64,000 nt of DNA, taken from contig NW_006889836.1 of the NCBI RefSeq assembly GCF_000231115.1, positions 1 to 64,000 on the forward strand, given 5' to 3'. This document shows positions 1 through 64,000 of this stretch, piece by piece (position 1 is the stretch's first letter; each line of letters begins with the position of its first letter). The notes below the pieces were generated by a model. The model was not told the DNA's origin and did no database searches. It was given only the letters and a program-made list of their open reading frames with translations. Made by a program: the position numbers and the translations under genes. The stretch is from Vittaforma corneae ATCC 50505. Its lineage: Eukaryota > Microsporidia > Nosematidae.

Positions 1-98
1 CAATAAAGATTGTGAAGCCCAGAAAAATAAGCTGAGCACCTGCTTTTTACTGCCAAGCCATTCACTTTTGACATTTGTATAGCTTGCATTTTTTGCCC

Positions 99-1781
99 AT
101 GGTTTTTGAGGAAATTTTGGAAGCAATCGTTGAGAAGATTGCATCTAACTCAAAGTTCTCTAAAGAGCAGATTCGACAGTCATTGAGTGTGTACAGGGAC
201 AGCAACTCTGACTTCCTCTTGTTTTTGAACAAAGTTTCTTCCTCACCTGTGGTCGATGCTGAAAATCTTTACAATACCCTGCTTGAGAAGAAAATACCAG
301 AAATTGAAAACTTAGCCTGCCATGACACCCATTTAAGCTTCAACCTGAACAAAAAGATGTTTTTCAAGGACATACTTTGCTCAATGCATTCCCGGGATAT
401 TGATTTTGGAAAAAGTAATGTTGGGAAAAGAGATACTGTTGTAGTCGATTTTAGTAGTCCGAATATTGCAAAATTATTTCACGTGGGGCATTATAGAACA
501 ACAGTTTTGGGCAACTTTATTAAAAACCTAATGAAAAATGCAGGATACAACGTAGTGTCTCTTAATTATCTTGGGGATTGGGGTAAGCAGTTTGGGCTTG
601 TCCTGCTTGGATTCGAGATGTTCGGTAGTGAAGATGAGCTGGAAAAGAATGCGCTGATGCATTTGTTTGAGGTGTATGTTAAGATCAACAAAGAGGCTGC
701 TAACGATCCTGCCATTCATGATAATGCTCGCAATATATTTCGGGAAATGGAAGAGTTCAAAAATGAAAAATACATGTCGTTGTGGAGAAAATTCCGAGAA
801 ATGTCGATTAATAATTTTAAAAGGCTTTATAAGCAGCTTAATATTGAGTTTGACGTCTATTCTGGCGAAAGTTTTTATTATGAATCAGCCAAAGAATTTG
901 CCAGCTCCACTTCGATAGCTACGACGGAAGAAGATGGATCAAAGGTGATCGATTGTGCAGAGTACGGAAATGCACTAATTCAAAAGTCTGATGGCACAAC
1001 ACTTTACCTAACAAGAGACATCTGCTCAGCCATTGACAGGATAACTACGTACAACGCCAAAAAGCTTGTCTATGTAGTTTCCTGCGAGCAGGATTTACAC
1101 TTTAAGCAGCTGTTTTCCTGTTTAGAAAAGCTGGGATATGATCGAAGCATGTTTGAGCATGTGAACTACGGAAGTGTTAAGGGCATGTCTACGAGAGGGG
1201 GAACAGTCCATTTTCTTGAAGACATTATCCAAACCTCGTCTGAGGCCATCAAGGCCCGACTGCTAGTAAATGAAGACATGAATAGTGAAGACATTGAAAA
1301 AACAGCAAAAATATTGGCCATTTCAACACTTTTAGTTGCCGATTTTAGTGCCAAACGAATCAAAGGATATGCGTTTGATTTTGAGAAACGTGCTAATTGT
1401 GAGAAGGGTTCTGGTGCGTATCTTCAATATGCTCACTGCAGATTACACAGCATTGAGAAGAATAACAGCAGCTCAATGGCAGATGATCTCTCCAGCATTG
1501 ATTTTTCTGTGATTGATGTGCCTGAAATTCATGATCTCTGCTATCGTCTTCTTTGGTATGAACGAATTCTTAATCTCTGCCTTGAAGACTATGAGCCGTC
1601 AAGGCTTGTGCTGTATTTGATGGATCTTGCCAAGACCATAAATAATCTGATTACAAAGTTCAGGGTATTGGGAGAAAGTGAGCATATAGCCAAAGCTAGA
1701 CTGCTGATGTTTTCTGCCTGTCGAACTGTTATCAGGAATGGACTATTGGTTTTGGGCATCACACCTTTGAACAAGATGTGA
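99..1781 (+). CDS. RARS: Arginyl-tRNA synthetase, cytosolic
   Basis: Class I synthetase that charges tRNA-Arg in the cytosol. The HIGH-type signature reads HVGH at residues 128-131, inside the ArgRS-specific context SSPNIAKLFHVGHYRTT. The KMSKS-type loop reads MSTRGG at about 363-368. The C-terminal helical anticodon-binding domain ends in LGITPLNKM, close to the end of fungal ArgRS. At 560 aa it is slightly shorter than yeast ArgRS. I chose the ATG at 99 because it directly follows GCCC (gcccATGG), the start-site motif of this genome, and because upstream codons in the frame add only a few unconserved residues. The gene is complete and intact. A tRNA-Arg(ACG) gene lies at 31.8 kb, not linked to it. 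Confidence 0.95.
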   Translation: MVFEEILEAIVEKIASNSKFSKEQIRQSLSVYRDSNSDFLLFLNKVSSSPVVDAENLYNTLLEKKIPEIENLACHDTHLSFNLNKKMFFKDILCSMHSRDIDFGKSNVGKRDTVVVDFSSPNIAKLFHVGHYRTTVLGNFIKNLMKNAGYNVVSLNYLGDWGKQFGLVLLGFEMFGSEDELEKNALMHLFEVYVKINKEAANDPAIHDNARNIFREMEEFKNEKYMSLWRKFREMSINNFKRLYKQLNIEFDVYSGESFYYESAKEFASSTSIATTEEDGSKVIDCAEYGNALIQKSDGTTLYLTRDICSAIDRITTYNAKKLVYVVSCEQDLHFKQLFSCLEKLGYDRSMFEHVNYGSVKGMSTRGGTVHFLEDIIQTSSEAIKARLLVNEDMNSEDIEKTAKILAISTLLVADFSAKRIKGYAFDFEKRANCEKGSGAYLQYAHCRLHSIEKNNSSSMADDLSSIDFSVIDVPEIHDLCYRLLWYERILNLCLEDYEPSRLVLYLMDLAKTINNLITKFRVLGESEHIAKARLLMFSACRTVIRNGLLVLGITPLNKM

Positions 1782-1936
1782 TGATGGATTTTATTAAAGT
1801 GGGTTGAGGTTAAAAATGCAGCCCTTGTTTTATGCTGTGGTGTGACTGGTGCCTTGTTTTTTTATTTCCATCGGCAACATCTGTATACCATACGTTTCTT
1901 TGCCTCTGTCTTTCTATTTATTTTTTAGATTATTTC

Positions 1937-1952
1937 AAAATTTTTAAGCCCA
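1937..1952 (+). promoter_or_regulatory. AAATTT + CCC start-site motif of the TFIIF-alpha gene
   Basis: AAAATTTTTAAGCCCA ends directly at the ATG at 1953. It is one of the clearest copies of the AT-rich element followed by CCC seen before most genes here. In Microsporidia this combination is known as a transcription-start signal that leaves a very short 5' leader. Confidence 0.6.
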
Positions 1953-2810
1953 ATGAAACAATTCAATCTAATTTACTCACCAAATGACAGTGAAATGTAC
2001 TTGTTCAATGATCTGGATTTGAGCAAGCTCTCAGAGCCTCTTACAATTGAGAGGGAAGAGCAGGTCCAGGAAGAGGAGCAGGTCTTTGAAAAGAAAAAGA
2101 GCGAGGTTGTTGAGTATGAGGACGAGAATTATGTTTCCCTGAGAGAAAGAGAGCAGGATCCATTTGTTATCGTGGATTGTGAGTCTAGAACGATGTGTGG
2201 AAAGTTCCAGAACATCTCCGATAGTGCAAGCATGTACTTTGCCCTGATAAATGTTGGCAATTCGTTGAGAGTGGTTCCCATTTCCAAATGGTACAGATTT
2301 GTGCAAAAGAACCAGTTTTCTGAAGGAGATGTTGATGGACTAGAGAAGAATTTGGGTCATATTGAAATAGAAACGGAAGAGTCCGAGTCTCAGCATGAAA
2401 TCGACTACGACAATGTCTTCGATGATGACGATGGGGACATGAATGAAGTTTATGTCTATAAGGAGAAAGAGCTTTCAACATCAGGAAGGAAAATGCAAGG
2501 ACTGGTAGAGTGCTATGAGGAGAACATCAACGAAGAAGTAAAGGAGGAAGCAGAAGAGAAACCAGAGGCAGTAGAGAATGCTAAAAAAGCCAAGGTTGAT
2601 ACTGAGTATGTAAAGAAGTTAACAAACGACGACATTAGAAGAGCATTTAAAGGAAGGAAGATTTCGGTCAAGGACTTGTTATTGAATCTACGATCAAATT
2701 TCAAAATGGATGAATCCGAGAAGAATCTAATACGAAATTTTTTGAAGGAGAGCTGCACCTTTGAAACTGATTCTGTCACGGGCGATAAGATCTTTAAGCT
2801 GAAAAAGTAA
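1953..2810 (+). CDS. TFG1: Transcription initiation factor TFIIF alpha subunit (RAP74/Tfg1)
   Basis: RNA polymerase II general factor. The N-terminal half has a RAP74-like dimerisation strand set (residues about 70-112: PFVIVDCESRTM, then YFALINV and ISKWYRF, the usual P..WY.F ending). An acidic, Glu-rich linker follows (about 125-210). The last 65 residues match the RAP74 winged-helix domain (TNDDIRRAFKGRKISVKDLL and onward to the Lys-rich end), which binds the FCP1 phosphatase tail in other species. At 285 aa it is much shorter than human RAP74 (517 aa); the reduction is in the linker. The start is set by AAAATTTTTAAGCCCAATG. It is an intact gene with MED31 and MAT1 as functional relatives elsewhere in the window. 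Confidence 0.8.
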   Translation: MKQFNLIYSPNDSEMYLFNDLDLSKLSEPLTIEREEQVQEEEQVFEKKKSEVVEYEDENYVSLREREQDPFVIVDCESRTMCGKFQNISDSASMYFALINVGNSLRVVPISKWYRFVQKNQFSEGDVDGLEKNLGHIEIETEESESQHEIDYDNVFDDDDGDMNEVYVYKEKELSTSGRKMQGLVECYEENINEEVKEEAEEKPEAVENAKKAKVDTEYVKKLTNDDIRRAFKGRKISVKDLLLNLRSNFKMDESEKNLIRNFLKESCTFETDSVTGDKIFKLKK

Positions 2811-3023
2811 ACTGAAATACAAGCCTAGCACATTGTACATCAACTTCACTGGGCTGATATGATGACCGATCGGTAGACTGTGGATAATGACTCCTGAAGC
2901 TGACCATTTTTGAGAAATAAATTTAGTAGACTGAGTGTATTGTCAACAGCAGTTTATGACACATTTATATGACATAAGTATAGTAAATGTGCTGAGTAAA
3001 GTATGTCCTTGTTTAAATTTATT

Positions 3024-4133
3024 TTATTCATCAAAAACACTAAATATTCTGCTTACTGTGGTAGCTGCAACACTTTTCATGGAAACAGACGCCTTGAGAA
3101 TCCTTATTGCAGCACACAGCCCTTTGCTATCTGCAATTTCACAAAGCTTCTCAACCGCACCATCTTCAATTTCTACATCGTTCGAAGCACAGTAGTTCCT
3201 CAGGATATCGCCTGTTTCTGATGCGGTATACTTATAGAACCTTAAGCTAATCTCACCCGCAACCTGGCGGCTATCTTCTTGGTCAAAAACCAAAAATACT
3301 GTTGGATGTAACATTCCTGAGCATACAGAAATTATACACTTAATCTCATCTTCAGATAGCGCTTCACATCCATCAATAACCAAAACGCCTCTTTCTAATC
3401 CTGCCTTACCCTCTTTTAGAAGCTTAGCTACTTTTTTATCTACTTCGTTTCTAATATACCCATTAATATACACATCTGTATAAAGATATTCTTCGCCGTT
3501 TTCTTTGAAGTTAAGTGTGTCCAACTCATTTAGTGTTAGTGTTGTGTGAACAGTCTCAGTTTTTATGCACTCTCCTTCAGGCAGCTGGATCTTTGGAAGT
3601 AAGTCAAATGCCAAGGATGGGTTCCTTTCGGATAATCGGCCCTGTCGCACTACAAAGCAGCTCTCTTTGTAGATCTTTATGATGTCTCCAACACACACTC
3701 TTTCTCTTTCTAGCTCCTTTCTGATTCTTACTCCAATACCAAACACTGATTCCATATCTCTTGTCTTCAAATGGATCTTACCATTTGACATAGATATGAC
3801 CTCGCCCTCCACGATTTTCAGATACTCCTTTATTGTAACAGCAGTTACGGACCGAATAAGCTTGTGCAGCTTTTGAACACTCAGCTTTCCATCGTCTCTA
3901 ATCTCCTCGGCATCAACAATACAGGACATTGTTCTCCTTTCGTGTACTCCTTTACAAATGAATGTATGTCTTCCTGATCCTCGTGGGCCAAAGACAGTGA
4001 CAACGGATCCTTGGTCTGACTCCAGGATCCTCTTTAGAAGCGGAAGATAGATGCTGGCTCTTCCTGTTGTAAGATATCGCAAACACTCATGTCCAGTCTC
4101 CTCGGAAGACAGCACATTTAGAAGACCATGCAT
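3024..4133 (-). CDS. RuvB-like (RVB1/RVB2 family) protein with degenerate ATPase motifs
   Basis: The RuvBL fold is recognisable, closer to RVB2. It has the OB-like insertion domain (about 104-154: GEVISMSNGKIHLKTRDMES, then VGDIIKI), the segment ECIKTETVHTTLTLNELD (about 188-205), and the block before Walker B (EGKAGLERGVLVID). Family members are AAA+ ATPases of INO80/SWR1, TIP60 and R2TP. The active site is altered: Walker A reads GPRGSGRHT (49-57) instead of GxxGxGKT, Walker B reads VLVIDGCEAL (DG at 254-255 instead of DE), and the sensor-2 region reads GLCAAIRIL, without the usual LRYAIQL arginine. It is 369 aa against about 460, the loss being at the N-terminus and around sensor 1. The start follows GCCCCA. 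The frame is intact, so this is not simple decay. RVB normally forms hetero-hexamers; a catalytic partner would have to lie elsewhere. Confidence 0.8.
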   Translation of the reverse strand: MHGLLNVLSSEETGHECLRYLTTGRASIYLPLLKRILESDQGSVVTVFGPRGSGRHTFICKGVHERRTMSCIVDAEEIRDDGKLSVQKLHKLIRSVTAVTIKEYLKIVEGEVISMSNGKIHLKTRDMESVFGIGVRIRKELERERVCVGDIIKIYKESCFVVRQGRLSERNPSLAFDLLPKIQLPEGECIKTETVHTTLTLNELDTLNFKENGEEYLYTDVYINGYIRNEVDKKVAKLLKEGKAGLERGVLVIDGCEALSEDEIKCIISVCSGMLHPTVFLVFDQEDSRQVAGEISLRFYKYTASETGDILRNYCASNDVEIEDGAVEKLCEIADSKGLCAAIRILKASVSMKSVAATTVSRIFSVFDE

Positions 4134-4472
4134 TGGGGCACTTGTGTTTTCAAAGTTTTAGTTTTTAGAATGGTGAAATTTAAAAGCCAGTAAATATGCC
4201 TTTCTCTTTATATAAAGCAAATGAAAAACAAGACGGAAAACCAATTGGCACATAACTGTTCCAAATAGATTAAATGACTGCTGATGCAAGAAAGCACACC
4301 GGCATGTGCTGGCCCTAGAAGTATGCTGCTGTATGCCTGCACGATGTTATCTATAGTATCAATGATACAGTCATTGCGGTACTGGGCTAAGGTCTGTTGT
4401 TCAAGCGCATTGTCTTTATTAACTGCATTAAGTACATACAGCCGTCATAGATCCTCTCGAAGTTCTCTTCGA
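4134..4472. other. Spacer between RuvB-like gene and tRNA-Glu
   Basis: No supported gene. It contains the AAATTTAAAA stretch near 4173, probably part of the leftward promoter, and a 6-bp hairpin with arms AGCACA and TGTGCT near 4290-4310, too weak to call. Confidence 0.4.
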
Positions 4473-4544
4473 TCCCTGATGGTCCAGTGGTTAGGATATC
4501 TGCCTCTCACGCAGGTGGCCTGGGTTCGATTCCCGGTCGGGGAA
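4473..4544 (+). tRNA. tRNA-Glu (anticodon CTC)
   Basis: 72-nt cloverleaf. The acceptor TCCCTGA pairs with TCGGGGA (one G-U) and the discriminator is A. The anticodon loop CTCTCAC gives anticodon CTC. The T arm has GGTTCGATTCC with CTGGG/CCCGG pairing. It has no intron. It sits 167 nt before the MutL gene. Confidence 0.95.
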
Positions 4545-4710
4545 ACGTACTTATTATATTGAGTTCAAAGGGCTTCTTCGCCGTATGCTTTTGCACTGTG
4601 CCAATTTATCTACTGGACTATTTGGATGTTTTTATAAGTATTCGTGGTTTTGGTGATTTTGGAGCGTTCCCTCCAGATTGGCCTTTTAAGTAGAATCCCC
4701 AAGTTGCTCA

Positions 4711-6822
4711 ATGATCTATAGAATCTCAGACGAGCTTTCAAAACTAATCAAGTCACAGCAATATGTTCATGATAGCTACATTGTAGCCAAGGAATTGATT
4801 GAGAATTCACTCGATGCAGGATCATCAAGGATTTCTGTTGCTATAACTGAAACTTCAATTTCTGTTGAAGACAATGGATGTGGTATTGAGGATCTCGACC
4901 TAATATGCAAACCAGGGTTTACATCAAAGGAGGACACATCCTATCGTGTTCTTGGCATTTCTTATTCAAATTCGAAGTTTACCCATGGCTTTAGAGGCCA
5001 GGCACTCTCAGCAATTTCTGAAATGTGTGATGTTGAAATAACATCAAGAACAAGCCAAAAAACATTGGGTTTATGCAAAAACTACACAACAGGAAGGACA
5101 GAGATGAAACCAAGAGAGCAAGGAACAACTGTAAAAGTCGAAAATATGTTTAAGCGCTGTCCTATTAGGCAGCAATCCAACAGAAAAACCATTAGAAAAT
5201 CTTTAGCCAAAATCATAAACCTTATAAAAGCCTACTTGTATGTATATCCTGTATATTTTAAGCTTGTGTTTAATAGTTGCACATTAATTAGTGAATGTGG
5301 AGATGAAAACACTACTGACATTGCCATTTCTAAGCATGGCCCGGTGCATTTTGAAATTAGAGACGAGAAATTTAAATTTCTATTGTTCCCATTTGATAAA
5401 TCAAGTACCCAGGTCATCATGATTGAAAAAAGAGTTTGTAAATTCGAGAGGGTTTCCCAGCTGGTAAGCAAGATATTTGAAATGTATTTTGCATATCCCC
5501 CTACCTATATTTTAACTTTGAGAGATGAATGCGATGTTAATCTATCAGTTGACAAAACTGAGGTAATACTGCGAAGCAGTAAGTACGTTGAAAATAGAAT
5601 AAAATCAGAACTTGACAGATACTTTGCCCTAAAGCTGTACATTCGCGAAACCAGCCATATTGATGAACACTGCAGCACTAATGAAGATGTTGTTCAAAAC
5701 GGTGATAGCCTTACAAAAAGTACAGCATCCGATGAAAATAAAAATTTCGAGGTTGCCAGTCAGATGCACATGAAAACCAATACTGAAGCAGAAAGTACTA
5801 CTTTCGAAGGAAATAAAAATCATCCAGAGGATACTCTGAATGGCCAGAGTGTTTTTTCCATAAATTGTCTTAAACCTGAAAACACTGTTGAGTATATATC
5901 TGCTTCTGAGCAAGACAAATGTAATAACATTGATGAAGAGCTTGAAACCTTGTATAGGAGCCATGCAAACACAAATGCAGATGATGCAATTGGTTTAAAT
6001 GACGATTGTGGTAGTTCGAACGTCAAGCGAAGTAGGCACGAAATTGGAAGTCAAATATGCTGCAAAACACACTATGATCATGGCAATATCGCCATCAACA
6101 CATCATTGGATGATAACAATATCAGTATGTTTGACAGTGTCATTTGCAGTAGTATTGGTGAAGTACCCACAAGGAGGATACAAGACGACACCACATGCTC
6201 TGTTTATAATTTTATTAAAGAGGAATCACTAGGCCATTCAAGGCTTGTCTTCGATAAAAGTGACTTTAAAGAAATGCATATCATAGGACAGTTCAATCAA
6301 GGCTTTATTTTATGTATTCTCAAAAAAGGCAACTCGACTTTTTTGATTGCAGTTGATCAACACGCAGCCGATGAAATTTACAATTTTGAAAGACTCAAAT
6401 GTACTTTCAAGCTCAAAAAACAAAGATTGTTGACTCCAATTCAGCTCGAGTTTTCACCGATTCAACGGCTTTTGATTGAGGAACACAAACAAACCTTGGA
6501 AGACAATGGATTTGTGATTTCGGAGAATTTGCTATTGTCCTTTCCCGTATATCAGGGGGTATTCTTCTCTGTGGAGGATTTTTACTCAATACTTGATTCT
6601 ATCTCAAAAGGCATCCTCGTTCCTGAAAAATTCAAAAACATTATGGCTTCAAAAGCCTGTAGGTCGAGCATAATGATCGGCACATCGCTGTCAATGAAAG
6701 AAATGCGGCGTATTTTAGACAACTTGTCTGTTCTTGATCTGCCATGGAACTGTCCACATGGTCGCCCCACCTTCAAAGTTCTATGCGAAATGAAAAGCAT
6801 TAAAAGTTACCCAAACAGTTGA
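4711..6822 (+). CDS. PMS1: DNA mismatch repair MutL homologue, PMS2 type (yeast Pms1)
   Basis: Subunit of the MutL-alpha endonuclease acting after MutS in mismatch repair. The N-terminal GHKL ATPase has KELIENSLDAG, EDNGCGI and the ATP-lid motif GFRGQALSAI (within about residues 25-105). A variable, polar linker spans about 310-510. The C-terminal domain carries the full metal-dependent nuclease signature DQHAADEIYNFE (549-560), ACR (649-651) and CPHGRP (681-686), so it should nick DNA and is PMS2-like rather than MLH1-like. It is 703 aa, against about 860-870 in human and yeast, and intact. CCCC lies 12 nt upstream of the ATG. The MLH1 partner is not in this window. Confidence 0.93.
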   Translation: MIYRISDELSKLIKSQQYVHDSYIVAKELIENSLDAGSSRISVAITETSISVEDNGCGIEDLDLICKPGFTSKEDTSYRVLGISYSNSKFTHGFRGQALSAISEMCDVEITSRTSQKTLGLCKNYTTGRTEMKPREQGTTVKVENMFKRCPIRQQSNRKTIRKSLAKIINLIKAYLYVYPVYFKLVFNSCTLISECGDENTTDIAISKHGPVHFEIRDEKFKFLLFPFDKSSTQVIMIEKRVCKFERVSQLVSKIFEMYFAYPPTYILTLRDECDVNLSVDKTEVILRSSKYVENRIKSELDRYFALKLYIRETSHIDEHCSTNEDVVQNGDSLTKSTASDENKNFEVASQMHMKTNTEAESTTFEGNKNHPEDTLNGQSVFSINCLKPENTVEYISASEQDKCNNIDEELETLYRSHANTNADDAIGLNDDCGSSNVKRSRHEIGSQICCKTHYDHGNIAINTSLDDNNISMFDSVICSSIGEVPTRRIQDDTTCSVYNFIKEESLGHSRLVFDKSDFKEMHIIGQFNQGFILCILKKGNSTFLIAVDQHAADEIYNFERLKCTFKLKKQRLLTPIQLEFSPIQRLLIEEHKQTLEDNGFVISENLLLSFPVYQGVFFSVEDFYSILDSISKGILVPEKFKNIMASKACRSSIMIGTSLSMKEMRRILDNLSVLDLPWNCPHGRPTFKVLCEMKSIKSYPNS

Positions 6823-6941
6823 TTTTGATAAAACTTTAATAAATATATGATTTGGAGTGATATTCAACAATTTCGCATGCAATTGGCGAAGCATAGTTAT
6901 CAAATATTGAAGTTTATTTAACATCGCTGTATTACTTCAAC

Positions 6942-8227
6942 TTACAAGAGTGTTGTTACTTCATCCTCAATAAATGCCTGATGAAGAGATTCAAGGGTAA
7001 ATTTCTTAGATATTGAGCCCATTCCAGACTGGATGTTGCCCAAAACCTTCAAATCCTCCTCATCAGAAACAAAATCAATAACAAACCCAGATCTATTGAA
7101 CCTTCCCGATCTACCAATTCTGTGGATGTATGTCTGCTGGTCCTCTGCTGATGAAAAATTTGGAATGTCAAAGTTAACAATTAAATTAACTTGAGGAATG
7201 TCCATTCCACGAGCAAAAACATTGGTGGACACAAGAGTCTTGGTCTTTGCATGCAGAAAATCATTAAAGGCCGAGTCCCGCTCTGCAGGTGTAAGATTTC
7301 CATGTATCAAAGAGACCGAAAACCATCATCACGCATCACTTTTGCAACGAAATCTGCTGTGTTCTTTGTTGCCACAAAGATGATACTTTGTGCAACCGTC
7401 AAGTATCCAAATAGCGACTTAAGAGCATCAATTTTCTTGGATTTAGGAACTTCAATGTAATACAGCTGGATTTTGTCTGCCTTCTCGTTTTTTTCCAAAA
7501 ATTTGTCGGCATTTGGCGCCAGTTTTGACAACGCTTTTTGTGAAAGTTCGGAATAGGTGGCTGAAAAGAATATTTTCTGTGTCTTTTCAAATTTTTTCAA
7601 GAGTTTTAAGGTCAAAGCAATAAAGGCCTGATTTGAGATCAAATCATCGGCCTCATCTAATATTAGCATCTTCATGGATTCGGGGATCAAAATGGAATTG
7701 TTAACAAGATTTATAATCTTTCCAGGTGCGCCAACTACTATTTCTTCAGTAATTGCCGTTTTCTCAAAATCGCCAAGTGCAAAACAGACACTTAGGCTAA
7801 CAAATTCTGCCAGCTTCTTAATGACAGTTCCAATTTGCATGCAAAGCTCTCTTGTTGGTGATAAAATCAAAACCTGTGGGCCTTTTTTTGGTTCTGCTTT
7901 CTGCAGAGCGCCCAATGCAAATGCGATGGTCTTTCCCGTGCCACTTTTACTCTGAAATGCCGCATCCTTCCCCTTAATTATCTGGGGAATGGCGAGATTC
8001 TGGATGAGAGTTGGCTTTTCAAGTCCCATGGAGTACATTCCCTGTATCAATTCATTCTTCAGACCCATCGACTCAAATGTTGAGTTAGCAATCAGCTCCT
8101 GCCCAGATTTGAGCTGCAGTGAATATAGCTGATCGTTGTTTAGATTTGAGACTTTGCTAGTATCTTCTCTCAGAGAAACAAGAAGCTCTTTTGCCACCTC
8201 TTTGTCATCCTGCATTGGAGTGGCCAT
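6942..8227 (-). CDS. DBP5: DEAD-box RNA helicase DBP5/DDX19-like, split by one frameshift
   Basis: mRNA-export helicase acting at the cytoplasmic face of the nuclear pore. The first part (8227-7307) has the Q-motif region, motif I SKSGTGKT, PTRELCMQ, DEAD (in LILDEADDLI) and FSATY. The second part (7310-6942) has IHGNLT, TNVFARGMD, YIHRIGRSGRFNRSG and a C-terminal helix. Together they give about 428 aa, the family length. The break is at the run of four A at 7319-7322 (T on the coding strand): one more T would restore DGFSVSLIHG, so a sequence error is likely. The start follows AAATTTTTACCCA. DBP5 is preferred over eIF4A or Sub2 because of the N-terminal extension and the LYSLQLKSG...IANSTFESMGL entry. 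Confidence 0.85.
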
Positions 8228-8240
8228 TGGGTAAAAATTT
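8228..8240 (-). promoter_or_regulatory. AAATTT + CCC start-site motif of DBP5
   Basis: On the minus strand AAATTTTTACCCA runs directly into the DBP5 ATG. It is a textbook copy of the start-site motif shared by most genes here. Confidence 0.6.
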
Positions 8241-8299
8241 AGAAAGGACTAAATAGAAAACACTGGCAAATAGCTGATGGCAATAACTATAGAGCTGTC

Positions 8300-8337
8300 A
8301 TAGAGGTTCTAGACCATAGTGGTATTTAGAACCCTAT
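8300..8337. repeat. Imperfect inverted repeat between DBP5 and the CDK-like kinase
   Basis: ATAG, GGTTCTA and ACCA pair with TGGT, TAGAACC and CTAT around a TAG loop, with small bulges: 15 pairs in 38 nt. It lies between two divergent genes. It may be an operator or RNA hairpin, or chance in AT-rich DNA. Confidence 0.5.
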
Positions 8338-8478
8338 CAGCAGTCGACTGCACCAAAAGTTAATTATTATCAAAGCCAGCAGTAATGCTCTAGAGTACAC
8401 ATCGCCATTGCATATGAGTGTGAGCATGTATGGCATACCGTTAAAGTTTATTTTATAAACAGCCAAACACCCTTCGAC

Positions 8479-9312
8479 ATGAAAAGTAAGAGAATCAAAG
8501 TCTTACAGTTACTTCACCAGGGAAACAACTCCAAGACTGTGTTGGGGATGATTTCTAGAAAAAAGTGTGTTGTAAAGAAATACTACACTAGGAACTCGCT
8601 GGAATTCCTTAGAGAAAAAGAAATACTGGGATCATTGAATCATCCTAGCATCTTGAGACTATTTTACATTGGAAAAACAAGAACACTGGCCACCGATTTT
8701 GTTGGAGAAACATTACGAAGTCTTATTTCAAGAAAAAACATCGGTACCGAGGAATTAGCAAAGTTTTCTATGCAGATCCTCAATGCCTTGGAGTATATTC
8801 ACTCTAAGGGAATAGTTCATTTTGATATCAAACCTGAAAATATTGTCATTTGTGGTGATATTCTCAAGATTATTGACTTTGATTCCGCAAAGTATGAGCA
8901 TGAAATAATCAAAATCAACAACTTTACAAACACATACACTTCACTGGAGTATCTTGTTGGATTGAAGACTGCCCATTCATTCAAAGATATTTGGTCATTT
9001 GGGTGTATTTTCTATGAGATGGTCTGCTATGAATGCTTGTTTAAAAATGGAAATGCATTCAAGCTTGTTGCTGAAATACTGCAAACATTTGGATCACCCG
9101 ACAAATCTGCATATTCGGATCTTCAAATCAAGCATCTTGATTTTGTCAACGTATTTGGGATTACTCAAAAAACACAATTCCATGAAAAATTTTCAAAGAT
9201 TAGCCAAAAATATCATCAGATACTTGCTGAAGTTTTTAAAATGAACCCACACGAGAGAATATCAGCGAAACGACTGAAGAAAGACATAACCAAATGCTTC
9301 ATCTTTCAATAA
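8479..9312 (+). CDS. Divergent CDK/CMGC-like protein kinase
   Basis: Small Ser/Thr kinase of 277 aa, barely a kinase domain. A VVKKYY strand supplies the ATP lysine (33 or 34). The catalytic loop reads HFDIKPEN (114-121), where HRD has become HFD. The metal motif is DFD (133-135) instead of DFG. The P+1 and alpha-F regions SLEYLVGLK and KDIWSFGCIFYEM are CDK-like. The glycine-rich loop is poor (QLLHQGNNSKTVL) and no PSTAIRE-type helix is visible. The catalytic and metal aspartates are present, so activity is possible. CCC lies 8 nt before the ATG. I cannot assign it to a particular CDK. Confidence 0.75.
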   Translation: MKSKRIKVLQLLHQGNNSKTVLGMISRKKCVVKKYYTRNSLEFLREKEILGSLNHPSILRLFYIGKTRTLATDFVGETLRSLISRKNIGTEELAKFSMQILNALEYIHSKGIVHFDIKPENIVICGDILKIIDFDSAKYEHEIIKINNFTNTYTSLEYLVGLKTAHSFKDIWSFGCIFYEMVCYECLFKNGNAFKLVAEILQTFGSPDKSAYSDLQIKHLDFVNVFGITQKTQFHEKFSKISQKYHQILAEVFKMNPHERISAKRLKKDITKCFIFQ

Positions 9313-9729
9313 CGCTATTGCAATGCAATATGTACATTAGATGCTTTTGAGCATTAAAGGCTGTTGATAGAGATAAGAATATTTGGTTCATTGAAACCAT
9401 AGTTATCCAAGCATTTTCAAATGTATGCTACCGAAACACTCTACCGCTTACTAGGGTCCCAAGAACACGCTTCTTTTTTCCTAGATTGTGGCAGGCCAAG
9501 AATGCCATGCTAAAACTATAAATACCGGTTTTGTCTTCAACCTTAGTGCATCCCATGCTACATTCTATATTGGCTAATCAACTGCAACAATATACATTCA
9601 GGCTAGATTGTATTATGTTTTGGGATCTCTATGTTAGCTGGCTATGTGTACACACTTCATACCATTTTCCATCTGTCTTTCCATCCAAAATATTTTCAAA
9701 CACAAATTTCTGAACATTCCTAGCCCAAG
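9313..9729. other. Spacer between CDK-like kinase and NOT1
   Basis: About 417 bp with no supported gene. A TATAAATA-like element lies near 9518-9525, and short ORFs show no conserved residues. Confidence 0.4.
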
Positions 9730-12700
9730 ATGGATGAAAAAGTTATCCAAAGCAGTAGTTTAAAGCAAATCATCGACCGAATGTTTCCAGATAAAATCAA
9801 CCCGGACTGTTTGGCACAAGTTCTCCAATCTCTAAAAAGGCAGAGAAAAGTATCGTTGAAAGAGATTGCAGATCTAATTCTTTTTATTGCAGATACCAGC
9901 CATAGAGAGTGGAGCTTAGAGATTATTCTTAAAAGCATTAATGAAACATTCGAAAATATCAACTGGAGAGATGTGTATGAGAAATTCTTCGAAAGCGACC
10001 TGAAGATTTGGAATAAAGAGTATCTTTATACACTTGTTGATTGCTGGGTTTATATAAGTGGCATCATCACGGTCCCATACGAAATATTTTTTAGAAAATG
10101 GAAAAACAGGGAAGATCAGATTGAATTTTTCAAGATTCTGTTGGATTGTGACGAGAAAAGAACGCAAGTATACTCAAACGTATTTTTCGAAAGATTGGTA
10201 ACAAAAGATGATGTGAAAAGTGCAAAATATAAGAAGAGCATTGAGTATGAAAGCAATTTCAACTCGGTTGAGCTCTTTAAGTGTCTAAAGGAGATTGAAG
10301 CCGTTGAGATTGTTAATGTTGTGCGAGACAAGTCTCCAGAATACTGTATTCTAGGTCTTGCATCAGTCCAGCCGTTTTGTGAAGATATACTGGACGAGCT
10401 TCTAGTCCATCTTTCAGAGGGTGTTGCTTCGCAACTTGTATATTACATTCTATTTTCTCGATACAGGACCGTTGTTCTATATTCATTTAAAAGATGCAGT
10501 GGGAAAGTTTTATTAACCAAAATTTTGGACATTCTTCTAGAACACAAAATGCTGCCAGTAATTGCCGAGGTTCCAGAGCCTGCTGATCTGTGCTACGACA
10601 TTATCATTCTGAGCTCACGCAGAGATCATCTGAACCTTGAAATATGGTTGTCAAACTGCCTTAAAAAGAATCCTGTGTCATTTATTAAGTATTTGAGCAA
10701 CAAGCTTTTGAGTACTGTACAGAAAGAGCCCACTGATGATGTTGAGGGACCTGATAAGCGATTCTTGCTTAAAAGCGAATCTGACATGTTTCCTTTTAAT
10801 CGACAGACCATCAACAATGTCCTTAAGATTCTCGAGGGCGTTGTGAAGGATTTGTCAGATGACTGTCTCAATGTCATCAGAGAAATCAAATCTAAAATGA
10901 CCGAAATTAAAGGTCTTGAGAAGCCCAACTACTCTGACAAGGCAACCACATTTATTTCTGAGGTGATTAATTCACAGGTGGATGTTGAAGACTCTGTTGT
11001 CAGGCTTGCCGAGCTGGCCAAGGGTGATGAGTATTCAGTGACGTTTGCAAAGAGGATATTTAGTCTTTTGATAGATAACTACTCAAGTCTATATCGTCTG
11101 CCCAACTCTGATATGCTGGCAATATTCTTAGGTGAATTAATTCGACGAAAAATTTTGTTTAAGCCCTTCTTGAAGGTGATCCTTCAGCTAATAAAGAACT
11201 CCTTGAAATACCCGGAGAATGACCGAGAATACACCTTTGCTTTTAGAATTCTCGAGATATTTTTCAACGACGTGCCCGAATTTTTTCTTGAGATTGAAGA
11301 TATTGAAAATGTTAGGCATGGGCTAATTAAAAAAGACCTGGTTGTTGTTGATGAGGACTCCCAAAGAGAACTAGACTTCGATGAGCTACTGAATATTTTA
11401 TTTAACAAGGAGGAAGACATTTCAGGTGTTGAAAACTTTTTGAGCAAGGAGTTTGAGCAGGCGATTTCAAATATGAAAGTTTCTAACTCTACCATTCCTA
11501 AAAGCCCGAGTCTGTTTGACGAAAATCTTCTATCAAAAAATTTCAATATTAGCTACGGTCAGATAAGCAGATATTTGCTGAAAAACCTGAACACTGATAG
11601 AGCCGAGAATTTCTTGCACATCAACACCAGCCATAAGACACAGTTTTTTGCCTTTTTTGTTCAAAAGGGATTTTCTCTTATAAGACTACTGTTTACATAT
11701 AAATTCAAAGACGAGGTCAAGTATTGTGAACATCTGGGAGCGTTCCTTGGGAAAATTCTTATAAGGAGAGACATTCCAGTACTGCTTGACATTTTTGATT
11801 TTAGAAGCTTCCTATTGAAAAGCATCGAATATCGGCGAATTTCTGTCTCCATTTCGTTCATAGTTAGCTTCCTGAAAGAAGGTAAATATAGCCGCATTTT
11901 CGTTCCATGCAATCCTTGGCTTATGAGTATCATGAACCTGCTTGCCGAACTGCACTGCTGTACTCTTGCCGATATTAGGGTCAAAATATACAGTCTGTAT
12001 TCACATTTTGGACTGAAACTCACATGCAAATCTACATTAAGAATGAGGGAGCATTTAGTCAAGTATGTCATTGAGTTTGATGGAATACTAAAGCAGGTCA
12101 TTGCAGCAGCACTTGATTTTAGTGTACGAGAAATATGCAATAGAATAGTAAAATCATGCTTCACGGTTGCAAAGAGCACAGCAGCGTCATTGTTTAACAA
12201 GATAGGGGGTGAAAATAGATTTTTCCTTTTCAGAAACCTATTGGTAAATCTCACTCGCTCCTTAATTCATATTTCGGCGCAAGAGCCTTTAAAAGCCTCT
12301 ATGTGTGGAAATATCACTCATTTTTTGAAATTGAGTATGAATGAGCTTCCCCTGGAGACAGTCTACAGCATTGTATCGCAGAACCTTCTCATCTGTTGTT
12401 TAATTATTGAAAAGGCTGGAATCACGCATGTAAATGAGACAGTGTCTTCGTTTTATAACGAGCTGTTGTTGCAAGAACCCGCACAGAACGAACGCTTGCT
12501 CTCCGGACTTGATCCCAAAAATTCCCTGCGAATTCTCTCTGAGTCCTGCTTTGTTGAGAAGGTTAATATTCGATCGGTGGAGAACGTCGAGTATCAAGAA
12601 ATTAGAAGCTTTTTGATCCAAATTGGCAAGAAAATGCCTACAAAGAAGAAGGACTACATCTCTGAAGAATGGCATACTCTTTTGGGTTCTAACAGATCAC

Positions 12701-14154
12701 ACGAGTTCAAAAGAATAATATCCGTTATTTCTAATTCTCCTGATCGAGACGAGATGTGCTTGAGCCTGTGTAAGTATCTTGTTGGGCATGCTCTGAAGAC
12801 AAATTGCTCTGAGGAGTACATTTTTGGATTCATTGCTTCTATTTTTGAAATTTCTCCAAAATGTAAACGAGAGGTTGTTGGCTGGTTGATATACTCTGAA
12901 GACTATAAGAAATTTAATATCCCGCTGGTCAAGAAGTTTATTGAATGTGACTTTGTCTGTCTAGAAGAGCTTGACCAATCTCTTTCGAAACTTTTAAAGA
13001 TAGAAGACCAAAAGTTCCTTGATTTTGTTGTTGATCTCTTGGATACACTTATTCTTCAGGACATTAAGCTATGCACAGTCTATGACTTCATTTATACTAT
13101 CGAATCGCTCAACAAGGTGAACGACAATCCAAGGATCTTTGAGTTCTTCAAGAGCATTGAGTCGGGAATGATGAAGTTTCAAGATGGAGCGAATGATTTT
13201 AACATGTTCGATGAGTTTTTGAAAGACCTTCATGCTAATATACCACCTACACAGTATCTATTGCACTTCAGGGAAAAGTACAAAATGGAAAAGGCCAACT
13301 TCAGACTTGCATTCAAGTCGTGCTGGCACCACTTTGTGCTTTATTCGGGCTCGTTTCGTTTCTTTAAAGTTGATGTTCTTGCTGCCTTAGTTCGTGATGA
13401 TTTATTTAATAATTTGAAAGAAAGCCTCAAGTTTCTAGCACAGGCTTATTCCAAAAGTCACTACTTGTTTTTTCTATTTTACTGTAGATTCATTGTAAAG
13501 GTACTTGACTTCATAGACGATAATATTGATAACCGTATTATGGTCTGGAAGATTTTAGAGCTTCTTGCACCATCCAATATTCCAGGATTTGTAGCACAGT
13601 TTATCGAAATTTTAAACCACAACTTCATTGCAAAGTATTTTGAGAGAAATGAGGCATTTTGGATTGCAAAGGAGCTTATTGAGGCTGTCAAGTGGAATGA
13701 AAGTCTTGAGCCCTTGGTTTCTGATTTTGTGACTAAGAATTTTGCGCATCTCAAGAGATTTAGCATATACTTGAGCTTTTTGTGTCCGCAAATGTGTGTA
13801 AATCTCAAAAATATATTTAACCAGTCGAGACCTAAGGTAATCGAAAAGGGAGCCAACTCGTTCTTCAACACGATTTATCTTCTTACGAAGCAGACAAGGC
13901 CCTTTTCCAAGTACTGTGATCTGGTTGATCACCTTTGTGACAATCCAGTCACCAACACACTTGCTATTGAAAGTATAAAGAGCATGATTGATAGAAAGAT
14001 TAGTCTAAGAGAAGTAGTGCTTCTTTTGATGATTAGGTTTTTTGGAAAGAATGTTCCACTAGGTGTGAGGTCTGCCTGCGAGGAGATATTTAAAAGAAAT
14101 GATGTAAGGGAGATTGTGTGTGAATATGAAAATAAGTTTTTTAATAAAATATGA
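9730..14154 (+). CDS. NOT1: CCR4-NOT complex scaffold NOT1
   Basis: The 1,474-aa scaffold of the CCR4-NOT deadenylase. The N-terminal region shows the CNOT1 pattern NINWRDVYEKFFESD (about 75-90). The HEAT region has LEHKMLPVIAEVP followed by LSSRRDHLNLEIWLSNCL (about 275-315), like human ILASRKELVDLEKWLSNNL. The C-terminal SH domain (about 1190-1400) has CWHHFVLYSG, LAPSNIPGFVAQFIEILNHN and LSFLCPQMCVNLKNIF, parallel to human APGFVYAWLELISHR and PPNCIQLRNLI. It is shorter than human CNOT1 (about 2,370 aa) and yeast Not1 (2,108 aa). Start gcccaagATG. It is the longest gene in the window and intact. An EDC4-like decapping scaffold lies at 29.5 kb. Confidence 0.9.
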   Translation: MDEKVIQSSSLKQIIDRMFPDKINPDCLAQVLQSLKRQRKVSLKEIADLILFIADTSHREWSLEIILKSINETFENINWRDVYEKFFESDLKIWNKEYLYTLVDCWVYISGIITVPYEIFFRKWKNREDQIEFFKILLDCDEKRTQVYSNVFFERLVTKDDVKSAKYKKSIEYESNFNSVELFKCLKEIEAVEIVNVVRDKSPEYCILGLASVQPFCEDILDELLVHLSEGVASQLVYYILFSRYRTVVLYSFKRCSGKVLLTKILDILLEHKMLPVIAEVPEPADLCYDIIILSSRRDHLNLEIWLSNCLKKNPVSFIKYLSNKLLSTVQKEPTDDVEGPDKRFLLKSESDMFPFNRQTINNVLKILEGVVKDLSDDCLNVIREIKSKMTEIKGLEKPNYSDKATTFISEVINSQVDVEDSVVRLAELAKGDEYSVTFAKRIFSLLIDNYSSLYRLPNSDMLAIFLGELIRRKILFKPFLKVILQLIKNSLKYPENDREYTFAFRILEIFFNDVPEFFLEIEDIENVRHGLIKKDLVVVDEDSQRELDFDELLNILFNKEEDISGVENFLSKEFEQAISNMKVSNSTIPKSPSLFDENLLSKNFNISYGQISRYLLKNLNTDRAENFLHINTSHKTQFFAFFVQKGFSLIRLLFTYKFKDEVKYCEHLGAFLGKILIRRDIPVLLDIFDFRSFLLKSIEYRRISVSISFIVSFLKEGKYSRIFVPCNPWLMSIMNLLAELHCCTLADIRVKIYSLYSHFGLKLTCKSTLRMREHLVKYVIEFDGILKQVIAAALDFSVREICNRIVKSCFTVAKSTAASLFNKIGGENRFFLFRNLLVNLTRSLIHISAQEPLKASMCGNITHFLKLSMNELPLETVYSIVSQNLLICCLIIEKAGITHVNETVSSFYNELLLQEPAQNERLLSGLDPKNSLRILSESCFVEKVNIRSVENVEYQEIRSFLIQIGKKMPTKKKDYISEEWHTLLGSNRSHEFKRIISVISNSPDRDEMCLSLCKYLVGHALKTNCSEEYIFGFIASIFEISPKCKREVVGWLIYSEDYKKFNIPLVKKFIECDFVCLEELDQSLSKLLKIEDQKFLDFVVDLLDTLILQDIKLCTVYDFIYTIESLNKVNDNPRIFEFFKSIESGMMKFQDGANDFNMFDEFLKDLHANIPPTQYLLHFREKYKMEKANFRLAFKSCWHHFVLYSGSFRFFKVDVLAALVRDDLFNNLKESLKFLAQAYSKSHYLFFLFYCRFIVKVLDFIDDNIDNRIMVWKILELLAPSNIPGFVAQFIEILNHNFIAKYFERNEAFWIAKELIEAVKWNESLEPLVSDFVTKNFAHLKRFSIYLSFLCPQMCVNLKNIFNQSRPKVIEKGANSFFNTIYLLTKQTRPFSKYCDLVDHLCDNPVTNTLAIESIKSMIDRKISLREVVLLLMIRFFGKNVPLGVRSACEEIFKRNDVREIVCEYENKFFNKI

Positions 14155-14227
14155 AACCATGCAGGCTTTTTATTGATTTTATCATTTATAGCCAGTTTCC
14201 TTTATAATATTTAGCATATGAGCACAG

Positions 14228-14494
14228 CTATTTATTCATGTCGATTTCATCCAGCTCAAAACTGTCATTTCTTCTTTGAAATAAAATTGAAACATCCTTG
14301 TCTATGTTTTTCACCAAATCAACATATGTTTCAAAGCTTATCGGAATTCGTGTTTTCTGGAAATGGGAAATCACCCTCTCTTCTATAGTACTGTATTTGC
14401 TGTTGTTAACTGTTTTTAGTATGCACATTGCGTCGACTGTCTGCTTATCACAAATTTTTCGGATCAAATTTTCTTTTGAACTTTGCTCGTTCAT
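14228..14494 (-). CDS. PDCD5: PDCD5/TFAR19-family protein
   Basis: Small helical protein of 88 aa (human 125 aa). The three-helix core reads LIRKICDKQTVDAMCILK, then the YSTIEERVISHFQ helix, and ends with VSILFQRRNDSF plus an acidic tail, matching the family ending VKFNRRK..DSDEDD. Family members bind DNA weakly and modulate TIP60 and the CCT chaperonin in animals; yeast and archaeal members are small basic proteins. The convergent neighbour is NOT1, whose stop is 73 nt away. The start follows CCCAA. The N-terminal extension of human PDCD5 is missing. Confidence 0.75.
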   Translation of the reverse strand: MNEQSSKENLIRKICDKQTVDAMCILKTVNNSKYSTIEERVISHFQKTRIPISFETYVDLVKNIDKDVSILFQRRNDSFELDEIDMNK

Positions 14495-14786
14495 TTGGGC
14501 TGGAATACTGGTCGTTCAAAAATTTCTTTGGATGAAAAGTGCTTTGCCTCAAAGCTTAGTTAAGCAAACATGATCAGTACAGCTAAAAGAAAGCAAATAT
14601 TTATAGAAAATGCTTGTTGTAATAAAAGCAGATTTATTGTTTTGCTGGTGCTCCATGCATAGATGAAATCAAAAAATGGATGCTAAGCCATATGCTTGTC
14701 ATCCAGAGCTACACTCGGAACCAGTCTTTTGATCAATAAACCAGTTCCCTTGCGCATTTTAGCTATCCATAAAATAGAATATTACT

Positions 14787-16307
14787 TTATTGTTCCGTAC
14801 CCTTGCTGCCCTGGTTTATAGACTTTCCAGCAAGAATTATTTCATCACACATAAGCAGATTGATTGTTGTAATAACTGCGTTGGTAATACAACTATTCAC
14901 CACTTTGATATTCTCCACAACATTCTGGTCAGGCTCATTTTCTCTAAATAACCTTACTAATTCTTCATTGATGTTCTTATCATCATTTCTCAGCAGTGTC
15001 TTGATAAGGCCCTCAAACGCTCTTGATAAAATTTTGTAGCCTACAGCATCAGAATGATGCACATTCTGCATTTTCTCATTGAGTGTAGTTATAATACTTT
15101 TGTAGAGATCAATACCGCCATAGATACAGCATTTTGTTTGAATGGCAATGGCAAGCGAGTTGACTGTGCCTTTGATGCTCCTGCTTATTCTTTCATAGTC
15201 TGAATCACCTCTCAGAAGAATTGTGCATGAGCCCTTGAGAGGAGTGCCTTCAATAAATGTATACTTGTTCTCGTTTATTGTTTTTACCGTTACTTTCTGG
15301 CAGAATCCAAGGTTTTCTTTACAAAGCTGTGAAACTTGAGTAACCAGCTTGCCACCACACATGTTTACAAGTCTTTCTAAGTTTCTTCTCTTGGCTCTTC
15401 TTAGTGCCAGCACGCCAGCATTTGCCAGTATTTCTAATGAATATGGATCAATGCCCTTTTCATTTATTAAAACAAGGGCTTTGCCCTCTCTCTTCAAGGT
15501 ATTGGCCAGATCGGCTATCTTTTTAGCCTTTTCAGCGATAAATTCTCTCTCACTCAAAGCCAACTGTTCTCTTTGCTGTGCTGAACTATAGCAGAACTCT
15601 GCATTTACTTCTGGCTTCTCATATTCCAGTGACATATTGGCTGTCAATACACACACATTCTCAACATGCGTCGGCATTGTATAGTGTCTGCCGCCATGAT
15701 CAAGAACTAGCCCGTCGACAAAGATTGAATCGGCGATATCACCTTCTTCCATTTTGAGGATTTCTATCATATTCGTGTCGAAGGATCGATTGAGACTGGC
15801 CATGGCCTTTAAAACAATATCAACCAGAAACCCCGGATTTCTTACTTTAGTACTGAGGGAAGTAAAGACCAATTGCCTCAATGTCTTGTCGGATAATGGA
15901 ACTGCGCTATTTTGTATCAACTCGGATACATCCTTAAGAGCCAGCTGTAACGAATTGATTACCAGAGGAAGCGATGTGCCTTCACAGTAATACTTGTATG
16001 CTTCCTTAAAACATTCACAGGCGAGTAAAATAAAAGCAATAGTACCATCGCCATTACTATTGTATAGCGATGATGCAGTTCGGGTAATTAGAATTGACGT
16101 AGGATGGGTGAACTGGATATCTTTGCATAGCGAATTGCCATCCTTGGTGAGATTCAATTGCTGGCCACCGCTCAAAAGGGCCTTTACAGAGCCATTAGGA
16201 CCAAACATTGGACCAAAAAGCTCCGCCAATTGCGAACAACAGATATTGTTTATTGCGATTGCCTGTCCTGACTGTGTGACCTGTGCTTCCGACGATGTTG
16301 ACTCCAT
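14787..16307 (-). CDS. CCT6: CCT chaperonin subunit zeta (CCT6)
   Basis: Group II chaperonin subunit that folds actin, tubulin and WD proteins. It is a full-length 506 aa. Nucleotide motifs are LTKDGN near residue 54 and GDGT near 85 (GDGTI rather than GDGTT). Zeta-specific strings include GLVLDHGGRHYTMP, LEYEKPEVNAEF, INEKGIDPYSLE and LRRAKRRNLERL, nearly identical to human CCT6. The second equatorial motif reads CCIYGGIDLYKS where human has the GAGA loop, a visible divergence. The start follows CCC directly (cccATGG) with AAATTTT upstream at about 16318-16324. CCT2 is at 53.4 kb. Confidence 0.93.
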   Translation of the reverse strand: MESTSSEAQVTQSGQAIAINNICCSQLAELFGPMFGPNGSVKALLSGGQQLNLTKDGNSLCKDIQFTHPTSILITRTASSLYNSNGDGTIAFILLACECFKEAYKYYCEGTSLPLVINSLQLALKDVSELIQNSAVPLSDKTLRQLVFTSLSTKVRNPGFLVDIVLKAMASLNRSFDTNMIEILKMEEGDIADSIFVDGLVLDHGGRHYTMPTHVENVCVLTANMSLEYEKPEVNAEFCYSSAQQREQLALSEREFIAEKAKKIADLANTLKREGKALVLINEKGIDPYSLEILANAGVLALRRAKRRNLERLVNMCGGKLVTQVSQLCKENLGFCQKVTVKTINENKYTFIEGTPLKGSCTILLRGDSDYERISRSIKGTVNSLAIAIQTKCCIYGGIDLYKSIITTLNEKMQNVHHSDAVGYKILSRAFEGLIKTLLRNDDKNINEELVRLFRENEPDQNVVENIKVVNSCITNAVITTINLLMCDEIILAGKSINQGSKGTEQ

Positions 16308-16708
16308 GGGTACTCTAAAATTTTTATTTTAGAAGAAAGAAGATCGGCGTGCTTTACTCTGATCTACAGTATTCTATATTTTATAATATGCCATCTTGCC
16401 GGCTAGTAAGAAAATATTTGGACAGCAGCCACTATTCATTTGCTAATATCTTAATAAAAAGAACAACTTCACTTTACAGATATGCCTGTGCATTCTAGCC
16501 AAGATATTTTTAAAAACCTATAAAGTTTCTGTGGCGGCTACTTCACCATTGCCCATCCGATATGCTCTTTCTTTTAAATAATTATATTTGTATAAATCTT
16601 AATGTTGTAATATTATATTTTGATTCAATATGAAACTGAAACACTGGTGCAAATATTGAACGGCTCAGTGCTATGTCTATAATCAAAATCGTTTTATTTT
16701 CAGCCCCA
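16308..16708. other. Shared 5' region of CCT6 (-) and the 305-aa gene (+)
   Basis: About 400 bp between divergent starts. The CCT6 side has CCC and AAATTTT close to its ATG; the rightward gene has TTTTATTTTCAGCCCCA. No further gene is seen. Confidence 0.45.
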
Positions 16709-17626
16709 ATGAAAGTTAAAGTCGTGGGAGATATAGACGGCTTTGCTATCGTCTCATTAAGGGAGCACATTTCCTCTTTGGGATTGAATGCAGCGATTGA
16801 AGTCGTAGATTGCAATGAAAGTACATTTGACGATATTCTCGAAATTCAGATCGCTAGGAGAGATGAGAAGGCTTCATTTTTCTGTGCAAAATTGGACACC
16901 AGCGGCAGTTTCAAGCCGGAGGATCTGAATCAATTAGTACTAAAGTGCTGTGGGTACAAAAAGACAGCTTTAAGTGGGTTGACTGTTAAAGACGCTAACA
17001 ATAATAAAATAAAGCCAACCATCCAAATATTTTCTAACATTACATTGAACGGCAGTCTTCCCGACAATCTGGAATACTCAAAATCCACACTTCAAGAATA
17101 TAAACAATCTCTGGTCAAGCAGAGAATCTACTTTGACTCTGAAATCCTAAGCTCAATACTTCCAAGCACAAGCATCTGTTTCAAGAGCAATGGTCAGTCC
17201 TTTGAACTGCTTTTCGAAAATTCAGTATGCCTCGTACGGTTCACTCCTACAACAATCCCAACATCCCTAGATTTCATATTGGATCGAACTGTCAACGATA
17301 ATCTTTTGAAGCATATGAAAATCAGAAAAAGCCATCCCGTTTTTGATGATTTTATAACTGGAAAGGTTGAAAATATCGTATTTAATAAGAAGCGCTATAA
17401 AAGAATAAAGGAGAATAGAAAAGACATGGAAGACCTCGTTAATTTTATAGAGCATGCCCCAAAGTTTCAAGATTCAAGAGATGGCATAATTAATGAATTG
17501 AGGGAGTTTATATATGAAAACTATCCACCCGAGTATATTCATAAATACCAGTATTTGGAAGTATACAAAAGCAAAGCTCTAAAAATCAGAAACAGAAACA
17601 GCCTGAAGAGATTTTCCGAACTATGA
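16709..17626 (+). CDS. Uncharacterised 305-aa protein
   Basis: I do not recognise this family. It is soluble, with no signal peptide or membrane segment. It opens with a short beta-rich stretch (MKVKVVGDIDGFAIVSLREH), has a central hydrophobic-strand region, and a basic, helical C-terminus (FNKKRYKRIKENRKD near 230-245, then KALKIRNRNSLKRFSEL at the end). The start is taken at 16709 because the ATG follows AGCCCCA; the frame is open a further 12 codons upstream but without the motif. It is divergent from CCT6. MED31 follows 146 nt downstream on the same strand. Confidence 0.7.
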   Translation: MKVKVVGDIDGFAIVSLREHISSLGLNAAIEVVDCNESTFDDILEIQIARRDEKASFFCAKLDTSGSFKPEDLNQLVLKCCGYKKTALSGLTVKDANNNKIKPTIQIFSNITLNGSLPDNLEYSKSTLQEYKQSLVKQRIYFDSEILSSILPSTSICFKSNGQSFELLFENSVCLVRFTPTTIPTSLDFILDRTVNDNLLKHMKIRKSHPVFDDFITGKVENIVFNKKRYKRIKENRKDMEDLVNFIEHAPKFQDSRDGIINELREFIYENYPPEYIHKYQYLEVYKSKALKIRNRNSLKRFSEL

Positions 17627-17772
17627 TTGGCCTGCAGTTCTGCAACATTTGCAAACTAATATGAGCGCACCGATTCCAAATAGCACTAAGTATTGCTAAC
17701 ACACCACCCAGCACTGCTCGGGAACCTTCCTAGTAGTCACTACCAAATAATGGATTTTGTATTTCTTTACCC

Positions 17773-18063
17773 ATGAAGAGCATCTTTGAGAAAGACTTGG
17801 AGTTTATACAGCTCCTCTGCAATCCAGAATATCTAAAGTGGCTACACAATGAAAGATACTTTGAGAGAAGCGACTTCAGGGAATATTTGAGGTATCTTGA
17901 ATATTTCAAGGACACCAAGTACTCAAAATTTCTCATGTATCCCCAATGTATTGCCATTTTAGATATTCTGAACAGTGAAAAGGCATTTGATTTCCTTTCA
18001 AACGACAAATTCTATTCAAAATTGGACGAGAGTCAGCAGCAAATGTGGAGATTTCGATATTGA
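17773..18063 (+). CDS. MED31: Mediator complex subunit 31 (MED31/Soh1)
   Basis: RNA polymerase II Mediator middle-module subunit. The 96-aa sequence is nearly the whole conserved core: FEKDLEFIQLLCNPEYLKWL, YFERSDFREYLRYLEYFKD, and KYSKFLMYPQCIAILDIL, which match the highly conserved LANPxYLxxLA, YLKYLxYWK and KYPxCLxxLELL blocks. The start follows ACCC directly (cccATG). It is intact and normal in length for the core domain, lacking only the variable tails of larger orthologues. Confidence 0.95.
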   Translation: MKSIFEKDLEFIQLLCNPEYLKWLHNERYFERSDFREYLRYLEYFKDTKYSKFLMYPQCIAILDILNSEKAFDFLSNDKFYSKLDESQQQMWRFRY

Positions 18064-18226
18064 GATGCCTGGCCGACCTAAGCTTTTGCTGGAAAGTGAC
18101 TAAGACTACTAGTGGACTACTTAAAGAATGCACAATAAAAAGTAAATATAATAAGGTAAATTCAAGTATTCAACTTATGTTTCATTAACACAGTAGTTCA
18201 ATTGCTACATGTATTTAATTACTTTT

Positions 18227-18460
18227 CTATCCTCCTCTCAATGCTAAAACCATGTGTATTACATTTCCTGATGATATTTTGTATGATGAGAGTGTTTCTG
18301 TGTCATTTCCAAGAATCTTGCCATTGCAAACCAGCCTTTGCTGCTCAGGAGGAATCAGCTCAAGCTCGCAAATTTTATTTTTAAACTCTAGAATGGTTGC
18401 AGAACTGTCAATTTCAATTGCTTTGTCCTTTCCTGTTAGGCTTTTGAACTTTAGATGCAT
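18227..18460 (-). CDS. RUB1: Ubiquitin-like modifier, NEDD8/Rub1 type, mature form
   Basis: A 77-aa ubiquitin fold: SLTGKDKAIEID, IPPEQQRLVCNGKILGND, LSSYKI, IHMVLALRGG. The ending ALRGG is like NEDD8 (ALRGG), not ubiquitin (RLRGG); the Ala before LRGG is what NEDD8 E1 reads. The frame stops right after the second Gly, so no precursor processing would be needed. The start follows CCCC. If NEDD8, it would activate cullin ligases. A divergent ubiquitin is the alternative; the identity between the two depends on few positions. It is convergent with MED31. Confidence 0.75.
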   Translation of the reverse strand: MHLKFKSLTGKDKAIEIDSSATILEFKNKICELELIPPEQQRLVCNGKILGNDTETLSSYKISSGNVIHMVLALRGG

Positions 18461-18754
18461 GGGGCTTGTTTAGCCAATTTACTTAAGAAGAATTGAAAAG
18501 ACAAAGCTGTAACAAAATAAATAAAGTTACAATTGAATTGAAATACATGGGCTGGCAAAATGCACAGTTATATTCGCCAGACTATTAGGAATGGCATATC
18601 CATGGAGGAATGCATGATTATATGCATTGATATGGTGTGCATTTAACTAACATAACGCCATGTGGCCCACAGGCAATAGCTCTGTAATTGAATATATCCT
18701 CGAGCCCAATCTTTTACAAATACCTTTAAACAATAACTGTGTAGACAAAATACA

Positions 18755-18834
18755 TAGTGTGAAGGGGATTCGAACCCCTGCCATTACTGACTGGAGCCTA
18801 ATTCCAGCGCCTTAGACCACTCGGCCATCACACT
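18755..18834 (-). tRNA. tRNA-Leu (anticodon TAG)
   Basis: 80 nt with a long class II variable arm. Acceptor AGTGTGA pairs with TCACACT. The anticodon loop ATTAGGC between CTGGA and TCCAG gives TAG. The T arm is AGGGG-TTCGAAT-CCCCT. No intron. Confidence 0.93.
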
Positions 18835-19015
18835 GCAAAAGTACATTTTCTATTTTGTTCACCTTACATTCATTCGGTTTCACTCAATTTCTGATTCTTC
18901 TCCACAGCAAATATTTGCACAGATGCTAACAGCCAATAAGGTGCAAAAGCAATAATGCGGACTCCCACAATCCTTTGTTTATTGAACAATTTTTGTGTTT
19001 TTATTACCCTGCTAA

Positions 19016-19337
19016 ATGCAACTTATTAACAATTCTGAAAGTAATTCTCAAAAGAGCACAAAATGTCTGATTTGTAATGAAAATATAAACGACTTGATGC
19101 CTCAGCACATTTGCATTCCTAAGAAAAGCATAAATTCAAATAGCATCACAATTGAGGGCAGCATCAGCCAAATATCAAATTATCAGAATCTTTTAACGTT
19201 TCCGTTCTACGAGGAAATAAAGAGAATTTGGCTAGCTGATAACAAAAAAAAACAATGAAAAAATATGCGGAGACGAATACAAGACAGAAACTAACCAGGA
19301 AGACTTTTCATTTAGTCCCTACGATAATTTCTTCTGA
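19016..19337 (+). CDS. Small zinc-binding orphan protein, probably frameshifted
   Basis: The first frame encodes 80 aa (stop at 19258) with a putative zinc knuckle CLICNENINDLMPQHIC near residues 18-34 (C-x2-C, then H-x-C), otherwise polar. It follows ACCC at -10. The frame ends just past a run of nine A (19244-19252); with eight A it would run on about 25 codons in acidic, coding-like sequence to a TGA at 19335-19337. I therefore give the span to 19337. Function unknown. Confidence 0.5.
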
Positions 19338-19540
19338 GCGAAGTCATTGCTAAAAAGATAGATTTTAAAACATGCAATAAAGATCCAATAAGCTTAATAT
19401 CAGTGCAGAAAATAAACAGCTTACTGATTTAGTGGTAAGTAAGCGGCAATGGTGTTTATTTTATTTATGGCATTTACAGCATCCATCAAGCGGCATCGCA
19501 ACTTCAACTACCCAATTTATTCAACAGTTGGTGTATACAA

Positions 19541-21610
19541 TCATTTATTCAACAGTTTGGAAACCATTGTCTTTCTCTTGGGCTTTTTACTAGAAAACAG
19601 CCCGGGCAATGCCGAAGTGGCAATGTTCTTTTCATTTTCATCGATGTCTGTTTTTCTGGTCAAGAGGTTTTCAATAAACGATGCTGATATTTCAGGGTCA
19701 GAGAGTATCAGGGATTTAACCTCAACTATAAACAATTCCCCACTCACAGCTTCAATCAACGGACAGAACTTAAGACTGAGAGAAACGTAGTCTTTGAAAT
19801 CATCTTCATTTACATATTTTTTGAATAGCTCAGATAGCTTTTCAACGTCATTTTTGATAGATTCGGAGATTTTATAAGTTAGTGGGATCTTACTGGACCT
19901 CAGGGCTTTTTTATAAACATCATATATTTTTGTACAAAGCTCGCAAATTAGTGTTGTAAACATGTAATCGCTCATCATTTTCTGATAATCCTGAAGAAAA
20001 TCATCAAGCGTTACAATGAAGACCTGTCTCAGCTCTTTTCTCTGCCACTCATCAGTGAGTATATTTGAAAGTGCGGGCTTGCAAGTGAAAATAATATACT
20101 CGCACAGGACAACATTTGAGTTTTTGAGAATCCCCAGAAAAATTTGCTGAAGCTCGCGGACTTCATCACTTTGGAAGAACGAAAGAGTTGATATGTACTG
20201 CGTCAACCTTAGGCCTGAGTTGCCAAACATTATGCAATAATCCTCAAATCCATGCAATCCCTTACCCTCGTAGACATTCTTTAGCTCTGCTTGGAGAGCC
20301 ATATATATATTTTCTTTGAATGCCGTGCATTTTTCTTTGATAACGCCAGTAAGGAAAAGAAAGATTCTCTTGTTAAATGAAATAGGCTCAAGCTGAGCCC
20401 TAATTATCTGAAGAAGGTTAATAAATCCAGAAGACACCGGCTTTCCTTGCTCATCCCTATTGATTTCAGGGTCTCTTGACATGAACTTCTGAATTTCGAT
20501 GGTTGAAATGTTATCAATCCATCCCTTCAGCTTAGAAGATGCTACTTCTGAGTATTTCTGGAGCAGCTCAGACTCATTCTCGATAAGTCTTGGCCCAATT
20601 GACTCTGGTATTCTTGAAAATTCGTTTTGAATGGTTGCATAGTAGTACGACTTAAACTCAATTAAGCCAAGAATATCCTCAGGCTCCATATCGTTGAGTT
20701 TTTGGTCAAAAAACTTTTTCAGTGCGCTGTGATATTCACAAAGAAAATCATCGAAAGTAAAAAATGACATATTTCTTTCTTTAACCTTTCTCAAATCATC
20801 AAAAATAAATCCCAGCCTTGCCAGGAAATCCTTTTCGCCTTTTAGTTTTTCAAATTTACTTTTAATCCCAGACTTAAGACCACTGGCAAACCTATCCTGG
20901 AAATTTTTAGGTTCAAAATTGATGTATCTTGTGTGCTCAAGATAGTACTGCTTGAGTATCGGATCTTCGCTTGTCTCGCCCTCCTTGACCTTCCGTACTA
21001 CCGAATCTCTCTTTTCCTCCTTCATAATAATTCTGTCAATAGCGCCAACAAGATCAGCATTATCACAGAACTCGGTTGCTATTTGCAATATAGTCGAGGT
21101 CAGCTCAAGGCTTAATCTTTTAATTTGATCGATCTTCCTGTTTACTATTTTAGCTTCATCATTGTTAAGATCGTAGCTATACTGCTTTAAGTCACAAGCA
21201 AACTCGTCCTTCTCATATACCATATTTGCATACTCCTCCAGATTCTCGTCATTGATATCTTCATCCTCGCTGCTTAGCTTTTCAAGGAAACATTTCGCCC
21301 TACTAAAGTTTTGATGGGCAAATGCTATTTGTGTAATGGTCTTGTATTCATTGATGGCATATTTATTGCTCTGAAGCATCTTCTCGCACTGTTTCTTATA
21401 TTCGCACAGATCATTTACTGCTTTTTGAACATCTTTCAGATTTGTAAAGCTATTTCTAATGGTGTTGATCTCAGATAAATAGCCAGTGCGCTTCTTTTCG
21501 AGTTGCTTGGTGTTCTCGCTGCGACATCTGGTAAGAATTGAGTCTATTTTGTGCTCAATATCACTTGGATGCTTCAGCTTTTCGTTTAGTTCAAAGACTG
21601 CCTTTTCCAT
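19541..21610 (-). CDS. SEC6: Probable exocyst subunit SEC6 (EXOC3)
   Basis: 689-aa all-helical tethering protein. Coiled-coil-rich in the first 130 residues, then long helices. The central string WIDNISTIEIQKFMSRDPEI with the following INRDEQGKP loop resembles Sec6 (W..N..KTEIKKFVSRE..P). Length is close to Sec6 (about 750-800 aa). It would tether secretory vesicles at the plasma membrane. The start is set by ACCCAA. The C-terminus is basic (KKPKRKTMVSK). The family is poorly conserved, so another exocyst or CATCHR subunit is possible. Confidence 0.6.
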   Translation of the reverse strand: MEKAVFELNEKLKHPSDIEHKIDSILTRCRSENTKQLEKKRTGYLSEINTIRNSFTNLKDVQKAVNDLCEYKKQCEKMLQSNKYAINEYKTITQIAFAHQNFSRAKCFLEKLSSEDEDINDENLEEYANMVYEKDEFACDLKQYSYDLNNDEAKIVNRKIDQIKRLSLELTSTILQIATEFCDNADLVGAIDRIIMKEEKRDSVVRKVKEGETSEDPILKQYYLEHTRYINFEPKNFQDRFASGLKSGIKSKFEKLKGEKDFLARLGFIFDDLRKVKERNMSFFTFDDFLCEYHSALKKFFDQKLNDMEPEDILGLIEFKSYYYATIQNEFSRIPESIGPRLIENESELLQKYSEVASSKLKGWIDNISTIEIQKFMSRDPEINRDEQGKPVSSGFINLLQIIRAQLEPISFNKRIFLFLTGVIKEKCTAFKENIYMALQAELKNVYEGKGLHGFEDYCIMFGNSGLRLTQYISTLSFFQSDEVRELQQIFLGILKNSNVVLCEYIIFTCKPALSNILTDEWQRKELRQVFIVTLDDFLQDYQKMMSDYMFTTLICELCTKIYDVYKKALRSSKIPLTYKISESIKNDVEKLSELFKKYVNEDDFKDYVSLSLKFCPLIEAVSGELFIVEVKSLILSDPEISASFIENLLTRKTDIDENEKNIATSALPGLFSSKKPKRKTMVSKLLNK

Positions 21611-22088
21611 TTGGGTAAAGAAATGAAATAGCTAACAACAGTGTCATGTGAAACTCAAATGATTCGCAGTGTGCATTTGGTGTAGCAGTTGACTTAAATT
21701 GGTGCCTATCCATTCACGCTTTGTATTTTAAGTGCGTCGCAAGAATTAAATAGCCGAGAGCCTTCATTCAAAAAGAAAAGAATGAGATGTGTGGCGGAGA
21801 AAAACAAACAATAAAGCAATTTAATGGTCTCTAGGGTACCTTGCTTTCAAATATGCCAAGATAGCTGACACTGTCCAACATTCAAGTGAAAACATCCTGA
21901 ATTACTGTTGAATGCTGCCAAAATATCGCTACTTAGTGCTAGACGTAAAATCTGACTCCTGATATTAGTTTAGCAACACACGTAAAACGCTACACAGATT
22001 TAATTGCACGTGTATGCTAATCAAGAAGTAGATTGGCAGATTACCACACCCAATCCCTAGTTTCAGTTCAGATATTTATTTATGATTT
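21611..22088. other. Spacer between SEC6-like and TEX261-like genes
   Basis: About 480 bp, no supported gene or RNA. It contains no box A/box B pair and no long repeat. Confidence 0.4.
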
Positions 22089-22541
22089 TTATAACGGACT
22101 CTTGAATGTCGTAATTCCCCCTGTATAGTAGAAGAATGTCAGTGGCGCCATCGAAGTAACTAGAAAGCAGATTATCATCTCAGGCACGCCCAAACTTGAA
22201 TTAACAAGATACAGAAGCATGAGAATTTCATTAACTATAAAGACAACAAATGAATAGTAAAATCCAAAGGACTTTATGTTTATATCTGGGAAAGCATTCA
22301 AAAGTCTATGTAAGAACACCTCAACAGAGAAGCTGAGTATGATTTGAACGGCAGGAATTTCGAGAAGATAAAGAAATAAATGTGTTATATAGGATGCATA
22401 GATTATTGACAGCATTACTTTTTTGGTTATTCCGAAGTGTCCTGATATTAAATGAATGGATAGGATGCACAGTACTATAAGCAGAGATATAAAAAGCGTG
22501 AAGAATGCCTCTTTGAGTATGATGGGTTTGCTTTGTTTCAT
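22089..22541 (-). CDS. SVP26/TEX261-like membrane protein, copy 1 (divergent)
   Basis: 150 aa, four hydrophobic segments (about 11-30, 40-65, 90-110, 120-138). It resembles its two neighbours in order and spacing of segments, with a last segment LVTSMAPLTFFYYTGG where the family has W..P..F..SLSA. It lacks the charged tail of the other two. SVP26/TEX261 proteins are COPII adaptors that help cargo such as glycosyltransferases leave the ER. The start is taken at MKQSKPI because it follows five C directly with AAATTTT upstream; an earlier in-frame Met at 22652 lacks the motif. It is the most divergent of three tandem paralogues. Confidence 0.65.
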   Translation of the reverse strand: MKQSKPIILKEAFFTLFISLLIVLCILSIHLISGHFGITKKVMLSIIYASYITHLFLYLLEIPAVQIILSFSVEVFLHRLLNAFPDINIKSFGFYYSFVVFIVNEILMLLYLVNSSLGVPEMIICFLVTSMAPLTFFYYTGGITTFKSPL

Positions 22542-22903
22542 GGGGGTATTTTGACGAATATTTTTATTTGTAAAATTTAAAATTTGTTTTAAAAAGAAAA
22601 CAAACCAGAGCTTGAGTGCAAAAAGGGAGAATGTGAAGCCCATCCAAAGCACATAGTTGGTAATATATTAGCCCGCGGGGTTAAGACCTGCAGTTCTCAA
22701 GCCCTCCAGCACAGACTAGAATTGCACCATCAAATATACAGCAGTTCAACAGAACAGCAGCATTCCGTTGAAACACTTTTATGCTTTAGACTGTGAATGG
22801 CTGGAAAGACTCATCTGCGTACTAATAAAAAGGTACTTTAATATCTTTTTTCCAACGTCAAGTAAAATTTTATTATTTACATTGAGATTGAGAGAATTAC
22901 ACT
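22542..22903. other. Spacer between TEX261-like copies 1 and 2
   Basis: About 360 bp. It includes the leftward AAATTTT/CCCCC promoter of copy 1 (22542-22580). Nothing else is seen. Confidence 0.4.
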
Positions 22904-23443
22904 TTACGAAGCTCTCCTGGGACTCTTGGTTCTTTTAAACTGTAATGGCCCAACAACCATTCTTGTTGGTCTTGGAGAGCGCCTTCTTGTATGTCCAATC
23001 AGAACAATATTTTGATTGGCAGAAAGTGCCAGGTACAAAATCATTGGAGCCATCCAAATAACTACGTATCCAGCAATATACTTGGCACCATATGTAGATT
23101 TTGTTGTGCCAAGTGAGGTAAAATAGAAATGATTGTAGATTGTAACCATAGTACCGGCAACGAATCTAGCGTCCTTAGTACTAATATTTGGATACTCTCC
23201 AAATAAGCTAATGTAAAGAATCTGTCCTAGTAAGTTGAGAATGATAAATTTGAAAGGAAGCTTCAAAAATAGAGGCAAGTGAAAGAAGGCAACCAAGTAG
23301 AGCAGAAACTTCACAGCGTTTTTTGCTGCATAGGGACTGTTCTCAAAGTACTGAATCAACTCTTTGGTTATAACTCCCAGGACTATAGCCATTATGGTGA
23401 AAATAAAAACAGCAAACAAAATTTTCAGAGCTTGGAAAAACAT
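22904..23443 (-). CDS. SVP26/TEX261-like membrane protein, copy 2
   Basis: 179 aa, four or five membrane segments. The family block appears as YNHFYFTSLG, then VVIWMAPMILYLALSANQNIV (TEX261: NHYLAFQFF, LWIIPFAFFVSLSAGENVL). The tail is basic and Arg/Pro-rich (TRRRSPRPTRMVVG, KRTKSPRRAS), which could act in sorting. The start MFFQAL follows CCCC at -8 to -5; the upstream in-frame Met lacks the motif. It shares the order of segments with copies 1 and 3, which points to tandem duplication. Confidence 0.8.
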   Translation of the reverse strand: MFFQALKILFAVFIFTIMAIVLGVITKELIQYFENSPYAAKNAVKFLLYLVAFFHLPLFLKLPFKFIILNLLGQILYISLFGEYPNISTKDARFVAGTMVTIYNHFYFTSLGTTKSTYGAKYIAGYVVIWMAPMILYLALSANQNIVLIGHTRRRSPRPTRMVVGPLQFKRTKSPRRAS

Positions 23444-23729
23444 GTAGGGGTACAGCTGCAAAGGATATTTAACAGTAATTGCTAATAAGAAAAGTTTAGT
23501 GTGGGATGGATGTCTAGCAACATTTTAAGCAAACAACTTGGTCTTCCAGCAGAAATATTGACCGTTCCAGTGAAGTTCAATATTGGATTGGCAGGTTAGA
23601 AAATATTATACTAAAAATACAAATCTGAAATTTCTAAAGCAGCTGTGCCAGCCAAGACAATAGCACTAATGTATTAATTATGCTTTATTTCTAACATCTC
23701 TAACCTTCCCACCTATACTAAATATCCAA

Positions 23730-24227
23730 TCAAGGAACAGTCCAGCATATGTTTTGCTCTTTTTTCCCACCTTTTTTTACAAATAGCGTATCCTCGTTTA
23801 CACTGATACTGAAGAAGAAGCAAACTGGTGTAGCCCAGATGATGCACAAATAAGGAATAAACAGAATAATTTTCTTTTCATATACAGTAAAGAACCTTAG
23901 CATGAGAAAGTAGTTTACAAGTGAGCCTATGAGTCCGCCAATGAACCGCGGATCTTCCACACGAATGAGCGAATATGTGTCAAACAATGTATTGAAACAA
24001 TACTGAACACCGAGACTATAGAGTATTTGTAAAATTGGCATGCCTGTGAGCAAAAATAGAACATGGAGGGCCACAGAGGTGTACAGTACCTTTTGCACCA
24101 ACTCCTTCGAGCCGTAAGGATTTGCGTCAAAATAGTCTATCAACCATATAAATCCAACACCAATGCCCACCAGAGCAAGTATTCCAAGAATGAGAAAGAC
24201 TGAAACTTTCAGGAATGTGAAAATCAT
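23730..24227 (-). CDS. SVP26/TEX261-like membrane protein, copy 3
   Basis: 165 aa. Hydrophobic segments at about 5-30, 45-65, 95-112 and 118-140. Family block NYFLMLRFFTVYE and IIWATPVCFFFSISVNEDTL, then a short Lys-rich tail (VKKGGKKEQ). It is the best match of the three to TEX261 (SLSAGENVL). The start follows six C directly, with AAATTTTTAT upstream; the longer frame from 24260 is not used. Expected in ER/Golgi membranes as a COPII cargo adaptor. Confidence 0.82.
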   Translation of the reverse strand: MIFTFLKVSVFLILGILALVGIGVGFIWLIDYFDANPYGSKELVQKVLYTSVALHVLFLLTGMPILQILYSLGVQYCFNTLFDTYSLIRVEDPRFIGGLIGSLVNYFLMLRFFTVYEKKIILFIPYLCIIWATPVCFFFSISVNEDTLFVKKGGKKEQNICWTVP

Positions 24228-24675
24228 GGGGGGATTGTTGATAAAAATTTTTATTTGCACTAAGGAAAGCCAGGACCAATAAACTCAAGAATAGCCAGCC
24301 AATGAGTAAGCAGGACGCTACTGTACTATGTAAATAGTAGATCTTGTATATATCTGCAGACATTGGCATGCTTGTGAATGCGAGTAACACAAAGGCCTTG
24401 GGCTAAGCAAAGCTATTCAGACTCAGGGTCAAGCTTCCAATATTTTTGCAGTAATATTGGGCTCGTAGTTGTGCATAGACTGGTTAATACAGTCTGTATT
24501 TGCTTTTATCAAACATTGGCTCTCGGTGATTTCAGTCTGAAAATAATATCTCTTTATACTGTGAATGGTAGGTAAATGGAAAGACAATATGTGTTTATAT
24601 GTTCTAATTTTAATTTATGCCATGTAATGCAATTTAATACTCTTTTAACCAAAATTTTATTCACTTCAGCCTCTA
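24228..24675. other. Shared 5' region of TEX261-like copy 3 and GDI
   Basis: About 450 bp between divergent starts. AT-rich elements lie near both ends (AAATTTTTAT at 24241-24251; AAAATTTTAT at 24652-24661). No gene is seen. Confidence 0.4.
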
Positions 24676-25740
24676 ATGGATGAAGAATTCTTTGACTATG
24701 CAATCGAAGGCACAACACTCAGAGAACTGTTTGAGCATGATTCTTCCAAAAGAGTCGTTGTTCTAGACAGGTCAGCCAACTATGGCACTACCTATTCCTC
24801 ACTCTCCGCTCTTCAATATAGTCCTTACGTTTCAGATTTCAGAGTGTTGAAAGATAGGCTTAAAGGAGTTAAATGTAAAATTAGAATAGAGTCGCTCCCA
24901 TTTTTGCTAGGAAGTAAGGATAAAGCAGTGCAGCAATTCAAACATACGGTATTTGGCAGTGAAATAGAGTATGTTGAAATCAATGAGATATATTTATTTT
25001 CAAGCTCCTTTTTTAAAATTCCCACATCAAAAAATGACATCGTGGCACTAGGCCTGTCAAAGACTGATATGTTTTATCTTTACAAGTCAATAAAAAACCA
25101 TGATCTTGGCATTTTAAGGACGAGGTTTTCCGACAAATCACATCCAATATACAGGGCGCTTGTTGAGCTTGAAGTTTTCGGTCCCCAAGACTTTAGGAAA
25201 TACTGTGAAAACTTTGGAAGCACGCTCTTCTTGTATCCTGCCTATGGATTGAGTGAAATTTCCGAATCTGTGTGCATGTCAAATGCATTCAAGGGTGCAA
25301 CATATGTTTTAAATAAAAATCTAGACTACACTGTAGATAACTCTAGGGAGTACAGTCATCGGTTTACGTGTGATCTAGGAGTTATCCATGCAAAGGAGTA
25401 CTTAAAGCAGGACTTGAGAAGAAAACCATATCACATTCGTGTTATTCTGACACAGAAGCAAAAGTTCACAGGGAATTTCCTAGGTTTTATCGAAAGACCG
25501 TTTGATTTTGTGGTAACCGGCAACGAAGAAATACACCTAAGCTCGAAGTACACAAGGATAATTGGAATTAATTGCCTGGCAAATGTGTGTGACGAAGGCC
25601 TTCAGCTGCTCTACTTCATAAATGAACATAACAATGTCACTAATTATGAGGTTGAGAGTCTATCGATATATGAGAAAGACATACTTTTGGACATATCGTA
25701 TAAAACAGTCTATGATATTGAGCAGTTTAAGGTAAAATAA
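24676..25740 (+). CDS. GDI1: Rab GDP-dissociation inhibitor / Rab escort family protein
   Basis: Extracts or presents prenylated Rab GTPases. The N-terminal FAD-like fold reads EFFDYAIEGTTLRELF and VVVLDRSANYGTTYSSL (GDI: MDRNxYYGGES). The family signature is LYPAYGLSEISESVCMSNAF followed by GATYVLNKNLD (residues about 190-225), as in GDI [26 protein letters not shown]. 354 aa, about 90 shorter than GDI, and many Rab-binding positions diverge. GDI is more likely than REP by length. AAAATTTTATTCACTTCAGCC precedes the start; no clear CCC. Confidence 0.85.
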   Translation: MDEEFFDYAIEGTTLRELFEHDSSKRVVVLDRSANYGTTYSSLSALQYSPYVSDFRVLKDRLKGVKCKIRIESLPFLLGSKDKAVQQFKHTVFGSEIEYVEINEIYLFSSSFFKIPTSKNDIVALGLSKTDMFYLYKSIKNHDLGILRTRFSDKSHPIYRALVELEVFGPQDFRKYCENFGSTLFLYPAYGLSEISESVCMSNAFKGATYVLNKNLDYTVDNSREYSHRFTCDLGVIHAKEYLKQDLRRKPYHIRVILTQKQKFTGNFLGFIERPFDFVVTGNEEIHLSSKYTRIIGINCLANVCDEGLQLLYFINEHNNVTNYEVESLSIYEKDILLDISYKTVYDIEQFKVK

Positions 25741-25961
25741 GAATACAAATAAAATGGCTAGCTGTTTTTATTAATGTACATTAATAAATGTAAAATATCT
25801 ACCTTATTTTCTGACTGACAGACACTGCCTTGTCTATAAACACTAACACGTTTAGCCTCTTTTTGTTCGTTCTTGCATGCGAGTATTAGTTTAGTTCACT
25901 TCGATTTGAGTTGCATTTTAAACTCATTTCAATACAAAATTTTCAATCCCATCTCGATCAA

Positions 25962-26753
25962 ATGCTGAAAATTTCAATAATACCAGACACTAATGTGCTC
26001 CTTTTGAATCTAGAGCTAGTCAAAGGGCTGTATAGTAGCAAATTGCCAATTCTGTACAGCATTAATTTTTCTAGAACAGTTCTTGAGGAGCTTGACAAGA
26101 TGAAGGCTAAGAAAGTAGAGGCTAGAAATGCAATCAGATTCATTGAGAGCATCTCGAGTTCATTAAAAACAGAAATAGAAGGGAAGATTGACGACAGGAA
26201 GGTGGATGTTGTGATTGAGACGCGAGAAACAATCCAACCTAAGAATAATGATGATAAAATACTCAACTATTGTTTCCAACTAGAAAACCCCATATTTCTG
26301 ACAAATGACAAGGCGTTTTGCTTAAAATGCCAGTCTTTTAATATAAAATCAATAAAGGTTGAGAATATGGGCATTGAAGATCTCATATCGTCAATAATGA
26401 AAAAGCTCGGCATTGAAGATGCAAGAATATTGAAGGAGTGCCGACACGGATACATAGACAGGCTGAAAAGGATCGTAGAGGCGACAATTCAGCCCACAAT
26501 AATAGAGATACTCTACAAAGAGCTGGGAGACGGCTTTGATCTTGTTGTACAGCAGAACCCAACACTTGAACACTATTTGGAAATAATAAAGACCAATTTT
26601 ATTATCTTTAGAAGATATTTTCCGACACGTACACCTAAAATTATTGACGAGTTTTTGGTTGCTTTAAGAAACGAAGATATGGAAAAGGCAAAAGATCTAG
26701 CACACCCAATTTGCATGCTTTTTCGGAAGTCGTTTCCCCGGGACGCATTATAG
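25962..26753 (+). CDS. SWT1: PIN-domain endoribonuclease, SWT1-like
   Basis: 263 aa. The PIN domain occupies the first 150 residues, with acidic residues D9 (IIPDTNVLLLNLELVKG), E42/E43 (VLEELDKMKAKK), D97/D98 (KNNDDKILNYC) and D116 (FLTNDKAFCLK), the layout of an active nuclease. SWT1 clears defective nuclear mRNPs at the pore in yeast. The C-terminal 110 residues are helical, as in the SWT1 HEPN region. Start is at MLKISII, with AAAATTTTCAATCCC shortly upstream; codons further upstream are rejected. Utp23/Fcf1-type PIN proteins are less likely by sequence. Confidence 0.7.
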   Translation: MLKISIIPDTNVLLLNLELVKGLYSSKLPILYSINFSRTVLEELDKMKAKKVEARNAIRFIESISSSLKTEIEGKIDDRKVDVVIETRETIQPKNNDDKILNYCFQLENPIFLTNDKAFCLKCQSFNIKSIKVENMGIEDLISSIMKKLGIEDARILKECRHGYIDRLKRIVEATIQPTIIEILYKELGDGFDLVVQQNPTLEHYLEIIKTNFIIFRRYFPTRTPKIIDEFLVALRNEDMEKAKDLAHPICMLFRKSFPRDAL

Positions 26754-26953
26754 AGACAAATGCACATATTTAAGATCAATTTGGAATACATATCATATCA
26801 GCTAGCACGGATAAATAACTGATAATAACTTAATAAAAGCCAACACAATGTAGTTTAAATAAGTTTACACGCTTTTACTATTGACTTCGATACCATGAAT
26901 GCGCTCTATTTGCAACATTTATACAGATTATACAATTGATGCTAAACAGCGTC

Positions 26954-26984
26954 ATGAACTGATCACCGTATCTGATCAGTTCAT
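26954..26984. repeat. Perfect 12-bp inverted repeat with 7-nt loop
   Basis: ATGAACTGATCA, loop CCGTATC, TGATCAGTTCAT. It lies 22 nt before the ATG (27007) chosen for the next gene. It could form a stable RNA hairpin in the leader or be a dimer-binding site. If the frame starts further upstream it would be coding. Confidence 0.7.
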
Positions 26985-27006
26985 AATGATCATACGATGC
27001 TGTGCC

Positions 27007-27588
27007 ATGGTCAAGAAAAAAGAGGAAGAAAAAATCAAACAGCAATATGATACTTGGAAGTTGTTGAAGTGCTGTTGTATCTTGATATATCAAGGCATAT
27101 TTGGTAGGAAAATCACTATCCCAAACTTTGAAGCATCGCTTATCCCACTGCCGATTGTATTTTCAATTACCATTAATACTATTAACACACTGGTTGTTTT
27201 AGTTTTTGGCATTACATGCAGAGGGCTGGAAATTTCTATTTTTAGGTTTATTAAGGGATTTTTTACAAGATTCATTTTGATAAATTCAGTTTACATTGTG
27301 TTTGGTGTCACTCTTGCCATCACATTACAGATCAAGCCAGATCACACATTCCTCGCGTGCAATGCTACTCTAATAGTCTTTGCGATATCACTGGCAGTCT
27401 ATTGCCTAGAAATATTTGAACCAAGATTTACTTTTGTAATTTTTATACTCACAACAACAAGAAAGATTTTAGAGTCAATGCCACCCGAAGAAAACACCTG
27501 GAGAAAATCTATTCTTAAGCTATATGTGATTATTGTTCAGCTGGTTGTATTTAAAATCTTCAGATCATCCATCTTCTGCGACTTCTAA
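27007..27588 (+). CDS. Orphan multi-pass membrane protein
   Basis: 193 aa, unrecognised. A charged N-terminus (MVKKKEEEKIKQQ) precedes about five hydrophobic segments (about 50-72, 85-105, 112-132, 137-150, 170-187). No conserved motif is seen. The layout recalls small ER/Golgi proteins such as the Yip1 group, but I see no sequence support. The start is uncertain: no CCC motif is present, and the frame is open back to about 26899 through the inverted repeat at 26954-26984. Confidence 0.55.
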   Translation: MVKKKEEEKIKQQYDTWKLLKCCCILIYQGIFGRKITIPNFEASLIPLPIVFSITINTINTLVVLVFGITCRGLEISIFRFIKGFFTRFILINSVYIVFGVTLAITLQIKPDHTFLACNATLIVFAISLAVYCLEIFEPRFTFVIFILTTTRKILESMPPEENTWRKSILKLYVIIVQLVVFKIFRSSIFCDF

Positions 27589-27709
27589 TACATCATAAAT
27601 CCATATCTAAATAACTGTTTATAGGCTCTTTTTAATATACAATAATTAAATGACCAAAGCTGTATTTTGTTATAGCTTTCCTTGAAATGTGTTCGATGAC
27701 AGCCCTGCC

Positions 27710-29265
27710 ATGAACAAAATAAGGGAAAAGATAGAGAAAAATAGAAGTAGCTATGAAAATTACCCCGAAGTATACAAATACTTTTCAGATGTTTCCTCGT
27801 GTGTTATTTGTTTAAAAAAAGATCTGAAGCCTCAAAAAGCTAGCATTTTAGCCTGTAATCAAGAGCATTCAAAACAAATTCAAACTGTGGATTCAAAAAA
27901 TACCGTTCAAAAGTCGCTGACTGCTGACTGCAAACATTTTCTCAAGAGACTCGAGCCGCAAATTTTTACAAAAACAGAGTATTTGAATGTCACAGTTAAA
28001 AAGCAGAGCACTCAAAACAACAGGGTAGAGGTTTACCTCAAGTTTCTCGAGTCCATTGATGTAACAAGCTCGTCCACTTGTTTTAGGCGGCTTGATGAAG
28101 AGACATTTTCTGAAGCTTTGAACCTCAACATCGTAGATGAGATTTTCATAAATTTCATAAGGAAACTCGAAAACGATCCCTTGATCTATGATAAAAGAGA
28201 CAAAGCAAAGGCGTTGAATATTCTAATACTGGTTTTTTCGTACTGCAACCGCAACAAAATCAATGTGAAAAAGTTAAAGTCAAAAATAGAGGAGATGTCA
28301 TTCCTTTTTACACCAAATCAAAGCTTTATTGTTGATTTGCAGAACGACTTGGCTGTGGATAAATTTATACTTGAGCTCAGGCTCAATACATGTGATTTGA
28401 ATGAGGCTATTTTCATGAATAAGGTGTATCTAAGCATTTCCAAAAGTAAGGAGTATTTTGGCCTATTTCATAAAAGACTTGTCGAGAGCCTAGGAAGTAT
28501 CGAGGAGCAATATGCTCTTTCTTTTCTAAAATACGTATTTACGCATAATACTGTTTTATTTAGTTGTATTGACGAAAATCAACTGTTAAGGCTGATTTTG
28601 TCATTTTACCAAAATATGGGCAAAGTGGATTATACGATCGAAATCTTCACTATAGTCATGCAGAAAGCAGGAGATGCCTGCCAAACAATAATTGGTATTC
28701 TCAAAAATCTCTGTTTGCAAAGTAAAAAGCACCAAAAGCTTCTAATGATCCTTGAGATTAGATCCTGCACTAGCTTTTCCGAAGTTATTGATTTAATTAA
28801 AGCCAATACTGAATCTTTTGACTCTCTAAACTTGCTGTTTGGTGATTTAAAATGCATTGCTGGGTATATAACCACAGATAGAGTAAGAATAGATATGCTT
28901 CGAGCTTTGGTGTGCTTTTTCAAAAACCTTAAGCCTGGATTTATAGAACGATTTCTCAATGGACTTTTAGGCATCTTGCTTGGCGTTTTAGGTACAGTTA
29001 CTGAGATCAGTGCTGAAATGATCCAATTCAACCGGATCACTGGAATGATCTTTCCGATATCGTACTGTTATCACAAAGAATGAGCATTTCTGACAGCTTG
29101 GAAAAGAAAAAGAAGAACAAGACAGCTATCGTCCAAACACAAATATGTAGGCATGGTCTTAGACTGGCGGAATGTATCTATAATATTGAGGATATTGCCA
29201 TTAGATCAAGTATCCAAGAATTTAAAAAGCTAAAGGAGAGAGGATTTAAGATCAACAATATATAA
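27710..29265 (+). CDS. Orphan helical-repeat protein, probable frameshift near its end
   Basis: The first frame (27710-29083) encodes 457 aa: a short Cys-containing N-terminal segment (SSCVICLKKDL, with CNQEH later) and then regular helices suggesting an ARM/HEAT- or MIF4G-like solenoid. Family unknown. A second frame, one nucleotide shifted, is open from about 29014 to 29265 and reads as coding (HWNDLSDIVLLSQRM, then RHGLRLAECIYNIEDIA). The two meet at an ATGA overlap at 29080-29083. I read them as one protein of about 520 aa broken near 29030. Start follows ccctgccATG; the upstream Met at 27689 lacks the motif. Confidence 0.55.
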
Positions 29266-29466
29266 ATGGCCTTTATATTTGTCTTTATTCCAAGCTCATT
29301 TGACATCTGTTGTCGTTTATTTAAATGCCTGTATGGTCATATTTTGCAAGGCATATCCTCAATATGCTTTTGTGATGTTTCAAGTGCTTTGCAAATACGC
29401 CATCCTATTACCATTGGATACATTTGTGATTTTTCCTTATAACAACAAAAAATTATTCTTTCCCCA

Positions 29467-31647
29467 ATGAATGCTCTAATGCAGCAAATTTTGTCCAGAA
29501 AAACAACCAAGAACTCAAGAATAAATCTAATAACAAAAACAATAGGAAAGCCAAAGCCTCTGCCCAGATGCTCATGCTCAATAACTGCAGATGGGCCTTC
29601 CTTGTTCTATACTTTTGATGGAAGAGCACTTTTCTTTTCAGCAGACCAAGAAGAACCAATAATATCGCTACCAGACGAAACAAGAAAGGTGGTGTTTCCA
29701 AATACCGAGGATAATGCTGTTATTTTCCTTTTGAGTGCAAAAAACAAGCTTGAGTGCTGTGATTTCACTCCAACTTTGAGTGAAAATCGATACATCGTGA
29801 CAAGGAATGTCGTACAAATTGAAAAATCATGTGGAAAGGTTTTTTATATGTTTAAGAAAGACCAACACCATTTTATTAATGAATGCATTTTCAATGGCAA
29901 GAAATGGATTGGCCAGATTGCCATGATTAACATTGAAGGATCAGCTGTGAAGCTGTTTGCCTCGAATGGTACATTCTTCTATACTGTTGAGTCTAAGGTA
30001 TTTGACAGCACCGGCACGTATCTAGGCTTTTGTGCTGATTTTGTCTATCGTTACGGTGATTTGATGGTTACCGGAATACAAAAGAGCGGCTACTATGAAA
30101 TTAGCCTTTTGAGTGTGAAAACATCCTATTCCATAATTGAATCATTTAATATGCAATGCAGTGAAGTAGCAAAGATCACTGCACATCATGATCTTTTAAT
30201 ATTCCAGAATCTGAATGAGCTGAACCTATTCAAGATTAGCACTGACACTGAAAGCTTTGGTATTAAATACAACATAAAACATGACTACGATGTTTTCGAC
30301 TATGATTTTAGTATTGTTGAAAACTCTGTCTATCTTTATATTCTCGCCGATTCAAAGCACTTTGATTCAATAGATGCCATACTCGATTCAAACATCGAGT
30401 CCTATAATATAACTAAGCTTTCAACCGACAATATCAAATGCTTTGATGGCAGCTTTGATCTACATTCTGCGCCTGAGCGTGCCAATTCAGGTAAATCCAT
30501 TGCAAACTTAGGATCTAGACAGTCTTCTCCAACCAAAGTAAAGCCAGATTTTGATGTAAATGATGCTGATTTTTTCTATGATAGTCTTCCAACCAAGAAG
30601 TCTTCGATTCTTCGGGAAATGGAGTCCATGTCCTTAGCCCCATCAAACAGTGATATGGCATCAGAACCAAAACCAAGAAACAATCTTCTGGAAGAAGTAA
30701 GAGCGACGCTGAGTAAAAAGAAGCTCTCTGCCCAGGATCAAGATCTGAAACAGGTTGAAGAGCCAGTAAAACCCATACAGGACCGATTTGAGCTATATAA
30801 ATCTATGAGCTCGGATGCCGCATCTGCACCTGAGATTCAGCTATCCAAGGATGAAAACACATACCTGGATGCCGCATTAAACGGCAGAGATGCACAAATA
30901 CACTCAAAGATTCATTTGAATGATAAGCATTCCCAGTACCAGCTAGTAGATGGCGCATTCTCCAAAGAAAATACATCTAATTTGATTAATCCGTCTGACA
31001 TGATGAATGTGCTGAATAGTATTGACAAGAGTCTGTGTGAAATCAGGCAGTATTACAAGCAAACACAATCTGCCATTCAGTCTTTGAGTTTCAGAGAAGA
31101 TCAAATAAGGAGTCTTTTGAAGAACATTATTGTGGAAGCTCTTGTCCCAAGTGTTGAGGCATGCTTTAACGAAATGAGAATTCAAATGCAGACTGAGCTT
31201 AAGAAAATACTGTCTTCAGCAACTAGGTCAGCTGAAGATCCAAAAATATGTCTGATCAAAAAACATCTTACGAGTGGCAAGCCTGCTCAAGCGATTATTG
31301 AGCTTTTGAAACTAGATGAAAAAGAAATTGCAGCTAATCTCTCATTATTCACTCCAGCCTCGATTGAGAATGTCGAATCCAATGTTCTTTTCATGCTACT
31401 TTCGAAGATATACTCACTTCTACAAAAATCCTCTTCTGATTTATACTTTGATTTGATATACTATTGTCTTGTTGACATTGAAATTGACGATTTGTCCGTC
31501 GAAAACTTACAAGAGCTGAGTATTATGCTGAGAAATATCAGAGAGACAGAGTCGTTCAACAAGGAGAAATACTCTGATTTGTCCTGCGTTATCGACATTA
31601 TTTCAAAGAGGATTCGAAAAAGGGCAAGACGAGATAGTTCTAAGTAA
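29467..31647 (+). CDS. EDC4: EDC4/Ge-1-like mRNA decapping scaffold (probable)
   Basis: 726 aa. Residues 1-330 look like a degenerate beta-propeller (repeated short strands, FDGRALFFSADQEEP, FDSTGTYLGFCADFVYRYGD). A polar low-complexity linker (about 340-500) follows. The C-terminal 220 residues are helical and resemble the Ge-1 C-terminal domain: a coiled segment, VEALVPSVEACFNEMRIQMQ (Ge-1: VPAFEKSCQAMFQQI), and an alpha-alpha repeat with LIKKHLTSGKPAQAIIELL (Ge-1: ILQLLQQGHLNQAFQQAL). In animals and plants EDC4 bridges DCP1/DCP2 in P-bodies. Start follows TTCCCCA. Sequence similarity is weak, domain order good. Confidence 0.5.
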   Translation: MNALMQQILSRKTTKNSRINLITKTIGKPKPLPRCSCSITADGPSLFYTFDGRALFFSADQEEPIISLPDETRKVVFPNTEDNAVIFLLSAKNKLECCDFTPTLSENRYIVTRNVVQIEKSCGKVFYMFKKDQHHFINECIFNGKKWIGQIAMINIEGSAVKLFASNGTFFYTVESKVFDSTGTYLGFCADFVYRYGDLMVTGIQKSGYYEISLLSVKTSYSIIESFNMQCSEVAKITAHHDLLIFQNLNELNLFKISTDTESFGIKYNIKHDYDVFDYDFSIVENSVYLYILADSKHFDSIDAILDSNIESYNITKLSTDNIKCFDGSFDLHSAPERANSGKSIANLGSRQSSPTKVKPDFDVNDADFFYDSLPTKKSSILREMESMSLAPSNSDMASEPKPRNNLLEEVRATLSKKKLSAQDQDLKQVEEPVKPIQDRFELYKSMSSDAASAPEIQLSKDENTYLDAALNGRDAQIHSKIHLNDKHSQYQLVDGAFSKENTSNLINPSDMMNVLNSIDKSLCEIRQYYKQTQSAIQSLSFREDQIRSLLKNIIVEALVPSVEACFNEMRIQMQTELKKILSSATRSAEDPKICLIKKHLTSGKPAQAIIELLKLDEKEIAANLSLFTPASIENVESNVLFMLLSKIYSLLQKSSSDLYFDLIYYCLVDIEIDDLSVENLQELSIMLRNIRETESFNKEKYSDLSCVIDIISKRIRKRARRDSSK

Positions 31648-31821
31648 AATTCGATTTATTATTACTATTGCTGTTTGTACGCTTGCTGGTATAGCATGTG
31701 CTGTGTTGTTTAATGTGGTTAAATATTTTACAATATCCTTCTATGTGAATGATAGGAGTTCAATATGAAAATCAAAAGAGCTACTGGATTAGGGAAGACA
31801 ATCGCCAGCTAAAACGGGAAG

Positions 31822-31893
31822 CGAATCCGGCGGGGATCGAACCCGCAGTCTTTGGTTCCGTAGACCAACGCTTTGCCATTAAGCTACGGATCC
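31822..31893 (-). tRNA. tRNA-Arg (anticodon ACG)
   Basis: 72-nt cloverleaf. Acceptor GGATCCG pairs with CGGATTC (one G-U), discriminator G. D arm GCTTAATGGCAAAGC. The anticodon loop CTACGGA in TTGGT/ACCAA gives ACG. T arm GCGGG-TTCGATC-CCCGC. No intron. Confidence 0.95.
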
Positions 31894-32157
31894 AAAGGTA
31901 TGCAAATTTTACTATTTGTAACTATGCTAATGAAGCGCATAAAACATAAGTCTACCGCATTCATAGATGCCAAGCACGTTTGTTGCAATCACTTTTGCAA
32001 ATGATGCAAATTTTAGTTATATTGCTAAACACATGGCAAGTGGAAAGTGCTGATTTAGATGAAAGATACTGTGATATACAATATCACTGTCATTCTGCTC
32101 AATATAATTTTCTGTGAAGTTTTTTGAATATTTAAAAAATAATAGATCATCCCCATA

Positions 32158-33336
32158 ATGATAAGCTTAAATCCTATAGCGGCTATCAGGATGCTAATCG
32201 GCAATGTATTTACGGAAAGGCTAATATTGCCAAGATCTGGCACCTCTCTATACACAGAGCGACCACCCAGCATGCATGATGTGCCTCCATCCCGTTCATT
32301 CCATGCAAAACAAAGTAATCTAAATGAGCATCCAACACAAGTGGCACGCCCCAATGGTAGAATAAGAAAAGTTCGTAAAGCAGTAGTACCAAATCCAAGA
32401 GATGCACAAACACATAAAGCTGATGATAGTATGAACATGCTACCAGTCTATAATAGTACGCGGAAAACAGACCCTCGCGATACTGCTTTAGCATTATATA
32501 ATGATCCAAATAAGCTCTGGTATCAACCAGATGCTACTCAAGAAAGTGCGCCAACGATAAAAGACGGAACTGTTGATCAACAAAATACACTTAGTAATCA
32601 AAGCATTCACTTGCAGGAGGACATGCTTAGCCTTCAATGTTGTAGTGGACATGAGAATATATTGGCACCCCAAAATATGACCATCCATGAATATGATGCT
32701 CCAGAAGCACAGAAGACAGATGTTCCCGTGCAGCTACTTGGACATGTGCTAGACTCAAGTAATGGTAATTATTTTATAAACCAATCAAATGAGCTTCACA
32801 ACCCAGCTTGCCAGTCTAATGGGCATGCTCCCGAAACTATAGATGCTGAGCAACATACGGCCATTTATGACACCACGAATCAATCTAAAATGGACGGTTT
32901 TGGCAAGTTTACACATGAAGTAAAAGATGCCACCGAGGATGTCTCCAGTACAAATAGTAGAAACAGTACCTCTTTGTTCAATGAAACGATTAATGTTCTT
33001 GGGTATGATGTCAATATGGTTCTTTTGGCTGTTTCTGTAACTACTATTTTTGCACTAAGCTTATACTTGATGACAGTGTACAGAAAGACAGCTATTAGAT
33101 CAACTGAATTGCGCTTGAAATCAAAGCATTTTGGATCCTACCAAGTATTTCGCTATGTTTCTTCTAAAATTGCAAGTGTTTTCAGTCCATTTATAAACAT
33201 GATCAGAAACGTCTATCTCATGATTTATATGAAAGTCTCATCATTGTTCACATCCAAGAATATAGAGATTGTGTACCGTAAGGGATTGCGTAGAGGAACC
33301 AAGTATGATTATGAATTTCAAGTAGGAAACAGTTAA
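32158..33336 (+). CDS. Orphan single-pass membrane protein A
   Basis: 392 aa, unrecognised. A long polar region (about 30-280) with seven N-x-S/T sites (for example YNSTR, QNMTI, FNETI) is followed by one hydrophobic segment at about 285-305 (MVLLAVSVTTIFALSLYLM) and a basic cytoplasmic tail of about 85 residues. The N-terminus is only weakly hydrophobic. The start is placed by CCCC at -6 to -3; two in-frame stops lie upstream, and beyond them is a short frame with a signal-like peptide (see findings). Its architecture and position match the next gene, suggesting old paralogues exposed outside the cell or in the lumen. Confidence 0.7.
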   Translation: MISLNPIAAIRMLIGNVFTERLILPRSGTSLYTERPPSMHDVPPSRSFHAKQSNLNEHPTQVARPNGRIRKVRKAVVPNPRDAQTHKADDSMNMLPVYNSTRKTDPRDTALALYNDPNKLWYQPDATQESAPTIKDGTVDQQNTLSNQSIHLQEDMLSLQCCSGHENILAPQNMTIHEYDAPEAQKTDVPVQLLGHVLDSSNGNYFINQSNELHNPACQSNGHAPETIDAEQHTAIYDTTNQSKMDGFGKFTHEVKDATEDVSSTNSRNSTSLFNETINVLGYDVNMVLLAVSVTTIFALSLYLMTVYRKTAIRSTELRLKSKHFGSYQVFRYVSSKIASVFSPFINMIRNVYLMIYMKVSSLFTSKNIEIVYRKGLRRGTKYDYEFQVGNS

Positions 33337-33984
33337 ATTGGTTTATCTCTTTTGTCCAAAATATTTATAAAGGATATTATGAAATTGCGATGGTTTGTGT
33401 AAAATAAGCACGTTAATAATTTTTAATAATTTTCCTTCAATCAATCTTAGTTTGACGAAACCTTTACATTAAATTTTAATTAAAGATCAAAAATCTAAGC
33501 AAGCAGGGGAAGAAGTTGTCCTAAATGCTCGGTATTCTTTAATAATAGTTGGAAGCTGCATTTTGTAAATAACTTTTGTTCTAATCAAGTCAATTTGCAG
33601 AGTGATTATTACTTATCAAGTGGCAGGAATTGACAGAAATAGATTCCAAACATTTGTAATGTTGCTTTGAGCCAAGCCTAGAATCCAATTTAATCATGTC
33701 ATAGCTACTGTGAGTGTGTTTCTTCAATCTACAAAGGCTATGCAGAGTGTCTCAATGCGGCTTGTACTTCTTTCTTTATTTCTTGAAATCAACTCTTAAA
33801 ATTTTTCAATTTACCTATGGCATTTATTTGCTGTCAAACATCCACCAAGACAAGTTGAACAAGACCATGCGAACTCCTAGCATTGAGAATCTCAACATGT
33901 CTTTTGTAGCTGTCTATATTTTTAATTTATTTTGATTTATTTTTGAGATTTCTTATAAAAATTTTGCAATTATCTTATCCCTCA
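33337..33984. other. Long AT-rich spacer between membrane proteins A and B
   Basis: About 650 bp, the longest spacer here, rich in A and T runs. A 73-codon frame at 33714-33935 has no motif and no coding character. No RNA gene is recognised. Confidence 0.45.
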
Positions 33985-35109
33985 ATGTTCAGACTTACAC
34001 AGATTGGAATTGTACTTGTACTAATTAACAAAATACTCGCAGAGGGTGATGTAGTATATGGTCCAAAGAGGCAAAATGAGACCATTTATGATAGTTTAAA
34101 AGAAAATGGGGATCCATTTGAAACAAACTATCGTGATCAGCCAGTTGGCCTCAGCACTTCTACTGAGAATCAAAAATCTTCTAGTAGTAAGAGCCCTGTG
34201 GAGGAGGATCCTATTATTAATGAGGATGAACGACCAACAGCCTCTAATCCTACTACTGGCAGTATAATATCAACAACCAAGCCTTTTGATGGTACTAGGC
34301 CAGCAGATAAAACCATCGACGAAGAAGAGCAGGAATTAAGTCAACTAGGTGCATCAACTAATCCTTCTAGTGATGCTACTTCAGAAACTAAGATTGTCGA
34401 CAAGGAAGAGCAGAAATTGAGCCAGCAAGATGTGTCTGAAAAGACTTCGAGTAGATCCAATCCATTTATCATTAACAATCAGCAAACGGGGCAAAGCAGG
34501 TCTCAGGGATCAAAGGAACATATTACTGAATCTGCTGCTCAGGAAGGAACTCTAAGCTTAAACTCTGCTGATCAGGAAGAAGGAACTCTAAGCTCAAACA
34601 ATGGAAATGGAACTTTTCATGGCCATCTCACAAAAGAGGCAAATTCTACAAATGGTGAGTCCACAACGCAATCTGATACCCAAACTGACTCTGCTTCTCA
34701 AACATACTTTTCTAATTTATTATCCTGGATTAGTGAGTATACCAAAACAATTGGTATGGACTTTACCGATAAAGAGTCTTTCTGGGGATATGAGTACAAT
34801 CTTGGATATTTCAAGATAAACAATGGTGTATTGGTCGTAGTTCTGACGATCTTGGCTGCTGTTAGTCTCTATTACTTTATTACTGCTGTAAGCCAAAGTG
34901 AAAAGCTGTATTACAACAGAGACGAGGCTGGTAAAACTCTTAGCAAGCTTATTTTAGCAATTAGCAATTTCTTTGGAGCTGTTAAAAGAAAGATCGCTGA
35001 GCCTTTCAAGAAGGTTCGTCACGTTGGTGATACTAAGAAAGGTAGCCTGATTCGTGAAAAAAGAAAATTTCCAGAGGATAGCGACGAATATTTGGATGAA
35101 GGCTATTAA
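33985..35109 (+). CDS. Orphan secreted type I membrane protein B
   Basis: 374 aa. A clear signal peptide MFRLTQIGIVLVLINKILAEG begins at the ATG after CCCTCA. The ectodomain (about 25-270) is Ser/Thr/Glu/Gln-rich, with imperfect repeats around EEQ(E/K)LSQ (about 117 and 141) and a nearly exact repeat around EGTLSLNSAD/EGTLSSNNGN (about 190 and 202). A membrane helix lies at about 279-303 (VLVVVLTILAAVSLYYF). The tail is basic (about 70 residues). Ser/Thr-rich ectodomains are typical of microsporidian surface, spore-wall and polar-tube proteins, but I see no match to a named one. The same layout as protein A suggests duplication. Confidence 0.8.
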   Translation: MFRLTQIGIVLVLINKILAEGDVVYGPKRQNETIYDSLKENGDPFETNYRDQPVGLSTSTENQKSSSSKSPVEEDPIINEDERPTASNPTTGSIISTTKPFDGTRPADKTIDEEEQELSQLGASTNPSSDATSETKIVDKEEQKLSQQDVSEKTSSRSNPFIINNQQTGQSRSQGSKEHITESAAQEGTLSLNSADQEEGTLSSNNGNGTFHGHLTKEANSTNGESTTQSDTQTDSASQTYFSNLLSWISEYTKTIGMDFTDKESFWGYEYNLGYFKINNGVLVVVLTILAAVSLYYFITAVSQSEKLYYNRDEAGKTLSKLILAISNFFGAVKRKIAEPFKKVRHVGDTKKGSLIREKRKFPEDSDEYLDEGY

Positions 35110-35247
35110 ATTGCTTTGATTTAATATATTTTTGTGGTTTTGTAGGTATTGTTTTAAGCAATATAAACTCCGTTTACTTAGTTCTCAAACTATTTGTTTA
35201 CTGGCTATGTTTGAAATTAATTCACATTGTTTTAAACAAACACAGCG

Positions 35248-36288
35248 ATGACCAATAACTGGGAAAATCCGAAAAGTATGAAGAAGAGCGATAGTTCAAC
35301 GGAAAATACGAAAGCATTGCTCGAGAAATCTAAAGCCACAAAAAAAGTGTTTGGAAAATCATCAACACCAAGTTTTGATAGCTCAACAAGCACTGAACCA
35401 AAGGTGCCTCTAAAAGAAGAACAAAAGCTTGAAGAAAAGCTTAGTCCAGCGCAGATGACTATAAATATGTTTGAGGGACTAGCAAATGCATATATAATGA
35501 CAGAAAAGCCCTTTACCGAGAGTGAAGCAAATACAAATAATAGCTCTGAACCTGAAAATAAAATGATGGTAGTGAATGAAAACCCCATCCATTCTACTTC
35601 AAATGAGAATGAATCCCTTGATGGCTACTCCCAGTCGACTGATGTAACCATAGATGAGCTAAGAGAGAAGATTAAGGAAATACTGAGCATTCCATTACCA
35701 GAAGACAGTCAAGAAGAATTGAAGGAAGATGAAGTCAATTTACGGCATGAGGAAAATATGAAAATATTAAAGCAGAAGCTTAGATTGAATATGTCGGAAG
35801 AAAGCCATGATTCTGATGAAGAACAATTGATGACTAGCGATGTATCACAATCAAAAGGTACAATTACAGAAAGCGTGGTAAGAACCAGTGTGCCTTTTAG
35901 GAAGAGCAAAGGGTCAAACATTCCAAAATATAATCTCGAGGAGGCTAGAAAGATATTTACACGTAGCTCGCCAAAAAATACTTCAAAAAGGAAGTCTGCA
36001 CTCGATCACAAAGTGACTGATCTTACGCAGGAGACATTGTCGATTTCCAAGCAGACACCAACAGTACTAAAAACGGAAGCATTCAAGGATAAAATGCCGA
36101 TACTTGAAGACAGTGAAGCTTATAAAACATATTACAAAGAAAGGGAAATTGTGGAATTGGCAAAAAAGCCAAAAGGCGAAGCAATACATGAGGAAATACA
36201 AGTCGAATATGCAGAGATCAATACAAATAAAGAAAGAAGAAGTTTTATACGGTCCTTCCTAAGGCTGGTTTCATGTGGAAGGATATAA
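35248..36288 (+). CDS. Orphan hydrophilic protein with basic amphipathic tail
   Basis: 346 aa, unrecognised, strongly charged and Ser/Thr/Glu/Lys-rich, probably mostly disordered, with a short predicted helix near 125-150 (TIDELREKIKEILSIPLPED). The last 17 residues are basic and hydrophobic (RRSFIRSFLRLVSCGRI), possibly a membrane-binding helix with one Cys. It has no signal peptide and no CCC before the start. It follows proteins A and B on the same strand, 138 nt after B. Confidence 0.6.
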   Translation: MTNNWENPKSMKKSDSSTENTKALLEKSKATKKVFGKSSTPSFDSSTSTEPKVPLKEEQKLEEKLSPAQMTINMFEGLANAYIMTEKPFTESEANTNNSSEPENKMMVVNENPIHSTSNENESLDGYSQSTDVTIDELREKIKEILSIPLPEDSQEELKEDEVNLRHEENMKILKQKLRLNMSEESHDSDEEQLMTSDVSQSKGTITESVVRTSVPFRKSKGSNIPKYNLEEARKIFTRSSPKNTSKRKSALDHKVTDLTQETLSISKQTPTVLKTEAFKDKMPILEDSEAYKTYYKEREIVELAKKPKGEAIHEEIQVEYAEINTNKERRSFIRSFLRLVSCGRI

Positions 36289-36477
36289 ATAAATATATTT
36301 GCCGGGTTAAGTATAAGTTTAATATTGATTTACTTGCAGACCTTGTGTAGAGTGGGACAATGTGCAGTACTATTGGAAAATGCAAACAGCCTTCGCATAT
36401 AACAGATGCGATTTATTAGCTATTCTAGCAAACACATAAGAAACGAGCATTGAGATGCTGGTGCCGTTGAAATGCTT

Positions 36478-36813
36478 TCACGGCCTTGTGTCTGACTTCT
36501 TTATGAAGCTGAATAAATTTTGCTGTTTTGGTTTTTTAGCAATTTCAGGCTTGTTTTCAGCAATGAGGAAGGTGTCATTCTTCTTTTTTGCGGGATGTTC
36601 TTCTATAGTCCTTTTTCTCAGATACTTTTTCAAATCATCGTAGTCCCTATTGCTGACAAGATACAGCTGATCTCCTGAATTCTTACTGAGACTCAGCGTC
36701 GTTTTATCACCATTGCTCGTTGCTTTAAAATACACTTTTATATACTCGGGGTGCTCTTTTAGGATGTCTTGCAAGTTATCCCTGTTGTAGAAATAAGTAT
36801 CTTCGTCCTCCAT
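36478..36813 (-). CDS. Small SRP9-like protein with C-terminal PIP-box-like motif
   Basis: 111 aa. Residues 6-72 have the alpha-beta pattern of the SRP9/SRP14 fold and resemble SRP9 in order (YIKVYFKATSNGDKTTLSL, then LYLVSNRDYDDLKKYLRK; SRP9: ARVVLKYRHSDGNLCVKV, VYKTDQAQDVKKIEK). The tail is Lys-rich and ends with QQNLFSFIKK, which fits a PCNA-interacting peptide (Q-x-x-L-x-x-F-I). The two readings conflict, since SRP9 has no PIP box, so it may be a small replication factor instead. Start follows CCCTA. Confidence 0.4.
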   Translation of the reverse strand: MEDEDTYFYNRDNLQDILKEHPEYIKVYFKATSNGDKTTLSLSKNSGDQLYLVSNRDYDDLKKYLRKRTIEEHPAKKKNDTFLIAENKPEIAKKPKQQNLFSFIKKSDTRP

Positions 36814-36943
36814 TAGGGAGCAAAAAATAGTAAAAGTTTGCTGGGAATATAAAGACGGCTAAGACTAGTCACATTCAATAATAGCAGTATGTCTACAAAG
36901 AAATTGAGCATTAATAAAATAAAAGCATTTATATAGCAATTAT

Positions 36944-39900
36944 TTAGTTGATTCCTGCAGCCACACGTTCTTTTAGAAGGTCTAATTCATCCTGAATGTC
37001 CTCATCATCCCCATATTCATATATTTTCACGTTGAAGTCATCCAGGTGGTCTTTGAAAAACTGGAAATTTTTAATTTCCAAGATTCCCTCAATAAAAATT
37101 TTCACGGAGTTTTCAGTTAGGTTTCTGAAGTTTTTACTGAACAGTGATGTGGCGAACTCCCTTACAATTGCATAGTTGTTATTGGAACTGTTGAGCGACG
37201 GTATTTTGTTGAGATATGATATTAGGTCATACAGTAATTCGACTTGTACATCGTAGTTCTGCCTCATGTCTTTGTCGAAAATCAATCCCAAGACATTTTC
37301 AAGACAGATCAGGTAGAACCTATTAAAGAAGCCAAACATCTTGTTTTCAAGTGAGTGTTTGAAAAAGACCTTTAGAGTGGTAAGAGCCAACACCGACACC
37401 TCTCTTAATCCCGTGAGAGAGAAAAGAACAGAGTTGACGATGGATTCATAGGCAGGCGATTCTGTAAAAATGGGGAACACTATCTTGAAAGATTTGTCAG
37501 CCATTTCATTCAAAAGTGACAGATACTTTTTAGACAGTTCGATATGCTCATCGGCCTTGACAACATATGGTACAGCAGGTGCAATTAGGTTATTTATGAA
37601 AAACTGAAGGCGCTGAATCTCAATAAGATGCTCATGATTCTTGGTGTTTGAGACAATAGAAATGGCAAGTGAGAGTATGGCTGGGTCAAAGTTGGATTTA
37701 AAATCAAGCAAAACATTTTCACAAAGATTATTAACAAAGTCCGTGTAAACGAAGCCGGAGGAAATGACAGTTTCAAAGAAGTTGGCCAAGGATGTTTTAA
37801 GAATTTGGATGTTTTTCTGGACAAGCGAATTAAATGCAACTTCAGGCTTAGAAACATGCTTGTAAAGATATAAAAATGAATTTAAAACGTTAATATTTTG
37901 GAATATTTCAGGCGTGATTTTAAAACCAAGAGAGTAAGATTCAACCAGATGGACTATCATTTTGAGCTGCGATTGCTCATGGATGACGGTGTGGATGCTG
38001 GTGATGTACCTCTCATCAAGCATAGCCTGATTTGTAAGAGTGCCGTAAATCATTTCCACATACTTTGCATCTTTCTTTTGGCTGTGTTTGAGAACAATCA
38101 ACAGGCCTTCAATAACCATCCTCTGCAAATAATAGTCAAGGTTTGACGTGATTGACGGAAGATCATTTAAAATCTCCTCATAAAAGTATGCCTTGTCTTT
38201 TTTTAGGAAAAACTGGTTGGGGCACTTCTCACAAATCTTGAAAAAGTTATCACATGCCATTTCTTTGATACCCTGATATTTTTCTTCCATGAACTCAAAT
38301 AACTTCTTAACGACAACCGTTAAAAAGTCATTGTGGTACTTCAAGAATCGGTAGTACTGGCCAATTATAAACATAATGTTAGATGCAATGATGGCCTTTT
38401 CGTCTTTGGAGTTTCTTAGCTCACACATGGTGAGTAAATTTTTGATTATCGAAACAAAGAAGTCACGCTCAACTGACTCTTCAAGCGCATTAGAAATAGA
38501 GCCAATCGCCCAGCAGATCTTATTCAGCCAGACATGGTCGAAGTCGCTTGTTGAAATGAACCGCTCGATCTTCTTTACAAAAAAGTCAATCATAAAATCC
38601 TCAATACAGAAGGATAAGTAAAACATGTTTGATCTCATTTTCTTATAAAATTCAATTTCACTAGTCTCAACTTTTTTATCTCTGATAATCTCACCAAGAT
38701 CATTGACAAGAATAAACACTTCTTCTGGTCGAGGCATGTTATTTGTGAATACAGGCAGCATAGCCTCGAGAATAAAGATGAAGCTGTTTCTTCTCAATGG
38801 CTTTGATGTCGGAATTCTAAGTGGATATTCCGAGTACATTTCATATATAAACTTGGTCCAGAATGGAAATATCTCATTGTAAATGGATGTATCTTCAATC
38901 TTGGTCAGCTGCACAAGATACCCAAGGCCCTGCTTAATTTGCTCCAGACTTAGCTCGTAGATCCAAATTGAGTACAGAGAAGAAAAGACTGTTGCATATT
39001 TTTTAACGAACATTTTTTCTTGTTCGTTTATCTTTTTGAAGGCCAAGTGGAGCTTGGACACTTCTCCGTACGATTCAAATTTTCCCAAATAGAGTTTGAA
39101 GAAGTTGAGAAGTTCGGTGTGAATCAGTGCAATCTTCTGCTTTTCATGCTCCAAGACCTCTGGAGAGGGCTCTAGCATCCCATTCTCTTTGTATGTCCTT
39201 CTTAGTTCTATAATTTCAAGCAGACATTCAAGGGTGGCAATAGAATGTGGTGAGTTAAGATGGCCTAGTATAAAGTCCACAATTCTTGTTGAAAATACAA
39301 ACTCCAGGGGCATGGATTTGCAGAAGGACTTGAATGCACCAAGACAGCTTTCTAGGAGGGCATCATCAAGTTCTCGAGTCTCACTATATTCGAGAATAAG
39401 TGAGATAAAATGGAAAATTGTGTAGTACTCCTGCTTTAGGGTTTTTCTTAAGAGTCTCTTCTTTGTTGTTGCAATTTCATCACCAACAATAAACAGCTGC
39501 TCGTTAATATTCTTAAGGATTACCAACGAATTCATACTGACCTGCATGGAAGTTGATTGGCTAGTCGCTATCAGGTCGCTAATGAAGGTTGGCCATCTCT
39601 TTGGCCAGTCTTTTTTCACTATTTCAATCAAAACCGAGTTGAACTTTTGCAAAATAATATCTGATGGGAGCGCTGAACGTTCAATTACTGTACTAAAAAC
39701 ATACCGGCGAAGTCCTGCTTTCATTTCCTCATTGAACAGCACCCATTTGCTTTTCACTGTTTCCTCCAAAATTTGCAGAGCAATGAATTGAGATTGTTTT
39801 GAAGATGAGTTTTTAAGAATGCAGTCGATTTTGGTCCAACTGCTAGGAAGATCTTTAAACTGCAAAAGAATATTCTCGGCTATTGCTTTGTTTGGAGATG

Positions 39901-39979
39901 ATGGATTTAAAGCACTTGAGACAATCTCGTCAAACAATTTTATATCAAATTCAGCATTCAAATCGAGGATTTTATCCAT
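36944..39979 (-). CDS. CRM1: Exportin-1 (CRM1/XPO1)
   Basis: 1,011-aa karyopherin that exports leucine-rich NES cargo with RanGTP. The importin-beta N-terminal domain has SKQSQFIALQILEETVKSKW (about 60-79). The CRM1 domain has VWLNKICWAIGSISNALEE and KAIIASNIMFIIGQYYRFL (about 483-546), nearly identical to human. The NES-groove cysteine targeted by leptomycin B in animals is present: LLTMCELR, C519 (human C528). Length is close to yeast (1,084 aa). The start follows CCCTC. Intact. Confidence 0.95.
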   Translation of the reverse strand: MDKILDLNAEFDIKLFDEIVSSALNPSSPNKAIAENILLQFKDLPSSWTKIDCILKNSSSKQSQFIALQILEETVKSKWVLFNEEMKAGLRRYVFSTVIERSALPSDIILQKFNSVLIEIVKKDWPKRWPTFISDLIATSQSTSMQVSMNSLVILKNINEQLFIVGDEIATTKKRLLRKTLKQEYYTIFHFISLILEYSETRELDDALLESCLGAFKSFCKSMPLEFVFSTRIVDFILGHLNSPHSIATLECLLEIIELRRTYKENGMLEPSPEVLEHEKQKIALIHTELLNFFKLYLGKFESYGEVSKLHLAFKKINEQEKMFVKKYATVFSSLYSIWIYELSLEQIKQGLGYLVQLTKIEDTSIYNEIFPFWTKFIYEMYSEYPLRIPTSKPLRRNSFIFILEAMLPVFTNNMPRPEEVFILVNDLGEIIRDKKVETSEIEFYKKMRSNMFYLSFCIEDFMIDFFVKKIERFISTSDFDHVWLNKICWAIGSISNALEESVERDFFVSIIKNLLTMCELRNSKDEKAIIASNIMFIIGQYYRFLKYHNDFLTVVVKKLFEFMEEKYQGIKEMACDNFFKICEKCPNQFFLKKDKAYFYEEILNDLPSITSNLDYYLQRMVIEGLLIVLKHSQKKDAKYVEMIYGTLTNQAMLDERYITSIHTVIHEQSQLKMIVHLVESYSLGFKITPEIFQNINVLNSFLYLYKHVSKPEVAFNSLVQKNIQILKTSLANFFETVISSGFVYTDFVNNLCENVLLDFKSNFDPAILSLAISIVSNTKNHEHLIEIQRLQFFINNLIAPAVPYVVKADEHIELSKKYLSLLNEMADKSFKIVFPIFTESPAYESIVNSVLFSLTGLREVSVLALTTLKVFFKHSLENKMFGFFNRFYLICLENVLGLIFDKDMRQNYDVQVELLYDLISYLNKIPSLNSSNNNYAIVREFATSLFSKNFRNLTENSVKIFIEGILEIKNFQFFKDHLDDFNVKIYEYGDDEDIQDELDLLKERVAAGIN

Positions 39980-40323
39980 GAGGGTCGAAGATAGCGGAAT
40001 ATTTGAAAAATTTTAACAAGGAAGTAAAGAAATGACATAGATATTAAAGTTTAATACCCACCAATGAAGTGAATTGCCAGACATAAATATCATGGATACA
40101 AAACTATTATATGCGAGCGTTGCCGAGATATACTTGACCGTAAGCACGAGCCTTTATCCACTGCAATATTAAATCGCATTGGAAAGTGAATTGCAATCTG
40201 AGTATAAATTCAAAACTTGGCTTTGTGGTGCTTTAGACCCGATCACTGGGCCTTTGAGTAGTTATGCCTGTCATTGTTGTTTATCTTCATTTTGATTTAT
40301 AGAAACATTGAATACAAGGGTAC
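39980..40323. other. Shared 5' region of XPO1 and TPI
   Basis: About 340 bp between divergent starts. Near XPO1 there are CCCTC and AAAATTTT (40008-40015); near TPI there is GGG at -6 to -4. No gene is seen. Confidence 0.4.
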
Positions 40324-41053
40324 ATGAAAAAACTAATTGGTGGAAATTGGAAAATGAACTGCACAATGGACACATTTGAACAGTCTAAAAATACATTACT
40401 CAGCATTCCTGATGATGTGGATGTATTTATTGCAGCCCCCTATGTTTATGTGGGGGACTGCTTCAGATATTTCAATGAGAAAGTCAAAATAGGCGCTCAA
40501 AATGTAAGTAAATTTGAATGCGGAGCATACACTGGAGAAGTAAGTGCCAAAATGCTTCGTGAGCACAAGTTTGAATATGTTTTGGTTGGCCATAGCGAGA
40601 GAAGAATTAATTTTCTAGAAACCGATGATGATGTTAATCTGAAACTGAAAATGTCACTGAAAAATGGCCTAAGACCTGTTTTATGTATCGGAGAACCCAT
40701 ACCTGAAAGAGTTTCCGGCAGATATCTGATGTTCTTGAAAAAGCAGTTTGCTAACTCAACCCAGGGGCATAAAAAATGTATCGTTTGATGTAGCATATGA
40801 GCCAGTGTGGGCCATAGGATCGGGAAAGGCTGCAAATGCGCCCGAGATTGAAGAGGTGTTATCCATGATTAAAGAGCTCATGGCAGGACAAAACATTACC
40901 GGGCGAGTACTATATGGTGGATCAATTTCTGAATCTAATATCAATGAGCTATCAAAAACTAATAATTGTGATGGATTTTTGGTCGGAAATGCATCATTGG
41001 GCAAGGCCTTTCAGGACATCATTGATGCAGTATCAGAGACTGGCAAAATGTGA
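40324..41053 (+). CDS. TPI1: Triosephosphate isomerase, two frameshifts
   Basis: Glycolytic isomerase. The first frame (to 40788) has GGNWKMNC (substrate Lys), IGAQNVS, CGAYTGEVSAKML, the catalytic-His region VGHSERR and CIGEP. The last frame (from about 40750) has AYEPVWAIGSGKAA with the catalytic Glu and the flexible loop, VLYGGSI and GFLVGNASL. A third frame between them reads QISDVLEKAV, which fits the TPI helix there. Adding one G at 40717-40718 and one T at 40747-40749 makes a single frame of about 243 aa, normal for TPI. Both are short runs, so sequence error is likelier than a dead gene. The 5' end has a GGG-type start motif. Confidence 0.9.
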
Positions 41054-41228
41054 ATTAAAAGTTTAACTAAAGTACCAGATACTGACCTAAATGCCACCAA
41101 ACAATAATGCATTTAATTCCAAGTGAATTCTAAGCAACTGAGTGCACAATTAAATTAATTGCATTGTTTAATTTACATGCTCTTACATGTTTTTCTGATT
41201 TTTGAAAAAAATTTTCAAGAAGGGCATC

Positions 41229-41456
41229 ATGAAATACTTCGAGAGAAGAATATGCACATTTACGAATAGGACAATTGATGCCAAGGATAGAAGTAGCGTG
41301 CAGATACTACTAGCAAAGCTAGACTCCAATGGAAGGGCTACAGAAGATGTTGATATCGTCGACATAGCAGGATGTATTAGAAAAACTGGACGAGGTAGAT
41401 GCGCTTCTTTTGGAATACTCAAGAAAAAACTAATAAACGGTTTACAACACCAGTAA
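41229..41456 (+). CDS. RPS21: 40S ribosomal protein eS21
   Basis: 75 aa. RRICTFTNRTIDAKDRSSVQ and DIVDIAGCIRKTGRG match eS21 (RKCSASNRIIGAKDHASIQ; AICGAIRRMGESD). It works in pre-40S maturation. The start is at MKYFERR, with AAAATTTTC and GGG shortly upstream (GGG-type motif). The usual N-terminal segment is shortened by a few residues. No intron is seen, though some microsporidian ribosomal protein genes have one. Confidence 0.88.
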   Translation: MKYFERRICTFTNRTIDAKDRSSVQILLAKLDSNGRATEDVDIVDIAGCIRKTGRGRCASFGILKKKLINGLQHQ

Positions 41457-41807
41457 CTGTATTTTTTGTTTTGTTTTATGCATTTTAGAGAAACTGCCAT
41501 GGAGTATTTACACTATGAAGCTTAGCAATCAAACTGTTTGATACAGAGATCACTTACTTGGAGATGCCTTTGTTGTCCCACAAACATGTTTATTTGGCTG
41601 AATAGTTTATAGACCGGATTGTGGCCATTGACTTGATTCTGGATTACTTAGAACAACAATAAAACAATAGGATGGTTCTTAGCAAACAGAGGTACATGCT
41701 GGATAATTTGTATTGCAAGCAACATCAAAAGGAATATTTTAAGCGGCCCTGTCAAATACACTCTTGAGATACTCATTGATTGATCATACTTTTTTATGTT
41801 TTGGCCC
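41457..41807. other. Spacer between eS21 and MAT1
   Basis: About 350 bp, AT-rich, with no supported gene. Confidence 0.4.
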
Positions 41808-42431
41808 ATGGCTGAGCTTGCTTGTCCGGTCTGTAAAGGCGATACTTATCTTAATCCAAATATCAAAATATATACAAGCCCCTGCTTCCATAGGATATGT
41901 GAGTCATGCTTGTACAAAATCTTTCAGCAGGGATATGCGCCATGTCCCGAATGTGGAACACTTCTGAGAAGAATTAATTTTATAACTTCCACTTTTGAGG
42001 ATATTGAAATCGAAAGAGAGTTGAAAATGAGGAAACTGATGAATAGACATTTTATGAGAGAGGAATGCGAATTTAATAGCGAGGTGGAGTACAACAACTA
42101 TCTTGAAGAGTATGAAAATGTTTTATTTGAACTGTTGGAGTATAAAAATGAAAACATGGCAAAAGAAAAAATTAACCAAATTAAAAACACGAGCTGTATT
42201 CTGGTGCCTATAGGCACTGCCAAAAATACTGTTCAGGATCACAGTGTAGCAAAGAAGCTGAAAGTGGTGGAAAGCTGGTACGTTTATAGGCCAGAAGTGC
42301 AAGAAAGATTTATTACTGATGAGTCGGTTTCCATTCCAAAGGACTTCATAACACCCTTTTCGCCAGCAGGATTGAAAAAGAGTGAAATACTCGATTTCAT
42401 CGTATATTCACTAGCTGAAATTGATAAATGA
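41808..42431 (+). CDS. TFB3: TFIIH/CAK assembly factor MAT1 (Tfb3)
   Basis: Bridges CDK7-cyclin H to TFIIH. The N-terminal C3HC4 RING has CPVCKGD, CFHRICESC and CPECGTLLRR (residues about 6-52), closely like MAT1 (CPRC, CGHTLCESC, CPECGTPLRK). The next helices ERELKMRKLMNRHFMREE and EVEYNNYLEEYENVLFEL match the MAT1 arch helices. It is 207 aa, against about 310: the coiled and C-terminal CAK-binding parts are short. The start follows CCC directly (ggcccATGG). Its last 21 nt overlap the convergent gene at 42411. Confidence 0.88.
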   Translation: MAELACPVCKGDTYLNPNIKIYTSPCFHRICESCLYKIFQQGYAPCPECGTLLRRINFITSTFEDIEIERELKMRKLMNRHFMREECEFNSEVEYNNYLEEYENVLFELLEYKNENMAKEKINQIKNTSCILVPIGTAKNTVQDHSVAKKLKVVESWYVYRPEVQERFITDESVSIPKDFITPFSPAGLKKSEILDFIVYSLAEIDK

Positions 42432-42905
42432 ATCAATGTAATGCTCGACGCTTTTCAAAATAAATTCCTTCTCAATATCAGTCATACTTTCAATGTATTG
42501 ATCAACACTGCTTAATTTTGATTTATCAATATTATTAAATACAACTCTACTGTGAAAAGAGTTGAAGGTAAATGGAAGAAGCTTTTCTCTTACAATGTTG
42601 TTGTCATGATACAACTCGTACAAGCACTGGTAATCTTGTTGTTCTACTCCTAACTCTTTTAAATCATCTGGAACTTCATAAACCACTTCGGTTTTGGATT
42701 CTTCATTTTGTTGATGTTGGTGCTCAGTTAATTTCAATTTATCACTTTCATTTTTGAAAGGATCAAGAGAAACAAACACCTGGCCATTAATCTCGAAAAT
42801 TCGTTGATGGGACTTTGGAAGACCATACTTGTCTTCTACCGCATTTTCCAAAGATTCGTTGCTGGCAACTTCCAAAGCTTCTCCAAAAAAATTTTTTAAA
42901 AACAT
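42411..42905 (-). CDS. Uncharacterised 164-aa acidic protein
   Basis: Not recognised. No membrane segment; mixed helix and strand, with a Gln/His/Glu-rich loop (TEHQHQQNEESK, about 80-91). It overlaps the 3' end of MAT1 by 21 nt and its start is only 41 bp from the divergent YAK1-like start. An AT stretch (TTTTTAAATAATT) precedes the ATG; there is no close CCC. Confidence 0.6.
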   Translation of the reverse strand: MFLKNFFGEALEVASNESLENAVEDKYGLPKSHQRIFEINGQVFVSLDPFKNESDKLKLTEHQHQQNEESKTEVVYEVPDDLKELGVEQQDYQCLYELYHDNNIVREKLLPFTFNSFHSRVVFNNIDKSKLSSVDQYIESMTDIEKEFILKSVEHYIDSFINFS

Positions 42906-42946
42906 GGTAGAATTATTTAAAAATTACAAAGGCTAATGGGTAGTAT
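42906..42946. promoter_or_regulatory. 41-bp bidirectional intergenic promoter region
   Basis: The whole space between the ATG of the 164-aa gene (-) and the YAK1-like kinase (+). It holds TTATTTAAAAATTA and, near the kinase, GGG (GGGTAGTATATG). Both promoters must lie here or inside coding sequence. Confidence 0.5.
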
Positions 42947-44149
42947 ATGAAGAAAGTTCTGACTATTCCATCAGAATGTATTTATCCAACACAAGATAAT
43001 GTTGAGGGAAATCTGGTGCTATCCAAGGGAGATTATATTATCAAGTCAGATGATACAAAGTACATGGCAATAGAGCTTCTTGGTGTAGGCACCTTCGGAC
43101 AAGTCTTCAGATGTGTTAGCAATGAAGGTGATGAAGTGGCAATAAAAGTGGTTAAATCTATTAACCGGTACTTTCAGTACGAAATGAACGAAGTTCGAAT
43201 TCTCAAGCAGTTGAAAGAGCATGGACTAACCGAGCACTTTGTGGAACTATTTGATGCTTTTATATACAAGCAGCATCTCTGCATCGTTATTGAGCTTCTG
43301 GGCAAGAATATGTACGACCTAACGAAGATTTTTAGATTTACAGGCGTCAGCTATAACTTCTTAAGAACCTTGCTTAGGCAGATACTGGAAGGGCTGCATG
43401 AGCTTCATAACTTAGGAATTATCCACTGCGATTTAAAGCCCGAAAACATACTTTTGGCTGACTACTTTACATATAAGGTTAAGATAATTGACTTTGGGTC
43501 CTCAACCACAAGAACTCTTTCTTCCAGTTTCTACGTTCAATCTAGATTTTACAGAGCACCTGAGGTCATACTTGGCATCCCATATAGCAGTTCGGTGGAT
43601 ATGTGGTCTTTTGGATGCTTGGCTTTTGAGTTGTTCACTGGCAAGCCACTATTTCCAGGGAAAGATAATAAAGATCAAATAATGAAAATTCACGACTTTT
43701 ATCCAAATGGATTGCCTTTATTTATGTTGGAGCATGGTAGTAATACCAGTCTATACTTCAATGCTGAAAACGGATATAAATCAGAGCCTAACTCTGATAA
43801 GTTTACTGCTCAGCACATGATTGATAAAATATACTCCAAATACGGTACAAAAGAAGAGCATGAAATGTTCGTAGATCTGTTGATGAGGGTGCTCAATCCG
43901 TCATATTTGGAAAGGTTGCCTCCACATTCGCTTTTGAAACACGAATTTTTCAACATTCCCACACAGTTACCTGGCGCAGACATTGTCAGGTACGGCGCTA
44001 GACCAACACCAAGAGAAGATCCAAGGATGAGGAAAATGTCGCTATACGACTTTAGATCCTATGATATGGATGATGATAGCTTTACAAATAAAAGAAAAGG
44101 GTCTTTGTTTGATCCTGATCATGAAAATAGATATAATAGGCAATTTTAG
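42947..44149 (+). CDS. YAK1: Protein kinase of the YAK1/DYRK-HIPK family
   Basis: 400 aa. G-loop LLGVGTFGQVFRC, ATP lysine in VAIKVVK, catalytic loop HCDLKPENI (160 onward), DFG at 182-184. The activation loop YVQSRFYRAPEVILGIPYSS (from Y196) is diagnostic of DYRK/HIPK/YAK1 kinases, which autophosphorylate one loop Tyr during translation. There is a single Tyr (Y196) as in HIPK, not the YxY of DYRK1A. The domain spans about 40-360 and a short polar tail follows. YAK1 kinases signal nutrient stress in fungi. GGG lies 7-9 nt before the ATG. Confidence 0.85.
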   Translation: MKKVLTIPSECIYPTQDNVEGNLVLSKGDYIIKSDDTKYMAIELLGVGTFGQVFRCVSNEGDEVAIKVVKSINRYFQYEMNEVRILKQLKEHGLTEHFVELFDAFIYKQHLCIVIELLGKNMYDLTKIFRFTGVSYNFLRTLLRQILEGLHELHNLGIIHCDLKPENILLADYFTYKVKIIDFGSSTTRTLSSSFYVQSRFYRAPEVILGIPYSSSVDMWSFGCLAFELFTGKPLFPGKDNKDQIMKIHDFYPNGLPLFMLEHGSNTSLYFNAENGYKSEPNSDKFTAQHMIDKIYSKYGTKEEHEMFVDLLMRVLNPSYLERLPPHSLLKHEFFNIPTQLPGADIVRYGARPTPREDPRMRKMSLYDFRSYDMDDDSFTNKRKGSLFDPDHENRYNRQF

Positions 44150-44690
44150 ATTAAATTTTGTTTGTTTGATAATCATATTAAAATCAAACACCACTCTGAT
44201 TTTATATCAGAATGCCCTAAGATTGATGAAACACATGTGCACGACAAATTAAGTACAGTTCCAAAAGTATTCAGCTATCCGGGATATTGTCGAAAATAGC
44301 ATGAAAATGATAATGTGGGATATGGTATGACGGGCCAGTTTCCTTGTATGAACATATAAAAGACATACCTAAGGAGACAAAAAGTACCATAAGCTATGAA
44401 TTAATCTTGGCATACATCTCTCCAGGCCATTCAGCAACCACAGACCAAGCGGACATCTGGATTGCACTACAAACCTGTATTGTTATCTGGTATGCTTTGG
44501 CCATTTAGTTGTATTAGAGCCTGACGGCAGACAAGATTCAGTGTGATAGTTATACTGATTACTAGTACGCTGGCAGTCGATATGGCACTTGGTTATCTGC
44601 ATCTCAGGCTGGCTGACTGATTCGTATAGACGTTAATTCAGTGTTTTCCAACATGAAACATAAATATATGTCTTTTTGAGAAGATAAACA
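44150..44690. other. Spacer between YAK1-like kinase and beta-adaptin
   Basis: About 540 bp with no supported gene and no tRNA-like box. I see no repeat. Confidence 0.4.
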
Positions 44691-47016
44691 ATGAATGTAT
44701 CAAAGATCACACATAGCCTAACTAACCTTGTTCTGGGCAATGCGATTCAAGAGCCAAGGCCTATTGACGAGCTTAGAAGAGAGCTTTCGAGCAGCACCAC
44801 TCAAATCAAGGCCATGAAGACTGTTGTGAGCATGCTACAGCAAGGCTATGATGTAAATATGCTCCTTGGAGATATTTTGAAGATAATCGACACCAATAAC
44901 TATGAGCTGAAAGTCTTGTGCAGCTTTTATCTCCGAAACACATGCTTTGGCAGGCCCGCTTGCCAGCTAATGTGTACACACACCTTTTTTCAAGGACTTC
45001 AACGATAGAAATCATAAAATTCAGCAGTTAGCAGTTATTGACTCCATCCACCTCTGCGATGAGGTGCTGTTGAAGAACTATGTTAGAGATATCAAGAGAA
45101 TGTGTTCGCATCGAAGAGAGGAGGTAAGGATGCATACAGCAAGGTGCTTATCTATTTTCTATTTGAAAAATAGAAAATTGTTCTATGAAAAGGATTTATT
45201 GAAGTACCTGAAGATCCTACTCCAGGACCAGAAAGAAGGCGTCGTGGTTTCTGCACTAAAGGCTCTTGTGGTTATTGAGTGTAGAGAAAGCGCCATTAGT
45301 ATTCAGGATGTCCTTATGATTGCACAGGGTTTTTGGGAGAGGGGATGCAACGATGGACTGCGAAGTGCCCTGAATATTTTGAAATATAAGGAAGTGAACG
45401 AGGCTGCCAAAAGTCTATTGCTAAAAACATTAAGGGCAACGACATAAGCATATTCTATCTGAGTGCTAGGAAACTGCTAGAGAAGGGTCTTTGCCATCAG
45501 GAGGTTTACAACACAGCTGCCGGGTTTCTGAATGTAAGGCCTGAGCATCTATACAATCTTTTAATATTTCTGCATTCATTTGTTGACAAGGTTGATGTTG
45601 ATATCTGTGATTTTCTTCTGGAAGATGCAGTGCCCATCTGCGACTGTAGCTACAGCTGCTCAGAAGATACGAAAGCAGATAGCCTCAGACATTCACAGAG
45701 ATGTTGGAGACCAGATTACATCAACATCGCAAAGAGCAGTATTTTATTGAAAAAAGTATCCTCAGATTGATCCAAAGTTCCAACGAATCATTTCAGCAAA
45801 TCTGATACAGAACATGCAAGAAAATGACAGCTTGATGGAACACATACTAGAAATACTGATTAAGAGCAGTCTATATATTGGAGAAGTTATTGATAAAATC
45901 GTACCATCCGACTGGATACTCGGGTGTATATGGAGGAATAGAAGATACATAGCACAAGGTAAGGAATGGACACACTCTGTCTCAAAGATGCTGGCAGGAA
46001 TGGGGGCTACCAAAATGCCTGAAATGTACATTACACTTGTCTCTGAGTTTTGTGATACAATTCCAAAGCTAGTCTTTAAGCTCGAAGATGAGCACATTAG
46101 CATGCATTTGGCCAAAATGTTTGTTGTGATGATGCACAAGGGTGTGATTACTACTGCACAATGCAGTAACTACCTGAAAAACATTCAAAAGAAGTGTGCA
46201 ATGCTTGGAAGACTTGACATAGTCCTGAGTGGTCTGGAATGGATAGATCCCGAAGATATTATCTGCAATGGTCAGATGGATGGTGAGGCCAGCGAAGCTG
46301 TGCACGTTGGTAAGTGCACTGAGGTAGATTTTGAGCTAGCAAAGCATCTCTCCAGCACTGATAGACCTGACTCACAAAGTAGCAATGGCATCGATCTGGC
46401 CAGTCAGAAAATGATACATCCAAGCATAATGCTGGAAAACTTTAGCAAGCCTGATGCCTGTGGACTTATCAAGGATGCATGCAAAGATGCATCGGTGGAT
46501 GGCAGTAGTGCCATTGAAGCATTTCCCTTTTTCCTTGACTTTCCAAGCTTCAAGGGAATTCTGGAGATCGAAGCTAACAAGCTGGTTTTGGCAGTTGATA
46601 TTTTGGAAAAAACAGAGCTGTTGAGATATTCAATTGAATTTAGTTCAACCATCCAACACGAAGACGAGATTAGTCTCGAGGGCAAGTACACTCTTTTTGA
46701 ACTTACTGTGGATTTGATTGGCAGGAGATATACAGTTGAAATAGGTAATCACAAATACCATGGTGTGTTTGGGTTGCAGTGCCTGGTTAAACCACAGGCC
46801 CTTACTTTCCAGCAGTTTGAAGAAGCATGCAAGAGGGCAGAAAATAGCATAGGCATTGATATTAAAACCATTGAACAGCTAGATCTTTACAGAATTGATT
46901 CTCAAAGATTTGCAGGATGCATTCTTGGATACAAAGTGCTAATTAGGAAGAAAAGCGGTGGCGCCGAGCTGAAGGGAGATGGCTTTGTCACCAACGTGTT
47001 TGGACCTTCTAAGTAA
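44691..47016 (+). CDS. AP complex beta-adaptin, broken by several frameshifts
   Basis: Large subunit of a clathrin adaptor (AP-1 or AP-2 type beta), Golgi/endosome sorting. The N-terminal part (44691-45008) has IDELRRELSSSTTQIKAMKT and NNYELKVLCSFYLRN; the next frame has HTARCLSIFYLKNRKLF and VVVSALKALVVIE; the long last frame (45814-47016) starts in the trunk (upstream KKYPQIDPKFQRII) and ends with a divergent appendage-like region. The breaks are at T6 (44985-44990, one extra T), at A5 (45423-45427, one missing), and one or more between 45600 and 45770 where no single frame is convincing. The joined length, about 770 aa, suits a beta-adaptin. Decay rather than sequence error remains possible here. 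Confidence 0.7.
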
Positions 47017-47548
47017 AGCTTCGTTCCTGGATTTTACTCGAGAACTTGTGCATACTAAACTAAAGACAAGCCGTCTCCTCAATTCTATCAAAATGATTTA
47101 TAACTAAATTTATGGGTCTAGAGCAGAGCTCAGGAGTCCTGCACGCCAGGAACATGTAGATATGAAGATGAAGTCAGAATTTGCACTCATCACCATTCAG
47201 TCTGGGGCGGCAAAATTTCATCATCCCTCATGGGAGTAGAATTTTTCAATAAAATAAGCAAAAAGCAAAATCAAACAGACTACAGCTGTGCATACACAAG
47301 CTTGCCAATAAGTAAATTAGTTCAAATTTATTTAATATCGCATGCTTACAATTATAGTATTCCTGTTCATCGTTTTCAATACTAGCACAAGCATGCATCT
47401 TCATCGTACTCCAGCACATTACAAGAAAATATTCTCATTTGATCTTAATAACGGCTTAAGAAATATCACCTGGCGTGCATAGTTGTCTCCAGCAGTATTG
47501 TTCACTTAAATTAAAGTTGCTGCAATTATAGTTTGTGTGGTTTGCTAC
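47017..47548. other. Spacer between convergent beta-adaptin and MBOAT genes
   Basis: About 530 bp, AT-rich, 3' sides of both genes. No gene or RNA is recognised. Confidence 0.4.
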
Positions 47549-48709
47549 TTAGTCTTTTTTTGATTCATCTTTAATTTTTTTAGATTTTCTAAATATCTTC
47601 GTTGCCCAGTAATAAATAAACCAAAAGGTAAAGTAAACATGGCCATAGAAATATACATTCTTCCAGATTGCAAACAATTCTTTTACATCTAGCAGATAGA
47701 AGGGCATGGAAAAGTATGAGATGAAGAAAATCATTTGGACTTGCTTTAGTATCTTGAACTTCAAAATATTGTTAGCAAATGATACGGGCTTGCTATACAT
47801 AGCAAATGACAAAAAGAATATTAGATAGCAAGGATTAATACCATGGAGTGCTGCAGAACTCAGGTGGCTGACTATGACTGCTTTCGAAATTGATTTCTCT
47901 TTTAATGGATTGAAAAATAGAGTTTTGAGCCACAAACTAATAAATTGATTCCAATATGACGATATCTCTCTAACGGACTCCGTAAATTCAACCTTGCAAA
48001 AGTCAATGTTGAGATACTCGGGCAAGTTATACAAAATAAAGCAGCAGTGCGCAAAATTCCAAGCAAAATGAAACTTAGTTCTGCCACAGAGATTAAACAG
48101 ATATAAAAAAATAAACTTGAAGATAACAGGCATATCCGGTGATAAAATATAGTCTTTGAATGGAAATACACGAAGAAAGGCATGTGATGTTAAGAAGACA
48201 AGTGTTATTAGTGCTTGTTTATAGGGAAATGCAACGTCAACTTTTCTATCTCGATTAGCAAATTCCCTGTAAGGTGCAGTAGGTCCAGTAACAAGGCCAG
48301 GTATAAAAAATATATAGTCCAGTATATTTGCTATATTTCCATCAAAGAATTTAGAGATATACCCCATTTTCACTGTCAAAAGCATCAGAATACCTGACAC
48401 ATCAAAAGTACTACGGATTCTGGGCTCGAAGCTCTTACCAAGCATCTTATACACGTATAGATTCAGAATGTTCAGCACGGTAAAACAATACTCGTTGAGT
48501 CTAAATATCCACAATAGTATAATATTGATGGCAATTGAGACCAATACGAATGCTGTATTTTTCAATCCAAACGCAATCCACAATATTAGAATAGCAAGCA
48601 CAGTGCTTTGAAATGTAGTTCGCTTTTTCTTTATGCTTGAAATGAGTATTATCGCCATCGATAAAAGATATCGTATGTCGATTTTGTCAATTGGTAGCTT
48701 TTCAATCAT
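47549..48709 (-). CDS. ALE1: MBOAT-family lysophospholipid acyltransferase
   Basis: 386-aa polytopic membrane enzyme with about nine hydrophobic segments. MBOAT landmarks: GLVTGPTAPYREF (138-150), SYWNQFISLWLK with N254, and the catalytic histidine H289 in SSAALHGINPCY (family: SAFWHGFxPGY). The order fits the ALE1/LPCAT group that acylates lysophospholipids in the ER. The C-terminus is Lys-rich (KSKKIKDESKKD). The start follows CCCC directly with GTTTTTGTTTAG upstream. It is shorter than yeast Ale1 (619 aa). An O-acyltransferase of sterols or proteins is less likely. Confidence 0.87.
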   Translation of the reverse strand: MIEKLPIDKIDIRYLLSMAIILISSIKKKRTTFQSTVLAILILWIAFGLKNTAFVLVSIAINIILLWIFRLNEYCFTVLNILNLYVYKMLGKSFEPRIRSTFDVSGILMLLTVKMGYISKFFDGNIANILDYIFFIPGLVTGPTAPYREFANRDRKVDVAFPYKQALITLVFLTSHAFLRVFPFKDYILSPDMPVIFKFIFLYLFNLCGRTKFHFAWNFAHCCFILYNLPEYLNIDFCKVEFTESVREISSYWNQFISLWLKTLFFNPLKEKSISKAVIVSHLSSAALHGINPCYLIFFLSFAMYSKPVSFANNILKFKILKQVQMIFFISYFSMPFYLLDVKELFAIWKNVYFYGHVYFTFWFIYYWATKIFRKSKKIKDESKKD

Positions 48710-48839
48710 GGGGACTAAACAAAAACTTTTTGCATTAAAAATGTAATCAAACAGAGGTATATGGCAAGCATGGCTTTGCTGTAAATTTAATGAATAATTG
48801 CTGCTATTTTAAATATTTGATTCTTCAAGTCCTTGTTGA

Positions 48840-49775
48840 ATGAAAGTGAATATTTCGGATTTTTTTGTTGAAAACACAATTGTGTCAACAACTGAGCAGG
48901 ATGTGGTCTATGATTTGCCCAGGGACAAAGTACAGGAAGTTTGGGATAAGCTATCTGTTTACTACACTGAAAAATCGCAAGAAGAGAACAGGTCTGAGAT
49001 CTTAGTTGAGGATTTTTACAGGTTGCTGGCGCATGCCAAAGTTGAAAATGAAACAGCGGTTGAGGCATTTGGGCTAGTAAAGAGAAAGGTGTTGTCTTGT
49101 TATGAGGCGTCGGATGCCAAAGAGCAAAAGGTGAATATTAAAAGAGTTATTCTTGGCGATGTCATGAATATTTTGAAACAAAGAATGTCGGAACTATTAG
49201 AAAATATCGAGAAAGAAAAACAAATTTACTCCAGGCTAAGCATGATTAATGCAGATGTAAAGATAGTTGACGGATCATTGAGAGTTTGTACCACACCCTT
49301 CAGCTTTGTAACACTTGAGCAGATACTTGATGATAAAAATGAAGGATTAACATGCATTTTAAAGTATAAAAGCCGTGAATATAAGGGGCATTGTGCATAT
49401 CCAAAAGGTAAATTTTGCATCGTAGACATTGCAAGTCTTGAGGGAACGTTTAAAAGGCACAATGTGGAAATATCAATTAAGAATGAATTTGCAGATTCCA
49501 AACATCCGATATGTACAGCAATAATAAAAGAGCTGTGCAAAGGCACTAGTATTGATCTGATATTGAATAATGTACACGTACTACTTTCCCGATGGCATTT
49601 AGATGAGGTATGTAAGAATACTCTGCGAAAGTTCATAGTTCAAACAGATGCAAAGAAGCTGATAGATGGCTTCTCATCTGTGTTTTACGTCTTGACTGAT
49701 GTTAGTGTGATTAAAGTGTCAAGATCCGAATGTGATTTTTCAATACGTTTGAATGGTGTTGAAGTTTTCAACTAA
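48840..49775 (+). CDS. Uncharacterised 311-aa protein
   Basis: Not recognised. Helical first 135 residues with a coiled segment (MNILKQRMSELLENIEKEKQ, about 100-120), then a beta-rich second half with several short strands (ILKYKSREYKG, KFCIVDIASLEG). No membrane segment or signal peptide. No CCC near the ATG. The two-part layout suggests a complex subunit such as a kinetochore or Mediator protein, but I have no sequence support for that. Confidence 0.6.
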   Translation: MKVNISDFFVENTIVSTTEQDVVYDLPRDKVQEVWDKLSVYYTEKSQEENRSEILVEDFYRLLAHAKVENETAVEAFGLVKRKVLSCYEASDAKEQKVNIKRVILGDVMNILKQRMSELLENIEKEKQIYSRLSMINADVKIVDGSLRVCTTPFSFVTLEQILDDKNEGLTCILKYKSREYKGHCAYPKGKFCIVDIASLEGTFKRHNVEISIKNEFADSKHPICTAIIKELCKGTSIDLILNNVHVLLSRWHLDEVCKNTLRKFIVQTDAKKLIDGFSSVFYVLTDVSVIKVSRSECDFSIRLNGVEVFN

Positions 49776-50013
49776 CCTGAAATTAGATAAATTAAAAATT
49801 AATATGTGGCACTAACACCAGCGCCAAACCTCGAAACTTCAAAGCATAAGCATATTAAACTGAGATGATGTTTCATTGTAACATATTCTGCAATATAGGC
49901 CAATGCATTACGAACCCAACACTATCGTCTAGTCTACTTTATCGGTTTTACAAATCAAGCTGCACTTGTTTCCACTGTTTTTGATTGTTATTTCTTTTCC
50001 AAAATTATCCCTC

Positions 50014-51165
50014 ATGAAAAGACTAAAGCAGGATACTTCCGAACCAGAGATCACGTTCTATGATAGTCTGAATAGAGCCACTTTTAACTATGAAGAATTT
50101 AAAGAAAATGCACATTTAAGACTTAAAGTACTCAGGAGGCTCGAAAATAACATCAGAGACAATATATCAGTTAAAACCGCAGAGGAAGATTTAAATTCCC
50201 ACTTTTGTCTGAGATTGGTGTGTGCACAGTCAAAATGGAGCTCGAATTGGTTTGTTGTACAGGAAACTCAGCTTTTTAAGCATAAACTGCTACTTAACCC
50301 ATCAGAGTCGAGACGGTTCTTTTTGGAGAAGGTTTGGCCGCACTTAAACGTCACTAAATACATTGAACATTCAACTGTCTATGATCCAGACAGTCATAAC
50401 ATGCTAAATTTTACTGAAAAGGTTAAAGTGCACTTTACTAAATGCTCGGACATAATTCCAAAAAGAACGCACAATCTTAATTTTGGATATTTTGACATAG
50501 ACGATGAGGTTTTAGTTTCATTTTTAACTGAGACATTCAGAAAATGGCTTGAAAAACAGATGCATGAGTTGTATGAAAAGACAGTTATTGATTCTGATGA
50601 GCGATTGATTAATCTAAACAAGATGATCTTTTCGACCGAATCTTCCACAGAGGCATTGGCTATTGGTGATATCATGAAACTCAGTAATCTTTTTCCGCTT
50701 TGCATTAAGGGAATACTTGGAAGACTTAAAGCACAAAAGCATCTTAAATACCAGGATAGACAGACTCTTTGTCTGTTCTTTAAGGACATTGGCATGGGTT
50801 TGAATGAATGCATTGAGTTCTTCAAGTCTAATTTTGGCTGTACTCATGATCAGTTCAACAAAGAGTATCTTTATAATATTAGACACAACTATGGACTAGA
50901 GGGAAAGAGAGCAAATTATCATAGCTTTACATGCTCTAGAATTATTGGCTTTTCAAATGACGGGGTGAGTTTTGGATGTCCTTTTGTAAATAATCATGAT
51001 TTTGTAAAACTTAACAGCGATATTGAGGATTTGAACAAAGATGCTGTTAAGTGCTGTGGAAGGGTAGGTGCAAAAGTCATAGGAGAGGAACTAAAGAATT
51101 CATTTCAAACACCCGCTGACTACTTTAGAATTTTATTTAAAGAAAACCAATTAATGAACAAATAA
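50014..51165 (+). CDS. PRI2: DNA primase large subunit (PRI2)
   Basis: 383 aa; with the catalytic subunit and polymerase alpha it starts DNA chains. The N-terminal half carries SHFCLRLVCAQSKWSSNWF and the YFDIDDEVLV block. The C-terminal 4Fe-4S domain has all four cysteines: C230 (LFPLCIKG), C307 (HSFTCSRII), C322 (FGCPF) and C347 or C348 (VKCCGR), plus the HNYGLEGKRANYHSF segment that binds the template and initiating NTP. It is shorter than yeast (528 aa). The start is at MKRLKQD after CCCTC; the longer frame from 49966 lacks the motif. Confidence 0.93.
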   Translation: MKRLKQDTSEPEITFYDSLNRATFNYEEFKENAHLRLKVLRRLENNIRDNISVKTAEEDLNSHFCLRLVCAQSKWSSNWFVVQETQLFKHKLLLNPSESRRFFLEKVWPHLNVTKYIEHSTVYDPDSHNMLNFTEKVKVHFTKCSDIIPKRTHNLNFGYFDIDDEVLVSFLTETFRKWLEKQMHELYEKTVIDSDERLINLNKMIFSTESSTEALAIGDIMKLSNLFPLCIKGILGRLKAQKHLKYQDRQTLCLFFKDIGMGLNECIEFFKSNFGCTHDQFNKEYLYNIRHNYGLEGKRANYHSFTCSRIIGFSNDGVSFGCPFVNNHDFVKLNSDIEDLNKDAVKCCGRVGAKVIGEELKNSFQTPADYFRILFKENQLMNK

Positions 51166-51330
51166 ATTCAAGTTCTGTTAACATGTCATTTTTGGTGAGC
51201 TGTGGTATTTAAAGTATTTCCTGATTAGTTTATATTATGCATCTTTCCTGTATCAGTTTTTATTAAACGTGCAGGAGATGGCTGAATCGTAGACAAAGAT
51301 AAGATAAGCATCCATGGCAATGTTGTTTAT

Positions 51331-53222
51331 TCAAATTAAAAGTACTAAGTCTTTGGATACTTTTGATGCACACTCCTCATTCAGGTCTAAAGCTCCACAA
51401 AGTTTAAATAGGTGCTTGGCCATGAATTTATCATTTGCAGATCTAACGGTCTCAATGGCTTTTGCAAAGAGCTTTTCAATAACAAACTTATAAGGCCTCA
51501 TATCAATATTCTGATCGAAAAGCACTGTTTGCCTCAGATTGGAAACAGAGGGATTCTTGACAAATTTATAAAATCCATACATGTTTTTCAATTCGTCACT
51601 GTCTTTTGATATTTTCTCTTTAAGGTACTTCTCGACAATTTCTTGATCGACAGTTCCGTCAATCAATATGGCCTCTTCAGTTGCATCTCTTAATGTTTGA
51701 ATCATAGTCAAGTCATCAATAATGCTGTATAGTTGAATAATCTTATTTCTGTCTCCCATTTCTCTGAGTCTTTGAAGAACCTTTGAAGAAAGCTTATAAT
51801 CAAGAAAGAATTCAACGGTAGTGTTTTTCTCCGAGGGCTTGCCAAGAATATCGAAGAGCTCAAACTTGATGATGTAGTCAGGAACAACGTCATAGTATTC
51901 GCTGTGACTCTTGAGCATTTCAATCAGCTTGACTTTGTATTCCTTAGTAGACAGTCTTGTAACGATATTAAAGAGGAAGTTTAGGAATATAGGGCTGATT
52001 GCAAATGGCTGTTCAGAGATAGAAGCAAGACTCACAGTTGAAGAGCTGTCCTCAACCAATCTTCTTGTTCTCAATTGTGATCTTGTTATGAGGTTTGATG
52101 AGTCAAAGACATTTGTGGAATGAACTTCTTCGCCTGCTTGGTCCAGATTCTGCTCAAGACATAGCTCCCTTAACAGGAAGAACTTTGGGATAACTCCAAA
52201 GTCTGATTTCAGTAGAATGTCGATGGCTTTGCTATACTTTTTGGCAAACAAAGATATCATAAACTTGATTTTATCGCTTTCAAAAATCTCAATATCGTTT
52301 TTGAAATTCTTTTTAGTGACCAGCCTGAGCCAGATGTAATCTTCTGCGGTATTTATGACCAGCCCGTCACTTTTTGCCCTCTCGTCTGCTAGCTCAAACA
52401 GGAATTTTTTAAATTTATCATCACTTTTAAGATTTACTACGAAATTGGGCTTTCTGCCTGCAAGATACCCATTGAAAACAGTCTTAAATCTCTGAGACAT
52501 GAATTCAAAAAATATTTCAAATTCTGATAACAGACTGAGCAGCAGATCAGTCCTACCAATTCTGAAAAATGTGAAGGCTTCGGCCCACAAGTATCTTGAT
52601 TCGTATATTTCAATTCGATACTCTTCCCCGTTAAATCGCATCTTTACAAATCCCTAACAATATTCTTCAGTGCATTGTCATCAACAGTATTGGTCTTCGT
52701 GTCGATATGGAGATCTGCTGGACGATTTTGAATGTAGAATTTTACAACGTGCCTCATGTATGAGCTCTGCAGAAATACCAAAGGTTCTATCTTTTGATTT
52801 ATAAATGAGTACATATCAAAGAGGAAATCATCCTTGAATGTACTTTGCGACGGCCTCAACAAAAACAACTGTTCTATGTCCTTCAAATTTCCAATTTTAT
52901 TTGCATAGACCTTCTGGTCGTTTTCGATTTTCAATTCTTTAATTTTTTTATTTACAGCCTTGCTAAAATCAGCAAACAATTGCAGCTCAAAGTCGATACT
53001 CTTCTCCTTGAGCTTTTCGTGTAAAAATCCTTCAAGAATAGAGTCAAGATCGAGTGTCTCATGAGCTGTGCCTAAGAGCTTAGAAAAGGATGTGCTGATC
53101 ACACCATGGGAATAGTCCCTGTATTTAGACTGCTTTGTTTTTAGTAAAGCAATTAAATGAGTGTAGTTGTTAATTCTATAGGGCTTGACGATGAATGGCG
53201 CCCAGTGCAAGTGTTCCTCCAT
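51331..53222 (-). CDS. NIC96: Nucleoporin NIC96/NUP93, split by one frameshift
   Basis: Inner-ring nuclear pore scaffold. The first frame (53222-52644, 192 aa) has the N-terminal helical part. The second (52641-51331) has YESRYLWAEAFTFFRIGRTD (family: WAMIYFCLRCG) and NTAEDYIWLRLV (family: EDYLWxxL). Adding one T on the coding strand at the run 52648-52650 joins them in one frame (...NIVRDFVKMRFNG...), giving about 630 aa. That is shorter than Nup93 (about 820 aa). The start follows AAATTTGACCC directly. The single short-run break points to sequence error. Confidence 0.72.
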
Positions 53223-53235
53223 GGGTCAAATTTTT
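53223..53235 (-). promoter_or_regulatory. AAATTT + CCC start-site motif of NIC96
   Basis: On the minus strand AAAAATTTGACCC directly precedes the ATG. It faces the CCT2 promoter. Confidence 0.6.
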
Positions 53236-53372
53236 AGAGCGAATGTATTAGCAGTAAATCAAGTGTTTTCTGCACAAGCCGTATTCACTGCTATTCTATA
53301 CTTCAGTACGTTTACAAGTTTAAGCTATGTCTTGGCAGTATAAATCTTTTCATATTTTTGAAATCTTCACCC

Positions 53373-54900
53373 ATGGATCTCTACAGCCACCAGAACGCAG
53401 GAAATGTAGAAGAGAGGAAGGACGATGCGTTGAGAACAATTAGAAGCGGAATAAACTTGGTGGGAGACATTCTGAAGACTACGCTTGGTCCCAAAGGTAG
53501 TCTGAAGGTCATTCATGGGAAGGAAACATCGGTGACTAACGATGGCGCATTTATATTGAAGAATCTCATGATCGATAGTGCAAGTGCAAAGATCATTATT
53601 AATAGTAGTATAAATCAAGATTGGGAAGAGGGGGATGGAACCACTAGCATTGCTGTTCTTGTGTCCCTACTCTTGAAGGAAGCTTATCAGCTGAGCATTC
53701 ATTCTACAAAAATAATAAAAGGATTTTCATTAGCTCTTGCAAGATGCCTGGATCTGCTAAATAAGAGAAAATTTACACCAAAGCCAGAAGATATTCGCAA
53801 TTTAGTCAAAACCACCTTAAATAGTAAGGTATTATCTAACAGCCTGGATGTTTTTATCGATATTTGTATTAAAGCTGTTGAAATGTCCGAGGATATAACA
53901 TTGGTTGAAATCATCAAGCTCGAAGGAGATCTTTCGGAAAGTCTTATTGTTGATGGAATTGTGCTAAACAAAAGCATTGATATAGCTCTTGAAAATCCAA
54001 GGATACTTATTGCAAATACCTCCATGGATCACGACAAGATAAAAATTTTCAGTTCCAAGGTTAATGTGGAAAGCATTAAGGAATTAGAAAGAATAGAACT
54101 AGCAGAGAAAGCAAAGATGATCTCTAAAATAGATGCAATGTGTCGTGCCTCCTTCGATTTGTTTATTAACAGGCAGATCATCTATGACTATCCTTTACAG
54201 CTATTGAAAAATAAAGGGCTGTCTGTTATTGAGCATGCTGATTTTGATGGTGTTGAAAGACTTAACAAGGTGCTAGGCGGAAATCTTTTGTCAAGCTTTG
54301 AGGGCATCAAAGAATCTGACTTTGGAACATGTCAAAAGGTTACTACAGTTAATATTAAGGGACACAAAATGGTAAAGTTCGAAGGCATTAAAAAAGGGCG
54401 CATCTACCATTGTTATTTGCGGAAGTTCTAAGGAAATGCTTGATGAAGCGGAAAGATCTGTCCATGATGCCCTCTGTGTTTTGAAAAGAATTAAAGAGAG
54501 TCCAAATTGTCTGTATGGTGGCGGATGTACTGAAACTGCACTTGCACTTGAGCTGTCAAAGTTTGCTCTAGAAGTCAAAACGAAAGAGTCAGAGGCTATT
54601 GAGTGCTTTTCTAGAGCACTATTGAGCATTCCCAAGATTCTTGCAGACAACTGTGGATTTGATGGCGATGAAGCCAAGTCTTTATTGAAAAATGATCATG
54701 CCTATCGCCGCACTACCTACGGTGTTAATGTAGAAAATGGGAAGACATGCTGTATGAGGGAAAAGGGTGTGATTGAAGGCTTTGAGATGAAAAGGAGAGT
54801 GATAATGGCAGCATGCGAAACAGCACAAGCTATTTTGAAAATTGATGGCCTTGTTACATGCAAGCCCAGGGAAAGATCGCACGATCATGGATGCCATTAA
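53373..54900 (+). CDS. CCT2: CCT chaperonin subunit beta (CCT2), one frameshift
   Basis: Group II chaperonin subunit. First frame: GDILKTTLGPKGSLKVI, TNDGAFILKNL, GDGTTSIAVL, MDHDKIKIFSSKVNV, FINRQIIYDYPLQLL and IEHADFDGVERL, all beta-subunit-like. Second frame: LDEAERSVHDALCVLKR, CLYGGGCTETALALE, IPKILADNCGFDGDE and the end DHGCH (human DHHPC). An extra A in the run of six at 54390-54395 causes the break; with five, the text reads KKGASTIVICGSSKEM. The repaired length is about 508 aa, normal. The start follows CCC directly (cccATGG). Confidence 0.92.
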
Positions 54901-55014
54901 ATTTATATTTTTGGTTAATCTTAGACATTTTTGTGAAAATCTACAACTATAGCATTCCTCTCTTTTTTCTGTTCTCTGGGATCACTGTTGAATGTATTTT
55001 TGTTCTCTCCCTGA

Positions 55015-55659
55015 ATGGAAAATTTAGAAGACGACAATACCAAGATTTTCCTGAACAAGAAGGGATTGAGAAACATGCCTCCTATCTCAAGTGAAGTGAA
55101 GCATTTGGAGGCTAGGAGAAACATGATAGAAAGCTTGGCTTTTCCCAGATATTCAGAACTTGAGTATTTGGACGTTTCAGATAATGTAATAAGCTCTATG
55201 AATCCCATTTCAGGACTTAAAAAGTTAAAGATTCTTGATATGGGTTATAATTTAATTCAACACATACCAAAGCTTGAGCTGCCATCCCTAAACGAGCTGT
55301 ATCTGATGTCAAATGATATCTGCAGGATCGAAAATATGGATTTTGAAGAATTAACAAAATGTGATCTGGCAAACAACGAACTCAAAACATTGGATGGCAT
55401 TAGGTGTTTGAAGCTTGAAGAGGGATATTTTGGTGCCAACCATATAAGTTGCATTCCTGATTTGAAGCATCTACAACAGTTGAAAATTTTAGATCTACAG
55501 TACAATAAGTTGGACGAGGTTGATTGTACTCTACTTCCAAGGAGTATTGAAGTGTTGCTTTTAAACAACAACAAGGGACTGACAAAGCTACACAACTTAG
55601 ATTATCTTGGAAACTTAAAATTACTTGGAATCAAGAATACAAAGGTCGCTGGGGACTAA
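55015..55659 (+). CDS. SDS22: SDS22-like leucine-rich repeat protein
   Basis: 214 aa with about eight 22-residue SDS22-type LRRs (ELEYLDVSDNVISSM, KLKILDMGYNLIQHI, SLNELYLMSNDICRI, QLKILDLQYNKLDEV, SIEVLLLNNNKG). SDS22 binds and matures protein phosphatase 1 and is common in Microsporidia. It is shorter than yeast Sds22 (338 aa) and lacks an obvious C-terminal cap. Other SDS22-type LRR proteins (U2A', LRRC proteins) are possible. Start follows CCCTGA. Confidence 0.7.
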   Translation: MENLEDDNTKIFLNKKGLRNMPPISSEVKHLEARRNMIESLAFPRYSELEYLDVSDNVISSMNPISGLKKLKILDMGYNLIQHIPKLELPSLNELYLMSNDICRIENMDFEELTKCDLANNELKTLDGIRCLKLEEGYFGANHISCIPDLKHLQQLKILDLQYNKLDEVDCTLLPRSIEVLLLNNNKGLTKLHNLDYLGNLKLLGIKNTKVAGD

Positions 55660-55806
55660 ATTAGATGGGAGATTTGAAATTTGGTAAATTAATGAGGTAT
55701 TAAATGTAAACCAAATATACAATGTTGTGCAAGTTTCATTTAATGATGTAATGCTATTTTTATACCTAGCTTCTTACTTTGCACAGATGTTTTTATCAAT
55801 GTAGAC

Positions 55807-56040
55807 TCATTGTCTCTTTTGATAGAGTTTTTTTTCACCTGCAAAGTACATTCCAACTTTGAATCCTAATTTGTTGTAAAAGTGATTCTTGCTTGTTCTT
55901 AATGTTTCATTTGTATTGCAATGGGAATCAAAGAGACCCTTTTGCTGCACCGGATGCTCATAGGCTATGTTTGTCAATGTAAAATCTGTTGGATGTAATT
56001 TGAAGTGATTTTCGTCTTCTGAGCTTGACCAGCCAGGCAT
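55807..56040 (-). CDS. Small orphan protein (77 aa)
   Basis: The frame from the ATG after TTCCCC reads MPGWSSSEDENHFKLHPTDF, then a polar body and a Lys/Arg-rich end (GEKKLYQKRQ). The start motif and balanced composition support a real gene. I recognise no family. It is convergent with the LRR gene (147 nt apart). Confidence 0.5.
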   Translation of the reverse strand: MPGWSSSEDENHFKLHPTDFTLTNIAYEHPVQQKGLFDSHCNTNETLRTSKNHFYNKLGFKVGMYFAGEKKLYQKRQ

Positions 56041-56382
56041 GGGGAATGAAAGGGATGCATGATGAAATAGCAGCAGCATTGGAGTAGCAAAGCCAGGGAT
56101 CCAATAACTTGGAATTTTAAAATGTATCTTAGAGGATAGCTAATGCTGAGGAATTATCTACTTTATTTACCATCAAGACAGCAATATAATACAAGCATAT
56201 CACTGCATAGTTAAGCAGCGCACTGCAGTGGCACAGCACTACAAGCACAGTCATCATTAGCAATATGCCGGCTGGACAATGAAGAGACGTAACACTTTAA
56301 AACACAAAAACAATTATCTCGCGAGAGAACCAAAAACTACAACAAACAAAGTGAAAACACTTCACCACAATACTATATTTAT
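56041..56382. other. Spacer between 77-aa gene and histone H4
   Basis: About 340 bp, downstream of H4. It contains no histone-type stem-loop that I can see and no other gene. Confidence 0.4.
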
Positions 56383-56682
56383 TTAGAATCCCATATACTT
56401 AGTTCCTAATCTCTTCAGGGCATATATAACATCCTGACAGTTAATTGTCTTTCTCTTGCTGTGTGAGCAGTAGATTCTACAGCTGTCCAAGAGTGTGGTG
56501 AGATAGTTGACTGCTGCATCATTGACTTCTGGGAAGCAGCCAGCACCCACTCTAGGTACACCTGCCCTACGAGCGAGTCTCCTGATTGCTGGTCCACTGA
56601 TTTTGCTGCTGCTTGATGGTTGCTTTCTGTGTCGCTTTGCAACACCCTTTGCTCCTTTTGCTCCCTTACCGCGTCCTGCCAT
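56383..56682 (-). CDS. HHF1: Divergent histone H4
   Basis: 99 aa (usual 102-103). The tail MAGRGKGAKGAKGVAKRHRK keeps H4 lysines and the KRHRK patch, and GPAIRRLARRAGVPR and KRKTINCQDVIYALKRLGTKYMGF match H4. The middle, from [30 protein letters not shown] in ordinary H4, is changed to GAGCFPEVNDAAVNYLTT and LDSCRIYCSHS. The start follows ACCCCA; the longer frame with an N-terminal extension is rejected. It is divergent from H3, with a shared 597-bp control region. Confidence 0.9.
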   Translation of the reverse strand: MAGRGKGAKGAKGVAKRHRKQPSSSSKISGPAIRRLARRAGVPRVGAGCFPEVNDAAVNYLTTLLDSCRIYCSHSKRKTINCQDVIYALKRLGTKYMGF

Positions 56683-56730
56683 TGGGGTTCCCAATTTTTC
56701 TGTATTTATAATTTTTGGAGGGATATTTTT

Positions 56731-56739
56731 GCGGGAAAT
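56731..56739 (-). promoter_or_regulatory. E2F-like site 1 (H4 promoter)
   Basis: GCGGGAAAT on the plus strand, ATTTCCCGC on the H4 strand, 49 nt upstream of the H4 ATG. It fits the E2F consensus TTTSSCGC. Confidence 0.5.
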
Positions 56740-56748
56740 GGGCTGTTT

Positions 56749-56760
56749 GGCGGGAAATGG
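56749..56760 (-). promoter_or_regulatory. E2F-like site 2 (H4 promoter)
   Basis: GGCGGGAAATGG, the same core as site 1 plus one base, 67-78 nt upstream of the H4 ATG. Confidence 0.5.
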
Positions 56761-57237
56761 ATCTTCCAAGGGCTATTTGCCTCCTGATGGTGAAGAGATG
56801 TTGTGTAATTTTTGAGAGAAGCGCATAAAATCAAAAAATTAAAAATAGATAAAACCCGAAAAGAATGCAGATTTTGGACTTAAAAATAAGCTATAAATAA
56901 ATTTAGACAGTTCAAGATCTACATCATCTAAGACAAGAGATTTTATACTTTTGGTTATTGGTCAAAGACCGGTATAAATGGTGGCACTTAACTAAAATTG
57001 GCAAATGAGTCCTGACAGTCTTCACTGTGCCTGTTTGGAGAGCTATTGCTAGTTTTCCACACGATAAGCTATGTGATATTAAAGACAGCCGTGTTGAAAA
57101 TACAGCGAGGATGAGAAATATTGCCGATCTAACATGGCTTCGGCATGATCTTATCTGTAAATTCTTAGATAAATGTTCTAAAATTTACTCATTCCTACTC
57201 ACAAATTCTAAAAGGAAAATTGGAAATGGAGGGAAAG

Positions 57238-57246
57238 TTTCCCGCC
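57238..57246 (+). promoter_or_regulatory. E2F-like site 3 (H3 promoter)
   Basis: TTTCCCGCC, 34 nt upstream of the H3 ATG. It is the exact reverse complement of the GGCGGGAAA core of site 2, and is in the same orientation relative to its gene. Confidence 0.55.
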
Positions 57247-57279
57247 TAAAACTACTTAAACACTTTTCATTCCAACCCC

Positions 57280-57687
57280 ATGGCTAGAGTTAAGCAACTT
57301 GAAGTTAGAGCAGGTGGTAAAAAACCAGCAAGAGTAGCCACAGGAAAATCTACGCCCAGTACTCTCTCACAGACAAAGACTAAGTTTAGACCTGGCGCAG
57401 TGGCACTCAGAGAGATACGAAAATACCAGAAGTCCAGTGATCTTCTCATACGAAAGAGACCATTCCAAAGACTAGTTAGGCATTTGACATCTTTCAACGA
57501 TGAACTGAGATTCCAGTCAGCAGCATTGGTTATTTTCCAGGAGGCTGCAGAGAATTTCTTAACAGGTCTCCTTGAAGATGCATATAGATGTGCTGTGCAT
57601 GCAAAGAGGGTAACTCTGCTTCCTAGAGATATTGTGCTTGTTTATAAAATCAAGTATTCAAAGTATTTTAATACCGCGATGGTCTGA
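57280..57687 (+). CDS. HHT1: Divergent histone H3
   Basis: 135 aa. The core has [49 protein letters not shown] and [12 protein letters not shown]. Gln in PFQRLVR and the short loop 1 are those of canonical H3, not CENP-A. The tail [20 protein letters not shown] keeps K4 but T3 is Val and the ARKS motif with K9 is gone; the second motif is GKSTPS. The C-terminus [16 protein letters not shown] replaces LARRIRGERA. The start follows ACCCC directly. It pairs with divergent H4. Confidence 0.92.
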
Positions 57688-57801
57688 TGAGTAAATAAAT
57701 ATCTTGTGATATGGCTGACAACATCTTATGTTGTATATTCAATGAATCACACTCATCAAAATAGTCAGCGATACCACCATTTGCTTGGTGAAGTATGCTG
57801 T

Positions 57802-60675
57802 TCACAGTGTGAATTTTTTTTTAAATTTTCTAAGAGTATCGATTGCCAATATTAAAACTGCAGAACCTGCTGGGAAAAGTAACGACAGCAAATTTGGTCG
57901 TTTGATCAACAAAAACGTTTCAAAGAACGGTGCGAAAATAATAAGAGTGGAAAGTGCTATGCCGATTATTGTGAATACGACTATCTTGAAGTTTTTAAAG
58001 AATCTTTGAAAAAAATATTCTTTGTCACGTCGACATACAAGCATGTTTGCAAACTGGCAGACCATTAACCCAAGAAAATACGTGCTTTGTCCTCTAAATA
58101 CAATAGCGAGCTGCTCCTCATAGTCTATTATGCTCCCATCAGCTAATCTAAGATCTGGTGATTTGTATTGAAAATATGTATTTGCCGAGAAGAACATTTT
58201 TGAAAAAGGAATGTTGTTTGAGTATAGCACCGAATAAAAGGCTAGCTCACACCCAATTGATGAGATTAATCCCGCTTCGATAATTGACCAGGAAAGGATA
58301 GTTGTGCTGTACATTATGCCGTTACTCAATACACCCATCATGTCGCGAATAAAACGTTTAAACTTCTGGATTGGTCCCAGCTCTTCAGCTAAATTTCCCA
58401 ATGACCAAGCATTGTTTTTGCACTGCCTCGGTGGCTCTAGCAAAAGATTAAATTCGGGGTCTTCAAATGAAAAAAACACTGCTGGAATCACCTCGACTAG
58501 ATAATTCAAAAATATAAGTAAAATAGGCGACAGCGGCATTGGCGTTCCTAGGACGACATAAAGAACAAAAGGCAATAACTGTGGACTAATGTGCATGAGA
58601 ATATACCTAATCGACTTCTGCAAGTTGATAAAAAACAGCCTGCCCTCTTCGAGGCTATAAATAATATCATCAAATTTCTGAGGATTGAAAACCATAGAGC
58701 TCGCTTCTTTGCAAATACGACTTGAATCCTGAAAACAGACACCAATATCTGATTTGCTTAGAGCACGCGAATCGTCCATCTGTGACCCGACAAAACACAC
58801 AACCTCACCGTTCTGCTGTAAATCATTCACAACTTCAGACTTTGAGTCCGCATTACATCTGTAAATGATAAACTTGTCTCTTTGGATAAACAGTCTTTTT
58901 AATTCTGCATCAAAGTTCATATACTGCTCTGCTTTTATTATATGGCCCGTCGCAGGCTCATCTATTTTTAGAAATTGGTCATCTCTTACAAACTTCTCTC
59001 TAAGACCCAGAATGTTTCTGCTTGAGTTCAGCTTATTCTCCGAATGTGTGTCTGTGGCTATTGAAAATTTAATGCCTGCATTTTTGAAAATATTTGATAC
59101 CAGTGGTAAATCAGATTCTGGCATCTCTTGCAAAAAATACACACAAACAAATGTCAATCCTTTCATTTTAAACGTCTGCTCGTTCTTGCCAAATGATCGA
59201 TAGGCCAATGCAACACTATCATACCCTTCAATTTTCATTTTGTGGTGCAATGTTATAGTTTTCATTTTTTTGCTGAAAATAAGCTTTTTCTTGTTCTGGT
59301 CTACGAAAGACTTGTTACATACCTTTAAAACCGATTCTACAGAGCCGGTCACATAGATTGATTTAAAATCACTTTCATCCACAATTGTGCCATTTAGATC
59401 TTTCAACCTTACATCCTTGATCTTTGTGGCAACACGAGTGTGGTTGGCAAAATACTTGCAACAAATATCTCCCAGTGTTTCTAATGGAAGATAATAAGCT
59501 CTGTTATGGTGCTGGTCTTTTGATGAGCTTATTAGTTTTGTCATATACCCTATTTTCTGTAGAAATGATAACGAATCTTCATTTTTATCAATAAATGCTA
59601 ATTCAACATCAATCAGATCCTGCCCATTGTACACATATGAGCATGCAATATTTTCACTAGGAACAAGTGCGCTTTTCTCGGCAAGTATTCTCGTGACCAA
59701 TCCTAGTTTTTCAATAGATGCAACGTCTCTAATATAAATATTCTTTTCGCTTAATTTTGAACCTGCGGAGAATAGCAGCAGCTTAACAGTAGACGGAATT
59801 CCCTCAGGGATCAACGTAATTAAGACCGACACCGTGAGATCAACAGCATTGAAGAAGGTTATTCCTGTTGTCAGGCCGATCAGAATCAAAGCCATACTCA
59901 ACAGTAATCCAAAAACCAATGAGCCTACAAAAAACAAAGTCATTTCTGAGTATAGTTCACTTTGGTATTTCCTTTTATAAAACATATTTCTGTAGATTTC
60001 AGCAATTTTTGTATCGTTTCCAATTCGGACAACTACAGCCTTGCCCCTTCCACCTACAATTCTATCTGAGCTCAAAACGACATTATCTGATTCTTCAAAA
60101 ATATCTTTGTGCTTTGTATGTGTTCTTTTGAGGTTCTTCACGCCAAGCTGGCCGATGCTTCGCTCTATTTCAACATTGTTTGACTTCACAAGAATGGCAT
60201 CAGCTCCCACAGTATCTCCCTTTTTCAAATCCAAAACATCTCCAGTTTTAATTAATTCCCTGTCTATATGAACAATATGATCTTCGTTAACGATCCGGCA
60301 ATCATGCGAGTCTAGCCGTTGTTTGTAAATTCCATTGATTTTTGACTCTTCAAACACTTCAAAGATCGTTTTAACAGCCATTATGCAAAGTGTAGACAAG
60401 AATACCAACAGGTGGCATGTTTCCTCCTCATTAAATTCGTAAACAACGACTAGAAATGCAGCGCATAGCAGAGAAAGCATATTCACGGGTTCTAGAATTG
60501 TTCCAAATGCTAGATGCATCAAGGAATAGTCTCTTTTTGGAAAAATAATATTATTGCCTCTCGAGGGATCATTTAGAACGACAGCATTATTAAGGGAAGC
60601 GTATGATTTTCTGCTTATTTCCAGGATTCCATATTTATCCAGGAGCTTTCTAATAGGTAGTTTGTGGTCGTTCAT
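57802..60675 (-). CDS. P2C P-type ATPase homologue lacking catalytic motifs (pseudo-pump)
   Basis: 957 aa, with the fold and length of Na,K/H,K-ATPase alpha subunits. M4 keeps PEG (290-292, LIPEGIPSTVKLLL; Na,K: PEGLLATVTV), and the C-terminus keeps QFANMLVCRRDKEYFFQRFF (Na,K: QWADLIICKTRRNSxFQQG), so the subfamily is P2C. Key catalytic motifs are lost: CSDKTGTLT reads LAEKSALVP (331-339), with Glu333 for the phosphorylated Asp; TGES reads IGQL (174-177); TGD reads ATD (540-542); GDGVND reads GSQMDD (630-635); KGAPE reads TGSVE. It cannot form the usual aspartyl phosphate. The intact frame and conserved membrane parts indicate selection for another role. No CCC precedes the start. Confidence 0.88.
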   Translation of the reverse strand: MNDHKLPIRKLLDKYGILEISRKSYASLNNAVVLNDPSRGNNIIFPKRDYSLMHLAFGTILEPVNMLSLLCAAFLVVVYEFNEEETCHLLVFLSTLCIMAVKTIFEVFEESKINGIYKQRLDSHDCRIVNEDHIVHIDRELIKTGDVLDLKKGDTVGADAILVKSNNVEIERSIGQLGVKNLKRTHTKHKDIFEESDNVVLSSDRIVGGRGKAVVVRIGNDTKIAEIYRNMFYKRKYQSELYSEMTLFFVGSLVFGLLLSMALILIGLTTGITFFNAVDLTVSVLITLIPEGIPSTVKLLLFSAGSKLSEKNIYIRDVASIEKLGLVTRILAEKSALVPSENIACSYVYNGQDLIDVELAFIDKNEDSLSFLQKIGYMTKLISSSKDQHHNRAYYLPLETLGDICCKYFANHTRVATKIKDVRLKDLNGTIVDESDFKSIYVTGSVESVLKVCNKSFVDQNKKKLIFSKKMKTITLHHKMKIEGYDSVALAYRSFGKNEQTFKMKGLTFVCVYFLQEMPESDLPLVSNIFKNAGIKFSIATDTHSENKLNSSRNILGLREKFVRDDQFLKIDEPATGHIIKAEQYMNFDAELKRLFIQRDKFIIYRCNADSKSEVVNDLQQNGEVVCFVGSQMDDSRALSKSDIGVCFQDSSRICKEASSMVFNPQKFDDIIYSLEEGRLFFINLQKSIRYILMHISPQLLPFVLYVVLGTPMPLSPILLIFLNYLVEVIPAVFFSFEDPEFNLLLEPPRQCKNNAWSLGNLAEELGPIQKFKRFIRDMMGVLSNGIMYSTTILSWSIIEAGLISSIGCELAFYSVLYSNNIPFSKMFFSANTYFQYKSPDLRLADGSIIDYEEQLAIVFRGQSTYFLGLMVCQFANMLVCRRDKEYFFQRFFKNFKIVVFTIIGIALSTLIIFAPFFETFLLIKRPNLLSLLFPAGSAVLILAIDTLRKFKKKFTL

Positions 60676-61255
60676 TCTTTTTCGTGTAAGGTCAAAAATA
60701 CAATGTTAGCATATAAACAAACACGCAATGCACAGTTAATCTTGTTGTCCAGGCAATACTTTACAATTTTATTCAGCCCATGGAAGAGCATCAAGTTTAA
60801 TGCATAATTATCAGAAGAATGTGTTGGAGAAGGTTTACCCGTTACAATAAAATAGTTTTGGTAACTCCGATTACCTTTCATTTATTAAAGCATCTTTGCA
60901 AAATTCGCTATATCGCCAATAAATCCAGTATTGTCAGAATATCACATTATTTGCCCTTAACTAAATGAGCTTGTAGGGCTCGAAACGGATGGCATCCTAA
61001 CACTGGAATATAAGAAGGATTTTTGATACCATGTTTCGATATATTCGGCGTTCTAAATTTTGGCCATATTATATCATGTAGATTGTTTTTGTTCAGCGTC
61101 ATAGTTTTTTACCAGTTGCAGATAATATTATTAAAGCAAGAGACAGACAGCTCTTGATTAGTCAACTGCACTATTTTATAAAAAATCTATCGTGCAGGCC
61201 TTAAATTGCGATTTGTATATTGATAATACATATTGTTTCCGAAAAGTTAGCCCAG
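60676..61255. other. Shared 5' region of the P-type ATPase homologue and POL3
   Basis: About 580 bp between divergent starts. One CCC-ATG (ATG at 60780) opens a frame of only six codons. No gene or RNA is recognised; several T- and A-rich stretches are present. Confidence 0.4.
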
Positions 61256-64000
61256 ATGAGCGAGATCATCTTGTTACAAACCCACATCGATTACATGCAG
61301 GACAATTTATCTCTGGATATAACAGCACCAACCATTACAATATTTGGAAATACAATGGACACTACTCCAATCCAAGTTAGGGTAGGGGACTTTATTCCCT
61401 ATTTATACATTCAGCCATCAGTTGAAATTTCGGTAGACGCGCTTCAGAGCTTTATTTTAGGAAATTTTGCAAAGGCAAAGTGCCTGGGCATTGAAAAAGT
61501 GTACAAACAGAGTATTTATGGATACAGTGATAAGAAGTCAGTGTTTTACAAAGTATATTTCAACAACCCCAGCTCTTTCAGATCTGCCAAGGCATTTTTT
61601 GAAAACGGCATAACTTTGGAACAGAAAAAAGTCAAATTTAAAATATTCGAAAGCAACTTCCCGTACATTTTAAGATTTATGAATGATCTCAACCTGTCGG
61701 GTATGAGCTATCTTAGGGTGAGGAATTATAAAACAGAGTCTACAGATCCTTTTGTAATTTCTACCGAATCTTCGTTTATTGAACAGCTACCATTTGAAGG
61801 AGAATATAATAAAAGTTATACCATTGAAAATTTTAAGCTTTGATATTGAATGCTGCTCAGAAACACAATCCTTTCCCGATTCTAAAAAGGATCCTATCAT
61901 TCAAATAGGAAACAGTGTTGGAAGATATGGCGTTTCAGGGCTCTCAAGAACCATATTTTGTCTGAAAGAGACTGCAAGCATTCCTAATTCCAATGTTTAC
62001 TGGTTCGAGACGGAAGAAGAGTTGCTAAATGCTTGGAGAGAATATTTTCTTGAAACGAACCCCGATATCGTAATTGGATATAATATTAAAAGCTTTGATT
62101 TTTCATACATTCTTGACAGAGCTGAAATATTGAGGCTAAAGGATTTTGGAAGACTTGGAAGAACTGATAAAGTTAGCAGAGTTGTTAATAGACAGCAGTC
62201 CTCGAAGATGTTTGGTACCTTTGATGCAAAGGACATCAATATTGAAGGCAGGCTGATTTTTGATCTACTTCACGTAATAAGAAGAGACCATAAATTAAGA
62301 AGCTACTCTTTAAACTCTGTTTCTGTCCATTTTCTAGGAGACCAGAAGGAAGATGTGCCACCATCTTCGATGTTTGACCTACAAAATGGCAATAAAGAGA
62401 CAAGGGCCAGAATAGCATCGTACTGTTTGCATGACACATATCTACCAATGCAGATTTTTGATAAGCTGAATGTTCTCATAAATTATTCGGAGCTTTCCAG
62501 GGCAACATATGTTCCTATTGATTTTTTCTCAACTCGGGGCACCTCTATTAAGGTTCTAACGCAGATATACAGAGAGTCCTCGAAGCATGGCTACCTCATT
62601 CCGGACGTAGAAGTAACAGATGAGTATGTTCCATATGAGGGCGGATTTGTCATGGATCCAATAAGAGGATTTTATAGCGACCCTATCACTGTACTAGACT
62701 TTACGTCACTTTATCCATCGATCATGATCAGTAAAAACCTATGCTATACAACCTTGCTCACAAAAGAGCAGTATGACAAGGTCGGAGGCATAAAAACACC
62801 CACTAACAATTACTTTTGTTCTGCAAGCACTAAAGAAGGTATCCTGCCTCAAGTTTTGCGAAATCTGTTAAAAGCAAGAAAAGAAGCTAAGGCGTTGTTC
62901 AAAGCATCTACAGATCCCATTATTAAGAGGAGTCTTGATGCAAGACAATATGCTCTGAAGATTTGTGCCAATTCACTGTACGGATTTACAGGTGCAACCG
63001 TAGGTCAGCTGCCCTGCATTGAGATTTCCCAGAGCACAACCGCCTTTTGGTAGAGACATGATATCAATGACAAAGAAATTGATTGAAGACAATTTCAATC
63101 TTAAAAATGGATTTACGCATGATGCGCAGGTTATTTATGGCGATACTGATTCTGTGATGATTAATTTTTCTGAAAAGGACCTGGAAAAGGTTTTTGAAAT
63201 ATCCAAAAAAGTGAGTCAGTTTGTATCCGACAAATTTGAAAAGCCCATCTCACTGGAATTTGAAAAAGTCTATAGTCCCTATCTTCTTATCAATAAAAAA
63301 AGATATGCTGGACTGGTTTACACAAATCCACAAAAGCCAGACAAAATTGACACAAAAGGAATTGAAACTGTTCGAAGAGATAATTGTGAGCTGGTCAAAA
63401 CCGTTATTGAGAATTGCCTGAACAAGATTCTCTTTGAAAAGAATCTTGAGGCTGCCAAGAACTATGTGAAAGATGTTGTTAGGGATTTGTACACCGACCA
63501 GATTGATTTAAGCCAGTTAGTCATTTCCAAAACATTTACAAAAAGCAATTACACGACAAAACAAGCACACACCGAGCTTGCAGAGAAGCTTAGAAAACGC
63601 GGAATAAGTGTTGGAATTGGCGATCGCATTCCCTATGTCATTGTAAAAGGAGATAAGAAAATGGCAGCATATGAAAAGAGTGAGGATCCAGTCTATGTTC
63701 TTGAAAACAACCTCCCAATTGACAAGGAGTATTACATTGAACAGCAGCTTGTCAAACCTGTGCAAAGATTATTTGAGCCGGTGATGGAGAATGTTTCTTC
63801 GCTGTTCCATGGCGAACACACAAAAGTAATATCCAGTGGTGTAACAATGCAAGGGCCAATGAATATGTTTGTAAAAACAAAAGATGAGTGTGTTGGATGC
63901 AAGAAGCCCGGCACAATACTTTGTGCTGCATGCCGTCCGAATTTCCCCAGCTTATTCATGGCCATTCAACACCAGTTCAATGAAAAAACAAAAAAATTTA
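61256..64000 (+). CDS. POL3: DNA polymerase delta catalytic subunit (POL3), partial, two frameshifts
   Basis: Family B replicative polymerase. Exo I reads LSFDIECCSE (D and E present). The polymerase motifs are DFTSLYPSIMI (A), CANSLYGFTGA (B) and YGDTDSVM (C). The C-terminal cysteine cluster begins CVGCKKPGTILCAAC near 63895. The gene runs off the window. Frames change at A4 (61811-61814, one extra A; NIIKVIPLKILSFDIEC in the second frame) and at T4 (63045-63048, one extra T; TTAFGRDMI after repair). The start is at ATG 61256 after AGCCCAG, giving a short N-terminus compared with other POL3 proteins. Both breaks fit homopolymer errors. Confidence 0.95.

What the first reader, a model, noticed from the sequence alone, without database searches (positions are those of the whole stretch)
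57802..60675. Intact P2C P-type ATPase homologue with every catalytic motif lost
The frame is 957 aa long without a break, yet the phosphorylation Asp is Glu (LAEKSALVP for CSDKTGTLT, E333), TGES is IGQL, TGD is ATD, and GDGVND is GSQMDD. The transmembrane PEG of M4 and the Na,K-ATPase-like C-terminal segment are kept. Random decay would have broken a gene this size, so purifying selection on a non-pumping role (chaperone, channel, sensor, scaffold for a partner) is implied. I know of no described pseudo-pump of this type in Microsporidia.
Basis: partly seen in the sequence, partly recalled or inferred. Interest (0 to 1): 0.8.

Follow-up and report, generated by a model that had tools for sequence, protein, structure and literature searches.

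The report
Conserved dead sodium-pump relative in microsporidia
A microsporidian parasite and several relatives keep a full-length relative of the sodium-potassium pump whose ATP-burning chemistry is gone while its ion-holding pocket is preserved, which suggests that a pump has been turned into something else, such as an ion conduit, a sensor or a scaffold.

Summary
The minus-strand frame 57802-60675 encodes a 957-residue P2C (Na,K-ATPase-like) protein, apparently of Vittaforma corneae. Eight other full-length relatives (47-81% identity; one named, Glugoides intestinalis) share the lesion: the phosphorylated Asp is Glu in 9 of 9, against Asp in 21 of 21 more distant pumps from the same search. 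The Mg-binding Asp of GDGxND is Ser in 9 of 9; TGES, the KGAPE Lys and the Gly-Asp of TGD are lost. The loss is ancestral, not decay or a sequencing error.

Site rates show where selection remains: 27 canonical catalytic positions evolve at the protein's average rate (1.00 against 0.98), while 8 cation-site positions evolve at 0.24 against 0.57 for helix-matched draws (P=0.0008). In nine intact P5A pumps the motif sites average 0.20.

No other P2 or P3 pump was found in the genome, only a P5A and two P4-like genes. Best reading: an ATP-independent pseudo-pump kept for its membrane cation site (conduit or sensor); a scaffold role is the main rival. dN/dS, expression and activity were not tested.

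The parts
57802..60675 (-). Pseudo-pump gene: 957-aa P2C (Na,K-ATPase alpha-like) protein, stop codon included
59659..59685 (-). LAEKSALVP (331-339) in place of CSDKTGTLT; E333 (59677-59679) at the phosphorylation Asp
   Evidence: Glu in 9 of 9 family members, Asp in 21 of 21 more distant pumps
60145..60156 (-). Residues 174-177 (IGQL), degenerate TGES loop of the A domain
   Evidence: variable in the family; Gly and Glu of TGES in 21 of 21 more distant pumps
59125..59127 (-). E517, Asp of DPPR replaced by Glu
   Evidence: Glu in 9 of 9; Asp in 20 of 21 more distant pumps
59047..59058 (-). Residues 540-543 (ATDT) in place of VTGD: T541 kept, Gly and Asp lost
58840..58842 (-). K612, the P-domain Lys (K691 of Na,K-ATPase by recall), kept
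   Evidence: 9 of 9 and 21 of 21
58771..58788 (-). GSQMDD (630-635) in place of GDGVND; the Mg-binding Asp is S631, the last Asp D635 is kept
   Evidence: Ser in 9 of 9, Asp in 21 of 21
59161..59640 (-). N (nucleotide) domain, residues about 346-505 (borders drawn by me); Lys of KGAPE lost; 23 of 160 positions invariant
59800..59808 (-). M4 PEG (290-292), E291 cation ligand kept
   Evidence: 9 of 9
58579..58593 (-). M5 cation-site residues H695 and Q699
   Evidence: each invariant in 9 of 9
58492..58506 (-). M6 cation-site residues N724 and E728
   Evidence: each invariant in 9 of 9; both letters also occur in intact pumps
58045..58056 (-). M8 cation-site residues Q874 and N877
   Evidence: each invariant in 9 of 9

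Best explanation
It is a conserved pseudo-pump. An ancestral P2C (Na,K/H,K-type) ATPase lost ATP-driven phosphorylation before the nine known family members split, and the protein is kept for what its membrane domain and cation pocket do without ATP. Likely working: the pocket of M4, M5, M6 and M8 still takes up a cation; with no phosphorylation cycle to alternate the gates, occupancy, or a partner acting on the cytoplasmic head, sets the conformation, so that the protein acts as a passive or ligand-gated cation conduit or as a cation sensor. Shown: loss of the catalytic residues, conservation of the gene, slow evolution of the cation-site residues, predicted P2C fold, no P2/P3 pump found elsewhere in the assembly. 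Inferred: absence of ATPase activity, cation binding, any conductance or sensing, location of the protein.
For: Phospho-Asp is Glu in 9 of 9, GDGxND Asp is Ser in 9 of 9, TGD Asp is Thr/Ile in 9 of 9, KGAPE Lys lost in 9 of 9, TGES loop variable; the phospho-Asp, the GDGxND residues and the Gly-Asp of TGD are intact in 21 of 21 more distant pumps. A D-to-E change at this Asp was designed to abolish pumping in the Na,K-type pump CATP-1 (PMC11631496, passages seen). Site rates: 27 catalytic positions mean 1.00 against 0.98 for the protein (P=0.56); 8 cation-site positions 0.24 against 0.77 for membrane positions (P=0.0001), 0.57 for helix-matched draws (P=0.0008), and the 7 polar ones 0.22 against 0.60 for 64 polar membrane residues (P=0.0003). 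Control: 23 P5A motif sites 0.20 against 0.99 for that protein. 7 of 8 cation-site positions are invariant, and at these 7 the family's letter occurs in at least one of the 21 intact pumps, so the pocket still looks like a cation site. Model: pLDDT 82, pTM 0.79, aligned end to end with Na,K-ATPase. A Na,K-ATPase entry with palytoxin (9vj0) is titled as forming a cation channel, so the fold can conduct.
Against: No activity, location, expression or interaction data. Invariant membrane residues can be kept for packing alone, and M5-M6 is slow in the P5A control too (0.51 there, 0.58 here). The eighth site (N776 by recall) is Ile/Val, a letter in none of the 21 intact pumps. Three acids of the Na,K site are amides here (E779 to Q, D804 to N, D926 to N; numbering recalled), so binding may be weak. 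The P domain is not free either: E333, L337, V446, E517 and S631 are fixed in 9 of 9, which a pure conduit would not obviously need. The KGAPE Lys is also absent in 3 of the 21 other pumps, so its loss alone means little. The membrane-to-cytoplasm ratio of invariant positions is only modestly different from P5A (1.69 against 0.90, Fisher P=0.013) and rests on borders that I drew.
Confidence: 0.5

Rival explanations
1. Structural pseudo-pump: the protein is a scaffold, chaperone or regulatory subunit for another membrane protein (for example a P4 or P5A pump, an exchanger or a channel), and the cation pocket is conserved because it packs the helices.
For: Uniformly replaced P-domain and N-domain residues (E333, L337, V446, E517, S631) suggest a maintained cytoplasmic surface or a fixed conformation. 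M7-M10 is about as conserved as in P5A (50 of 167 invariant here; 43 of 164 in P5A). M5-M6 is slow in P5A as well. Pump-independent roles of Na,K-type pumps are cited in PMC11631496 (Ruaud and Bessereau 2007; Doi and Iwasaki 2008; passages and reference lines seen).
Against: Constraint is concentrated on the cation-site residues beyond helix-matched and polarity-matched positions, which packing alone does not predict. PMC11631496 itself found that pump activity mattered for CATP-1 in its assay.
Confidence: 0.33
2. Locked E2-like sensor: E333 paired with K612 imitates the phosphorylated P domain and holds the membrane part in an outward or occluded state that reports on ions or on the host cytosol.
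Confidence: 0.12
3. Still an active ATPase with unusual chemistry (Glu as nucleophile).
For: Gene conserved; E333, K612, T541 and D635 are all fixed in 9 of 9.
Against: The Mg-binding Asp, the Gly-Asp of TGD, TGES and the KGAPE Lys are lost at the same time; the 17 catalytic positions that are not invariant have mean rate 1.44 against 0.98 for the protein.
Confidence: 0.03
4. Decaying pseudogene or assembly error.
For: Some other genes of the same assembly are frame-broken.
Against: Nine full-length frames with the same replacements; Vittaforma-Glugoides distance only about 1.5 times that of P5A; codon composition within the range of the 25 other window genes compared (GC3 0.38).
Confidence: 0.02

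Closest known systems
P2C ATPases (Na,K-ATPase and H,K-ATPase alpha subunits; NCBIfam TIGR01106)
   Same: Predicted fold, N-terminal DHKL...KYG stretch, M4 PEG, M8 Q..N/D and C-terminal region; best PDB and NCBIfam matches
   Different: No phosphorylation Asp, no TGES or GDGxND, Gly-Asp of TGD lost; cation site with fewer acids; 191 bits against the curated cut-off of 946
P5A ATPase of the same genome (Spf1/ATP13A1 type; L009)
   Same: P-type architecture, same organism
   Different: All catalytic motifs intact and invariant in the 9 sequences aligned, itself included
P2C-like ATPase P0010 (unnamed source)
   Same: Highest-scoring intact relative found (24% identity over 99% of the query)
   Different: All motifs intact
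CATP-1 of C. elegans (Na,K-type pump with a debated pump-independent role)
   Same: A designed D-to-E dead allele and a non-pumping role have been discussed for it (PMC11631496, passages seen)
   Different: The natural protein has the DKTGT-type Asp (D409)

Membership tests
P-type ATPase (as an enzyme) | Asp of DKTGT | tested here: not met
   Glu in 9 of 9
P-type ATPase (as an enzyme) | TGES, TGD and GDGxND | tested here: not met
   Only T541, G630 and D635 of these are kept in 9 of 9
P-type ATPase (as an enzyme) | ATP-dependent phosphoenzyme | not testable with these tools
   needs purified protein
P-type ATPase (by descent) | Curated cut-off of the general model TIGR01494 | tested here: met
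   76, 83 and 88 bits for P0001, P0007 and P0009 against 62.3
P2C homology group (Na,K/H,K-ATPase alpha) | Best sequence match is to P2C rather than to another P-type class | tested here: met
   TIGR01106 ranks first for P0001, P0007 and P0009 (3 of the 9 members given); first 36 PDB rows are Na,K/H,K chains
P2C homology group (Na,K/H,K-ATPase alpha) | Curated TIGR01106 cut-off | tested here: not met
   191, 156 and 192 bits against 946; the intact P0010 also misses it (817)
P2C homology group (Na,K/H,K-ATPase alpha) | Whole-length P2C fold | tested here: met
P2C homology group (Na,K/H,K-ATPase alpha) | Beta subunit | tested here: inconclusive
   PF00287 not found in the genome, but it rang in none of the 14 control genomes either
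Cation channel | Ion conductance | not testable with these tools
   needs electrophysiology or a flux assay
Pseudogene | Broken frame or absence of constraint | tested here: not met

The most novel reading that the evidence does not exclude
A whole P-type ion pump has been turned, in one lineage of microsporidia, into an ATP-independent cation channel or cation sensor: phosphorylation was given up while the transmembrane cation site stayed under strong selection, in an organism in which no P2/P3 pump, no Ion_trans_2 channel and no Na/Ca exchanger was detected.
Probability: 0.3. Interest if true: 0.9.

Novelty: new variant of a known kind. Interest (0 to 1): 0.72.

Why it matters
P-type pumps are textbook phospho-enzymes, and searches of the open-licence library listed no paper on a naturally conserved, catalytically dead family of them (titles and starts of abstracts seen, and subscription papers are mostly not held). 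A family with its chemistry erased and its cation site preserved is a natural separation-of-function experiment: it can test what the Na,K-ATPase fold does without ATP (conduct, sense or scaffold). It also bears on how parasites that live in host cytosol, where K+ is high and Na+ and Ca2+ are low (recalled), dispense with ion pumping.

Tried and rejected
The plus strand was translated first and is not coding. Relatives were sought in bacterial/archaeal genome contigs and viral contigs: none confirmed. The profile search with A1 added no further family member, but only the 7994 candidates sharing most words were scored, so absence in other microsporidia is not shown. The P5A control (120 of 1343 listed) shows P5A proteins from at least 15 named microsporidian genera in the same database, whereas the pseudo-pump was found in this genome, in Glugoides and in seven unnamed records; it may be restricted to this lineage or too diverged elsewhere. 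dN/dS could not be computed. The first AlphaFold run (9 sequences) gave pLDDT 46; the second used 30. The Pfam N-domain PF13246 is listed as precomputed for 5 of the 9 members but did not come up at E<=0.1 when the 9 were scanned. A CCC motif lies within 15 nt of the ATG in 18 of 25 other window ORFs (picked by me from the 56 listed) but not before this one; I draw nothing from it. The rates of the 5 kept and 5 swapped positions are circular, since these groups were chosen for being invariant. In one search a duplicate key dropped position 333, so it counts 9 invariant of 26; with E333 it is 10 of 27.

Choices that bear on the counts: the P5A control alignment used 9 of the 120 listed proteins, picked by me to span about 50-100% identity. 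One search used 4 of the 21 intact pumps, all 21. These 21 are not all P2: one is named a magnesium pump, one a cation-transporting ATPase E. Region borders and the eight cation-site positions were set by me from recalled Na,K-ATPase numbering and the alignments. The two P4 genes were typed by eye, not by a profile.

Full report
What the sequence shows. The minus strand of 57802-60675 encodes 957 residues without a stop; the frame is open for 967 codons. Pfam finds the E1-E2 ATPase A domain and the cation-ATPase C-terminus in P0001, but neither the HAD/P domain nor the nucleotide domain. The first 36 rows of the PDB listings are Na,K- and H,K-ATPase alpha chains, and the N-terminus (MNDHKLPIRKLLDKYGI against MDDHKLSLDELHRKYGT) fits P2C. 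NCBIfam ranks the P2C model TIGR01106 first for the three members tested, far below its cut-off, while the general P-type model TIGR01494 passes its cut-off. The neighbours are a histone gene (57280-57687) and DNA polymerase delta fragments (61256-63053), an ordinary housekeeping stretch.

Organism. The genome (2.9 Mb, 35 contigs) holds a P5A ATPase 100% identical to Vittaforma corneae ATCC 50505 on a contig of the same length, 177270. The contig length that the protein search gives for the pseudo-pump itself (228241) differs from C3 (216567), so the naming rests on P5A. A recent paper places Microsporidia sp. MB, Vittaforma and Glugoides in the Enterocytozoonida clade (PMC13174016, passages seen); NCBI taxonomy files Vittaforma and Glugoides in different families.

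The lesion is ancestral. A search of 5.8 billion proteins returned 30 hits: the query itself, eight full-length relatives at 47-81% identity, and 21 more distant pumps. One relative is named: hypothetical protein GINT2_000395 of Glugoides intestinalis. In the nine Glu replaces the phosphorylation Asp, Ser the first Asp of GDGxND and Glu the Asp of DPPR, each in 9 of 9; the TGES loop and the Gly-Asp of TGD are lost, and the Lys of KGAPE is lost in 9 of 9. By alignment column the 21 other pumps have the phospho-Asp, the whole of GDGxND and the Gly-Asp of TGD in 21 of 21, the Lys of KGAPE in 18 of 21. Of 27 canonical positions, 5 keep the canonical residue in 9 of 9, 5 are uniformly replaced, and 17 are not invariant.

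Selection. No coding DNA of a relative was available, so dN/dS was not computed. The protein evidence is strong all the same: all nine frames are full length; the Vittaforma-Glugoides distance is 0.87 substitutions per site against 0.56 for the intact P5A of the same two species; identity is 55-56% against 67% for P5A, 62% for a second Glugoides copy. A neutral gene would have neither a frame nor alignable sequence at this distance (inference).

Where the constraint lies. Site rates (LG+G4) were compared with random draws. Catalytic positions: mean 1.00, protein 0.98, P=0.56, no special constraint. Cation-site positions (E291 in M4; H695, I696, Q699 in M5; N724, E728 in M6; Q874, N877 in M8; equivalents recalled from Na,K-ATPase): mean 0.24 against 0.77 for membrane positions, P=0.0001, against 0.57 for draws from the same helices, P=0.0008, and for the 7 polar ones 0.22 against 0.60 for polar membrane residues, P=0.0003. 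As a control, the 23 motif sites in nine P5A pumps have mean 0.20 against 0.99 and are invariant. By invariant positions M5-M6 leads (32 of 65) and the nucleotide domain has 23 of 160; M5-M6 is however slow in P5A too (41 of 71 invariant; mean rate 0.51 against 0.58 here), so the regional figure says less than the site-by-site test. The ratio of membrane to cytoplasmic invariance is 1.69 here and 0.90 in P5A (Fisher P=0.013).

Genome setting. The A-domain profile finds, besides this gene, one P5A gene with all motifs and two genes that look like P4 flippases by eye; the C-terminal cation-ATPase profile finds only this gene. No Ion_trans_2 channel and no Na/Ca exchanger were found; one Na/H exchanger and five MscS matches were. 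Other channel families were not searched, the genome's completeness is not given, and split or masked genes could be missed. On this evidence the pseudo-pump is the only P2-type protein, so it is not a spare copy beside an active one.

How it most likely works. ATP-driven transport is very unlikely: the nucleophile, Mg ligand, dephosphorylation loop and nucleotide-site Lys are gone together, and a D-to-E change at the nucleophile was designed as a pump-dead allele of CATP-1 (PMC11631496, passages seen). What is kept beyond expectation is the cation pocket; at 7 of its 8 positions the family's residue also occurs in at least one intact pump, at the eighth (Ile/Val 696) it does not. I therefore favour a cation conduit or sensor without ATP over a scaffold whose pocket residues merely pack. 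The fixed replacements in the head (E333, L337, V446, E517, S631) say that the head too has a maintained job, perhaps a locked state or a binding surface. Life in host cytosol (recalled) would make Na/K pumping dispensable.

Novelty. Ten paper searches were made (in one search, 12 of 15 hits listed). By the titles and starts of abstracts shown, none is about a dead P-type ATPase family in microsporidia or elsewhere. [quoted passage not shown] a comparative microsporidian genomics paper had no match for the ion-transport terms tried (PMC3879972, term search only). Many subscription papers are not in the library. I rate it a new variant of a known kind: a P2C homologue by descent and predicted fold, not a P-type ATPase by its defining chemistry.

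Noticed in passing
53373-54431 and 54436-54900, + strand: A CCT/TCP-1 chaperonin subunit is split between two frames (Pfam positions 2-341 and 347-489): an assembly indel or a real frame change. Not joined.
   Followed up: no
61256-61843 and 62208-63053, + strand: DNA polymerase delta appears as two separate open frames with a gap between.
   Followed up: no
L011 723-2975 and 2935-3945: A P4 flippase-like gene elsewhere in the genome is split into two overlapping frames. Not joined.
   Followed up: no
P0039 and P0102: P5A proteins of microsporidian type are filed under a caddisfly (Arctopsyche grandis) and a louse (Menopon gallinae), probably microsporidian contamination of insect assemblies.
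   Followed up: no
P0042 and P0048: Glugoides intestinalis has two P5A proteins (67% and 62% identical to the Vittaforma one); this genome's A-domain search showed one.
   Followed up: no
upstream of most of the window genes examined: A CCC motif lies within 15 nt of the ATG in 18 of 25 window ORFs examined, but not before the pseudo-pump.
   Followed up: partly
G000 C1, C2, C8, C11: Five MscS-type mechanosensitive channel matches in a 2.9-Mb genome without a detected Ion_trans_2 channel.
   Followed up: no
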